Positions 1 through 64,000 of a DNA stretch of 64,000 nucleotides are shown here, in pieces. The DNA comes from Orbilia blumenaviensis. Taxonomy: Eukaryota > Ascomycota > Orbiliomycetes > Orbiliales > Orbiliaceae. Position numbers and translations under genes: made by a program. Location of the stretch: assembly GCA_036872755.1 (NCBI GenBank), contig JAVHNS010000010.1, positions 1,774,899 through 1,838,898 of the forward strand, read 5' to 3'. Each line of letters begins with the position of its first letter. Within the stretch, counting starts at the first letter, position 1. The notes below the pieces were generated by a model. It saw nothing but the letters and a program-made list of their open reading frames with translations, had not been told where the DNA came from and ran no database searches.

Positions 1-732
1 GCGCATTTTGTTCCAGGCATTCATGGTCGCTGATTTGGGTGGACCATTCCGTCGCCTCAGATGCCCCTGGCACCTCGCACCCTGCTATTGAAAATTCTGA
101 CTGTCCCGTGCCACTGTCTTACAAGGGTTGTAACTGGCTGTTTTGGGGCACTGGCCTACAGGAGACAACCTGCTTTTTCAGGTAAGAATCCCGCAGTCAT
201 CAGAGGCTTATTAGTGACCGGCCTGGCATCGTGATGGTTGCGGACGGATCGGTCACGGAACCGATGCGCTTTGTATCTGAGCTTTGAGCTGCACGTAAGC
301 TGCAGTGCTTGAGCTTGAGCCGCTAGTTTCCTATTTTTGGTGGATCCTTGAGCTGTGAGCTCCCTAACGGCTTAGATTTAGTAATCATCGTAACTATAGT
401 GGTGGCTTATCTAATTGACCTGGCCGCACTTGAATTTGTTACTACTGGTTTAAGGTTCTGATTCAGCCACTCGCATGCATATTAAGGCTCGAGCCCGCAC
501 GGCCAAAATACTAGCTTTTTGGTTCGCGGGCTCTTTCACCAGCGCCTTTTTTTCTCCCCTACCTGCTTCTATTAAGTAAAATATATATCGAGTAAACTTA
601 TAGCACTTCCGAATACCGCTCGATCGATACGCTCGTGGTTCGTCTACTGGGGTTCTAAATCTCGTGGCAAACCAACCCGCAGCCGCGGTTCTTTTGAATT
701 TGTAAATTTCGAACGTCTTGTGACCGAAAACC
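1..732. other. intergenic, upstream of DUF6601 gene
   Basis: No supported gene. Positions about 276-355 hold imperfect copies of a GAGCTTGAGC-like word (AGCTTTGAGCTG, GTGCTTGAGCTTGAGC, CTTGAGCTGTGAGC). The rest is unremarkable and presumably holds the promoter of the gene at 733. Confidence 0.5.
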
Positions 733-1773
733 ATGAACGACGAAAAATTTCCCTTTTGTGTTACTGCTATAGGGTCTGGCCAAAATTTTCCTGATACCTC
801 GCAGTCGGATCGATTTCACCTTTATCTCCCTTCAACATTTCGGACGAAACACGATCATGTCTCAATCCCAAGCCTCGAGGACCCGGATTTTCTTCGGCGA
901 GAGTTACTCGTACCACGCTTAGATGATATACAAGATCACCTTTGGCTGGTCGGCCGACCTATGCCGCCCCGCGCTCTGCATTATCAGGTAATGCTTTCGA
1001 GGGACATCGTTGTTACCGAATCCATGGACTTGCATCTTGTTTGGGCAGATAAACGAATTTTCATAAAACCAATACCTGGTTATCTGCTTGATCCTGAATT
1101 TTGGGCGACACACCTGGCGTGTCCGGAGCACATGGATATACAGCAACGACAGAATCGTGAAGAGCTGGCGAGGGCCGCTCGCGGGTTTTTGTTCACATAC
1201 ACGGCCCTTATTTCCCACGAAAGCGATTTCCGTATCGCTCTCGAGTCCGGACTCATTTCCCACAAATTAAGTTGGGAAAACTGGAAAGCCTTTTCTTATC
1301 AGTTTATTCAGAACTTCCAGTATTCTTCAGTCAGCCCTCGTTTCTGGTACGGTGAGTTGCGGCTGAGTCGCCTAAATTCGATATACCGCTGGCGGAAAGG
1401 GTTGTTGTGGCGCGGATATTCTAAAATTGACTCGCACATGTCTTACGGGGACCTCTTGCGGGACCATTTTCATTTATTGGCTGCTATACTCGGTTATATC
1501 GTTATCGTATTAACTGCCATGCAAGTGGGACTGGCTACGGAGAGGCTCGCCATGAATGCCCCATTCCAGGATGTCAGCTACGGGGTTGCGGTCCTCGCGA
1601 TGATTGCCCCTCTCATAATCGGCGCGGCCATTTTCGGCGTAGTACTTTTTATAGTTATATATAACTGGCTAGTTACCAAGAACTATGAGAGGAAGCGGTT
1701 TAGGCAGATGGGTGTGCTGCTGGATTGGGATGGTACTGGTGAAAAGGGTGGAGGTAGAACGATGGATTTGTGA
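733..1773 (+). CDS. DUF6601 family membrane protein
   Basis: Intact single-exon ORF of 346 aa starting at ATG 733 in an AAACCATGA context. The central part carries what I recognise as the fungal DUF6601 signature: LWLVGRPMPPRALHYQ (about 70-85), MDLHLVW (98-104), FWATHL (123-128), GFLFTYTALISHESDFRIA (151-169), RFWYGELRLSRLN (203-215) and VLTAMQVGLAT (259-269). Two hydrophobic segments near the C-terminus (about 247-267 and 285-312) are predicted membrane helices, followed by a basic stretch (KNYERKRFRQ). The first helix ends in the usual MQVGLAT. Function of the family is unknown to me; it is common in Pezizomycotina and often found in accessory or subtelomeric gene sets. It is convergent with the NLR gene, with 325 bp between stops. 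Family call is confident; cellular role is not known. Confidence 0.88.
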   Translation: MNDEKFPFCVTAIGSGQNFPDTSQSDRFHLYLPSTFRTKHDHVSIPSLEDPDFLRRELLVPRLDDIQDHLWLVGRPMPPRALHYQVMLSRDIVVTESMDLHLVWADKRIFIKPIPGYLLDPEFWATHLACPEHMDIQQRQNREELARAARGFLFTYTALISHESDFRIALESGLISHKLSWENWKAFSYQFIQNFQYSSVSPRFWYGELRLSRLNSIYRWRKGLLWRGYSKIDSHMSYGDLLRDHFHLLAAILGYIVIVLTAMQVGLATERLAMNAPFQDVSYGVAVLAMIAPLIIGAAIFGVVLFIVIYNWLVTKNYERKRFRQMGVLLDWDGTGEKGGGRTMDL

Positions 1774-2098
1774 AATAGTATGTTCCATACGCACTACACA
1801 TCGGACTTTTGTTATTCTGAAAGGACCGACGACATGTCTGTATATATCACCGTATAATAAGAATAGTAATTTTACTGTATATCGTCTATACACGGAAAGT
1901 AGGAGTCCCGAATACCTATGACTTAACTATAAAAAGGGGTATCAAGTGTCTTTAAATATAATTTCATTGTTTGGGGTACACATATGCGGTGAGACCTTGT
2001 ATATTAGGACGATAATACGTTGTATAATACGGTGGTATGGGCCATAGCTAGGTGTGCCATCTCTGAGGTGGTATGATGGTAAGGGCCAAATAATTATA
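1774..2098. other. convergent 3' intergenic region
   Basis: A 325 bp gap between the stop of the DUF6601 gene (+) and the stop of the NLR-like gene (-). It must hold both 3' UTRs and polyadenylation sites. No gene or repeat seen. Confidence 0.5.
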
Positions 2099-5000
2099 TC
2101 ACCAAGAGTCGTTATATTTGTACCTCGAGTTTTGGTTAGATGGGTCAGGATTTGAGCCTTGGAAGTAGCTTGAAAGGCGGTGGCCGAAGCTTGGCTTGCC
2201 GCTTGGGGCCTGTTGGGCTGGGTCCGGTGCCGTGTCGACCGGTGCATAGTTAACGGAGAGTTGGTTAGCTTGATAGTTTTGTAAATGCTGGCTAGGTAAT
2301 CGGTGGTGTTGATACTCCTGACTGGGTGTCGGAGAATTGTAGGCCCCGGAGGTTGTTTGATTTGGATATCCCTGGGATATTGAGTTTGTGGGGTAGTATT
2401 GCTGATTGGCTGGAGTGCTTTGGTATCCCTGAAAGTCTCCGGAGTTTTGTTGATATCTTTGGGGTGGCGAGGGGCTCCGGTAGCCTTGGCTGGTTGGGGG
2501 TGTTTGGTAACTTTGCTGGGGTTGATAGCCTTGGTAACTGGCAAGGTTATTAGAACCCTCATTCTGGGCAGTGTCTGGCTTAGGAGAACCAGAGCTAATT
2601 GAGCCACCTCCCAGAGGCTTCCGAGCGGGTCGTTGATAACCCTGGTAGCTTTGATAGCTCTGATAATGTTGATAAGGTTGCTGGTTGGTGGACGGGCTCT
2701 CTGGTTCTTGGGCAGACTGATATGCTTGAAGTTGGTCCGCAATTGTGAGACTGGGGAGAGGAGACATGGATTGATCAACATCGTGGGCTGGGTTATCCGC
2801 TTTGGCTTGAACGGCTAGATGATTGCTGGTTGTTTCTGTATAAGTAACAATCGTTTCAGTCGCATTTTCATTGCTAGGTTTCTGGTGGAAGATCGAGGGG
2901 CCCACGGCATCAGCACCTGATAGTTTGGGCATGAGGTTCGGGTTGGTCGAGTCAGTTTCGAAGTCTTGGTTCTTCCTGAAATGCTGATAATCCTGATAGC
3001 CAGGAAAAGCAGGGTTATGTCTTATTGGGGATGGTATCACATCCGTATTATCACCGAAGTTTGAAGCCTTGTATCCTTCTTCTGTTTTAGTGGTGCTCTG
3101 GATGAGGGTTTCCACCTGCGGGACAGTCGTTTGATGTATTATACTAGAATTTTCGTCCGCAGCTTTATTATCGACTTCTTTGGTGTTTACCTCGAAAGGT
3201 GTTGGTCTAGCCTCGGGGTAAGACTTAGCGGCAGCGATCTCTTTCACCTTCTCGGTATCTTTGTTTTGATCTATATTACCGCTATTCTGGCCTGTGGCTG
3301 TCCCTATTTCTTCGTCATCCAGCCCATTTTGGTCATCGTGGGTGGCTTCCTCCTTCGCCTCCTCCTCCCCTTCCTCATCGCCCCCCTCTTCCCCTTCTTC
3401 TTGGATAAGATCTTTGAACTCAACTGTATTTAGAATCCTTTTTACCTCATAATTCTGATTGTGAACAGCTGTATTGAGGGCAGTGAGCACGCGGGTCACT
3501 GCTTCTATCAATACCTCGACACAATCCGTCGCCCCAGCGTTCATTGCCGTTTGAAGTGCATTCACATTTCTCGTGCTCACGTGTGTGATGTCAGCCCCTC
3601 TTTCCAGCAAAAAGGCAACTAACGCCGCGTCCCCGACGTTGGCGGCGACTATAAGCGCTGTATCACCGTCCTTATCTGCTAGATTGATATCTGCCCCTGC
3701 GTCGAGGAGCTTTTCTACGGAGTCTTTGTATAGAGTCCCGGCAGCGTTTATGAGCGGGGAAGACATGTCTGGCCCCCCGAAGCGATCAATTGTGGCATTG
3801 GCTTGGATTAACTGCTCAAGAATGCCCGCTTCACCTCTTCGGCAAGCAGCGATAATGGGGCAAGTTTCTGGACCTGCCCCGAGATTCGGATCGGCGCCAT
3901 GTTTAATGAGGGACGCAACAACGTCTCCCTGACCTGCCTCACACGCGGCCTGAAGAGCGGTGCCCAAAGCAAACTTGTCTTCGTCAAGGCATGCGTTGAC
4001 ATTAGCCCCTCGCTCGATCAGCAATTCAACGATATGAAGATGGCCTTGCTCGGCGGCTGTCTGTAGGGCCCAGCCATTAGGCGAGTTGACATCGGCACCG
4101 CCATCTAGCAGCATCGTCACAATCTCTAGAGTCCCATCAAATGCTGCAGCGGTAAGTGCATTTCCGTATCTATGCATTGTTAGTCTAGCGTATCGCATTT
4201 ATAAAGAATTCAAGGGATAGCCTACTCGGATCCTGTGGCGTTGGCGTTGGCGCCAAATTCTTCCAACAGGACTTTGACAGTTGACTCCTTTTCGATGTCG
4301 ACGGCCTCGTAAAGGGATTTATCCAATGTCTGTTGGGAAATATTACCATTTGTGTGTTTCCAAATAGCGATTAGTAAACGATCTTGCTGTTCGCTGCTCG
4401 TGGCGATCTGATTGAAGACCCTATCGCAATCGAGGCCTTTGGAGCTTTCGAGGATCAGGAGAAGAATTTCCCAATTTTCTTCATCTGCTGCAGCCTCGAG
4501 CGCGGCTTGAAATGTTGTTGTGTCATGGCTGAACTGGAGTAGACGTTTCGTCACCTCCAATCTACCAGCGCTGGCTGATGATATCAACGCTTTGTTGTAT
4601 TCCTTGTGGGGTATTTTGTCTGCACATGCATCGAGCAAGTATATAAACATAGTTAGATCTGAAAGTAGAGCAGATAAAGCTAAAGGAGCAGGATTCTCCT
4701 CATCGGTATTATCTTGCGATAGTAGAGCGCCGTGTTCGACAAGGAGCTGCACAGCTTCCAGGTTCCCTGAACCAATAGCTTCGTTTATTACTGGCCTTCC
4801 TTCGGCCAAGGCGTTAGGGTTAGCACCTCGGTCTAGGAGCTTTATCATAACTCTACAGTGACCCTTGTATGCTGCCATGGCCAAAGGGGTCTGATCGCCT
4901 GCATCTTGGCCGTCGTCAATCTTTGCACCGCTATTTAGAAGTACTTCACAAATATTCGGTCGGCCAAGGAAAGCTGCTAGGTGAAGCTTCGCATCGTATA

Positions 5001-8000
5001 TATTAGTTGATTTGGACTTCCAACATTTTGTAGAGCAGTCGACTTACTGGAGTATTGAGGAACTTGTCGCGGACTCCGATTTCCTCACTATGGCCATGTT
5101 TAAGCAAGGCTACTACTAGCTGTGAGAACCCTACGGACGCTGCAACATGTAAGCCAGTGAGGCCCTCGAGGGTTACCCCGTTAAAAGCGTTTGTTAAGTC
5201 ATTATAGGCGGCCAACCACCTCTTCCTGACAGCTGACCCCTCCTTCCAGAAGTCTTCCTCTTGGCTAAGGGTCTCAGCAATGTCAGTGGTTGCCTTGCTT
5301 GCATGATGCAGCCAATGTTTGATGGCATAATGAGAGATTTCAGGGCTTTCTACATCTCCGTCATGTTCATCCATATGATCCATTTCTTCTTCAGAATCGG
5401 TCATTTCGTCGTCATAATACTCGTAGTCGACCTCAGTTTCACCGTCCTCGTCAACCTCACCGGTCGGTTCCGATTCGTTATTTTCACTCAGATCTGCTAC
5501 TGGCTGTTCTTCAGTCTGTAGAGAAAGGGTTTCTTCAGGAGCCTCTGTTGTCCCGGTAGCATTAGAAGTAATCACAGTGTCGGGACCAGGTGGCTGGTCA
5601 CCGATATCCTTCGGGTCGGCGGGGGTGTCTTCGATCTCATGCGTAGCATAATATTGGGTAAGATGGGAGAAACTTCTGAGGGCAACAATGCCATGTTGCC
5701 AACGAATCTCTTCCACCGAGAGGCCCAACAGTTTTGTTGCATTTTCTAATAGGTGTACTTTAACAACTGAGTTCATGAACCCGACCCGGTTGCCTGGTTT
5801 GCGGAATGTGAGCAAAGGTCGACATTTTTCTACAAGGCTGCAGAGGTGGGCTCGAGACTCTGCATCGTGGGAGAGGCCGGTTAGTATCGCGAGATCATCT
5901 TCTGTTGGTTCTTCATAAGTTATCATCAGAGTTCGTAGCATTTCCTTGATCTCTTCTAGTTGGTCGTCTTTTGGGTCTAGTACCTGCATGTTGTGATGGA
6001 CTTGTCAGCACATATCCTGATTATTGGATGGGCCTCGAAGGGTAAGCCTACTGAAAGCCAGGCACGGTCTAAAAGCGAGCGCAGATCTTGAGGTACACGC
6101 TCGAGAAGCGACCGTACCTTCAGATCTTTAGCGTCGGTGGGAAGCTCTGCAAGCTGAATGATTGTAATATCGATCCATTGCGTATTCTGGGCCCGCTTTC
6201 CGATTAGGCTCCCCGCAAAATATGTGAGTGCTTTGTTATAACCCTTTTCCATTCCTAAGGCTGCAATCTTTTTCTGTGCATGGAGTTTTAGTTCCTGCTG
6301 CACTTGATTTCCATACTTATCGTCGTCTAGGTCGATGGTCCGAGTGTATGGAGACTCTAGGGACTGCTTGATACTATGTCTTGATTGACTAGTGAATAGC
6401 CATCTGACACGAGCTCGTGGGCGATCTGATTCTTGCCATTCGGAACCAATCAATGTCATAAGTTTCTTGACTGAGTCGGCTTGTTCATCCATCAAATGAA
6501 GATTATTGACAACGAAGTAAATGGTTCCCAGGAGGTCGTCTGTCAGCATATCTTGCAGGCTTTGCCAGAGGTTTTCAACAGTCAATCCCGCTTGTGTCTT
6601 TCCACGGATACTGGTATCCTTCTGGGTGTTAACAAACTGTTTTGCATATGCAGCGAGCACCTCCTGTTGGTTGACCAACTGTCGCAAGAAGGACTTGAGT
6701 AGTTCTTCTGGGCTCGAGCCTTCCCCTGTCTGGTCGCACAGGAAATAGGCCAGCAAGTTTGCCGCTTGGCCTGAATTCTGGGCTTCCTCGTTCCGAAGGG
6801 TTTCTTCAATGTGGTCTATAGCAGCAAGAGAAGCCCCTAGTTTGCCTTTGCCTTCAGGCCCTAAGATCCATAAACAGTCGATGGGTTGTTGTTCATTTCT
6901 TCCGAGCCACTGCTTGAATTCGTATTCCTGTAGTATCCATGAGGATGATATAACGCCTTGCGCTACCTTTTTGCGCTTTCTTTCAACCTGAACACCCTCA
7001 AATGCATTTAAAACATTCTTAACAACATCCCTATCAATGCCCCTTGTGGAATTAAACCGATTTTTTGCAATGAGTGGGGCACTATTGATGATGTTCTTAA
7101 GAGGCCCCCGAACAAGTTGATAAACGGTATCTTTGAAACTATCAAATTTAACAAGCTCCCGATGAATTCGAGCAAGCCCCATACTATCAACACCAGTAAG
7201 TGTGGCAGATTCACGGCTAACAAACTCTTCGAATTTCTGTTATTCAAGCCCGGTTAGTTTTATCGGTTACGAAGTGTTTATTATGCGGTAGGAGACTTCT
7301 ATCCTTACTTTGGGAAGGGGTACTCTGAAGGGTAGTCCGATTTGTTTACTCCAGTCTGTTGGCCTTTCTTCGTAAAAACACCATAGCTCGATTTTTGGGC
7401 TCATTTTCGTTGATAATCGCACAAAATCATTCTTGATATCACGTAAGCCCTCATCACCCGGCTTCATAAGGTCTAGCAGCTTTGATGAGGTCGCTTGGTC
7501 AAGGTTCAAAGCCTCGCTGATTTGAGCGAACATAGAGGCTGCCGCGGCTACACTAGCGCCTTCAAATGGGGTGCCAAAAAAGATGCACCCAGTAACGGCC
7601 TCGAACATCTTCCCGAACAGGTCCCTGCGAGACTCTGCAAGACTGATGGCCTGTAATTTCTTAGTTGAATATCACCATCACTGAGACTTTGATTGTCACG
7701 AACCTTCGCGATAACAATACCACCCATACTGTGACCGATGAATACAATAGGCCGCCGAGGGGCATCCTTTTACAGTAAGCAATTGTTTGGTTTGAAGAAT
7801 AGAGGCAAGAGGGATAAATCTACCTTTCGTTTCTCCTTCAAACCATAAAGAAGTGTCATAGCCAAGTTGGACATGAATTGTCTAACTTTTAACGGAGTGG
7901 TCCACGCAGACTGATACATATAAAGAAGGATGCGCGCCCTTGGGAATTCTTTCGCCAAACCATCTCGGTCGATGAGCCAGTTAAATTCGAGTTTTGGGTC

Positions 8001-8189
8001 TGCAGACCTCCAACTCTCCAATGGGGGGGCTCCGAGTCCTGGCACCGCGACAATACTAATATCCGGTCAGTGCGATTGAGAAATAATTGAAGGCAGTACA
8101 TACTCTACATCAGGATTTGTGGGATTATGTAACTCTTTGATTCCTTGCTGGACAATATCGTAAGTTTTTTTTGGCGCCAGGGCCGCCAT
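2099..8189 (-). CDS. NLR-like (STAND) protein: esterase-like, P-loop, ankyrin, Y/Q-rich tail
   Basis: Rebuilt as 8 exons: 8189-8104, 8055-7824, 7766-7704, 7650-7309, 7236-6052, 5983-5048, 4986-4226, 4169-2099; 5676 nt, 1891 aa. Each intron is 48-72 nt with GT..AG ends, and every junction rejoins recognisable homology (for example NTP|LHLAA inside an ankyrin repeat). Domains: a SesB/DUF676-like alpha/beta hydrolase (about 29-245) with IVAVPGLGAPPLESW and nucleophile elbow GHSMGG (Ser119); a linker with the ESATL..H...VKF pattern typical of fungal NLRs; a P-loop module (about 340-640); ankyrin repeats (about 905-1445); an acidic patch (1458-1478); a Y/Q-rich tail (about 1683-1882). Walker A reads GPEGKGKL, with Leu where Ser/Thr is expected, and Walker B reads IYFVVNNLHL, lacking Asp. 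Fungal proteins of this build are linked to non-self recognition and regulated cell death. The architecture is confident; the exact splice sites are my reading. Confidence 0.82.
2130..2730 (-). other. prion-like Y/Q-rich C-terminal coding segment
   Basis: Part of the last NLR exon. Encodes about 200 residues rich in Q, Y, S, N, P and G with around twenty YQ dipeptides (QPYQHYQSYQSYQGYQ, QGYQPQQSYQ and so on). Charged residues are scarce. It resembles prion-like low-complexity domains by composition, and differs from the short amyloid motifs known at the N-termini of fungal NLRs. Confidence 0.75.
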
Positions 8190-9569
8190 ATCGTCTGATA
8201 TATCGTTAGCTAATTTTCTTCGATTGCTTTTGTGTTGTATAGCTAGCTGTATTAATTATTAGAAAACATGAGTAGAGAAATGGCTGAAAGCGAAGGATAA
8301 AATATGTACTATTTCAAGTCTAGAATGAAATAGTTATGCGGCCCGTGCGCTAAGTTAGTTTTAAGCTAACGGGAGAATTAGACGGGACAAGATGAGTCAA
8401 AATTTTGCAGCCCAGTATTGCATGCTGACTGCATGCAAAGCGGGGCATTAAGCCTATCCTGGAAATGCTTGAGCCTCTTATGTAACCGATGCGGAATTAT
8501 TTGCATGGTCGTATAACTGATGCCAGGATTGCAAGAAAAAAAAGTACCCTTGACTTTTAAATAACACCGCCCCAATTTAACGTTTCAAAAATTGTAGCTT
8601 TAAATTCGTTCGGAAAAGGATCTGGATATCCAAGCCCCATGATAGCAGTTCCCTTGCGTGAATTCCTGAGGAGGCTAAGTAAATCGAGAAAGGAACTTGC
8701 AGCCGCTTCGAGGTACTGGTGCTCAAAGCTATCATATATTCTATCACATGTGCGAAGGTTCGAAAAAATCCAACACGGCCGAGACGAGTACGTAGTTAAC
8801 TAACTAGTGATACTATCCCGGTTGAAAATTATCATTCTGTAAACGTCAAGTAGCTGATACGTCTTTGATTTTGGTAGAGCTCCGATTATCAAATTTGTAT
8901 CGAAAGGGGCGTTCTTACACGAAATTAATTGCATTGTGTACAATCCGAAGTGGTTCAGAACAGCATTAAACCGATGAGCCCAATGATGCTCCTGACCAAC
9001 GAGACCAGCTCCTGAAAATTTCTAGATTCTAAGTGTGTTGTTTTAGGACAATCTGCGCTGACAACGTCGTGAAGGGAACTGGGTTCCGATGCAAGTCTTC
9101 TATCAACATTCTTTCTAAAAAGAGTGCTTTTGTTGGTTTTATAGCATTTCTATTCGTGCACTAAGTGTATATCTTGAGGCCATGTGTCCCGTCAGTTAAG
9201 CACTTAGGTAGTTAATACCTAGGTTTTACAAACACCCAACAGATCTGCTGACACTTTCCTTACCTCAATTGACATCATATTACTAAACCCGAGTTCTGTT
9301 TGCCTTGCGCGACGCACTCGCAACCGGCGGACCTGTGCTATAGCGCTATTCTGGCCCAAGTTGAAAGATTTGTTATAGATAGCATGTATGGTATTCTATA
9401 TTCTGGTATACTGGAGCCCCAAGTCCTATGTTTAACCAAGTTACAGGCCACCAGCTCCCATTCGGATCCGACTTCGATTGTTTACATCAGACCAACCAGC
9501 CGTGCCGATAGTTCAATAGGTAGATACCTTTTTTATAGTTAATATTTTCAGTGAATCTAGCCGTAAGAT
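8190..9569. other. intergenic, no gene seen
   Basis: AT-rich sequence between the NLR start and the MFS stop. Six-frame reading gives only short unsupported ORFs with no recognisable domain. The NLR promoter should lie in the first few hundred bases. Confidence 0.45.
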
Positions 9570-11141
9570 TCATTCCGCAGTTTCTACTAAAGTAGCCTCT
9601 AGCTCTCTCCGCTTCCGTAGTTTATCATAATCCGGCATTCTACCGCTCAGGAACGTGAATATAAACGCGATGATTATCAATAGGAGCCAAATTGCATAGC
9701 CCCAGAGCCATTGTGTGCGTGCGTTGATTGCAAATAGACTTGCAAAGAGTGCGGGCGAAAATGAACGCACCCCGCTTGCCATTGCGAGGCAGATCCCGTT
9801 GAGAGTACCTAGAATCTGTGGACTGGGAGCCACATCGTTAAGGGCAAGCTGAATGGCAGTAAAAGACATAGCAACGCCACATCCAAGAGCCATAAGTACC
9901 GGTGCACTAATCCAAAAAATGGTCAAGAACCCCTTACGGAGCAGCAAGTTAAGCAAAGGGGGGATGGCGAGAAATACTGGATAAGCCGTCGCACAAACAC
10001 GCAGTACTCCATTAGTACCAATCCGACGGTGGAGCGATGGAAAGATAAGAAGTAGCCACGCAGCTTGAGATAGGCCGTTCAAGCCCATGAAAGCGCTAAT
10101 TTTTACAGGCGAGAAGCCTAACCCGCCTAGTGCAACTGGGGTGTACCAGAATACAGGTACAACTGCAGTATATGCGAAGGCAAGTAATGAGATATGTTGG
10201 AAAGTGTAAAGGACAAGCCCAACACCAGGAGCTTTGATAAGCTTCCAGGTGGACATTGTAGCTTTAGTGGCCGTAGAAGACCGGGAGGCTGTTTCTTCAC
10301 TATCATCTTGTTTTGCGATTTTGCTGGGCAATGTCTCTTCAATGTTGACGGCGCAGATTAAAGTAATAACCAGACCAAGGGCCCCGACCGCGAAGCTGGG
10401 TAGCGCATACGGATATTTTTCGAAAAAGGGCACGCCGGAAAAGAATCTGGGATACTGTAAAGACGGCTCCGCTAGCATACCTCCAATTAGAGGCCCGAAT
10501 AGGATTCCAAGGTTGCCTGTAAAGGCGAATAAACTAAATGCCCGGGCTTGTGTTTTGATGGTGCTATGTTCTGAGATCATAGTGCGGATAGTTAAGATGG
10601 TGCCAGCGAATACGCCCGCAAGACATCTGAAAAGAATCATTTCCCGAATAGTAGTGGCCATTCCGAACATAGATGTCGCCACAGTGACACCTGCCATCGA
10701 AAAAACTAGAATTGGCTTCCGACCAAGGCGATCAGCTGCTCTACCCCAAAATACCATGACGAGCATTTGGGTTAAAGAAAACAGCGACTCAATCAAACCG
10801 CTGTAGAAGCCCACATCGGCTTCATCAAGTGAACCGTTTTCTTTGCACATTTTGTTTATATATGGGAAAATAGAGAAGAAGGCTATAGGTTCAATAAGGC
10901 GTGCGGTGCAGAGGAATATGATCTGTTTCATTGGCAGCGGCCTGTCTTCGCCGGTATCTCCGGTATCTCCGGTATCTCCGGCACTGTCCTCATTGTCGCG
11001 TGTGTCTGTGCTGGGCTTCGGTAAGTGGGCGGCAGCGTTAACAGCATGCGTCCTTGTCGTTAATAAAGGTGTATCTTCGTTGATTTCGTCCTGGCTTATC
11101 GCAGGTGCCATTCCCCGCGTACAAGGAATACTGGCTGTCAT
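9570..11141 (-). CDS. MFS transporter (ZIFL1/YCR023C-like exporter)
   Basis: I place the start at ATG 11141, giving 523 aa; the open frame extends upstream only from a GTG codon. A hydrophilic N-terminus of about 68 residues with a GDTGDTGDTG repeat is followed by a first helix RLIEPIAFFSIFPYI, MFS motif A as GRAADRLGRKP (133-143), RCLAGVFAGTILTIRTMISE (172-191), and LGILFGPLIGGMLAEPSLQYP (211-231). The latter half continues with hydrophobic segments, so about 12 helices are expected. The pattern matches the fungal group that includes yeast YCR023C and plant ZIFL1-like carriers, proton-driven exporters at the plasma membrane or vacuole. The substrate cannot be read from sequence. No intron is needed. 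No biosynthetic cluster surrounds it. Confidence 0.87.
   Translation of the reverse strand: MTASIPCTRGMAPAISQDEINEDTPLLTTRTHAVNAAAHLPKPSTDTRDNEDSAGDTGDTGDTGEDRPLPMKQIIFLCTARLIEPIAFFSIFPYINKMCKENGSLDEADVGFYSGLIESLFSLTQMLVMVFWGRAADRLGRKPILVFSMAGVTVATSMFGMATTIREMILFRCLAGVFAGTILTIRTMISEHSTIKTQARAFSLFAFTGNLGILFGPLIGGMLAEPSLQYPRFFSGVPFFEKYPYALPSFAVGALGLVITLICAVNIEETLPSKIAKQDDSEETASRSSTATKATMSTWKLIKAPGVGLVLYTFQHISLLAFAYTAVVPVFWYTPVALGGLGFSPVKISAFMGLNGLSQAAWLLLIFPSLHRRIGTNGVLRVCATAYPVFLAIPPLLNLLLRKGFLTIFWISAPVLMALGCGVAMSFTAIQLALNDVAPSPQILGTLNGICLAMASGVRSFSPALFASLFAINARTQWLWGYAIWLLLIIIAFIFTFLSGRMPDYDKLRKRRELEATLVETAE
10951..10980. repeat. 9-bp coding minisatellite CCGGTATCT x3
   Basis: Three exact copies of CCGGTATCT inside the MFS gene, encoding GDT repeats in the cytoplasmic N-terminus. 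Length is a multiple of three, so copy changes stay in frame. Confidence 0.85.
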
Positions 11142-11977
11142 CTTGATCGAGTCGGAGGATGTAGTCGGGATGAAGAAACGATATTCTGACGCGTCAGATA
11201 GTTTTATTTGAATGCATGAATTCGGTGTAACCAAAAATAAATAACACAACAACACATGTAACTATTGGATGAGTCAAATAAAAAGAAGGGGGCTGTTTGA
11301 ACTATATGAGATTGAAAAATGGTCATAATTGTACGATTCTTTCATATACACTCGTATTCTATCTCTATTAATTTTCACTATCAGTATTATTATTAAAAAA
11401 ATAGTGAGAATAGAGCTATTACGAAGTTGGCCCTGTATCGTAGCAACTGAATGGGTTTCCAATCGGAGTGGCTGAATTGAATACATGCTTATTTATCATG
11501 AAGGCCAAGTTATGTTATAAAGCCATGAAGCTTAAACAGATCTGTGGTGATGAGTGGGTGGAGGCACCCTAGTACAGTTACGAGACTGCCCAACTGGCAA
11601 GAAGCGGCCGTTTCAACTCGGCGCAACATTCCCACTCCCAAAGTCTCAGCTGACGTGACCAAAATTTCCTCTTTAATAAAAAACCTCAACCTCAACCTCA
11701 AAGCTAGCTTCAGTTGCGACGAATATTATCTACTACGAAATGCCCGAACGAAAATGCGACCCTGATCCTACTCTGCCAAATCGAGATGCCATAAACACCA
11801 TCTTAAGATCTTCCGTGCAAATTTCGAGTCTAAGTTCGGATTGATAGACGTCTCCCTAATCGTAATGCTAGACTCAAAAACCCTCGTCAAAGAGTAGTAA
11901 AAAGTAGAAGGAAGCGTTAGATACCACTCCTGACGACTAAAGCGAAGATGAAGACGAAGACACTAATCACGAAGAAG

Positions 11978-12008
<31 letters not shown>

Positions 12009-13002
12009 GAAAAACTCAACCCCAGCCAAAATTTATAATTTACGACTCCAAAATAATCAAGTCTTTTATTAAACCTTTACCAAATCTTGCCTTCTTTCGC
12101 CCCAGTTTTTCTTACTCCGCCAAAAACCGCCATAAAATAATTGGATACAGAATAGTCAAGCTTCCTGAATAGTGAATCTTTAAAGGAACATTGTAATATA
12201 TGAATGAACATATCAAAAAAAAAAAAAAACATGAAACACGAGAAAGAAATTTGAGAAGATAAAATAAGAAGACAGGCAAGAGAAAGCAGTGTTATAATTG
12301 ATAAAAAAAATTAATGGATTACAGGAAGAAAGACGGAGATGAAAAGGTGCAATAGGAGAGAAAGAGGGAAGGAAAAATGCTTAGGTCGGTTGTGTTAATA
12401 TTGGCAAATTCAGGGGTGGTGAGTTGAGGCGAAATAGACGGGATGTGGCAGGGATGAGGGCGGGATTTTGGTTCTTTAAAGCTTTTGGGGGAGCGTATAA
12501 CAAGGAGGAAGGAGGTACCTCTCTGGCATGGTGTTATATTGCGTATGAGTACTATAAAACAGAGATGGAGCATTTGAGCCTTGAATTCAGGTCCTCCAGA
12601 TGAAGGGAACATTGAATGCCGTTTACAAATTATATTCCGATAGGCTTTGAATGTAATATATACTGGACTTCAGCGTCTGGGACCGAGACTATACTGGACT
12701 TAAAGATACATATAAAAGATCCTAAAAATTAACATAGTTATTCACTTCGCAGAAGCTGGTTTAAAAGTTTACGAGACCAACGTGGAGTAACCTTTTAAAT
12801 TTTAATACAACAATTGTGGCCTTACGGGCACTCTGGAACCAAGACTAATTATACCTCCGATACATCCTACCATCTTCTTCTCTGTTTAATACAAATATGC
12901 CAGTGCTCTACGAAATCCATCTACTACATATACTCCAAGAAATGTAGCTAGCTCATTCATCTACATGGCAGTCCAGATACTACCAAGTCGCCACCCTCAA
13001 GC
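11142..13002. other. intergenic with GAA microsatellite
   Basis: No supported gene. Positions 11971-12009 are an uninterrupted (GAA)n tract, preceded by a coding-like but stop-broken stretch (about 11740-11970) that may be a gene relic. Short poly(A) tract near 12214-12229. Confidence 0.45.
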
Positions 13003-13572
13003 TTATTTATCCCACGCCAGAACCCCGTTCTGATTGCTCAAGAACCAATCTATAAAACAAACCCGGCCCAAATCAGTACCATATTTGCATACATCTGAAA
13101 AATAAAATCTTGAAGGAGCTAATACTCACTGATATCAATCGAAGTCGCCTTCCACCCATTACTACTGTTACACTCGCAGGAGAGTATAAACTGTTTCCCC
13201 GAAGTTCCGGTACTTATGTGACAATTCCTGCAGCTGGATTTATACCCTCCCCTATCATATCGTAAAAAAAAAATTAGCATCCGAGCCAACTTAACCCTAA
13301 GCTTCCCAAACTCTAAAGCTGATGTTGAAAAAAGAAAAAAAAAGAAATTGAATAAAAGGTAAAGATAAAACCTACGAAAACCTAACCAGCTTCCCATTCG
13401 AATTGCCAATATGGCCATTCGCATCGACAGATGAGTTATTGGTGCTACCGTTGATCCGTTTGCAGACGCCTCCGACGGCGGTGGAGATTAAATAGAGGTT
13501 TGTGCAGGTGGATGTAAAGCCACCGGCGTAGACTGTCGTGGCGGCAAGGAGGGTAAGGAAGGTGATCTTCAT
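13003..13572 (-). CDS. secreted cyanovirin-N homology (CVNH) lectin
   Basis: Rebuilt as three exons, 13572-13376, 13251-13130 and 13049-13003, for 121 aa. Exon 1 begins with a signal peptide (MKITFLTLLAATTVYA) and the first CVNH half: GGFTSTCTNLYL, GGVCKRING, then SVDANGHIGNSNGKLV. Exon 2 gives the second half's GGYKSSCRNCHI and FILSCEC; exon 3 gives INWFLSNQNGVLAWDK after TSID. The two halves repeat the same C..C / D..I.N.NG.L pattern, which is the hallmark of the fold. CVNH proteins bind high-mannose glycans and are found in several filamentous ascomycetes, including truffles. Introns are 124 and 80 nt. The second acceptor was chosen because it restores the D-I-N..L-S-N-x-N-G motif; an upstream acceptor (about 13092) would insert about 14 residues and disrupt it. 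Confidence 0.83.
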
Positions 13573-15337
13573 TTTGGATGTATATATAATAATTGTTTCT
13601 GGCGCGAAGTTATTTAAGATGAAGGATGGATAAAATGAGAGTGGATGGTAAGTCAGCGTAGAGGGAGGTTTTTGTCTTTTTTATATACTATTTTTATAAG
13701 AATACGTAGTATGTACTCATAAGACGAACTTGAGGGCACAGAGACTCGATTGGAGGATGTACCATGATGCAAAAGGTCTGTATATTTCTCCTACATGCAG
13801 TCAAGCCTAAGTGAATGACTTTGCCGCGTAGAACCCAGCCTCCATATTTGCATAAAATACCCGCAAATATCTAAATTTGAGACGTTCGAGCAATCTCCAA
13901 GACCTCAAAGCCAGAAGGTAGCTATCCAAAGCTCTTGCGATATATGACCTTGTTATATATCCAAAGCTGTTGCGATATATGACCTTGTTACATCTCGTAT
14001 TTCCGATTTTTTGTCTTTTTGGTCCCTTTCCTTTATTTTTTTTGTCAGGGGCTTGGATAGCTTGAGATTGGGATCATCGTTTCTACGATGATGGCAACGG
14101 GGAGACAGGGAAAGTAAGATCTGGGTTCTAATATAGGAAGCCTGAGGAACTTTTGGAAGTTAGGTTCTTTACTGTGCCGCTTAGACGCAGATGTTTACAG
14201 CCAACTAATCCCAGGATCATGGGAAATATGGCCCGTTGCTCCAAAAAAAACCACCCACAAGAAACTTGGCGGCAAGTCAATTAGCCGAGCCCCTCTCGTT
14301 CGAATTTTGAATTTGTGTAACATACTCATTGCGTGTTAGTGACGTGTTTTTATAACTCATATGTGTATACACTGATATCAACATAGTATCCAACTAAGGT
14401 GCTCAACCAAGTTTCGATGATGTTGCATTTTACACGCCATCGCAAACTCTAAATGGCAGAGGGGACGAAATATGCGCAGTTGCTGAGACAAACGTTAAAC
14501 CCTAAGGAGCGAATATTCGAATGGGGGCGGTTTTCAAATGATGGGCATTGAGAAAGGCCATATGGAAACGGTTACCGACAACAATATGGGTGGCCTTGGA
14601 GAGAGAGCTGAGGTGAGAAGTCAAGAAGAACCCATGCTGTCCGACAGAATCAGCCATGGGTACCGGTTCTTCGGGTCAGATGCCAAGCACCACACCGACA
14701 GCGCTACGGTCGGAGAACTTCAGGAACCTACAGTAACGTGTATTGATGGTTGGGACTTTAAGAACACTAAGGTTTTGATCTAATCGACGGCAAGGACTCC
14801 GGTCTCAGTGTATACGAAATCGGGCCCTCCCTCCAAATGGGCCGTGTGACAGTGAAAAGGACGATTAGGATCATGATCCGCACCGAAAATACGCACGTCG
14901 GTGGGGGTTACCGGATAAGAATTTCTAATTGAGATCCAAGTCCGAAGTAAATTTTATACAAACAATTTCAAAGCCTAGGAACAAATTCTGAGTAATGGAT
15001 CAGGTCGACATGGAGCGGGCAGCCCCGAATGATTCGCCCTAGGGGAACGGACTGTTCAAATAAATGGTAATTTAATTCAGAACAGATGCGACATAACTTA
15101 TATATTTTACGCGATAGTAAATCTGTTGCTCTACAAAGTTCGTACCCTTTTTTTTTTTTCTTTTACTTTTGTCTGTGTCAGATAGTAATTTATAATGCTA
15201 TTGAGATATCTTTACAATTAACGGCTCGTAAAAGAACGTTGGTTTTATATTCCTTTCTCTTCATCAAGCTATAGAATACTGAACTATGAATAATATAAAA
15301 CCCTCTTAATCATAGCTAAGTTCCGTCTCTTATAAGC
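13573..15337. other. intergenic, weak ORF only
   Basis: No supported gene. An ATG-started 81-codon ORF at 14538-14783 has no recognisable domain and I do not call it. A 39-bp tandem duplication lies near 13922-13996 (ATCCAAAGCT..TTGCGATATATGACCTTGTTA). A few short T or A runs. Confidence 0.4.
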
Positions 15338-16604
15338 TTATTTTCCTTGCAGTTTACTAAGAATCAAATTCCTGTTCGTCATAAATTGACAAGAGTGGCT
15401 GCAACTGCAGGTGGATTGTTGATTCATATAATAATAACAACCACAGTTTCCGTTACCATTTGATTTGAACAGGGAGGATACTGCGTGTTCGTTTACGGTA
15501 TTATATGTAAGACCTGCAAGCTTCTCCCTAAAATCATTCACAGAGCCATGCCACGTTTGGTAGCTGCTAAATAGCCCCCACAGCCCTGATGCTTTTATTG
15601 AGCGCAATAGCGACCCATAAGCGAGGCTGATACAAATCCCGTTTGAGCACCATTCGGAAATCTCGCCGCTCGAATCCAGAAGAAGTTTGACAGTATCCCG
15701 GGCTTTTTCAGTTAAGGTTTTAATTGTTTTCTCTCGTCGCTTGATGATTATATCTAAGTCATATGAGTGTCCTGTGATGCTCAATTGATCAAAGCTAAGC
15801 AGTGGGCTCATAATTACCTAAAATTGGTCCTGGTATCATCTCAACAGATACATTTCGCTCTCCCCTCTTAAAATACGACCCACATATGCTCAGAGAACTC
15901 GAAACGTTTGAAAGTAGGGATGTAAGCTCTTCGACTTTGTTGGTGTAACTGAAAACCTTCGAGATGAACAACCAGTCCTCGTAGCCAGGTTCCAGCACAC
16001 AATTTTCCCAAGGGCCCAACCAGTTGTTGAGCCAAGGTTTAAGAACTTGTGCACAATCGTATTTGTCGCAAATGATCGCCAGCTCTCTTAAGTCGTGGAA
16101 ATCAAACTTTGTGGGGGCGTCATTGTATTGGAAATGTGTACACCTAAACAAGTTGAGAAGGCAATCTGGATTGTCATCTTCGAGGTAGAGCGCAGCAATG
16201 TCCTGTCTATTATCGTAGACAATCTTCTCGGATTTAAATGGTGAATGAGGGTCAAGGCACTTCTCCCATATTGGCGAAATAACACGGAGGATGTGTCCTA
16301 TCACAAGATATCGAATTTCTGTGTTCTCGTACCGCAGTTTTACTAGAACATCTCCCGTTGGAGAAAGCACGTAGGTTTCCTTTTCGGCACCGGAATCTAT
16401 CGGAGCTAAGTCCGGCACAATGGGGTCGTAGAGTGTGATCTGGGATGAATCATTTTCTGAGGCTGTAGGGTGGTCTTCCCCGTCCACCGATTCTGATGAG
16501 TCCTGGGCGGGCGGGCGTTGGAAGTTCGGGTCAACCATATCATCATAGGCAGGAAATTCAAGATTCTGTTGGATAGAAGCGCTTGAGCCCTCGCTGGTAT
16601 TCAT
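15338..16604 (-). CDS. BTB/POZ domain protein
   Basis: Two exons, 16604-15818 and 15771-15338, with a 46 nt intron (G|GTAATT ... CACAG|G), for 406 aa. Without the intron the frame stops just after the BTB region. After a disordered acidic N-terminus (1-75) a BTB-like domain covers about 78-190: ETYVLSPTGDVLVKL, LVIGHILRVISPIWEKCL, LEDDNPDCLLNLFRCTHF and LAIICDKYDCAQVLKPWL, all as in fungal BTB proteins. The C-terminal part is helical and ends in a Cys/Tyr-rich patch (GNCGCYYY..STCSCSHSC). Such proteins are abundant in fungi; BTB domains mediate dimerisation and sometimes recruit Cullin-3 ligases. The role here is unknown. It is the last ordinary gene before the repeat-rich subtelomere. Confidence 0.8.
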
Positions 16605-17140
16605 CTTTGCTGCTGAGTAAATTTTGCCCCCCGCATTTCCTTCACCCTAAATATACGTATAAGGGCACCAGTTAGATATTTTAGTAATATATTTTTAATA
16701 TACTTTTTGAGATATAGATTCACCTTCTTCTCCTTTGATGTTGTAACTGATCGATAGATAGGGATGGAAGTAAGTACTCGATTACTTTGATTATCTACAG
16801 GTAGGATTTTTGTTTATCTTTGAAGTTGATGGTTCTGTTTTTGTAAATAGGCAGTCCCATCTGTTAATAAGGCTGTAAGAATACTTAACTAGATTTTTTC
16901 AGGCAACTTTAAAGCACCAATCAAAAGTCAGGCTACATATCCTACATACGGCGCGCCATTACGGCGTACCATAGAGACCACCTCAGGACAAAATACAAAA
17001 TGTAACATCTACACAACACAAAATCTTTTTTATTAATTAAATTAGCTAGTTAGCATATTTATATTATACTATATATATAAAAAATTAATTTAATAAAATA
17101 AAATAAAATAAAATCAAATTTAATAAAATTTTACCGGTAA
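16605..17140. other. AT-rich boundary segment
   Basis: No gene. Positions about 17025-17135 are very AT-rich with a (TAAAA)n run near 17090-17113. To the right the sequence changes abruptly to G-rich minisatellite-like DNA, so this may be the left limit of the accessory region. Confidence 0.5.
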
Positions 17141-17376
17141 TCGGCCGCCAACTTCGGACCGGAGTTGGCACCAAAACCGCTGTGTCCCATACAAACCGTC
17201 GATCCACCTGTCCCATACAAAGGACGGCGGATCGGCGTGTCCTTAGGCAACTTCGGTCGTTTTGGTGGCAACTTCGGTCCCCAGCGGTGGAGTGAAGTTG
17301 GTGTGAAGTTGGTGTGAAGTTGGATGAACGGTGGTGTAGCGTGAAGCTGGAGAGTGAAGTTGGTGCGAACGGTGGT

Positions 17377-17392
17377 GTAGTTTCGAAACTAC
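17377..17392. repeat. perfect 16-bp palindrome GTAGTTTC/GAAACTAC
   Basis: GTAGTTTCGAAACTAC is exactly its own reverse complement. Flanks read CGGTGGT on the left and GCCGCTGGTGG on the right. A related site with similar flanks lies at 31661-31680 in the same orientation, beyond the three related genes. Confidence 0.8.
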
Positions 17393-17456
17393 GCCGCTGG
17401 TGGAAGGCTTTGAAGCCGGAGATGGGATACGTGTATATGTACGATTGTACTGTGAG

Positions 17457-17565
17457 ACTGAGGAATCGACGCCTGTTCTATGTATATATACAGCTTGTCC
17501 CGTGTATATATACTGAGGAATCGACGCCTGTCCTATGTATACATACAAACTGTCCTGTGTATATG
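17457..17565. repeat. 55-bp tandem duplication
   Basis: Two units starting ACTGAGGAATCGACGCCTGT at 17457 and 17512, each continuing with TCTATGTATAYATACA and a TGTCC box. Confidence 0.8.
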
Positions 17566-18227
17566 AAGTTGCAGCCGTCGATGAATGAACGGACAGGTAT
17601 GAAGCCGGAAGGATATAGGATGTTGATTACTGTCCTATGAATCTGATGTATAAGATGTTGAATCTTGTCCCGTGGATGAGATGCTTGTCCTATAGAGTTG
17701 TAGTTAGCCTGTCCCGTGGGTCTGATGCTTGTCCTAGCTAGCCTGTCCGGTTGGAGTACTAGATTGCCGTGAAGTTGGACAGGTAGTGTGAAGATGTATA
17801 TTTGCTATGAGACTGGACTTGAAGTGAAGTTGGTGAAGATTTCGGCTGGGTGTAGGATGGCTGTAGGCTGAAGTTGGGGAGAGGATGGGGAGACTAAGTG
17901 AAGTTGGTGGTGATTTGAAGCTGGAGTTTGATATGCGTATCGGAGACATCAATACTAGTGCCGTTGAGGTTGTGATGCCGAAACCGGTGAAACTGAGGCT
18001 GGTGATTCTGCTGAAGCCGTGGTGACTCGAGGCTGGAGTTGATATGTGTATCGGAGGTATCATTACTGAGGCTATGATGCCGAAACCGGTGAAGCTGAGG
18101 CTGCCGAAGCCGTGAACGGAGAAGCCGGAAATAAGGGCTATCCCCTCTCCGTGACGCTAGTATCCCTGCCAAGGATCCGAAGTACTAGATTTGGTTGTGG
18201 TGAGGCCAGAAAATTTTGTCGATAATC

Positions 18228-18600
18228 CTTTCTTCCCACCACCACCACCACCAACCTTAGTTCTGGCCTCGATGAAGCCATAAAGTCGTTCATAATACCA
18301 CGGACAGCCACCCATGATATCTGAGATGTGGTGTAGCAGCAGAAAAACCAATTTAGCGAAGCCGGACAACCACCCATGATACACACGACCGTTGAAGTGG
18401 TATGATTTATCGAGAGATTTACCACCACCACCACCACCATATTTACTTCCGGCCTTAATGAAGCCATAAATTAGTTCATAATACCACGGACAGCTACCAA
18501 TGATAGCTAAGATGTGGTGTAGCAGCAGAACCAATTTAGCGAAGCCGGACAACCACCCAAGTGTATCGGGAGATTACCGCCACCACCTCCGCCACCACCG
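18228..18600. repeat. 186-bp tandem duplication with CCA triplets
   Basis: GAAGCCATAAA occurs at 18274 and 18460, with matching sequence on either side (ATAATACCACGGACAGC, GATGTGGTGTAGCAGCAGA, GCGAAGCCGGACAACCACCC). Each unit begins with an (ACC)n tract; a third tract starts near 18575. Confidence 0.85.
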
Positions 18601-19539
18601 AATGCTATTCGCATTATTACTACGGCCATATCCCATACCCTTATCATTCAGATAGTCGGTATCGCCTGTGCTTTATTATCGACGGATACATTGATGGCCA
18701 GAGCTTTCGAGTTCTGTAGAAGATGAATCGGGGGTAAGTTGTGCTGTGGAACCTTGCCGAAGTAGGTAATGGCTGAAATTGGAAGGCATCCCGAAGCGGA
18801 AGCCGCAGGGGTAGCGCTTGTTCTGTTGTTGTTCGTCTAGGAGCCGTTCGCCACACAATTTCGGTCGGCACATAAAACTCGACGCCAAAATCCCTCGCGG
18901 TATAGCTGTTCGGGCGGCGAAAAAAGCTCCTGGCGGCATCCAGGTATACGATGAAATGGACTAAGCTCCTCAAAACGATAATAGAACGTAGTTTTGGCGG
19001 TCGGGAGAGGCTGTATAGTGTCGGTAGTGTTTCGCTAGGCTGGGAGTGACAACACATTTTCTGTCACGGTCGCAATCGCGATCGGGATCCGAAATTACAG
19101 TTACAATCAATGCAACCTAGAGACTAGAACCGCAAGATCCATCGAAACCGGAGAGATACACTAGGCGACAAAGGTAAGAATATACAGAGCCACTAAGGGT
19201 GCATACAGAGCCTTTATAGGAAGACAGGTAGGCCTTTACTTACTGGGTGGGTAGGTAGGTTTGTCTGTATCGGTAGGCTAGAAGGCAGATTCAGTGCAAT
19301 CATTGAGAGCTTTAGAGACTAGCTTCTGGATGCTGCTGCGTAGGTACTATCTAAATACTCTCAGAAGTAGGGGTTCGAATGATGTCACCGGGTTCTTGAA
19401 GGATGATGTCGGTATGATGAACAGGTTCTCGTTGACTACATTGTTCGGTGTTTTTAGAATTCTTAATCACACTTATCTAGAGCACATGTCTATATTTGTT
19501 CGGGGACGAAATTTCGCTTGCAGTTGGTGTGGGTTGGGG

Positions 19540-19650
19540 AGGGGTCAGCTTGTCCTGAGTACTTGTCCGCACGTAGATGCGTATCCTGAGCGGCTTGTCC
19601 TGAGTCCTGAGCGGCTTGTCCTGAGCGTTTTGTCCTAAAGGCTGTCCCAG
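19540..19650. repeat. CTTGTCCTGAG minisatellite
   Basis: Several copies of CTTGTCCTGAG, partly as GCGGCTTGTCCTGAG, between about 19549 and 19626. Confidence 0.75.
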
Positions 19651-20500
19651 CGACGGAGATTATGGCTACTTTTGAAGGTTTGTGTTCCATCCTAAGCAAA
19701 TACCTATATGTTCAGTCATTTACTACTAGCCAGTTGGCCGGCTGGTTTAACAGCTAGCTATAGCGCTATAGCCGTTACAGGCGGGAGGAAAGCGGAGGCG
19801 GCGTATGCGGTGAGGCCTCAGGTTTCTCATTCAGACTACGGGAGAGACATGCTACGAGAAAGGCAAGATACGGAGAGGTAAGCTACGGGAGAGGCAAGCT
19901 ACAAGATAGACAGAGTAAAATCAACTTTTCCCGAGTGTTATGGTAGAGTATTAGGTTGTCAATGAACAGGGTGCTACTTGTTTGTGAATGGATTGATTTT
20001 TTATGTTAGCTAGTTTTGGTTGATTTCGGCTTCGATGCCCTTCGGGAATGCCTTGGGGAACGTTTGGGCGGCCCTTAGGTAGGCATTCGGGTGGTATTCG
20101 GGGGGGGAGGGGGCAAAAAAGTACTCCTAGCATACCGGGTTTTTGCTTCTCTTTTCTGTCGTCCGACGAGTGGTAGGATAACCCTTGTCTTTTTACGACC
20201 TGTCTTATAGGTTATCCTCGCAATATAGCCATCTACACTTACGGTTTTCACTTATCCTTATGGCTTCCATCTAGTCTCGGTCCTAGACGCTGTTGACTAC
20301 AATTGTGGCTTCCATCTATGATTACGGCTTCTATCTATGATTACGGTTTTCAAAGCTTGAACGTTCACCTGGTAGTATTATTAATAGGTATATAGGTATG
20401 TACAACGGAGAGAAAAAAGGAAACCAGCAGTAGACACCTCAACGCCCTAACAACCTAAGGCTAAAAGACGGAAAAAAAGTAAACAGATGGCTGGGAAAGC

Positions 20501-23500
20501 TCAAAACAAATAATGCAGCTCCTCCAGGGTCTGAAGCACCTTCCAGGCGTTGGAGTAGGTTTCACGCTCCATCAGCACTGTTTCGGCCAGCCACGAACAG
20601 TAGTTTCCCCAAGCATTAAGGTTTTGCTCGCGAACACCCATTTCACCAAAGACATGAATACGTATGGCCTGATCATAGAAAACAGCGGTGTAGAGGGCTA
20701 GGCAGGCCTCTGAGCACTTGCACCCTTCCATGCTGGACGCTCGCAGACATATCCCTTTCGGAATCCCACATTCGACACAAACATCCTGCGTCCAGTTTGG
20801 ATACTGATCCAGAGGGATGTAGGTAGGGCAGTCGTCGATGCTGTGACCAGCTTCGCACCCCAGAGTGAAACGGCAGTAGGCGCAGTTGGTTTGGGCAGCA
20901 GTGATGAAGGAAACGATATTAGCAGCCTGGGTAGCCCTAGCAGCGTTACGGTCAAGACGAGGGAGTTCTAATGCAGGAGTCCTCCTAGCTACAGTGGTAG
21001 CAACATATTCTGGCCCCCTCCTCTCAGTGTCGCAGTTGTCGCAAAGAGCCATCCCCCCCATGACGCAGTCAATCGCCTTATGGTTCCCGTCCATGAACGA
21101 ACTTATGACCCAGCGGCGGCACCCCTTAGTGGTTAGGTACATATCTAAGGCCTAAAGTATATATTAGTTTCGCGACTACGATTTTAACTTTACGGACTAC
21201 TTTAGCAGGAACATTATATTTACCTTGTAAGCCTCTTTCCTCCACAGCTGCCGGTTGTTGTAATTGACGTCGAAGAAAGAAGATCGCCTGCAGATGACGG
21301 TGTTTACAGCAGGGGAGCCGTCCCTCCCGGCTCTGGAGCTTTGCTGAACAAGATCAACGAGTGTATATGGGCGGCCGACGTGAACGACAGCTACCACATT
21401 TTTGGCATCAACCCCAGGCCCGAAAGCGGTTGTAGCAAACAAAACTCCACCCGTCTCATCCCATTCATCCAGTGTATCTTGGCGGTCATCAATGTTCATT
21501 TCCCCCTCATACTTATAGGCATTAAGCTGATCTTTGAGGTCCTCTGCTTGCTCCCGGGAACGACAAAACGCAAGGATCTTGTTTCGCTGAGGTTGGACTC
21601 CTAGGGCAGAGAACTGGGCCTTTAGTGCATTAATATAATGAACAGCTTCTCCGATTAGATCTTCCACTGTCATAACCTTGTATTGCATATTTGGGACGTT
21701 GGTGGTGCTTCGGATTTCTTGGAAAGAATTAACGTGAAAAAAGTTACAAATTGGGGCTAGCATCAACGGCGGAACCGTCGCTGACATGCAGACAAGCTGC
21801 AGACCCAAGTTGGTAAGTTTTGATAGCGCTGCCACGTCCCGAAACCCTTCGTCCAAGATCTGCTGGTGGATTTCATCTACAATGATTCGGTCCAGGCGGC
21901 GTTCGGCATGAAGTCTGCTTATCTGTTCAAGAAATTTGGGCGAAATAGCAGCCTCCGGCGTAGCTATAATGACCCCAGGAACCTTTTTCTCGATCCGTTT
22001 AGGAGCCTGCAACTTGTACACCGGTTGACCGTTGGCATCGTGACCAACAATCTCCGACACCCAATACGTAACATGGATACCCATATCAGCAGCCCGAGAA
22101 GCTACATCATCACAGGTGGAAATGAACGGCTCGATAATCACGCTAATCCCAGACTTAGCAGCCTTGATGGCGAGCAGGGCAGCAGTAGTTTTGCCGGCGG
22201 CGCAAGCAAGAGTGATCAGAAGGGGGGAGATGTTGCGCTTGTAGATGGCTTCAGCCGCCTGCGCCTGTTCTGGAAGCTTCCATTGAACACGGCTCATGGT
22301 ACCGTCGGCCTGGGCTGTAGAGTATTGCTTGTAAAGGACAGCGTGTAGCTCTGGTGGGTATTCGTCCCTTATGCTGAAGAGATTACTAACTGCGGAGGAG
22401 CCGGAGTAGTCGGAGGAGCCGGGGGGGAGGTGGCTAGCTGGGCCTGTAGAAGGGATATACGCTGGTGCTTGTTCAAAGGCAAGCCTCGGGGCGTGCAGTA
22501 CCTGCAGTCTAGCTGGATCGAGCTGAGTGCTGTGGGGGAAGGCTGGGTGGCCAAATCGGGGCTGGGCGCCAACGGAAAAGTATATCTTTGACGGCTCGAT
22601 CAGCCAGTTTGGTAGCTGGGGGGTTACACCGATGAAGAACTGGAAAAAAGCGGTTGCTCTACGGTACAGGTCCATGGTAATTTCATCCATATGGATGAAA
22701 CGGTTAGCGTCCCGGCCGTACCTGTTCAAGTTGGTGCGGCGGCCATGGCCGAACTGCTCTGCAGCCACATTCTCTTCTTCTTCAACCCTTTTCTCGATGA
22801 GCTGGCTCATCGGGTCTACATAGGCTCTGGTAATGCCGGCCATGATTTGGCGGTAACTGGAGATCTTCAGGGGGAAGCCGGTGACAGCTTGGACATTGGT
22901 CAGCATGTAGTTGGTGTACATTTGGGTGGTCCATGGGACGCCGTCGGCACCAGCGAACAAATAGGATGTGACATTCATGGAGCGCCTAGTCCTGAGGTAG
23001 TCGGCGAACGGATCTACGATCATTAGGTAGGTCAAAAACAGCGTCCCTATGCTTTCCGGGAAGAAACGGGCTATTCCTTTCTGATAGCCGGTTACGTGCT
23101 GGGTTTTGATATAGGCGCTGAGAAGCATTACATCCCCGTCAATCACAAAGAAATTACGGGGGTTGATAGCCGTATTGTATTTGCGAAGAGTGGAGAGTTC
23201 GGTACCTCGGGCAGGCTCCCCAGCCGTCAGCAAGGCTGCAATGGCAAACAGCTTTCGAATCTCCATATCTTGTTCAAGATATTCGTGGGACGCGGTATGT
23301 GATAATACGCCAGAATCAGGAAAGAACTTCTTGGCCAGGGCAGGTGTAGACTCGACTCTCTCCAGCAGCAGCTTAGGCTGGAACAGCGTTGCGTTCTTGG
23401 GGTCGGAACAGCAGGAGTAGCCGCGGGAGCTATCAGACGGATCATCAAATACCTGGGAAGGTAGGATTCTGTTATTTAGGCCCAACATCTGCTGGTTCAG

Positions 23501-25084
23501 CATGGCTTCAAGAGAGGGAGCGATGGAGCGGACGTAGAGACGGTGCGATTCGATCAGAAAGAGGTCTCCCCCATAGTACACACCGGTGCCGTCCTTGTTC
23601 CAGTGAAGCTTTCCAGCTTTGGAGCTATGGTCGGTAATCGCGTGACCGTATGCGTGCTGGGACAGCCATTCAGACATGGGGAAGCCGTTCGCTTCTTTGG
23701 TAATTGGCAGCAGCTGATCCAACTCTTCCTTCAAGGCATCGTTGAGAATTACAGCATCCTCCTCACCAACCATGGAGGCTAGTTCCCACGAGCGCCGTAG
23801 GACTAACAGCCTGGTACAGTAGCTCATCGCCGCAAACGTTTTGGTGCAGAAATCCGCAGTCTTCCACGTCCTGTTCTCAACACTCCATCCTTGGGTGGCC
23901 AGATAATTGAGAACTGGGTGGTCAAAACGCGAAATGATAGTAATCGGGATTGGTGTCTTCATGCATTCAATGATGACTTCCAATATATCCATTCTTAGAG
24001 CTTCCATATCAGGCTGGGAACCGGAAGTAGCAGCAAACTCCGATACCTGAAGGATCGCGCGCAGAATTCTCTCAACTTCGTCAGGGAAATCGACGCCACA
24101 CTTAAACGCCAATTCATCATTCAGCAGCAGCCGGCAGAAATAGACAACCATTCGAGTCATGGTGTTGAAGTAGTCATCCAAAGCCCCAACCGAGTATTCG
24201 CGGGTAAACGGGCGGCCGTCGTCTTCATCGTTTGGGGACTTGAGTTTACAAAGGAATTGGATGGCCGTTTGGTCGATATACGGGAGACTAGACTGCAGGA
24301 GGTGCCTAGTAGCATTCTGAATGACATCAATTTGGGGGCTCCGGTCGACATCCAAACGAGGGAGGGCGCAGACGGCTACGATAGACTCCTGAGATCCACC
24401 ACAGAACTCCAGCCAACCTGTTCGTTGCAGCCACGGAACCGGGGTACTCAGCTCTTCTGCACCGTCGGAAACATTGAGCCTCTCGTCCAGCATCTCTTGT
24501 ACAAATCTGGCTTCGTTGCTGGCCACCGGTCCTGTTTCCTGGAGCTGAACCTTGAACAAACTTTTATTGCGGGCAGGAAGGAAGGTTTGGCAGCTAATCT
24601 TGTCTTTATCGAGGAGTTTCGGGTGGCTACGCTGACCAACAGGGCGAATATCTGCAGGGCACCGGCCTCTGTGACTTGATATCGAATCCTTGGTGCTGTA
24701 GACTCTAGAGCAGAGGTGACACTGCCAGCCAAGACTAACGGCCAAGTAGGGAATCTCGGTGATACTTTTAGTTTTGATAGCATCCGAAAATGCTACTATA
24801 TTCTCCTCTGAAGATAGGTACCCAGTCAGGGACCGAATAACAGCCTCCGCCTGATTATTAACCGTGCGGCGCTTTATCTGGTGATCCTTGTTTCCAACTA
24901 GGTGGTTGACAATGGTCTTGGCCAAGACGACGTATTTACACTCTCTACAGATTGCTACTTTCAATGCTGTGGAAATTTGGGGCGTAGTAAGCTTGCAAAC
25001 AGCGAAGTTGAGTGGTCTTATCTCCTCAAACTTGGCTGTTACATCCTCGAAGGTTACGCTACCAAGTCTAACGCGGCTCGCCAT
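20501..25084 (-). CDS. zinc-finger / tyrosine-recombinase-like / RecQ-type helicase fusion protein (subtelomeric)
   Basis: Two exons, 25084-21224 and 21151-20501, with a 72 nt intron (AAG|GTAAAT ... TTTAG|GCC); 1503 aa from ATG 25084, as the frame upstream has only a TTG. N-terminus: two zinc-binding units, C46/C49/H61/H68 and C122/C125/H138/C142, like the OrsD (PF12013) region of fungal subtelomeric helicase proteins. Middle (about 560-820): tyrosine-recombinase-like core with AGEPARGTEL (R626), a possible strand lysine K660, SSYRQIMAGI (R745), FGHGRR (H780) and NRYG (Y789). C-terminal half: RecQ-type SF2 helicase with CAAGKTT (K965), DEIH (1070-1073), SAT (1101-1103), motif V FGPGVD, motif VI QQSSRAGRDG (1247-1256), then the RecQ zinc module CRRW..C..CDNC (1298-1327) and a second Cys/His tail (CAYC..H..C, CVECGIPKGIC). 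All catalytic positions look intact. Likely a mobile or telomere-linked gene product that cuts and unwinds DNA in the nucleus. Confidence 0.85.
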
Positions 25085-26202
25085 GATGGACCGTAGGCCA
25101 GCTTTGGGGCAAACTTGGGGCAAACTTGGGGCAAACTTGCAACCTTGGGTAGGTGTCGGGGTGGTGGTATTGAAAAACCGCTTGCAGGAGCTATTTCGGG
25201 CTAAGAAGCGAGACTAGGCTACGATTAGAGATTTACCATTAGCGTCTGGGGTGCATCTCAGGGATCTACAAGCGAAAGGGGAAAAACCTAGTGAAAGAGG
25301 AGCGGGAGCTGTGAAGTATTCGGGAGGAATTAGGGGTGCAGTGCGGGCTTAAGCGGGAGGTATCAGGGTATGATGCGGGCGAAGTTGATGAGCGTGAAGT
25401 TAGTGTGAATGAAGTTGGGGCGTGAAGCTGGTGCGGGTGAAGTTGGTGATTCTACAACGGCTGTTAGACGTGTTTTACAGTCACATATATATCCACACCC
25501 ACATGAGAGTGCAGTAGCTGGAATAGATTTTATATTGCATATTCGACTTACAATGAGATCTAGTTCAATGGTTTAAATGTCTGTTTGTCTATCAAGGTAG
25601 TTCGCGGTTGATTGGGGTGGGCTTGTGATGGAGTTCGGGATGTTACGGGTTTGATGTAGAAGAAGAAGTTGACTGATGTCAGGAAAGCACTATATTTTAT
25701 TATACATGTAGAAACGACCTATTGTGATATGTACATATTTGAATAAAAAGGGAAAGAAAAAAAAAAAAAAAAAATATACATCCCGTGGATTAGGGCTTGA
25801 TCCCCTCAGAGCGTAGAATCGATGAATGTAATATACCAGTCACGCTCTGAATAGATTACTTCTGTGTTGTCTGCAAAGTACAACGTTGTGGTATTTTTCC
25901 CTCAACACAAACAGTCACAGCCCGGTATGGGGTGGTCTCGTTGTATAGAGTTAGGGACTGAGGCATCAGTAATACGTGTATGTACACGACCAGACAATCA
26001 ATATTACATATCCATACCGACATCACCACCATCATCTCATGTCAGAGCTATAACCACCATCCTACCTCCCATATTTTCCATCACAGTACCTTTGACAAAC
26101 CAGTTTGTATGTTACCCCCGCGTTCGATTCGACTACGGATGTAGATTAGTATTAACTATCGTAGCCCCTAGTAGGAATTAGGAATTGAGAATTCAAGGCA
26201 AA
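25085..26202. promoter_or_regulatory. divergent intergenic region between helicase and pseudo-paralogue
   Basis: About 1.1 kb shared upstream region of two head-to-head genes. It holds a 13-bp triple repeat next to the helicase ATG (25105-25140), GAAGTTGG words (25386-25450), a run of A near 25757-25775 and no supported ORF. Joint expression is an inference from the layout. Confidence 0.5.
25105..25140. repeat. GGGGCAAACTT triple repeat
   Basis: Three tandem copies of TTGGGGCAAAC directly upstream of the helicase start codon. A diverged match, GGGGCAGACTTGG, occurs at about 38718 in the decayed region. Confidence 0.8.
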
Positions 26203-29200
26203 ATGCCACCAAACTGCACCACCTGCAATGTGACCTTTCCTAGCGCGGCCTTCAAGAAGAAGCACGACCGGGAGACCCATGAAAACGAAATAAATGTCAC
26301 CTTTAAGGACAAAGTAGTCCGCAGGGTCTACCGCCAGAATGGAGTCTTTTCGTGCAGCTGCTCCTACAACCATATCAACTCCAATAACTTCAGGATGCAC
26401 GGCCAGGTGCACAATGCTCCGACTGAAGCAGCATTGTCAACCGCTGGAACCCCAGCATCTACAACTCCCACCATTGTAGCCCCGGTGGCCCCCGCTTCAG
26501 CACCCACTATGAAACCAGTTCCCATCGTAGCTCCATCTCCAACTGAAGGAAGAGAAAAGGGAGCCGTCGGGGAAGCTTCTGGAATCGCTGCTGGCTCTTC
26601 AGCCCTGAAGCGTGCGTACCCCGGCCCCGGTGAATCAGCCTTACAAGAGACCTTGGAAGACATCCCGGTTATACGCCAACCTGCAGACCCAGCCAGTATT
26701 CCAGCCTGTCTTCCTTTAGACCCACCGCCCCCATCATCTCCCCAAATACCACCCGAGGAGCCCAGATCTCCTGTCAAACCGTTATCGCCCCAGCCTGCTG
26801 TTGCTCCACCTTTGTCGCCGAAAATACCAACCGAAGGACCCCAGCCTGCTCTTCCAGCGCCCCCAGTATTCCCGGAACCTCTCACCGAGGAAGAATCAGA
26901 AACGAAGAGGCGAAGAATAGGCGACGTAGTGGCTACGGATGTTGATGTTAACGTTGATGTTAACGTTGATGTTAGCGTTGGTGTTGATATTGATGTTGTT
27001 GATGTTGATGTTGAAAAGATTAGCGCTGCAGCTGCAACTATCACGCGGGAGTCCGTCCTAAATGTGTCCGCGAGTGCCACAGCTACAAAACCAACCCCAG
27101 CAAAAGCCCACAAAACCTACAATATAAATCCGTTGTTCTTGCCCCCCATCTGGACGGCTTGGCCCGGATATGGCGACCCAGCATTTATCACTCGGATGGC
27201 AGGAATGACAGCCATAGAATGTCCTGGGGACCCTGAAGTGTTTGGTTTCGTTCGAGAAACAGCAACCAGGATGATTCGGGAGGCGATTACCTTTATAAAC
27301 AACCAGGCTCCGGAGATGTTTGGGAGGAAGCTGCTGACGTCTGTCGGCGCTATTTCCGAGGAGAAATTCACTGTGGCCAATCCAGCTGAGGTTGAGACCT
27401 TGTTCGTGCGATACATACTATTTCTGCTGAGGATCTGTAGCGATGACATCCCCTTGGAGGACTTCAACAGGTGCCGGATGGAGACTTCTCATCACATGTG
27501 GCAGGTCCGTAACGTGCTGGTTGGTGTCATAAAGGCCAATTTTTCCGAAAAGCAGTATATGCAGTACGTGGGAGTATTTGCGGGTTGTGGTCTGAACAGT
27601 CATGTGGTTAAGATAGAAGACTACCAAAGTAGCGGCATTCTCAACTTCGTAACCCTTCTAGCGTGGAGGGATGGTCGATTTGTCACCGGCTGGGAGATGT
27701 ATGAGCTACTGCAGAAAGTAGATTCCATGTCCAGAACGGTTATGGGTGGGTTGACGTTGTTAGACTATAGTGTCGAGGTTGCAGCTGGGACTGCTCCAAT
27801 CTTGACCGGGAAGCCGGACCCAGCGCGCGAATTCCAGGCCTATGAACTACTATCCGTGGACGGCTCCTTCGGGGTATCCGGGCTAAGTCGTTCTCTCCAT
27901 CTGATGGAATTGGTGGGCTATGGTTGTACAAGTGCGGATAAACCAACTGATTTCAGCACCTCCACCTCCAGAACCTTCATCACTATGGGAGACCTCAGGA
28001 AAGTTGTTCTGGTTTCGCTGGCGGACATAGAGGAGAAGCTACGTTCGATGTCTTTTGGGGTTGAGCTTGCGATGGATCTTTCTGCTGTCCAGGACGACAT
28101 CAGCAATTCTAACCATGGGTATTCCTTTGCGCAAGATGAGCGTAATGGCTTTGATAGAAGGTATCTACAAAGGGTGGTAAGGAGAGACCCAGCGCTGCTG
28201 GGGAAGGTTGTCGCTGGCAACGCCGTCAACGTTGATTTCTTCGATGCATATAGCAGTTACTACGGCCGCTGCCTGGAGCTAATCGCCACCGTCATCGCGA
28301 TCTGCTGTGGTGAAATCTTTGAGCCTGAAGACTGCGCTAGATTGATTGTTGAGAATGGTGGTGGCCATTCGCGGAATCTATATATCGTCGGCGGTCACAT
28401 GTACATGGCTTGGAGGGCAATCGGTAGCGATGTCATCCGAATCCAAATCCTCCCAAACGACCTCGCCGTCATGCTTTGCAGGGTCATTGTTTACGTTGTA
28501 CCATTCATGGAATGGATGAAGCAGACCGTGGCCGCGAAGTCACCCCTCGAGTGGGCGCATCCAATTCTCCCCCGGACTTTTTTTACCGTCAGCACCAGAG
28601 CCATACCAGGATCCTCCATCCGCACCATAGTTAGGGGCCAGCGGGCTATAAAAGTGGATTTGACACCTAAGTTGCTGCAGAATGCGGTGCTTAAGCTCAA
28701 GAATCAGTGTGGGGTAAATCCCAGGACATCTATTGTTCGGCGCCTCGAACTGCTCCCCAGCTCTCTGTCGCCAAGGCTACTAGCAGTCAATCAACAGAAC
28801 TTTGTAGATGCAAAGAAGGAAATGGTATGGTTGGATAATCTTATGACAAAGGAGATGATCCAGATGCATCCGGTCAAGTACCGGGACCACGAGAAGGATG
28901 ATATCAAGCGGAAATACCTTGATATCAGGCCCAGCATCGACCCCACAAGGAGACTACTCGCCGAATTTAAAGAAATTAACGATAGCTGCATCGAGAAAAG
29001 GACTAAGGCGGTTATATTTGTCCGTAGCGCTGCTATGGTTCAGATGATTATGGCCGTAGGCGACACCCCTGAACATCCATACCAAGTTGTAGATGCAGAG
29101 AAAGAGGCTGGCGTTCTCGAAAAGTGGATTGATGACCAACTCAACCACCTTCTCATCATTCCATTCAGCCAGTTCGACGCTTTGATGCCTATGAAAGGTG

Positions 29201-29907
29201 AAATCGGTTGGATCATGCATAGTGGTAGCTGTGGCGACATTTCCACTTTGCTATCACACTGCCAGCTGGCGGACTGCGGTGTTGTAATTTACATGCCCTA
29301 TGAGCCGACATTTAATAGCATCCCGAGCACCAAAGATGAAGCGGCTATGCAGCAACTGATCCAGGGGTGCAGGAAGAAGGCCTTATACTGGCACATGGGG
29401 CTCCCGGGTGGCGACTGCCACGAAGAGAAGTGTACCAAGTGTAACTACTGCAAGGCTAATGAGGAGTTTTCTGGTGTAAAGGCAGCCCTACGGTACATAG
29501 TCACAAACAAGTTCTGTGGGTTCTGCATCATCCATCGCTCTAGAGCTACCCACCATTCACGCATCAAGGATAACCAGTGTCCCTTCCTGAGTGATGCCGC
29601 CCTAGCGCCGTTGATGAAGGGTATTAGATTTCGAATTTCCTTCGTTCCCAGCTGCTGCAAAGTCTGTGGTCTCCCAGCTAGCTGGTGTCCTGATAAATGC
29701 CAGTACCAGGCCCTCCCATCACTGCTCTGCGCTACTGCCCTGACCGATGATGAACTGAAGAGGAATCTGGCAGCCCTCAAAATCGACCCTGGACGCAAGG
29801 TTGCGGAGTACCTTCTCGCTGGCGAAGAAAGGAACGGAATGGCGCTAGTTCTCCAGGCTTTGTTCAAGGGCGGCTGCTTTCAATTCCACGGTCCCCCTTT
29901 GAACTAG
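26203..29907 (+). CDS. catalytically degenerate paralogue of the recombinase-helicase protein
   Basis: Intronless, 1234 aa from ATG 26203 (the frame upstream opens only at a TTG). N-terminal zinc-binding units C5/C8/H21/H26 and C51/C53/H66/H70, a Pro/Ala-rich disordered stretch to about 230, and a VD/ND repeat (246-271). From about 620 it aligns by eye with the neighbouring helicase: SNSNHGYS against SDSSRGYS, the helix LELIATVIAICCGE against LFAIAALLTAGEPA, then NLYIVGGHMYMAWRA against NFFVIDGDVMLLSAY. The recombinase arginine block RGTEL is replaced by FEPEDCARL. The first helicase lobe, including Walker A and DEIH, is mostly absent; the second lobe is kept in ghost form (KAVIFVRSAAMVQMI = motif IV; HCQLADCG where motif VI should be). 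The tail keeps CTKCNYC, CGFC..HH..CPF and CCKVCGLPASWC. I infer a DNA- or protein-binding partner without enzyme activity. Confidence 0.75.
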   Translation: MPPNCTTCNVTFPSAAFKKKHDRETHENEINVTFKDKVVRRVYRQNGVFSCSCSYNHINSNNFRMHGQVHNAPTEAALSTAGTPASTTPTIVAPVAPASAPTMKPVPIVAPSPTEGREKGAVGEASGIAAGSSALKRAYPGPGESALQETLEDIPVIRQPADPASIPACLPLDPPPPSSPQIPPEEPRSPVKPLSPQPAVAPPLSPKIPTEGPQPALPAPPVFPEPLTEEESETKRRRIGDVVATDVDVNVDVNVDVSVGVDIDVVDVDVEKISAAAATITRESVLNVSASATATKPTPAKAHKTYNINPLFLPPIWTAWPGYGDPAFITRMAGMTAIECPGDPEVFGFVRETATRMIREAITFINNQAPEMFGRKLLTSVGAISEEKFTVANPAEVETLFVRYILFLLRICSDDIPLEDFNRCRMETSHHMWQVRNVLVGVIKANFSEKQYMQYVGVFAGCGLNSHVVKIEDYQSSGILNFVTLLAWRDGRFVTGWEMYELLQKVDSMSRTVMGGLTLLDYSVEVAAGTAPILTGKPDPAREFQAYELLSVDGSFGVSGLSRSLHLMELVGYGCTSADKPTDFSTSTSRTFITMGDLRKVVLVSLADIEEKLRSMSFGVELAMDLSAVQDDISNSNHGYSFAQDERNGFDRRYLQRVVRRDPALLGKVVAGNAVNVDFFDAYSSYYGRCLELIATVIAICCGEIFEPEDCARLIVENGGGHSRNLYIVGGHMYMAWRAIGSDVIRIQILPNDLAVMLCRVIVYVVPFMEWMKQTVAAKSPLEWAHPILPRTFFTVSTRAIPGSSIRTIVRGQRAIKVDLTPKLLQNAVLKLKNQCGVNPRTSIVRRLELLPSSLSPRLLAVNQQNFVDAKKEMVWLDNLMTKEMIQMHPVKYRDHEKDDIKRKYLDIRPSIDPTRRLLAEFKEINDSCIEKRTKAVIFVRSAAMVQMIMAVGDTPEHPYQVVDAEKEAGVLEKWIDDQLNHLLIIPFSQFDALMPMKGEIGWIMHSGSCGDISTLLSHCQLADCGVVIYMPYEPTFNSIPSTKDEAAMQQLIQGCRKKALYWHMGLPGGDCHEEKCTKCNYCKANEEFSGVKAALRYIVTNKFCGFCIIHRSRATHHSRIKDNQCPFLSDAALAPLMKGIRFRISFVPSCCKVCGLPASWCPDKCQYQALPSLLCATALTDDELKRNLAALKIDPGRKVAEYLLAGEERNGMALVLQALFKGGCFQFHGPPLN

Positions 29908-30380
29908 TGTATTTACTTTTCGCAGTTATCTATTCCTATACATGACCTAACTACCTAGGTAACTAGTTAGGGGGCGAATTGAACGTTGTAATTTGCAATT
30001 TTACGTAGAGTTGCAAGGTGTTGCCTTAGCGTAGCTAAAGATAAGACGAAGTACAGGGCTGTAGCCTCGAGTATTACCAGATCCGTAGTTATTTCAGGCA
30101 CCCTTTAGTCATCGAGAGAGTTCCATACATAAGCGTACGCAGATAGATGTATTGAGGTAGACTTTGGTAGTGCATACACTTGTATTTGTTCTTTGCGATG
30201 CTTGTATGCGTCGATGGAAGCAATTTCTCCGACCTGTAACACCAAACATCCCCAGGCTTCCCGCATTGCATCGCGCAACCACCTTGCATCGAACACCCGA
30301 CCGGTTGAAACTGAAACAATATCCCAGAAAACATATGGATTCCCCCCGCTCCCGTAAATACCCCCTCTATTCTGTTGCAG
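29908..30380. other. intergenic / unresolved 5' part of next gene
   Basis: Short spacer after the pseudo-paralogue. A TTCTGTTGCAG acceptor-like end at 30380 precedes the coding frame of the next gene, so a 5' exon probably lies here, but no joined ATG could be made convincing. Confidence 0.4.
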
Positions 30381-31518
30381 GTCGAAGCTAACGTTGGTAC
30401 ATATGTAGCTGGAAAGCGGCCTCTCGAGGTTGACGTTAACAAAAAACCGGAGGATCCCCCATCGAAGCGTTTAACTGTCCCCAAATCCCCCCGTAAGTCT
30501 AACCATCTAGGTCCTAAACCCTCCCGAAATACTAGCTATTTAGGATTTCGACGGCTAATTCTAACCTTGAACAGAGACTCCTGCCGTGAATGCCTTCGAG
30601 ATGATTGTTAGCGACCCTCCGACCGTCTACGGCGCTGGTCCTTTCAGCCTCCATCGAAACAGGACCCCAGAACCACGCGATCCCATGCTGTTCACCTCTA
30701 GTCCAGTCCCCTTTTCGAGGTCTATTTCCCCCACCTCTTCACCGCCTGGCCATGTACAGGGGATAATCTCTATCGGCTCCAAGGCCCTTCCGATGAAGTT
30801 TCCGCTTAAAGGCAAAGGCAAAGGCAAAGGCAAAGCCGAAGCAGAAGCCGAAGTCGAAGTCGAAGTCGAAGCCGAAGTCGAAGTCGAAGCCCCGATTAAG
30901 GTTCCCTCCTCTAAGTTAGCCAACCTGTCTGTTCTCGGCGATACTTCCATTGAGGCTGGGCCCCAGTGCTGCACTTTCGAGGATGACGATGATAGAACCT
31001 GGTGCTTGACCCCAGTACACTCTATTGCCGGCTCAGTCCTCCCCTTTGAAGAGACCAGAAAGATCACTTCTGGCCAGTTCAGCAGCGAGATACTCTCCCC
31101 AACCACATCCGTCGGGATCATGGAGCTGCAGGACTTCCTGGATTTCATCGAAGGGACCGTCAGCCGCTGCATCGTCTGCCAGTTCTCGGAGCAAGACCAG
31201 CTAATCTACCACCACATTCAAGCCTGCCCTCAGGCTACCGGCTTGGGTACCATCATCTGGAGTTCCTACATCACCGAGAAGAAGAGTAGTCATCTGGATC
31301 AAGCTGTTTTTGCTATCGCTACCGTCTGCTACCTTGTAGCGCCAGCTTTCTTGCCTAAGATCGCCGTATTCCTCAGCGAAGAGATCCCAGCCGACTACCT
31401 CGACTTCAAGACCTGGTGCCAGCAGCCACACTATCTCTTTGGACTCAAAGCCCTCAAAGTACATGCCTTCTGTAATGCTATCAGATGCCTCCGGGAAACT
31501 GGGGATTTGTTTTTCTGA
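30381..31518 (+). CDS. short paralogue carrying only the Cys/His tail of the helicase family
   Basis: Two exons read, 30381-30492 and 30575-31518, joined by an 82 nt intron with clear signals (C|GTAAGT, TCTAAC branch, GAACAG|AG). At least 351 aa; the start is not resolved because no ATG opens the first exon, so an upstream exon is likely. Most of the protein is disordered (Pro/Ser-rich), with KGKGKGKGKAEAEAEVEVEV, a repeat echoing the VDVNVD tract of its neighbour. The C-terminal 130 residues hold FLDFIEGTVSRCIVCQF...HHIQACP, which matches the helicase tail (IVSFITAAQTNCAYC..H..DCP) and the pseudo-paralogue tail, then SSHLDQA and ADYLDFKTWC. It follows the pseudo-paralogue on the same strand. 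A broken copy lies at 37753. Role unknown; tail-mediated assembly with the two larger proteins is a guess. Confidence 0.65.
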
Positions 31519-31660
31519 GTTTAGCAGCTTTAGTATGAAGTTCCCACCGCATGAATTGATTCAAATTTGTCCACACACCTTGTTCCGTGGTTTATGTTTC
31601 CCAGTAGTGCCCATTACCGTAGTGTACAGTAATTTATCGACATAATAGGCCGCGGTGGGG

Positions 31661-31680
31661 CTGTAGTTTCAAAACTACAG
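31661..31680. repeat. near-perfect palindrome CTGTAGTTT-CA-AAACTACAG
   Basis: Nine-bp perfect arms around a CA spacer. Flanks GCGGTGGGG (left) and CGCTATTGG (right) resemble those of the 17377 palindrome. It lies 143 bp after the stop of the 30381-31518 gene. Confidence 0.8.
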
Positions 31681-33299
31681 CGCTATTGGGTAGTATATTT
31701 CGGGCTGTTGGCAGGGACAACCACGTTGATCGTCGGTTCCAGCTTTCCAAAGCTTGAAGTCCTATAATTCAACTATAATATCGGTCAGTATAAGGCCTTT
31801 CCGACCGGATAATATCCTGATATCCAGGTTGTACATGTCGTCTAGCACCTTGAGCCCTTCATAGTTTTATACTTGCGATCGAATATCTGTACCGCTTTCA
31901 TGGTTACGTTCCGAATATACCCAGCGGACTTAAAGTAAACTACAGCAAACCATATAGTAACCACCCAGGCCTACGCCAAATACGCATCGGGAGGTCTCAT
32001 AGTATACGAAGCTTCCGCAGCAATGTAGTATTAAGGAATGGCAAACCGGAAATATCGTCCGAGCAGCATGGGAGAGTCTCGACTACCTAGCTTGTTGTTG
32101 GGGCGGGGTATAAGGAGAATATAAGGAAAATATAGGTAGAATATAGGGAGGACTCAGGTCAGTATGCAAATTCATGCGTTAATAGCAAGGCCGTACATTC
32201 GGTAGATAGAAACGGTATATCTGGAGGATTTTCTGCGGTTTAGAGTTCTCTCGCGACTCACGTAAAGCTCAAGTTTGGGACCTTTCAAGTCACTGTCCAG
32301 GCTTACCAAAACCCTGAACGGTATAGTATATCGTATATTGAAAGCCGGGGCGGAGTTTGGGGAATTGAAAGCTGGGGGAGGGTATGGGGAGCATATGGAC
32401 AAGTTAGCGTTACGGCTATACTTGTAATACGGTCTGGTATACTACCTACTGCTGCTTCAGGGCCGTGTCGGTACGGAGTAAGGGGTTCTGTCCTTGACTT
32501 AAGCTCCCATATATTCTATTCCCTGCGAATCGGCAATACGCATCACCCAGAAGCGTTGGCGGGATAGTGGCCTAAGGATCCAATGGATTGAAGTTCAGTT
32601 AACGTTCTCGAGACTTTACCGATACCGATACTCAACATATCTGGATGGATAAAGAGCTTTCAAAACTATGATCTAATCAATCTTGCCAAGAATCTGAACG
32701 AACATGCCTTTGGATCTTCGTACTATGGTAGCTAGGGGTAGAGAACCGAAGGCGGGTTATAGTTAACTCGCTGAAATAAGATAGACGGTGGTTGAAACCT
32801 GCTAGCCTCATTGAGTGTTAAAGAACTTTATCTTTTCGGGGGCTGCAAATAGTATTCCGCAAAGAGAATAGGCGTGAACATCTGCCCCAAGAAATAGGAT
32901 AAATATGAGCAGTTCGGCGTGTATAGGAGTCCTTCGGTAGGTATGATTCACTACTAAAAAGCCCGTTAGAGAGAGTGTCATCAAAACGTGTATGAATAAG
33001 CTTCTTTTGAGAGACTCAATTGATTGGCAATACCGTGCAAGGTATCATCAGTCTTCTATCGTAGGTTAAAATTGAATGGCATGTACATGTGTTATTCGAA
33101 CAAGGCGAGGGCAATTCTCCTAAGAATCAGTATCGTAATATGTATATAGTATGGTAGTATTCGTGGCAGACGGTTTATTTCAAATGGCAAGGCCTCCGGA
33201 GCTGTTAATGAGGTAAGAAAGTGTAGGGTGTGGCTAGGGATATCGGGTGGTGATAGGTATTCCCGACGGCTCTGTTGAAGATCAGGAGGGACTGGTCTC

Positions 33300-33900
33300 A
33301 TAAACCAGCCTCAACGGTTCGATGGAGAGGGCTGTATGGCTACCGGGCTGATTTTGCGTGCGGGACCACCCTAAGATCGATTACCCGTTTCAGATGATCG
33401 TCTGCCAGCCAGCCATGTGTTAAGCTGGCTGGATAGCTGATCCGGAAGCTGGTAGTGGGTAGTCGAGTACAGCAGCTGGTTCGAAGGCTACTAATTAGTT
33501 TTTTCACGGACTACTGGCTACCTAGGTAGTTTATAGGCTGATAAGGGGCATGTAGGTAGGTAGCTGGCTCGCGGACTACCAGCGGATACGTAGGCTGGTA
33601 GCCGGCGGGTTAGTATAGTACCTTGTTCACGGATTACTAGCTCGCTTATAGGCTTGTAGTAATATGTAAGTATGCCAGAAGCTGATTTGTAGGCGGGTAG
33701 CTGATACACAGGTTTGCAGCTAATTCAGTTGAACATAGAAAAGTCGGTTTATCGTTTGGGCTGAGCGTAACGCGGTTTGCAATTTGGTACTGATTAGAAG
33801 CTGGTGTTATGAGCAGAGGATTTACTGCCTAAAGTTTGACTCTTAAGCTAGCGGCAGCTATGTCGGTGTGCGGTGGTAGACGCCGTCTCTGATGTAATAG
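33300..33900 (-). repeat. dispersed subtelomeric repeat, reverse copy
   Basis: Read on the minus strand it contains GAACCAGCTGCTG, CATCTGAAACGGGTAA, CCCGCACGCAAAATC and CTACCACCGCACACCGA. These match the forward copies at 43070-44280 and 51980-52450 (ATCTGAAATGGGTAA, CTGCACGCAAAACC, TACCGCCGCATATCCACC). Diverged, with GxGAACCAGCTxCC sub-repeats. Confidence 0.65.
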
Positions 33901-34024
33901 ATATTATTAGATATATATATATCCCTATACCTCTGTACATGTGGTGTTGGTGTTGGAATTTCCTTTTTGGGAAGTTTGTTTATCAGCACCATCACGACCC
34001 CCTACATAAAATTATCAATCATTT

Positions 34025-34085
34025 TCATCAACCATCACCCAACCATCACCCAACCATCAACCATCAACCATCAACCATCACCTAA
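34025..34085. repeat. AACCATCA microsatellite
   Basis: Imperfect tandem CAACCATCACC / CAACCATCAAC units upstream of the JmjC gene; a related ACCATCAACTACCCAACC tract follows its stop codon (36090-36130). Confidence 0.75.
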
Positions 34086-34240
34086 CCATCTCCAAACCAC
34101 CGCGGAAGTCTATTTGAATACCACCGATACTACCCACTCGAGACACACCTAGAAGCCTTCGAACGTATGCCCCAGAACCAATCCTCCTCCTCGTCGAGAC
34201 CTCCAGGAACAACGGATACATCGGATTGTGCTATCGACAG

Positions 34241-34438
34241 GTGTTTGCGGTTCATCTGCAGAAACATTTTGTTCACCTTGGCGTATAACCCAATTCTTTG
34301 TGATCCTTCATCGCCGGAGCCAGACTTCCCGATAGTGTTTGCGGTTCATCTGCAGAGACGGCTAGCTGTCCACTTGAAAGTTGTCGTTCTAGGTGTTAAC
34401 TGTTGGTAGTTAGGTGTTTGCGGTCTATCTGCAGAAAC
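34241..34438 (+). promoter_or_regulatory. three 25-bp boxes GTGTTTGCGGTTCATCTGCA
   Basis: Nearly identical boxes at 34241-34265, 34335-34359 and 34414-34438, each reading GTGTTTGCGGTTCATCTGCA (third copy TCTATC) followed by GARAC. Two are followed by TTCACC. They end 54 bp before the JmjC ATG, so they may be regulatory sites or 5' UTR repeats. Confidence 0.6.
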
Positions 34439-34491
34439 GTTAGTTCACCAATTCCATCAGTTTTCGCCGTGTTGCAGGCTCCTGTTCCACG

Positions 34492-36096
34492 ATGTCCGTT
34501 CAGGGAGAGTTGAAGACGCGTCAGGAGTACTTGGAACTTCTGGACAGGCTGGAGAAGCATGGTCTAGTGGAGGGTATTCCCAGTTGGTCCGCTATTGTCC
34601 CCCGAGATCGCATCCGAGTCCTCCCCGTTTTCTCAAAAGAAGAGATCTCCCCTGGAACCGTCCCAAAGGACCATCCGTCTTTGGTTCGATCTTATTTTTC
34701 TCCAGACCACCCGGCGATGCAGGCTATGAAAAGGCTTCCCGATTCCCTCAATCCGGAAGGAACATATCGCGTCATGCCCCCCGGCTCTACCTGTGCCGAC
34801 GTACTATCATCACTCCGAGAGGAGATGGAAGTTCCGAGCAGCCAGTATACCACTGGCAGCCCCCTCTCTCCGGCAAGCCCGCCCTCTCCGGCAAGCCCGC
34901 AAACCAGCCAGCCCCAATCAAAGCGGATCCCAGGAATTATAGGTGCCAGGGTGCCCCAGCTCAACGACTTTCTCCCCGAGTCCCTCCTTTCGTCTATCGG
35001 ATTTTCTGTCGCCGGAAACGCCCTCAAGGATCGAGTTGCCAATATTACCCCGGCTGGCTACCAGGCTAATCCCCATGTGGATTTAATGGAGGTTGTTCTG
35101 GCTGTTGGTACCACCACCAAGCTCTGGATTCTGTACAAAACGCCGGCTGCAGATGTCAAGGGGACTATAATCCGGGAGTCGATGGATACCTTTGATCTGG
35201 AGTCTATGCGGAGGGTGCTGTCTACCTGGACGGCCGGTCCCTTTTATATCGTTTTGCAGAGGCCTGGTGACCTGCTTATCGTTCCCTCCGGCTGGTGGCA
35301 CTTTGTTGAGACCTTGACTGGCGGTGTGCTCTCTGGAATTGAAACGTTTCTAGCTCAAGGATTCAACATCCAGCAGAACGTCGCACACCTGGAGGCCGAG
35401 TTCGATCTAGCACTGCCTAGAGACCCTGCTCTCCGTACCGCATCCCACCAGGACGTCCAAGACGCCGTTGGGTACTTTTGGAAGCTGGTGCAATACACCA
35501 GCCAGCTTCTGGATCAAGATAAAGATCCTTGGCCCTTCCTCCGCTCTGTCACCGGTGCCCTCCAATCTCTCAAGAAGATGCTTGTAAGCATCTGCGAGAG
35601 TTTCAAGGAGTCTGTACTATCGTTCACCTTCTTGAAGTCCCAGTGTGATACCCTTAAATCGCTTCTTCGGAAGCTGTCAGGTGCCCTCAAGTCTGCTATT
35701 GAAAGAGCCAACGAGGTAATCGACGAGAGGGGCATTTGTGCAACCCTGAGAGCTTGTAAGTGGGAAAAGGGGCGGGTGGGCAGCGGTAAAAAAGGGGAGG
35801 GGGGGCCCGGCTCAGACGAGGTTGACTCAAATGTCGGCGGCGCTTCTGGCCCGAGTTCTGGTGCTGGTGCCATTGCTAGTCAGTCGGGTTGGGTCAGCCA
35901 CTGCCTCAACTCCCAGCGGCACTACCCATTGAAAATGTGGTTGGAATCCCTTGACGATGTCATAGCTTTCAAGAGCCAAGAACGAAAACGTAAGTTAGCT
36001 GAGTCCAGGGATGAACAAAGGGCTCAAAGAGAGGAGTCGAGGGCCAGAGCTACGGAAGAGCCGGTCCGAAGGAGCAAGCGGCTACCCAACCACTAA
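34492..36096 (+). CDS. JmjC/cupin-like 2-oxoglutarate oxygenase-type protein
   Basis: Single-exon ORF of 534 aa from ATG 34492. The centre carries a JmjC-type double-stranded beta-helix: NPHVDLMEVVLAVG gives the HxD pair (H195, D197), KLWILYK (210-216) offers the lysine usual for 2-oxoglutarate, and PGDLLIVPSGWWHFVET gives the distal histidine (H270), spaced as in JmjC enzymes. The N-terminus (1-50) has a coiled-coil-like LELLDRLEKHG; 118-145 is Ser/Pro-rich with duplicated SPASP; about 440-465 is Gly/Ser-rich; the C-terminus is strongly basic (KRKLAESRDEQRAQREESRA..RRSKRLPNH), suggesting nuclear targeting or nucleic-acid contact. JmjC proteins demethylate histones or hydroxylate proteins and nucleic acids; the substrate here is unknown. 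It lies beyond the second palindrome, so membership of the helicase block is uncertain. Confidence 0.75.
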   Translation: MSVQGELKTRQEYLELLDRLEKHGLVEGIPSWSAIVPRDRIRVLPVFSKEEISPGTVPKDHPSLVRSYFSPDHPAMQAMKRLPDSLNPEGTYRVMPPGSTCADVLSSLREEMEVPSSQYTTGSPLSPASPPSPASPQTSQPQSKRIPGIIGARVPQLNDFLPESLLSSIGFSVAGNALKDRVANITPAGYQANPHVDLMEVVLAVGTTTKLWILYKTPAADVKGTIIRESMDTFDLESMRRVLSTWTAGPFYIVLQRPGDLLIVPSGWWHFVETLTGGVLSGIETFLAQGFNIQQNVAHLEAEFDLALPRDPALRTASHQDVQDAVGYFWKLVQYTSQLLDQDKDPWPFLRSVTGALQSLKKMLVSICESFKESVLSFTFLKSQCDTLKSLLRKLSGALKSAIERANEVIDERGICATLRACKWEKGRVGSGKKGEGGPGSDEVDSNVGGASGPSSGAGAIASQSGWVSHCLNSQRHYPLKMWLESLDDVIAFKSQERKRKLAESRDEQRAQREESRARATEEPVRRSKRLPNH

Positions 36097-39000
36097 CCAT
36101 CAACTACCCAACCACTAACTACCCATCCCTTACCCATCCCCTCCCTCCACTATTAACAAAATTAAATGCTCACATATCTCCTCGTTCCTCTCCTGCCTGC
36201 GATCTCGTAATCACATACACCTGTCGTACCATCCATCCTTGTCGCACCTTTCCAAATTTGGTAAGGCTGATACAAGTCCCTCCCCGGCCTCTTGGCTGTT
36301 GCATCGTAAGCTGTAGTTACTCAGCATTGGACCAGCCTAAAGATGCTCCCTTCCTTTTTGACGAGCCTTTTTCGCATCCTCCACAATAAACATACTTTTC
36401 GACCACTATTCCACTACCCGGAAATATATATATCATCCATCCCGAACCCAACCGCAGGGCCACCGATCACTCCTAAACTCAACTTCAAAGTCATCAAGAA
36501 CTAGCGATGCTAGTGTGTGCTCGCCCAGCGGTTCTCGCGTTTGCCATCGTATCACTCTACCTCTTTCGGGCGCTCTGATAATATATACAATTAAATACTA
36601 GGAGGTTGCCATTTTCATGTAAGTACGAGTAGGGCCAGTGTTAACGCATTAGGTTAAATTTACCTACTTGAAGTCTGGAGGTAAGAACTGCGATCGACTT
36701 TGCCTATGGTGTCCAGATCCGAAGCCGTATAATTTGCGGGAATACCGAATTTGTTCACGCAACGTCGAGAACATAGCTTTTGATGCGTCTATATGTCATC
36801 GTCATTAGCATTCGGTAAACCCATAAAGCTAAGCCAGTCATTCGTAGTCCTTATTTTTTCTGGTGATATAAAGAGAGTTTCGCGCTACGGGATTCCGATA
36901 CCTGAACTTAGGTGGCATGAATATCCATCATGATCTCTAACTTGAGTTTCATATTTAGGTACCTTTACAGAACACCCCCTAAAAACTAAAATATCTAGTC
37001 CACAGGCCTAGGACTCTATATGGGCATGATAACAAGCAACCATAGAACTTTAACAGTCCCCCTCCCCCCATCATTATAACTATTCTGCCATTTTTATTCC
37101 AGCCGCAGGCAGATTGTAAACCGTAGCCACGCATGACATGCCCCGGGCGACTTCATTCCCAAACACCAACATGAAAGTATATATATACCTAGCTGCATTA
37201 GGATAAATTGATATGGACCTGGGCCGAAGGAAAACTACTGGATGTACATCTGCTGGGTTAATGTCCCAGGATGTATCAGTTGTCCCACCCGTTTGATGGC
37301 TCTGGGCTGTGGCTCCCTTTGTTTCTTGATTTTGGACCCGTATATCATGGTTCCGGGCATATTACGATACACAGCCCTCCATTCACCTTACTGGCACGAG
37401 GAATAGCCACGAGATATAGATAGTAGCCATGTTTACGCTCCACTCTGAGCCCGTTCACAGGTTCCTAGAGAAACCGTGATTATCACATATACAGCCGTAC
37501 CTGTTGCAGGACAATTGTGTTCATATTGCCCTGATCTCGGGCTCTGATAGCGAGAGCACTAATGTACAGTGTTAAGTATAGTAAGACGTCTATATATTCA
37601 TCCGTATGCGTACATAGACTATACTAGAAACCGCATAGTTATTTGATGTTTTCCCTCCCGATTTTTGCTCATGTATATGGGATCACTGTGCTTCTGCTCC
37701 GGGAGAACTTGGTGTTTCTCATGGATAGACAATCACATCATGGGTACAGAGGTACCTTCGAGATGATTGCTACCTCCCCTGAGAGTTTACGGCGTCGATT
37801 CTCTTAGCCCCACTGGAAGAGAGGCCTTTATCTCAAGCTATAATCATTGGTATAATAATGCTGTCCTATTGTCTTTCACAAGGCACTCAGACCCCTTTTA
37901 ACAGCTACGTTTTTCGACTACTATTTCATCACATGTCTTGTTCTGGGCTGTACCGCAAGCTCTTGGAAACAGCCCCTAATAAGGTATTGGTAAGGCTAGT
38001 GCCGCTGCACTATACTCTAGCCAGCAGTTTCCGTATCGACTGTCTTAAGACTCTTTCTATGAATCCTCTATTCACATAGTCGGGAACTGATCGTCTCCAT
38101 GTACAAGAGAAATGCATGAATAAGGTAAGTATCCTCGTTCTTCATTTTCTGGAACGATGGGGACTCCAGAAGGTCAGCCTCATTTCCCATTTATTTCGGG
38201 CTGTAATCTCACATGTACAAACGGATCAAAATTATATTCGGAATGTTTTTGTATGGAACGGTATCAAACACCCCCCCTCCCTCGGTTTTAAACATCTGCA
38301 GCATCTATTGTATTTCCTTGTACTATCAATCACACGCTTCAAAGCAAGGCATCTAAATAGCTCAGGTCAGGTGGTATACTTTGGATTCGGTCCTTAGGAC
38401 CCTTATGGGCATACTATCCGGGGCCTAGGCCCAGGGATCAGCCTCCTGGGAATGCTGAGAACTGAAGCCTAAGTCACTACCTTTCTGTACCTGTCTATCT
38501 ATTTATATCCTGGGAGCAGCACCGTTAAGCTCAAAAGACTTGTGACCGAAGATTTAGTACACCGGACTCAAGCCGTGTAGAAACTCTCAAGGTCGCCCAG
38601 CCCATACACCAAATATAAGCTAGCTGCGACCTGTGAGAACAATAAGACTTCTTAAGGAGTGGCTGTATTCGTATTATTAAAGATGGTGCCTGAACTAAAA
38701 CTAACTACACCCTTTTGGGGCAGACTTGGTTTGAAGTTGGGAGGAATAAGGTTACTAATATAGCCTCTTTAATGGGACACATGGTGGGGAGACGGGGCAT
38801 AAAACGAGCATTCTCAGGGACTTTGGCACAATACCTTGCATACTATTACTGAGTACCCTAACCCACTTGGTATGATCTTGGAAACGCCTGAGTGTATCCT
38901 TCGCCGTCGAAGGTGGTGACCGGCTGACTTACGAAGTCTAGATCCCGGTTTAAGAGGTACGCACCTGGCCAGTGTATACGTATGTAGTTCTTAGTATATC

Positions 39001-41240
39001 CCATGTATAGAGCGGGTGCGGCCCGCCCACACCGCAAGGTGGCTATCATTATGGCTAACCATGGTCGCCGGCATGATATTTATCACGATTCCTATGCAAT
39101 AATTAAGGCTAGATATTGTATCAGTTGTCCCGCCCGTTTAATGGCTTTGGGTTGGCAGCCTCTATCTACCTGTTCTCGATAACGCCGCCATAACCCGGAC
39201 CAGATGTCATTGTTTAGGGTATCTCTCGATGGCAGATCAGACTCGCTTTCAATTGACAGTTATGAGGCTTGAGTGCGCAAAATAGAAACGTTCACAGTAG
39301 ATACTATAACTATTTTCGAAATTTCCAGGGATTTTCAAACGCTTGTAAAGAAGAAATACGATGTCCTGAGATTGGATTGTTATTTGTGGCCAGTCCGATG
39401 CTAGAGACTACCGTAGCTAGCAGTGAGAAGTGCGGCTGAAAATAATTCTCGGAGTTAGCGTAGATATAAGACTACGTAGAGCACAGCATTAGAATATGGT
39501 TATGGCACAGGAAACCTGGGGTTTGTATTCAAAGCCATATGTATTCCACGCGCACAGTCTAGATTTGAGTACAGCGACGGTTATTTTTATTCTGTCATAA
39601 GGTATATGAAATGAAACTCACAGAGAAACGACTCAAATATTAAGAATGACGTCTCGTCCTTCAATACTGCTCGTGGAATTGTACTAGTACTATTAGTAGG
39701 CGGTGTTCAAGTCCATCAAGTACATGATAACAGGTCTTAGTTACCATGTTTTAGAAGTACCATTCAATTCATAAATGGTGGGCGATCCAGAACGCACGGA
39801 CGGCTGCGGCTTAGCGGCCCGTATACACGTGTATATCCATAAGCAGAATAGCATTGATTTTACAAAACCAATCGGCTTAGGTACGTAAGTATATAGAAGG
39901 CGAAATTTCTTGAAATTGAGCTCAGAGTTACTTGGAGCGCAACAAACGTTAGCACAGGGATTCACTACGCTCTATACAACTATTCCAGTATCTATATTTG
40001 GGGTTCTATATGTATATGAATAAGCGTCGTTAATACATTCATGATTATATTCAGCTAGCTAAAACCCAAGTTATAGATGACAAATTATCCCTAAGACTTA
40101 TATGGGCGCGTATACGGCCACGGCTGCTTCGAAATCATCGATCGTGGAAATCTAGGAACCCATTAGGAAGGCCTTTAGAGTGAAAGTAGTCATTTCGGCG
40201 CCCAGTACATACCGCACGTATCGGATAAAAACTCACGCGTGGGATGTCAACCTGTGATTGGGGGGTCACCAGTCCTCCCGTTAACCTTCGGTAGAAATTT
40301 GTATAATTACTAAGTTATCGCCGGTTGACGATGGAGTCAATTGAATGTATACCGGATCTCTTTCGAAGAGGTAGGTCACTCTCACTACCTCGCGTAGAAC
40401 CAGTTCGTTTAGCCCTAGGGCTGAATCCGGCTCCGCTATGTGTGTTTCTCCGACTTCCGCTTTAGTGTCATCGATGCCAGAATTCCTCCTACCGATTATG
40501 TCATCGAAACGAAGCTAGAGGTGATGATAGTAGGGCAGAACTATATGATGTCAAGAGGTACCGTCGAAGTCCAGGTAGTTTAAGAGTCGACCAGCTTCTA
40601 GTAGATTAATGCCACTTCGAGAGTGCGCTATCTTCTCGACTGTGTATACCATAAATTGAAGTCACGGTCTCGTTAGTTTTTTTTTGGAGCTAGTTTAGAC
40701 TACGTAAGGGTGTCAGTAAATACTCTAGGGTGTTTGGGTACTTTTCTGGGACTGCTTCTGAACATTAAAGCGTTTTAAAGAGAGAGCAAGCCGTCTTATT
40801 ATCTTTCAAATCATTATTTATATTTTTTTAAGTTCTCTTCTTTTTATAAACCGTCTTGAGAAATCAGCCAAAGCCCCGTATGGTATGTTTTCTTGATAAG
40901 ATATTTTTACATAATTGAACTCGATATGCCTAGTTATAATTATAATGAAACATAGCTACTACAGAATTAGGCTCTTCTCTCAAAACTAAGCCTTGGTTAT
41001 CTGGCACGCGGTAGGCCAGGACTATATGAAGAATATCGAGGTCTTGTTTGAGAGGGTCGATAAAGTTATTGATTTCTGGTTAAAATTGCATATTCCGATG
41101 GTTCTGGTACTAGAACTGCCCTATAAAAGAAAGAAAAACCTGATGTTATCGCGTTCGTATCCAAAGACATTCTGCTCAGATATTCCGCTCAAGACCAGTG
41201 AACTCGTTCTTTGGGGTTCTTATATCTAGATAGACTTTGC
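36097..41240. other. decayed gene-poor region
   Basis: No intact gene. Short open frames have no domain. Contains a relic of the 30381-31518 gene (37753) and a duplicated segment: CAGTTGTCCCACCCGTTTGA at about 37279 and its close match at about 39121 with TGGCTYTGGG following. Around 38710-38745 there is GGGGCAGACTTGG and GAAGTTGGGAGG, recalling words at both sides of the helicase gene. Confidence 0.5.
37753..37826 (+). pseudogene. relic of the short Cys/His-tail paralogue
   Basis: ACCTTCGAGATGATTGCTAC onward matches the second exon of the gene at 30381-31518 (GCCTTCGAGATGATTGTTAG, positions 30592-30611), continuing with TTACGGCG and CTTAGCCCCAC against CTACGGCG and CAGCCTCCA. The frame is broken by a 2-nt gap and nothing downstream is readable for long. 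Confidence 0.65.
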
Positions 41241-41249
41241 ACTTAGCAG

Positions 41250-42400
41250 AAGCTACTATGTAAAACAGCCCTTTGATAGAAAACGTTCAGGTGGCTTCGG
41301 TGGTGATGATTTTCCCGTATGGTTTTAATTGGTTCGCTGGTGCTTAGATGGAAATATGGGAAAGAAGAAGGGACTAGGCCGGGTGACTTGAGATTGACTA
41401 GCTGACTCTCTTCATTTTCAATGGTGGAGAATAAGGCGTTCTGTTCGGTCTTTATTGCTGCGACAAGAGTAACCATGGGGCGAGGAGGCGGAAGGGTTGC
41501 TACAGACTTCCTCTGTTTAGCCTGGATATGTAATTGCTACTGGTTGTTTTTCTTATCAGCAGGAGTATATTGTTCAAGTAATTGTTTGAGTGAGCTTAGG
41601 CCATCCATAAAGGCTGTATATATAATAATATGTTACATGTGAGATTTCTTTTGGTAACAAGGCTCTGTAGATTTTAGAGTTTGGTGATTGGGAAAAAATG
41701 CGACTGATATTCAAATACGATCTGGGCTGGGTGCCACTAAGCCCCCCCTCTGTTAACTTTAGTATCATTTTTGGGTCAAAGCACCCCATTATCCTGTGTT
41801 AGTGTTCAAACTCGAAATACCTGTTCTTGTACTTGAACAATTGATTTTGTACAAATTGCTATCTGTCTTGCATTCTGGGCCCCTTTGACGCATGTAGTCA
41901 GGTTGGTCAGATCTAGCCCGGAGGTCCTTGATTGGGGTAAAGAGGACGGACTGGAATTCAACTGAGATATTGTATTCCTTAACCCCTTTTTCAAGTTTCT
42001 CGATGCATAGTTGCTCGAGAATTTATTATTCGAACATTGTACAATTGTGTCATCATCTAGCGCTTGCAGATCCTCTCCAGTAGAAACATAAGATAAAGTA
42101 AAGTCAACTACAGTGCCATCTCATTTAGACCCGGGTACGATTCCCAAAGAGCGTTAGTAGTTTCACCGGTAGCTGGGGTTTCGGGCGCTGTATTTTTAAG
42201 ACTGGCTGCATCGTTCTGGGACTATCAACCACCATCGGAGACACCGCCTCCATCCTCGGGAACTTTGCTACCATCTTCAGTGACGTCGGTATCATCCACG
42301 AACTCATCATCCGAATAATTGGTCTTCCCGTCCCATGACGCCTTCTCCGATTGTCTGTTATCGGGAACCTTAGTTCAAGATGAGCCAAGACAAGATAACA
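41250..42400 (-). pseudogene. interrupted acidic/Q-rich gene, unknown family
   Basis: Minus-strand reading gives several coding-like blocks separated by stops and probable introns: an acidic block (YSDDEFVDDTDVTEDGSK, about 42300-42240) ended by TGA TAG, then a block with TAPETPATGETTNALWE (about 42205-42150), a Ser/Asn-rich block with LKKGLRNTISQLNSSP (about 42060-41810), and a block EQYTPADKKNNQ-stop-QLHIQAKQRK (about 41570-41490) running into VTLVAAIKTEQNALFSTIENEE (41476-41250). Two interruptions are CAG-to-TAG-like, in keeping with repeat-induced mutation. I do not recognise the family. Confidence 0.4.
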
Positions 42401-42539
42401 GCATGTGTGTCCTTTATTACCGAAGCGGCCACTCGCTCTTATCTTTCGTGCACCTTGACCTGGCGTATTTGGCGACGAAGCTCGGTCATTCGTTGGTTAT
42501 AAGCCGGTTGAGGCGTGATTATCTAGATTAGAGATGGGC

Positions 42540-45230
42540 GAAATGAAGGAAAATAATTATTATTAGCTGACAGAGAATCTTGAATATTCTAGTGACAATC
42601 GAGTAGTTATCTACTTTATAATAATAACAAGAATTCAATAATAATAGGTGGTCCGTAGTAAGAGTAAATGATGAATATCGATGGTAAAATTCAATGGCAA
42701 AAGATCAATGGTAAGAGGTAAGGAGCCGACGCCCAGCGCAATATTTATTAAGGGTATACTATCGATGTAGCTATATAACAAATCACAACCACTAGATATC
42801 AATACATCGATATTTAATATTACAAGTGAAATTCTATGAGCCTCCGCGTATATACAGGCAACTTTAGGGACTAGGAATAGGTGATGCGGGATAGCGAGCT
42901 AGGCTGGTTCTGGTTCTGGTTCTGGTTCTGGCCGCTGAGGATGTAGCTATTCCCAAGGAAACCATCAAAGAAGCCGCGGAAGCGGGTGCCATGGATGAAG
43001 CAGTCCTGGTATATGAAATGGGGCGCCCGAGTGTCGGCTTTTTGTCCGATTGCTTACGAAATTTCCCCAAATAAGGATCGTGGTTGACCGAAACGGACAA
43101 TGTTAAAAGTGGGCCCGCACACAGGACTGGAGGTGGTGTCTATCACCGCAAATTAATTCAACTACTAGCCTAATAGTTGTCTAATAAGACCATCAATAGC
43201 CGGAATCTCAAAAGCCAATTCCCTACTTAGAACACAATCTCACTGTTTGTATCTCGTTAATGCAAGTTTCGTTACAGCCAGACCGGGAATAGAGCACTCT
43301 GTCTGTGCTTGGATGAAGTATATAGCCTGCGAACCAGCCTGCGAACCAACTACCTGTGACTAGTTGCCGGCTTCTGAACAAGCAGCTACTTATGAACCAG
43401 CTACCTATAAACTAATTCCATATGAACTAGCTATTTGTGAAACAATTGCAAACTCATCCGCTAGCTTAATGCGTGACTGTCCGCAATAGGTATTTTTCAA
43501 AGCGGGTCTGCACGCAAAACCGATGCAGCAACCACTAGATATGGCGCCTACCGCCGCATATCCACCCGATTGCTAGTTTAATAGCTATTCAACCCAGACT
43601 ATCAATAATTAGAGTTTTCGCAGTTGATTCCCCGCGGCCGCCCACATCGAAAGCCGCGTTGCATCCAGCCCAGGCCAGGAAATCGACTGCTCTATCTGTG
43701 TACAAATGAATTAGCTAGCTGTCCGCCTGTGCGAACTGTCCGATAGCCTACAACTCAGCTGTGAGCCTGCAAACTAGCTGCCTGCGAATCAGCCTATGAA
43801 TCAGCAGGCATTTATTAGGTTAGCACGTAGCCATTCGAAGCGGGTAATCTTCAAGGTGGGTTGACTATCACGCAAAAGAAACCAGCAGAGCGGGCACACA
43901 ACCATCTCTGTACAAGACCCTCGCTTGCAGGATTACTCCATCCCTTCTGCTCCGTAGCAGAGCATTCGGGCACCAGCTCAGCAACCATACAGCCTTACCC
44001 ACCAACAACGCTAGCTTGTGATTGGTACCCAACCCGATACGCTTTGCGCCAGGAATCGACTGCTCTGTCTGTGTCCGAATTAGCATGCGAACCAGCCTGA
44101 GAACTAGCTGTAATTGCTCATCTACCAGCTTAACATAAGACCGTTCGAAACGGGTAACTAATCCTGAAAGTGAGTCTGCAGGCAACAAAACCGGCGTAGC
44201 GGCCATATAACCCTCCTCTACAAATCTCTTCGCCTACAGAATTACTATATCCCTTCTGTGTAATAGAGCAGTCAGGCGCGGTATGTTCTATGACAGGCAA
44301 TACAAAATCATGAAACGCATATGCAAATAAAATACAAAAGCTAACTTTATATCAATATCACAATATCATTGTAGGGTGTAATAAGCAATGTTTGAGAACA
44401 ACACAAGCTGTATCTTAACCGTGAAATACCCAATAGTCGAAGTTTAACAGTCATCATAGGCCTTAATTCGTGAGGGTCACAAATATCAGAATGAATGTAC
44501 CTTCTGGCGGAATTAGAGCCGTTCGAATGATAAATAGAAGGCCCTGTGGCCGCATCATGGTCTGTGCGTTCTCAGTCTCAGATACTGAAGATTCTATGTG
44601 AAAGAATATATGCGAAACATATGTGTCCACCGGAATGGCATAACCTGAAATATGTCAAACGATGAACTCTGGTATAGATTATCCTAGGGATAAAGTTGGA
44701 ATATGTCATTACTCTGTGTTAGTATTGTATTTCCGCAGTCACACCCGGGTATCCGTAAATAAGTATATACGTAGCTAGACATCTGTTTTCCATGTACATG
44801 TATATCTAGTGCGCGATACCCTTATATAACTATGATATCATGAGCTTAATTTCCTAATTGGAATATATACATGTACACGTGTAGTATACTATACTACATA
44901 CACCCACAATTGAAAGCAACCAACATTTATATGCAATATCCACTGCTTACTTGACACACCATATGCACGCATTATACGATAATTAACTACGGAGAGATTC
45001 GACTCGGGGTATTCTATACTCAAACCTTACAGGTGCGTATATAGCACAGGATATGTATGGATACAGACGTATGTCGATTGCATCGCTAATTGAGTTCGCA
45101 AGTTTTCAAAACATGCTTATAGGTGTAAGGCCAGGACTGGGGTTTTGATAAGATGCTTCCTATTCAACAGAAACCTTCACTCCACAGGGCTAGATTCGCG
45201 CTCGACAACGGCAATGATGTCGAAACCACG
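42540..45230. other. gene-poor stretch with dispersed repeats
   Basis: No supported gene. Holds a (GGTTCT)n tract near 42905-42931 and the forward dispersed-repeat copies at 43070-44280. The remainder (44280-45230) is AT-rich with no ORF of note. Confidence 0.5.
43070..44280 (+). repeat. array of diverged dispersed-repeat units
   Basis: At least four partial units, near 43080-43330, 43490-43700, 43860-44080 and 44150-44280. Shared words: AGTGGGTCTGCACGCAAAAC-like, TACCGCCGCATATCCACCCG, ATCGACTGCTCTRTCTGTGT, and runs of GCGAACCAGCYTGCGAACYA. Same family as 51980-52450 and, inverted, 33300-33900. Confidence 0.7.
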
Positions 45231-45239
45231 TTAACCGAC

Positions 45240-46730
45240 TCTAATATTGAGACGGCCCTTCCGAAAAGGGGCACGAGGCTCGACTACTTGGGGCTCTTCC
45301 GGAAGCCATGACCTACAAAAGATATTACACAAAGACGCAGATCTAGAAGATTATGAGCTGCTACTGACCACAGCCTGCGAAACTCCAGAGCATACTCGAG
45401 GATTCCACTCAATAGGTGGTTTGGGGGAAGCTCAGGATGATAGTGGACTTTCAGTGCATTCGGCTAGCCTCAACGAGAAGCTGACCGCCGTTGATTTATC
45501 AGTCACCCCTTACAGCCTAACAATCTAACCTAGAACGTTTGGATACCGTCCCGAAAGTAGCTAAACGGCAGAAAAAACGTTGGTGTATAGATGTAGTCCT
45601 GAAAGTCTTTTTGCTACTAGGAGAAGCGATGAAGTCGAGGACCTGCTTTCATTTAACCTTGTCGGATCCGGTTTTGAACGATGGTGTTCAAATTAAGTAT
45701 TGGAGCGGCACCCCAGGCGGACCTCCAAAGCCAATACCTGATTACTGTAAAACTACCGCCATCATCAAAAAGCCTCAGTTCCATCACCATCTCTCCCCAA
45801 AATTAACGCTGTGATTTCTCGCGATACACTCTCCGTCTCAAAACCGATGCAGAAAAGGACCATTCGCCACCCAACCCGTAATCTCTTGCTGATGTGTTTG
45901 AAGCCCAATATACCAAAGAAAGATCAACTCTTTCCACTGTCCCCAACCTCAGAACCGGCATGCGTCACTGTCTAGATCAAACGATCAATACTACCATTAA
46001 ACTAAACACCTTTGACGACTGCAAAATGGACATGGGGGAATAATGAGTTCGATGAATAACCCAGGGGCCCTCTCGAGCTCCAGTAGCCAGTCATGGGTCC
46101 CACTGGGCGCTAATTTCCAAAATCCTTGAAGCACAACCCAATGGCCTACCGGTGGCCGACCACCCAGGTTAAACCGGTTTCAGAATAATATTCAAGAACA
46201 AAGGAGAAGCCGACGTCCTCGATCATCTACGACATAGGGATGAGAACAACAGTGAAGACTTTTTCGGTATTATGGAAACGGTTGCGTTAGAAGATACCGA
46301 TATTCTGGCTTCAGGCATCGTAAATAACACCACACCCCCAGTACCTGACCAGTACTTGACACCGAGGCACCGGTTCGTGCCTCAATACCCCTAGAGTCAT
46401 ATTGGAGAAAAATATTAAGCACAAATAACAAATAACCACTATTTGCAATCTATTTAGAAGCTCTAGAGACCTAAAGGCTCCTCTTTATAAATTTACATAC
46501 GTCAATGTGTAGTGGATATATCTCACACGAGTGCTGAACAAAACATGGTACAAATACCGTTATATAGATCAGAGTAATAAACAGAGGGACTTTCCGTCGT
46601 TTGCATTACTCGATATCGAAACACGTTATCCCCGAATAACACGTCGGGCCAAGGCCAGATATCGGATTGCTGATCAACCACCTAGCCGGGACTGGTACCG
46701 TCAACAAATTCGCAAATAAGGCGGCGAACC
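45240..46730 (+). pseudogene. coding-like relics, unknown family
   Basis: Three open stretches on the same strand (45247-45528, 45539-45814, 46200-46395) have balanced amino-acid composition, for example SGTPGGPPKPIPDY and a block EADVLDHLRHRDENNSEDFF ending near TPRHRFVPQYP. They are in different frames with stops between. Possibly one degraded gene or transposon. No domain recognised. Confidence 0.3.
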
Positions 46731-46739
46731 TTCAAAAGC

Positions 46740-49700
46740 TGAAAGGGTTTTGAACCGGGAGTAGTCAGAAATCGCTTTAGGAAACGTAGCGGGATTAAGC
46801 CAGTTCGATATGACCACTTTAGTGCATCTTGCATCTGCTATACTGGACCGCGGAATAATCTGTGCTACTGCGAAAATAAAGACTGTAATTTCTCAAAGTA
46901 GTCAAAATCGCGATAAGGGTAACTAGAAGTCTGAAACGGATGCTTTATCGAGCTTTTAATCTTATATCAATTACCCACCCCCCTGTAGGATGGAGGTCTC
47001 CTACCCAAGTACACCCCAAGTACGCCCGTAGGGGTATTGTGTTGCTACTCGCCCAACTACGCTCGTAGTTACGAGCTGTGTTGCTCCCTGAATGTAAACT
47101 AGATTCCGCCCGAAGGCCAACGAGACCACCCGAAGGCACACACATGTAATTAATCATGGCAATCATCAATCATCATCCTAAATCCACACCCCCTGAGACT
47201 TCAGTTGGCGGATATATATTACAGTCAGGCGATTAAAGATTACGGGGATGCTATGAATACATGACTATGATAGAATCCGGATTCTATAAAAGATATTTGG
47301 GATAGCCATATCATTTTCGATTCGCAAAATTCTCAATTGATCAAAAACCGAAAAGAAACGATATTATGCTAACGGCTAATGGGATGGTGTGCTAACGTTT
47401 CAAACAGACTAGTCAGGTTGGTACCACGCTTCCATCTTTTAGTGAACGCCAATCTCCCTTCTGACGTTTGCTTCGAGGCCGGAAACTCGATATGAATATT
47501 ACAAAGTATGCGGGGTCTCCTCTACTAGAAATAAGATCTACGATTCAGACTACATCCCTAGGCATATCTCGCAGTAACATGGGACGACCTAATTTAAGAA
47601 ATCAGGAGGATTTAAGAGGATTTAGGTGTATATAAAGTTACTTATGCGCCAAAATCAACTCTGGCGACAAGATGCTACAAAGATCGTTTACAGTGGAACA
47701 TTCAGAAACTCAAACCGATCAGTATTCAAGGCATATTGATATCAGAACTTAAAAGCATGGATTTCCTCAAGTCGTTTCCCACCGACGCAATGTATTTGTT
47801 TTACGTCAATGTTCTTAACCGCATGTTCAATTACCACAGAGGGCGATACTTCCCATTTACACGCATTGCAAAGCCGCTGTCCACGGGGTTTTGCGTCCCA
47901 GTATTGGTTCAAACAATAGGGTAGTGCCAGAAATAGAAGGGGCCCGGGGTCGGAGAATTACAAATTGGCAAGGAGGAATGATGGGCTTGTGGGTGTGGAT
48001 TGCTTGGGACATGAAATTAAGCACTGCATCATATATAGTTTACTTAAGCGAGAATGCTATTTTGATATCCGATCATAGCCACCTGTTTAACACCTTTCAT
48101 TAGTACAGATAAGCCAGCTGATGGAGCCAGCTTACATACAGGAGACTTTACCGGAGCGGTCCTACAAGCTGCTAGCAGGCTTGTAGGACGCTATGCCGGC
48201 ATCTACCAAGTGAATTGTATCACAATAAAGAATAGAACACATCCACCACACCACTGTCGGGTTTTGAGCATTACGAAGAGTAATACTATAGTAAAAGGTT
48301 TTCGCGTGTGCACGTAAACCATTCAGCCCTTCATCGGATACTTCACCTGCATGATTCTTTAGGGGTATATGATCCACTAGATACATACTAGCAATTCTGC
48401 CGCGGACGTGAGGCCGGTTTTCTAGTAGCCGCGACAGGCTGAACCCTATCGACTATCAACGTACCCAACATATATATTGGTGAATTGTGCTCCTAGCTAG
48501 TACGTACTTGGGGTTCTTCATTCGTGGACTAGGTCCAGAGTAAACCCCTGTTGGAATTTTTCCTAGAGAGGGCGCTCAAGAGCCACCTGATTTATACTCT
48601 CTATCAACCAGCGCCACAAAATGACGATATCCCAGCGAGTGCGAATTCACTAGACAAATGGGAGTGGGGGTCTAGATGATTGACGCCTTAGACACCCTGG
48701 TATGGGATATTTGTTTATCGTTAGTTAGTCACTCTGAGAAGGCCCGGGCGTCGAATCTCTCGGTTCAGGTTCAAGCAGGTCGCTGGGATATGGTTGCACA
48801 TCTCTGTTATGCCAGAGATACGGTATTTTAAGGGCCTCGAAACCAAAAAAAAACTCCTACTAGAGCCCTACGGAAAGTTTTGTTCAATTCTTTTAAGATA
48901 CTCGGATAGCCCGTGCGACGAAGACACCATTGAACATATATTCGCGGAGCGCTATATAGAACTAGAAAGAAAAAAAAATGTATAGAAGGCTAGCCTCTAC
49001 TTGATACGGATGATATGATTGTCAGAGCTATGCTTAAACAAAACTAAATACGAACGGCGTATTTGGGTTGAATGTTGGCATCGATATGCTATTACATGTT
49101 CACTCTCATAATTGAGATTCAGGTGGCCTAATATCAACCCGAACAAGCATCATAGGTTATTTCGCGGTAAGAACCACAGTAATGCCAACTGAGATGCGGG
49201 GGGCTCGAGGCTAAATTGTGGATTAATGAGGTGAACATATGTACACACCTTATGGTTTGCTCTCGTGTTGACCAGTCGCATTTTCCGCATTTGGAATGCG
49301 AGGGAACGGCATCGGGTAACCGAATTTTTTGTTCTGATAGTTGGGGTGCTTCCTGAGAAACTGGCTCGTGGTCTTCTTGTACTTTGGGTTACTGAATCTG
49401 GCGGGTCATTTATACTCGTGTCAGACTCATGCGATCGAAGAATCCCCATCTCATGGTGGTGGTGTCCATCTGAGGCATTCGGTTCGGCAGAGGCTGTATC
49501 CTAAATTTGGTCTACTCTCTTTTAGGGCCATGGCGCGCTGTGGGTTTATTATAAATTGCCTCTGGATCCCTGGATACTTCTAGTGTGGTTGCGGGGCCCA
49601 TGCATCGAGAAGCCTGTTAGTTATGAGACTTGTTCTGGGACCTGTTACGAAATCTATCCCGGGGACTACCGTTATCACCGTTGGAACTGTAGTCTTGAGA

Positions 49701-50130
49701 GAAATATAGAGAATAATCATGGCGATGGGCATGGTAATCAGAGTAGCCGTGTGGGATAGAAGATTAATTGTGGTTACGACAATATGTGTCCTCGCGGTGT
49801 ACTAGAACGGGGCTGAAGGTTTAGATAGTCACGATTATAGGAGGACTAACGTCAGTAACAAGATTGGTTTTGGTTGGCTAGAATGCGAAGCTGTAGATGG
49901 CTGAGATTCATCAGCGTTAAAGGAATTATAGATGCTACTTTCGTAACCCCCGATCGAACAGTGGCGTTGAGAACCATCAAGTCTGAATCATTATCGTGGG
50001 CACCAATAACAGGGGTATTTCTTCTATTCTTGGGGGATCTGGGCTAGGAAACTGAATCGTGTCCTTGTCTTCCCGTAAAATGCTGAGTTTACTGCGAGTG
50101 TCTCTCTTTTGTGCGGGGTTCACAGGTGTT
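46740..50130. other. gene-poor region with faint coding relics
   Basis: No intact gene. A GC-richer tract at about 46970-47165 and a minus-strand stretch at 48162-48386 look like remnants. On the minus strand 49350-50050 a degraded Ser/Arg/Tyr/His-rich frame is faintly visible (HGYSDYHAHRHDYSLYFSQ near 49740-49690), broken by many stops. Confidence 0.35.
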
Positions 50131-50139
50131 TAGGCCGGC

Positions 50140-50480
50140 TGCCTGAGTGGACGTGTTTAGCTTTGGGTTGTTGGAAAGAGTTTGAAGCCTGTAGTTAGCG
50201 GGCTGTTCGCGCGCGCCTTCCTCAAGGCGAGCCTCGCGGCCTCTGCTTTACTTGTTCATTCAAACGATCGTTGTCGTTCGGCCTGATATTTCCTATCGTT
50301 CTCCTTTATTCTTTACAATTCGAAATTAGAGTCGCCTGTACATCCCTCGATACCCCTCATTTCCTTTTGACAAAATAGTGGGAGCCGGGCGGGCACCCGA
50401 GCGATAAATAGTAGCTTTAGAATGTCGAACTAGTTAACTCTAGCAGCCCTGCGATCCCCATACTAGAAACAAGAAGTTCT
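50140..50480 (+). mobile_element. possible LTR-like retrotransposon remnant
   Basis: The segment has the look of a fungal LTR 3' part: pyrimidine-rich TTCCTATCGTTCTCCTTTAT, then CGCCTGTACATCCCTCGATA, then a purine-rich AATAGTGGGAGCCGGGCGGG box followed by GCACCCG. No second LTR, polymerase or integrase is visible nearby. This is a weak resemblance call. Confidence 0.25.
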
Positions 50481-51979
50481 TCATCCGTTTCTAGTTCGAC
50501 GCGCCGCCTATTGATATCCGTTCGCCGGTTTCTATAACCGTGCGAACTTTGTAGTTGGGTCGTAATCTTCACCACATTTCGATTCAGTTATCGCTTCGGC
50601 ACCTCTCTTTTTCCTGAGGTCTTCAGGTCAAGAACGCCCAACACATGCTTCCTAAGGCCGTGGGCACTGCTGCCCACATCTTAAAATTTCGGAGGCGATA
50701 CCGGGAGGTATAAGTACCCCTATCATAGTCCTGTAATCTAGTATCCACAAAAACGTTGCTCTCTCTCTCTCTCTTCCCGACATTCCTTGGGATCGAGTGT
50801 TCGGTGTTCAGACTTTCCTAAAAGTTACAAAGTCGATCGGGATCAGAATCACCACGACAGTTTGTCTCATCGTCTGATGGAAACCTTCGCGGACATTATT
50901 GAGCCAACCAATAATCCTTTCCAATCACTGGGAGATAGGTGAAAAGAGGCCACAGAGATCCCCGACAGTTGAACTAAGTACAAGCCGGAATTGCCCTGGC
51001 TGTGCCGAGGGGATGGCAATATAGATTCTAAAGAACAAGCGACGATCGATGGTGATTGTTGTGCCCATCTTTCTGAGGTTACCCCAAAATAGTTGCATGC
51101 ATATTTGTTACGTGTACAACTCATGTAAGTACATTCCATATACGTCCCATCCACGCTCGTTCACTTATAGACAGACACCTTCTTTCATTTAGCTAATGGA
51201 ATACATTCTCTTTGGTTTCTTGCTCAAGGCTTGTTCGTTTCCAGCTAGTTGTCATTTGGCGTTGTGGTTGAATGGGTTTGAAATTTTGACAAAAAATTTC
51301 GGCCACGATTGTTACAAATGTACTATTGGAATCAGTTGGATTTCCAAAACAGAATCTTTCACAAAAGTGAGATGGTTAGCTAGAAGGCTATCCGCGTTAT
51401 CATATACCTAAACTAGTCTCTATTATCTACCTGACACGAAAACCCCACTCTTGACTTTAGCAAAAACACCAACGCTAATAGCAAAAAGCGCCTACATTCC
51501 AATAAGCTTCGTAAGAACTGCATCCACGAAACAAAAATTGTTGCATGAAAGAGGTGCGAGATTCCAGCGATATCTAGTTTTCCACTCCGTCTCGGATTTC
51601 GCGGACTGGTGGAAATCTGATGAAGGTTGAGGAGCCCATTTCTTTAGATCATCAATTTTAATGACTTTCTCGTGGGCCACAAGGGTTAAAATGCAGTTCG
51701 GGCGACGATTACCGGGGTTGAAGCTGAACTCTTCGTCTTTTGTCTGAGAAACATCAACCCGAGGTCCTGGAGCTTTCGGATTTATTTTCTTGTGAGATAG
51801 GCGATTAGTTAACAGTTGATGTCTAGCGATTTCAGTCAACGGTTCCCGCTTTGGGCTGTGCTCCGAGGGAGACAAGCCGGAACAGTGTAACGACAGAAAC
51901 GTGAGAGCCCCCAAATATCCCGAACCAGCTCGGGGTGGCGGCTGACGCCCCATATTCGCCTGCTTCTCCCCCCAAATAA

Positions 51980-52450
51980 AGCACATGATTAATTGAAACT
52001 GGTCTCGTTGGAACCAGGTTAAAAGTGTGTCCACACACAAAACCATCCCAGCGGCCATACAAGCCTCCCCACTAGAAATAGCGTCAACCGCCGCACATTC
52101 ACCCGACTACTAGCTCAATAGCTGTCCAACGAAACGATCGAGGGAAGCCAGAGTTTTGGCGGCCGATCGCCCGCCCACAACTCCAGCTTGCGATTGGTAC
52201 TCAACGCAAGTCGCGTTGCGCCCAGCTAGGCTAGGAATTGATTGTTCGTCTGTGTCTGAACGTATTAGCCTGTGAACCAGCCTACGAACCAACTGCCAGG
52301 CTGCGAATCAGCTGCTTGCTATACTCACTCACCCACCAGCTTAACATAACCATCTGAAATGGGTAATGTTAAAAGCGGGATTGCGCCTCAAACTAGCCCA
52401 GCAGCTCTTCATGCAAATCCTTCGTTTGCCCGGTTGCAAAGACACCCGTT
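51980..52450 (+). repeat. dispersed subtelomeric repeat, forward copy
   Basis: Matches the 43070-44280 units: CCACACACAAAACC, CAGCGGCCATACAAGCCTCC, ACCGCCGCACATTCACCCGA, GCGTTGCGCCCAGC, then CTGTGAACCAGCCTACGAAC sub-repeats and CATCTGAAATGGGTAATG. Confidence 0.7.
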
Positions 52451-55400
52451 TTCAAGAACCCAAGGCGAATTTGTAGTTACTTGTCGTGAAGCTGGCCACG
52501 GTTTTTGCGGTTACTTAACAACGTAGAGTACATCCAAAAAACTATACATCTATATTTTCCGGGCAACAATGTAGTCGGCAAAGAACCGAGCATGTACCAA
52601 AGAACCCTCGCCGCATGAGTTGATGCTGGAAACGATGCCCTTACCATCTTCACAACTATATAGACCAATTTGCACACAAGCGATTGCGAGCCCTGGTGAA
52701 TATCACTTCATGTTACCATCAATATTTCTTCTAAAACATCAGTAGGTATCTGAACACTAAAACAGTCATATCTCGAATATAAAACCAAACATAATAATTT
52801 AAGTTCAAGCTGCGGTAACCTAAGATATGACGACCTCACATCCGATACACTTCGAGATAGCCCAGAAATTCTAGTGAGGGTTGCGATAGGTCACTACTGC
52901 ATCATCTTTAGTTTCCTGAAACTCACCATGCCGCAGAAATCCGCATTCACGCATATCTGCGCAACGAAATCGCGTTTCAAGAAATGGATTGAAGCCATCA
53001 TAGTAGATACATTTCATGCTATACGAGTTTTGCAGATTATTCACCTCGTCATATGTCCAACGTTAGTTCATGCAGTCCGCGGAATGATAACACACAAATC
53101 TATCTACCGGTTTCCCCATAATATATAAGCGTAACTGGCGACCACGATATAACAACATTGCTATATTGCGAATATACTTCCCAAGGTACCTTTCCTCTGG
53201 CTAACGTTATAACAGCCACGCTGCCGAACTTTTCTCGTCTGTACATTCATAAAACGCTACTTCTTCAACAGAAATGTGATCTAGTTGAGTTGAGTGTTGG
53301 TCAACCCAACGTGTGTTTGATTACAGTACCAATGAGGCATCCTGTGCAAAGTTTTACGCCCCAAACCCTCCCCATATGTCCTCGGTAGTTAACTTGTGCA
53401 TAAATGCCACCTATTATCCCCCTTCCCCCAAAATAGTTCCCATCTTTAGTGTAAATTAGTCTTAGTTTAGTTCACCTTCTTTAATAGATAGTTACACAGT
53501 CACTCATTAGTTGAAATACCCCCTCTTCAAACTATGTCGTAACTGACCAGTATGCGATGTATTGGTTGGGTGAGCCTGAAGAGTTTGGTATGCGGCTTGG
53601 CATGTAGTTACCGTGTACAACTTTCGGCTCACACATCCGGTCAGTTTAGGGATCTGGATTGTGGAAAGGGGTTAACTAGTTAGCGTTCGCTTCCTGGCTC
53701 GCTACCAAATATTTGCCCGACATCGGGCAATCCCCCCAGCATCCGTTTTTGTCTCGACATAGACTATTGTGTTTCAGATGTTGTAGGCATTCGATTTGAG
53801 AGGGTGGTCGGAAGGTTAGAGGTAGGCGTCCATAGAAGTGAGATCATCTTCAAGGTGTCCGCTTCGCCTTCGGGGAGACGCGTATTTTGAGGCTGGTGGT
53901 TTGGGCTGAATATCCCCAACATGGACAGGCCATTGAGTTCCCTCCGGATATATCTATTGATACCTTCTTCCGGCGCGCGGGAAGATGTGATCAGCAAAAA
54001 GAACTGTTCAGGATTGAGATAATAGTTTTATCAGCGGGAATTTGACCCCTCCTGCTGAGCCTATGTTCAAGGAATATTAGAAGGCGTTTCCACCCGTTGG
54101 CTATATATACAGATGTTAGGCGCAAGATTCTACAAATCTTTCTCGGTGTTAGTATCGAGACATGAAAATGATACGTTCGCCCTTATTCTATCGATACAGC
54201 AGACGAGGGTTGCAGCAACATATCCTAGCCAAGCTACGTAGCTACGGGTTTTCCGACAAAGAAAGAGATTCACCAGCTAGAAATTCTTTCTTCAATCTGT
54301 CCTAGCTTGCTGTAGTTTATTTGGACCAAAGTGCTCCTTTGACTTTATGACTCCTTTGCCGCTGTGTAATACTAACCGGTCCCGTTGCGTGAACTGCTAT
54401 CGGACATGTCTCAGCGAGAGCCTTCTTGGGTTTGACATGTCCGCGGTGTTCGGGTGGGAGGGTAAGAGATACGCGTAACCAATCGCGCTGGTACCCTGCG
54501 CGCGATTTGCCAAAGGGGTCAACCTAGAACATGTTCGTGCGGTTGTACTCTAAACTTTCCGAGAGGACAAATGGCCGCTGACGTCTATCTTTAGCCTTTA
54601 TACCTAATGACCAAATACTGACCGATACCCAGATCAAGCACAAATTTACCGAAAGAGCGACGTAAGAGAGCCGCTTACTTTAGGTACCACGCTCGAATAT
54701 TCTCCCTCAAATGCGCATATCGACGAAATAGTCGAAGTTATCCGGGACAGGTAATGAAATGAAACCCTTATCAACTTTGAGACAGATCTGGAAATACTTC
54801 TCATTTCCTGGAAGCCGAACCGGTCCCGATATAGGGGAGAAGAGAAACACGACGTAACCCTACGGCTCAAACCAGCGCTCCCGGAACTCGTGCTCAGGAA
54901 CTTCTCTACCAGCCAGCCAGCCAGTCGGGAGAGGGGCCAAAGGGTATCACTCGCCAAACCACGGTCGGGGAATGAACAACCCAACGTGAATCCTCCTAGG
55001 GCCAGCCAGAATAACTGACACAAGGTATGGTAATGCAGTCAAGGCAAGCTATGCTAAAGAGTAATCTTGAGGACTAGCTGTATCGGCAAATTTTTATCAA
55101 GTGGCGCCTGGATATACAGCTTGTTCAGGTTATTATACTTAGCTAAACGTCTACGTCGCTAATATCCGTGTCAGAGTCTTTTCCATCGCCACCTTCGCAC
55201 GCAGTCTTCCCATGCATCTCTTTTACGACTACCCACCACTATCTGATAAATTTTCTCTTCCAAGCATCAACTTCATTACTCCTTTCTCTAGTACGCTCTC
55301 ACTTTCCCAGTACCTCGAACCATCTGCTTGTGTATTAGAAGCATTGACGGGAGATCGAATCCCACTCTGCCTTTGACATTCGAAAGATATTCTCATCACC

Positions 55401-56579
55401 ACGGACTTGAATTATCTTTCGAAGTCCCGTAGTATCAATTTTGCTGGGGCACTCGCCACTTACACCCATAAGTCCAGCGAAATCGCATAGCTGTATTTTG
55501 ATTAGTGGAAACCGATAATATTAGGCGCAATGCAATCGTAGAATTATTGCCGCGGTTGCAACGCCGAGTTTTTCGAGGTCGACTTCTTCAACCGCTTCAC
55601 AAGATACCGGTTTTACCGCCCATCGATAGCGGTCCATTTTCTTGGCTTGCCAGTCAAATCCGTGATACAGTCTAACAGGTAAGTATCCCGGTACTCTGCC
55701 GTCCATAGTTCGGCCGTATTGGGCAGAAGATCAAGCAGCTCCGATATCTGTGGCCTCTTGTTTCGGACGATGGATTGATAGATTGGAGCTGATTTCCAAT
55801 AGCGATGCGTCCAACGTCACCTAATCGGATAGCGTCCGCGAAATCAGTGTACACGGGTGCGGCTTGCATATCTAGGGGATGTCCCGATGCCAGTCCTCCG
55901 GAACCCCGGCTCTCGAGCATAGTTTATTGTTCTCTCTTGTTCAAAGAAGCCCTAGTATACTAGTAGCTCTGGGATCATCCATGGACGACGAAGCGAGAGC
56001 AGAAACATTTCTTCTGATTATCGAGACAATATGAGGGCCAAAATAGGAATTAACTGTCTACAACATCTTCCCGCTTTCTTGTCGCCAGCATCTTCCCTAG
56101 ATCATTCGTGTCATTCATCATAACGCGATACAAATCTGCCATATTTTGTATTCAAGCCACAATGACGTGTACCTCGGAACTCACTAACGAAGTCATGCGT
56201 GTCGCCAAGGGTTTTCACCGCAATCTTTGGACACACGGATCTTTCGAGGAGACGTATGAACTTAGCTAGAGGTTCAGAGTCATGCCAATTCTCTCTCCCC
56301 CAACTAGTTTTTGTTACAGCCGTCAACAACTTAACTGCATGCGCTGGTGGAAGAGATGATGGACAAAGGCCCACGGACGCCGTTCCTCTGGGAGATGGTG
56401 ACGTGCGAGCTCAAGAACTGTGATCATAGGTGCATATGCGAATGTATAAATCTTTCATGAGCTGGCCATGCCGGGTATGAACAAGGTATAAAAACAGCAT
56501 GAAGTTCTAATTCATGCTAGATATTTTTTCATTCTGTTCATCGAATCAACATAGGGGGCAAATGAATTCTCCACCACCC

Positions 56580-57195
56580 ATGTGGGTTACGAGAATCGAG
56601 GGTCTCAAGAAGAAATCAATGGGTTTTATGAAGACTTCGGGCGACCGAAACGGCTTGCCAAACGTAAAGATAGGAATAAAGACCTACCGTTGGTATCTGT
56701 TGCAGCCGTAATATTGTTTTCTGAATCCCACAAAAACAGTATATTTCAGTCTACCATCGGGTCCCTCTTGGAGGCCCAAATTACAAGAAAAATAACGCTT
56801 TCTGTCTTATATCACGGGGGGTTATACGATATCAGAAAGTGCGGTCCCAGCAAGATTACAAGCGACTGCCCAAGCTGCTTTGGAAGAAGGCGAAAAAACA
56901 GGTCTGCGATGGGGGTTTGTCACAAAGGATGTGGACTGTCTCCCGGATGAATTCAACCCACTATTCCTATTCACGAGCAAGGAAGTCCAAGCAAACCTGT
57001 TTACTCTCGCGAAGTACCATGTTACCCACACACTCGTCAAGCACCAAGGGAAGACGGCACTATCGAGGGACAGCTGCGCTTCGAAAAACGTTGTTACAAA
57101 TCTGAAACAATCAATTACAAAACGCCTACCGTTCAAGAGGATCGGCAACTGTCTCTTGTATCGGGGGATCCCAGCTTCTCTACAGTTTCCATGTT
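56580..57195 (+). pseudogene. frameshifted coding relic, unknown family
   Basis: Frame one is open over 56582-56950. Near a GGGGGG run (56815-56821) the coding-like signal moves to another frame, which then reads about 56825-57195 (SAVPARLQATAQAALEEGEK ... LRWGFVTKDVDCLPDEFNPL ... LFTLAKYHVTHTLVKHQG). The switch at a homopolymer suggests an indel. The sequence is well balanced for a protein but matches no family I know. Confidence 0.4.
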
Positions 57196-57934
57196 GACAC
57201 GAAGAATTACTTGATTTAATACTGTCATGAAACTCGGTGCATACCTTCAGTAAACGCGGTCAAATACTCATCTAAATAAGATATCGTTTTTAGCGATGCG
57301 TTTGCGGCTGGGGCCTAGGCCCGACTCTTTCTTCGTTGCATCCATTTCTTGCATTACTCTTGGCGGCAATGGCGACGGCTACTTCCTCAACCCTCAGGGC
57401 TTGGATCTTGCGCCTCGTACCAACTAGGCTGCCTTCTTGCGCTATGTTGACATTACATCGACCAATATATGGGCGTTTCACTGGCATAGCATGGTGAGCA
57501 ACAGTATAGTCGCCTGGACCACCTTTTCTTGAACTTAGACTCTTCTCTCTTCTCAATTTAAGATTCTTTGATTGACCCGTCGGGTCGATTACCGAGCCTC
57601 GTAGTCGAAGGTATATCAGGAATCGCTAGCTAAAGTACCCGAAGGTCTCGGTCGGTGAGGCTATATATAGAGCACGATGATGAAGATTATTTTGCGATTG
57701 ACTCGGATATCATGATCGTTGTCTGCGAGTGGCGTGTAATATTAATATATTTCTTGCCCCGCATTAATTACGAGATGAAGTTATTATATATATATCAAAT
57801 CAATCTAAGTGCTGTTTCATCCCAGACGTTTAAGACAAGATGATAATGGTTTCCTGCAATACCAATCACTGGGAGTATATTGTGTACGCCAAATATTTAT
57901 TAAGAATTGTGACCAGTCCGGGGTGGTGTGTGAG

Positions 57935-58190
57935 AACCGTTTGGTGTGATGTTTGGAAAGTGTGATTGGAATAAAAAGTAGTGTTTTATTGGGCGAAACG
58001 AGAGGTGGAGCGGTAACCGCTGGTTATAAAGTTGTTAACATGTATTATTGAGAAGTTATGTTTGATTATAAGTATAAATGTAAAGAATTGTAGTTTTTAT
58101 GATAACCGCTAGTTGGGGTATGATAAAAATAGTATTTAAAATTAAAAAAAATAGGAGTTAAAAGATTAATAATTTTGACGGTAACCGCTG
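57935..58190 (+). repeat. AACCGCT boxes at 79-89 bp spacing
   Basis: AACCG occurs at 57935, 58015, 58104 and 58183 (spacings 80, 89, 79); the last three extend to AACCGCT. Text around copies one and four also aligns (GGTGTGATGTTTGGAAAGTG against GGGTTTGATGTTTTGAAAGT). It is a diverged tandem repeat, and most remaining C bases of the area lie in these boxes. Confidence 0.75.
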
Positions 58191-61100
58191 GGTTTGATGT
58201 TTTGAAAGTGCGGTGAATAAAATGGTGTTTAATGTTTAATATTTAATTGAAATAAAAAAAAAAGTAAAAGTTAAGAAATGAAGATTGAGAAAGTTTATTT
58301 AGAGAAATTGAATTGAAATTGTTTTTATAAATATAAATAAGAGAATATAGAAAGTTAAAAAGAAATAGTATGAAAAGAATAGTATTATATAAAAGTTAAA
58401 GAAATTTTTTAAAAAATGAAAGGAGATATGAAAAAATATAAATATAAAAGAAAAAAATAAAAAAGATGTATTGGGAAAATATAATGTAAGTTGAAGGATA
58501 ATGATATTTTTAGTAAAGAAAATATAAAAGATATAAATAGGATAAATAGAATGAATTAAGGGAAAAAGAAAAATAAAGATATAAAAAAAAATAAAAATAA
58601 AGAGTTTTGAAAAAAAAAAAAGAAAAATAGATTTGAGTGAGATGTGGAATGGGGTAAGATGGTGGAAAGGGGAAAAATAAAGGAATAAACGGAATTAATA
58701 AATAAAGATAATTGTAAATAGATTTTGAAAAGAATTAAAGAGATAAAGATAATATATAAATATTTAGAAAAATTAAGGTAAGAGAAAAATGGGGAAAAAT
58801 AGATGAAATATAAAAAATGAGATAAAAAAAAAGGAATAATAGGTAGTTATTTATATTAAGATGAAAAGAGAGAGATGTAAAAATTATATATATATATAAA
58901 TTTAAGAAGAAATAAAAATATAAAAATATAAAAAAGTTTTTAAAATTTAGAAAAAGAAGAAGAAAGTTAGGGAAAAAATAAAAAAAAAAATATTATTAAA
59001 AAATATATAAAAAAGGAGATTATAGAAATTAAAAAAAGGAAATTGATAGGAAGAGTAAAGATATTATATAAAAGTTAAATGAATAAAAAAGAAATAAAAA
59101 ATGATAAAATAGATATAAAAAAAAAGATAAAATAGATAAATTATAATTTGGTGATAAGAAAAAGGTTTAATAAAAATAGAATTATAAAAATAATGAATAA
59201 GTGATATTGGAAAAGAAAAAGAATGTGGAAGTAAAAAAAAATATGAGAAAAGAAAGGTAATAAAAGTTTTTTTATAAAAATAAAAAATAAAAAATAAAAA
59301 ATTAATAAAGAATGAAGATAGTAAAGAAAGAGAAAAAATGAATATATAAGAAAAGTAAAAATAGTGAGTAAATATTTATAAGGAAATAAAAAAAGTAAAA
59401 GATTATATTTATATATGAAGGGAATAGAATAAATAATTTTTTTTGGAAGAAGAAAAAAAAATATTGAAATAGGTTGGAAATATTATTGAAAAAAGAGAAA
59501 TAAAAAATAAAGTAATAAATTAATAAGAGATTGTATTATAGTTAAAAAGAGGGAAAAATTAAAAAAAAAAGAATGTAATATAAAAAGTTAATAAATATTT
59601 AGAAAAGTAAATATATATATATATATAAATTAAAAAAATTAATGTTAGAAAAATAAAGATATTAAAGTTATAATATTAATAATAAAATAAATGTGTATAA
59701 TAAAAAGATATTTTGAAAGGATGAGAAATAGAAGTATAAAAATAATAAAACTGAAAATGTATATATTTTTGGAATAGAAAAGTAAAAGAATAGGGAATGA
59801 GTTGATTAAAGAAGAAAAAGAAAAGTTAATAAAAGAATATTAATAAAAAATTAAAAAGAAATTGAGAATAATGATAGAAGTTTTTATTGAGAAGGTAAAA
59901 AAATATAAAAATATATAAAATAAAAAAAAAAAAGAAAAAGAAAGTATTGAAAAAATAGAAAAAATAAAGAAAATGTTGTTAGGGAAAATAATAAGTAGTT
60001 TTAAAAAAGATGAAAATAAAGAAATAAAGAAAAAATAAAATAAAATAGAAAAAAAGGAGGATATATATATTAATAGAGTTATGAAGTTAATAAAGAAATT
60101 AAATGGAAAATAAATATTTAATAAAAAGAAATAAAATAATAAAAAAATGAAAATGAGGGATAAATAATAAAAGAGAAAAAAAAAAGATAAAGATAAAAGT
60201 AAAAGGATTAATAAATAAATGTTGTTTAAGAAAATTGGGAAAGAAGAAGAAGAAATAAAAATTAATAAAATTAAAAAAAAAAGATTATATTGAAAAAAGT
60301 GTAGTTAGGGTTTTAAAGTAATGAATGATATGTGAATAATTGAAAATGAAAAAAAAGATTAGGAGAAATGGAAATAAGAAATAAGAAATAGTAATTTATA
60401 AAAAATAAAGAATAATAATGAAATATAAAAAAATGAAAAATAATAGAGAAATAATGAATAATTATAAATAAAGAGGGAAAAAGAGGAAAATAAAAATAAT
60501 AAAGAAATATAATTATGAGAATAATTAATGGTTAAGTTTGATAAAAATAGAAAAGAATAAAATAGAAATGTGAGAAGTAATAATTAAATAAGTAAATGTA
60601 AAAAGATTAAAAGTAAAAAATGGTGGAAAAAATAATAAAAAGAAAAAAAAAAATATAGTAAAAAGATAATGTTAGAAAAAAGAAAGAAATGAAATAATAA
60701 TAATAATAATAATAAATAAGTGATTTTGAAAAATGGAAATAAATGGGTTTTAAAAATGGAAAAAAAAAAAAGTAAAGGGAAGAGATAAGTAATTGAAAAA
60801 AGGAGAAAAATAGAAGAAAGAAGGTTGGTAAAAAGAAAAAGATAATGAAATGAAAATAGTAAGAATAGTAAATAAGTGATATGGAAAAATAATAAGATAA
60901 TTAAATAAATAAAAGGAAAAATTAAGAAGGATATAAAAGAGAATGGAAAAAATAATAATAAAAGAATTAATAAGTGGGTTAGAGAAATGGAAATAATTGG
61001 AAAATTAAAAAAGAAAGTTGGAAAAAATAAAAATAAAAATAAATATTAAATTAAATAAAAAATAGTAGAAAAGATGAAGAAAATGAAAATGAAAAAAATA

Positions 61101-61249
61101 ATAATAGATAAATAGAAAAAAGAAAATAAAAGAAAAAAAAAGTAAGAAAAAAAAAAGTAAGAAAAAAAAATAATAAAATAGAAGATAAATAAGAAATTGA
61201 ATTAGGTAGAATAGATAGGAAATAATAAGAAAGAGAATTAAAAAGAAAA

Positions 61250-63640
61250 AAGGAATGGATGAAGAAATGAATGAAGGAATAAATAAGTGAATAGATGAAT
61301 AAGTGAATAAATAAATAGTTAAGTGGATAAGTAAATAAATGAAGAGGAATAAATAAATAATTAAGTGAATAAATGAATAAAGTAATAGATGAATGTTTGA
61401 ATAAATAAATGGGTAAATAAATGAATAAAGGAGTAAATGAATTAAGGGATAAAGGGATGAATGAAATAATGAATAGGTAGGTAAATAAATGAATAAAATA
61501 ATATGTGAATGAATAAATAAGTATATGAATGAATAGAAGAATGAATGAAGAAATGAATAAATAAATGAGTAAGTGAATGGATGAATAAGTGAGTGAATAA
61601 ATAAATGATTGGATGAATAAGTGAGTAAAAGAATAGATGGATAATTAAGTAAATTAATGAATAAATAAAAAAATAGTAAGTGAATAAATAAATATATGAA
61701 TAAATAAATAAAATAAGAAATAAATATATAAATAAGTAAATAGATGGATAAATAATTAGATGGGTAAAAAAAGAATGTTAAAGTGAATAAATAAATAAGT
61801 AGGTAAATGAGTAAATGAATGAATAAATAGATGGATAAATAAGAGAGTTAAAAGATAGATAAATAAATAAGTGGATAAATGGATAAATTGGTAAATAAGT
61901 GAATGAATTAATGAATAGATAAAAAAATGAATGGGTGTTAAGGTGGGTGGGTGGGTGTATAGGTGGAGGGGGTGGATAGATAGTGGATAAGTAAGTGGAT
62001 AAGTGAATGAATAAATAAATAAATAGATAATGAAGGAAATAAATGTATAGGTAAGATAATAAAAGAAATAGATGTATAGGTAAATAAATAAATGGATAGA
62101 TGGATAGATGTATAGATGTATAGATGTATAAATGGATAAATGGATAAATGGATAGATGGATAGATGGATAGATGGATAGATGGATAGATGGATAGATGGA
62201 TAAGTAAGTGAATTAATAAATAAAAAAATAAATAAGTGAATAAATGAAATAATAAATAGATGGGTGAATAGGTGAATAAATTGGTAAGTGATTAGGTAAA
62301 TAAGTAAATGAATAAATAGATGGATAAATGGATAAATGAATAAAGAAGTGGTTAAAGAAGTAGTTAAATAAATAGATGAATAAGTAAGTAAATAAATAAA
62401 GAATTAAGTGAATAAATGAGTGAATGAATAGATGGATAATTAAGTGAATTATTGAATAAATAAAAAATAGGTGAATAAATAAAGAAATGGATAAATGAAG
62501 AAATGAATTATTAAATAGATAAATAAATAAGTATGTATATAAATGAATAAATGAATAAATGAATGATTAAATGGGTAAATGAATAAATGATAAAATGAAT
62601 AAATAAATAAGTAGGTAAATGGGTAAATAAATAAATGAATAGGTGTATAAGTGAAAGAAATGAATGAAAAAATAGATAAATAAATAGATAAATAAATGAA
62701 TAGATGGGTAATTGAATATATAGATAGTTAAAAATGAATAAGTGAATAAATGAATAAGTGAATAAGTGAATAGAAGAATGGAAGAATGGAAGAATAGATA
62801 GATAGATTTGTAAATAAGTGAATGAATTAATAAGTGATGGGTAAATAAGTAAATTAATGAATAGATGGATAAATGGATAAATGAATAAAGGAATAAATAG
62901 TGGATAAGTAAGTGAATTGATAAATAAATAAATAGTGGATGAATGAGTGAATAAAGAGAGGAATAAATAAAAAAATAGAGGGTTAAATAAATGAAATGGA
63001 AGATATATGGATAAATAAAAGAATAAATGAATAAATGAATAAGTAAATGAGTGAATGAGTGTGAATAAGTGAATAAATGAATAAATGATTGGGTATATAT
63101 GTGTGTGAATGAGTAGATAAATAAGTGAATGAATGAATGAATAAATGGTTGAGTAAATAAATAAATAAATGTTAAAATGGATAAGTATATAGGTAGATAA
63201 ATGGGTAAATGAATAAGTGTATAAGTGAAAAAAAATGAATAAATAGATAATAAAAAAAATGATTGAATAAATGAATGAATGAATGAATAGAGGAATAAAG
63301 AAATTATTGAGTGAGTAAGTGAATGAATGAATGAATGAATGGATGAATAAGTAAATGAATGAGTATATAATTGTGTAAGTGAAAAAAAGAATGTGAATGA
63401 ATAAATAAATAAATAAATAATAGAAGAAATAGATGAATAAGTAAGTAAATAAATGAATGATTGAGTGAATAAGTGAAGAAATGAATTAATAGGGAAATGA
63501 ATAAATGAATAAATGAATAAATGAATAAATGAATAAATGAATAAATGAATAAATGAATAAATGAATAAATGAATAAATGAATAAATGAATAAATGAATAA
63601 ATTGATAGTGAATGAATAAGAAAATGAATAATAATGGATA
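61250..63640. repeat. degenerate AATGAATA / GATGGATA microsatellite field
   Basis: Four- and eight-base units (GAAT, AAAT, GGAT, AAGT) dominate, all lacking C. A GATGGATA run lies at about 62095-62200 and a GGGTGGGTGGGTG patch at about 61940-61957. Confidence 0.9.
63495..63601. repeat. perfect AAATGAAT array
   Basis: About 13 uninterrupted copies of the 8-mer AAATGAAT, the cleanest stretch in the microsatellite field, about 250 bp before the telomere. Confidence 0.92.
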
Positions 63641-63846
63641 AATAAAATAATAATAAAGTTTGAAAGATGTAATAAAGTAATAAAATAAGAGAGTAATAAA
63701 AATAGAATAGAAATAAATGGTTTTAATTAGTTTTGAAGTGTTTTTTGAGGTGTTTTTGGATAGTTTTTGTAGTTAAATTGGTTTTTTGTAGTAGTTTTGT
63801 AGTTGTGGTGTGTTTGTTTGTGGATAGGGTTTGATTTAGTAGAGAA

Positions 63847-63893
63847 TTAGGGTTAGGGTTAGGGTTAGGGGTTAGGGTTAGGGTTAGGGTTTT

Positions 63894-63932
<39 letters not shown>

Positions 63933-64000
63933 TAGGTTAGGGTTAGGGTTAGGGTTAGGGTTAGGGTTAGGGTTAGGTTAGGTTAGGGTTAGGGTTAGGG
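63847..64000 (+). repeat. telomere, TTAGGG repeats
   Basis: The terminal 154 bp are TTAGGG repeats with a few variants: TTAGGGG (about 63870), a TTTTTTAGGG slip (about 63889-63898), TTTAGGG, and shortened TTAGG units near 63971-63982. The G-rich strand is the + strand, so the window's right edge is the chromosome end. The unit is the standard one of filamentous ascomycetes. Confidence 0.97.

Follow-up and report, generated by a model that had tools for sequence, protein, structure and literature searches.

Several described systems resemble parts of what we report here. In yeast cdc13-1 cells, APOBEC3G or bisulfite hypermutates subtelomeric overhangs at the cytosines that the overhang strand carries, and 81.9% of the bisulfite changes are C to T (PMC3521656). 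TERRA starts at CpG-rich subtelomeric promoters, as excerpts of a second source state (PMC10093737). RIP involves loss of C from repeated DNA, and the fungus analyzed here belongs to an ascomycete class with RIP, as far as the excerpted source goes (PMC7882544). Replication- or transcription-linked GC skew is also a bias between complementary strands. A literature search, mostly of abstracts and excerpts, found no equivalent of the tracts described below. In living lineages, it is difficult to measure for how long native chromosome ends are single-stranded.

We analyzed a 64,000-nucleotide stretch of DNA (the window) at the end of contig C10 of Orbilia blumenaviensis, a fungus close to the nematode-trapping Arthrobotrys; its coordinates refer to the + strand. 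A preliminary description had reported a nearly C-free stretch beside the telomere, and base counting shows that it is real: the G-strand tract at 58212-63846 holds 2 C, 3167 A, 1039 G and 1427 T in 5,635 bases and adjoins a TTAGGG telomere (63847-64000). G retains an 18% share. By comparison, C makes up 22.8% of positions 1-57900, and the longest C-free run outside 58212-64000 spans only 69 bases (58110-58178), within the edge zone. Even if one assumes 2.9% C, as at those AT-rich ends of this genome that are poorest in C, the log10 probability of finding two or fewer C in the tract is about -68, which rules out chance. The two residual C lie at 58690 (ACGG, a CpG) and 59751 (ACTG, a CpT); from the latter to the end of the window, 4,249 bases follow without another C.

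The inner edge of this tract (57920-58211) is a short ramp, in which C becomes sparse from about 57920 and is gone from 58212. The positions of C, with CpH and CpG counted per 100 bp, place most of the remaining C in CpG or within three copies of ACCGCT (58016-58021, 58105-58110 and 58184-58189), which hold six of the eight non-CpG C of the examined edge stretch. We considered protection by ACCGCT as a general rule and rejected it: the motif holds 18/31 edge-zone non-CpG C in C1, C6 and C10 together, but 0/31 in C12, C14 and C15. The proximal half of the tract (58212-61200) is A-rich (0.60) and lacks a strong T period. The distal half (61266-63631) consists of a degenerate array of AATAAATG type in which T recurs at period 4 (observed/expected 2.99), and it is followed by a C-free subterminal stretch (63631-63846) with T at 0.41.

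Counting C across chromosome ends, as the preliminary description had proposed, added six telomere-bearing ends to that of C10, so that the tract is present at 7 of the 18 telomere-bearing ends listed in the assembly, the single assembly from which all results come. The outermost 2 kb contain 0-8 C at these seven ends versus 47-417 C at the other 11. The corresponding C/(C+G) of 0.000-0.013 is a bias far stronger than GC skew. The C14 start and the C20 end differ almost solely in the lengths of A runs; the C20 end is therefore probably a second copy of the same locus, leaving six independent tracts. We also dropped this pair as a source of the substitution spectrum, nearly all of its differences being A-run length. 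In all six independent tracts, C is missing from the telomeric G strand, that is, from the 3' overhang strand, as in the hypermutation of single-stranded DNA at uncapped ends. These observations, with the CpG context of the residual C described next, suggest a mutation process that acts on one strand at chromosome ends.

The few C that remain mostly precede a G. The six tracts (30,417 bases) contain 186 C, of which 175 are in CpG and 11 in CpH, versus 7,850 T. CpG accounts for 134/136 C in the C1 start tract, 19/20 in the C14 start tract and 16/20 in the C15 end tract. The C1 tract has 2 CpH versus 1,770 TpA plus TpT, and 134 CpG versus 1,333 TpG; if it is at equilibrium, C-to-T change would exceed T-to-C change by a factor of about 900 at CpH and of about 10 at CpG. 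The ratio CpG/(CpG+TpG) becomes smaller as the telomere is approached in C1 (Spearman 0.88), C15 (0.93) and C14 (0.82); the gradient is not significant in C12 (0.82) or C10 (0.50), and C6 has no C at all. In counts per 100 bp, C1 and C14 have a distinct zone in which CpH is lost and CpG retained; such a zone is weak at C15 and was not seen at C6, C10 and C12.

Given these features, we tentatively favor, with somewhat less than an even chance of being right, the reading that each tract is the footprint of recurrent, strand-specific cytosine loss, in which an exposed G strand undergoes C-to-T change and CpG is spared longer. The telomere-adjacent G-rich strand would repeatedly become single-stranded: most likely, resection of the C strand from the end would turn it into an extended 3' overhang, or else telomere-directed transcription would displace it. 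Deamination of the cytosines of this strand, with fixation as T, would outpace the gain of new C, and cytosines in CpG, perhaps 5-methylated by a DNMT5-type enzyme, would be lost later and more fully near the telomere. The yeast case shares with the tracts the 3' overhang strand, the position next to the telomere, the substitution of C and, for bisulfite, the dominance of C to T, but it is experimental and its changes are scattered (PMC3521656), whereas the tracts are natural, near-complete and CpG-sparing. TERRA or telomeric R-loops would displace the G strand, and the inner edge of C1 is CpG-rich, as TERRA promoters are described to be in the excerpted source (PMC10093737). The preliminary idea of strand-specific damage on an exposed G strand has gained support from the predominance of CpG among residual C, and from the telomere-ward gradient in three of the six tracts. 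A bolder version strikes us as doubtful: a natural bisulfite-like mutator would act in each generation on the telomeric G strand where it is exposed, turning all of its unmethylated C into T but sparing methylated CpG, and the sequence would record the extent and frequency of each end's single-strandedness. If cytosine loss on an exposed strand is the correct reading, the tracts are a heritable record, end by end, of single-strandedness, and a eukaryote can keep to three letters on one strand of its DNA over kilobases.

Differences between repeat copies bear on an alternative in which C is absent by descent, telomere-like or microsatellite units without G-strand C having spread from a C-free seed by slippage and recombination. 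The telomere itself lacks C, the distal half of the C10 tract is an array with period-4 T (also seen in C15 and, more weakly, in C12 and C1), purine richness is compatible with a founder effect, and the C10, C15 and C1 tracts show a weak low-complexity similarity (63-71% identity). However, diverged copies within the C1 tract have A opposite G at 182/1,160 aligned A sites but T opposite C at only 6/1,257 T sites, counts that, like the other repeat-pair counts given below for C15, the inner edges and C13e/C4e, come from overlapping, non-independent alignments with thresholds that varied between regions. In C15, the same comparison gave 12/157 and 0/120; the C10 tract yielded no repeat alignments. 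Seven aligned units of an approximately 51-bp array in C1 (7 of 11 retained, four excluded for length) carry 20 minority changes, none to C. Nor does descent predict the mostly-CpG residual C and the gradient in three tracts, and we regard it as unlikely. The preliminary description had also proposed that a reverse transcriptase copied a G-less template and that slippage followed: slippage clearly shaped the distal half, but neither it nor reverse transcription by itself explains why A/G differences between copies far outnumber T/C ones. RIP by RID-type methyltransferases, confined here to one strand, would draw on the plentiful repeats at these ends and on two DNA_methylase loci, probably RID-like, besides a DNMT5-like one. 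We think it decidedly improbable, in view of the AT-rich ends of the same genome. There, C13e and C4e differ on both strands (C/T 319, A/G 317, no transversions), and in the four pairs with at least 20 CpG sites, T is read at CpG with roughly the frequency seen in the other contexts (in C4e/C8s, 82/127 CpG versus 697/1,129 CpA). These ends retain at least 2.9% C, versus 0.04% in the C10 tract. With changes on both strands and CpG also struck, ordinary RIP fits the tracts poorly, and we set it aside after comparing eight AT-rich end pairs, four of which, with 22-127 CpG sites, show CpG struck like other contexts; the remaining four have only 6-11 CpG sites, with a T share that varies from 0.33 to 0.67. 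The C10 tract does not show C-to-T change on both strands (its G strand has 2 C in 5,635 bases at 18% G), and the context preference of the RIP-like change is not seen in the tracts, where 175/186 residual C are CpG. The earlier remark that RIP alone is not the explanation is supported: loss in the tracts is one-stranded, CpG-sparing and more complete. On the favored reading, CpG sparing would set a telomeric process apart from RIP inside one genome. CpG observed/expected in the AT-rich DNA itself is uneven (C13e 0.00, C11s 0.09, C9e 1.92).

Selection against C in the G strand or its RNA, imposed for instance by the needs of a single-strand-binding protein or of a transcript without structure, would suit a loss that is near-complete and adjoins the telomere. 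It seems to us very unlikely, given that only 7/18 ends carry a tract, that apart from C14/C20 the tracts are alike only in weak low-complexity similarity, and that the CpG exemption and the gradient are hard to derive from it. Least credible is a long-read base-calling or consensus artefact near chromosome ends. The A runs that distinguish the C14 start from the C20 end are nearly all shorter in the latter, a sign of consensus error at such runs, but C is retained at 11 other telomere-bearing ends in this assembly, and we know of no sequencing-error pattern that would leave residual CpG, give the tracts graded edges and make their sequences differ.

Several observations count against cytosine loss on an exposed G strand, among them the uneven occurrence of the zone with CpH lost and CpG retained, and the nature of the deaminase-family matches given below. 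Eleven of the 18 telomere-bearing ends are without a tract. A exceeds T in five of the six tracts, with A/(A+T) of 0.64-0.78 (C1, 0.53; in the C10 tract, A is 0.562 and T 0.253), and at the edges of C6, C12, C14 and C15, A climbs as C drops and T does not. This excess is opposite to the outcome of C-to-T change alone, as the preliminary description had rightly remarked, and would need purine-rich founder repeats or another bias. The C1 inner edge is not a clean ramp: in this CpG-rich array (51 CpG in 500 bp), copies of GACCGCTAG give way outward to GATCGTTAG and GATTGTTG, and a second array with mostly intact ACCGCT lies outward of the converted units. Single units of this edge show C-to-T change, but pooled inner-edge pairs do so only mildly (C/T 23, A/C 9, C/G 9, A/G 63), with T read at 28/177 CpH versus 22/267 CpG sites. 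Shared-word tests across the inner edges, run on sequences converted in silico, gave no signal or a weak one (best C-to-T z 3.2, in C10 at k=11), and BLAST in converted alphabets did not favor C-to-T (4 matches, versus 22 for C-to-A and 1 for C-to-G). The inner-edge repeat comparisons leave the direction of change unsettled.

We also examined candidate enzymes. The deaminase-family matches (six to PF00383, five to PF14437) are presumably housekeeping enzymes, and no dedicated deaminase was found among them. Loss of uracil glycosylase was considered, but two UDG-family loci are present. For the methylation that may shield CpG, the genome has a DNMT5-like gene, in addition to the two DNA_methylase loci that we assume to be RID-like: residues 27-1061 of a frame on C3 match PDB 7r76_A (2,348 aa; E 3.4e-218), a chain deposited as DNA repair protein Rad8, which we take to be DNMT5.

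The preliminary description had claimed that the DNA next to the telomere of this contig almost lacks cytosine on the G strand, the strand carrying TTAGGG, and base counts bear this out: window 58212–63846 (+ strand) contains 2 C in 5,635 bases, against 22.8% C in the rest of the window. The window forms the right-hand end of contig C10 in an assembly of 42.46 Mb and 23 contigs; its DUF6601 protein is 81% identical to a protein of Arthrobotrys megalospora and 80% identical to one of A. conoides, which makes it very likely that the host is a member of the Orbiliaceae, the nematode-trapping group. A search for four TTAGGG repeats returned 107 places, the listed matches marking 18 contig ends, this one included, and C was counted at all 18 in the outermost 2 kb, leaving out the last 250 bases. 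Seven ends had 0 to 8 C (the ends of C10, C15, C20, and C12 and the starts of C6, C14, and C1), and the other 11 had 47 to 417. The comparison with other chromosome ends, proposed at the outset, thus places the tract at six further ends of the 18 listed. The C14 start (L043) and C20 end (L047) share 99.7% identity over 10 kb and differ nearly exclusively in the length of A runs, which are almost always shorter at C20; they probably represent one locus assembled twice, leaving six independent tracts. These range from 2.1 kb (C6 start) to 9.9 kb (C1 start), and each of the six is depleted of C on the TTAGGG-carrying strand. Of the 11 ends without a tract, eight are joined by homology as an AT-rich family, and the remaining three look unremarkable. 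Searches of open-access literature turned up no account of such tracts.

The six tracts sum to 30,417 bases, in which 186 C are left, 175 of them in CpG and 11 in other contexts. CpG accounts for 134 of 136 residual C at the C1 start, 19 of 20 at the C14 start, 16 of 20 at the C15 end, 5 of 8 at the C12 end, and 1 of 2 at the C10 end, with no C remaining at the C6 start. Since the C10 end holds only two C, a context preference is not visible there, and the evidence for it comes from the sister ends. CpG/(CpG+TpG) declines toward the telomere at the C1 start, C14 start, and C15 end (Spearman 0.88, 0.82, and 0.93); the trend is not significant at the C12 end (0.82) or C10 end (0.50). At the inner edge, a zone with few CpH (C before A, C, or T) left but CpG still frequent stands out clearly at the C1 and C14 starts, is weaker at the C15 end, and is not seen at C6, C10, or C12. 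Assuming equilibrium composition at the C1 start, we derive a loss exceeding gain about 900-fold for CpH (2 CpH versus 1,770 TpA plus TpT) and about 10-fold for CpG (134 CpG versus 1,333 TpG).

At the C1 edge, a tandem unit reads GACCGCTAG in its inner copies and passes outward through GATCGTTAG to GATTGTTG; these variants are intermediate states. Farther outward, a second array keeps the motif ACCGCT mostly intact, with variants that include two ATCGTT copies, so this edge is no simple ramp. In repeat pairs pooled from four edges, with the direction of change inferred from position and not from an outgroup, CpH was represented by T in 28 of 177 cases, by A in 11, and by G in 12, and CpG by T in 22 of 267. 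The pooled pairs thus suggest a mild C-to-T preference; A/G differences are commoner in them than C/T differences (63 versus 23). At the C17 end (L045), AACCGCTAACCGCTACGCGGCGCGGTTAACGCGG lies immediately beside TTAGGG, and ACCGCT there abuts the telomere.

We tentatively propose, giving it somewhat less than an even chance, that the G strand at the chromosome end becomes exposed and its C would be recurrently deaminated, with CpG spared, possibly through methylation. In yeast experiments, C on the exposed strand of subtelomeric overhangs is deaminated in the same manner (PMC3521656). Exposure may come about by resection, which the CpG gradient toward the end favours, or by transcription, for which the CpG-rich inner edge of C1 would be a suitable starting point. 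The main weakness of the deamination reading lies in base composition, since five of the six tracts have more A than T, and A goes up where C goes down at the edges of C6, C12, C14, and C15. The A excess may stem from purine-rich founder repeats, which show up as period-4 arrays at the C10 and C15 ends. Had a tract merely grown from a C-free seed, its copies should have gained T-to-C changes as readily as A-to-G changes. Among copies in the C1 tract (30 alignments), A faces G at 182 of 1,160 A sites, but T faces C, far more rarely, at 6 of 1,257 T sites, which argues against growth alone and for continuing removal of C. Copies at the C15 end follow the same trend on little data (four alignments; 12 of 157 versus 0 of 120), and the C10 end gave no repeat alignment at the threshold used.

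Repeat-induced point mutation (RIP) could also deplete C, and the AT-rich family of eight homology-linked, telomere-bearing ends (L034, L035, L036, L038, L039, L040, L042, and L045) served as a control. Between the C13 and C4 ends, the 636 differences consist entirely of transitions (319 C/T and 317 A/G). In the four AT-rich pairs with at least 20 CpG sites, CpG appears as T at a frequency similar to that of other contexts; in the pair of the C4 end and C8 start, T stands at 82 of 127 CpG versus 697 of 1,129 CpA. Four further pairs, with only 6 to 11 CpG sites each, give fractions of 0.33 to 0.67. Over 9.6 kb, the eight ends retain 2.9% to 22.5% C. The RIP-like ends of this genome are changed on two strands, CpG included, and keep at least 2.9% C; the tracts, in which one strand alone is nearly devoid of C and CpG is spared, probably did not arise in the same way. 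The C8 start (L038) and C3 end (L034) carry the opposite skew, with stretches poor in G on the telomeric G strand (A 250, C 109, G 4, and T 137 in one 500-bp example at C8). The starts of C7, C4, and C10 (L048, L049, and L050) are without telomere and 92–94% A+T, possibly as centromeric or broken AT-rich blocks.

As for candidate machinery, six PF00383 and five PF14437 matches fall largely on the same loci and are presumably housekeeping deaminases; no dedicated DNA deaminase was found within these two families. The genome also has two uracil glycosylase loci. A 1,061-residue stretch of a frame on C3 matches PDB chain 7r76_A (E 3.4e-218; deposited as DNA repair protein Rad8), which we take to be Cryptococcus DNMT5, and two other DNA_methylase loci (L052 and L054) are, we assume, both RID-like. 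According to a review, DNMT5 is a CpG maintenance methylase known chiefly in Basidiomycota, with Verticillium also mentioned (PMC13297926). Elsewhere in the window, a helicase-like gene near the end (21197–25123, − strand) has a 1,308-aa frame with DEAD, Helicase_C, and OrsD domains, and a JmjC-like frame at 34492–36096 is flanked or overlapped by two runs free of G on the + strand, at 33997–34101 (105 bases) and 36082–36167 (86 bases).
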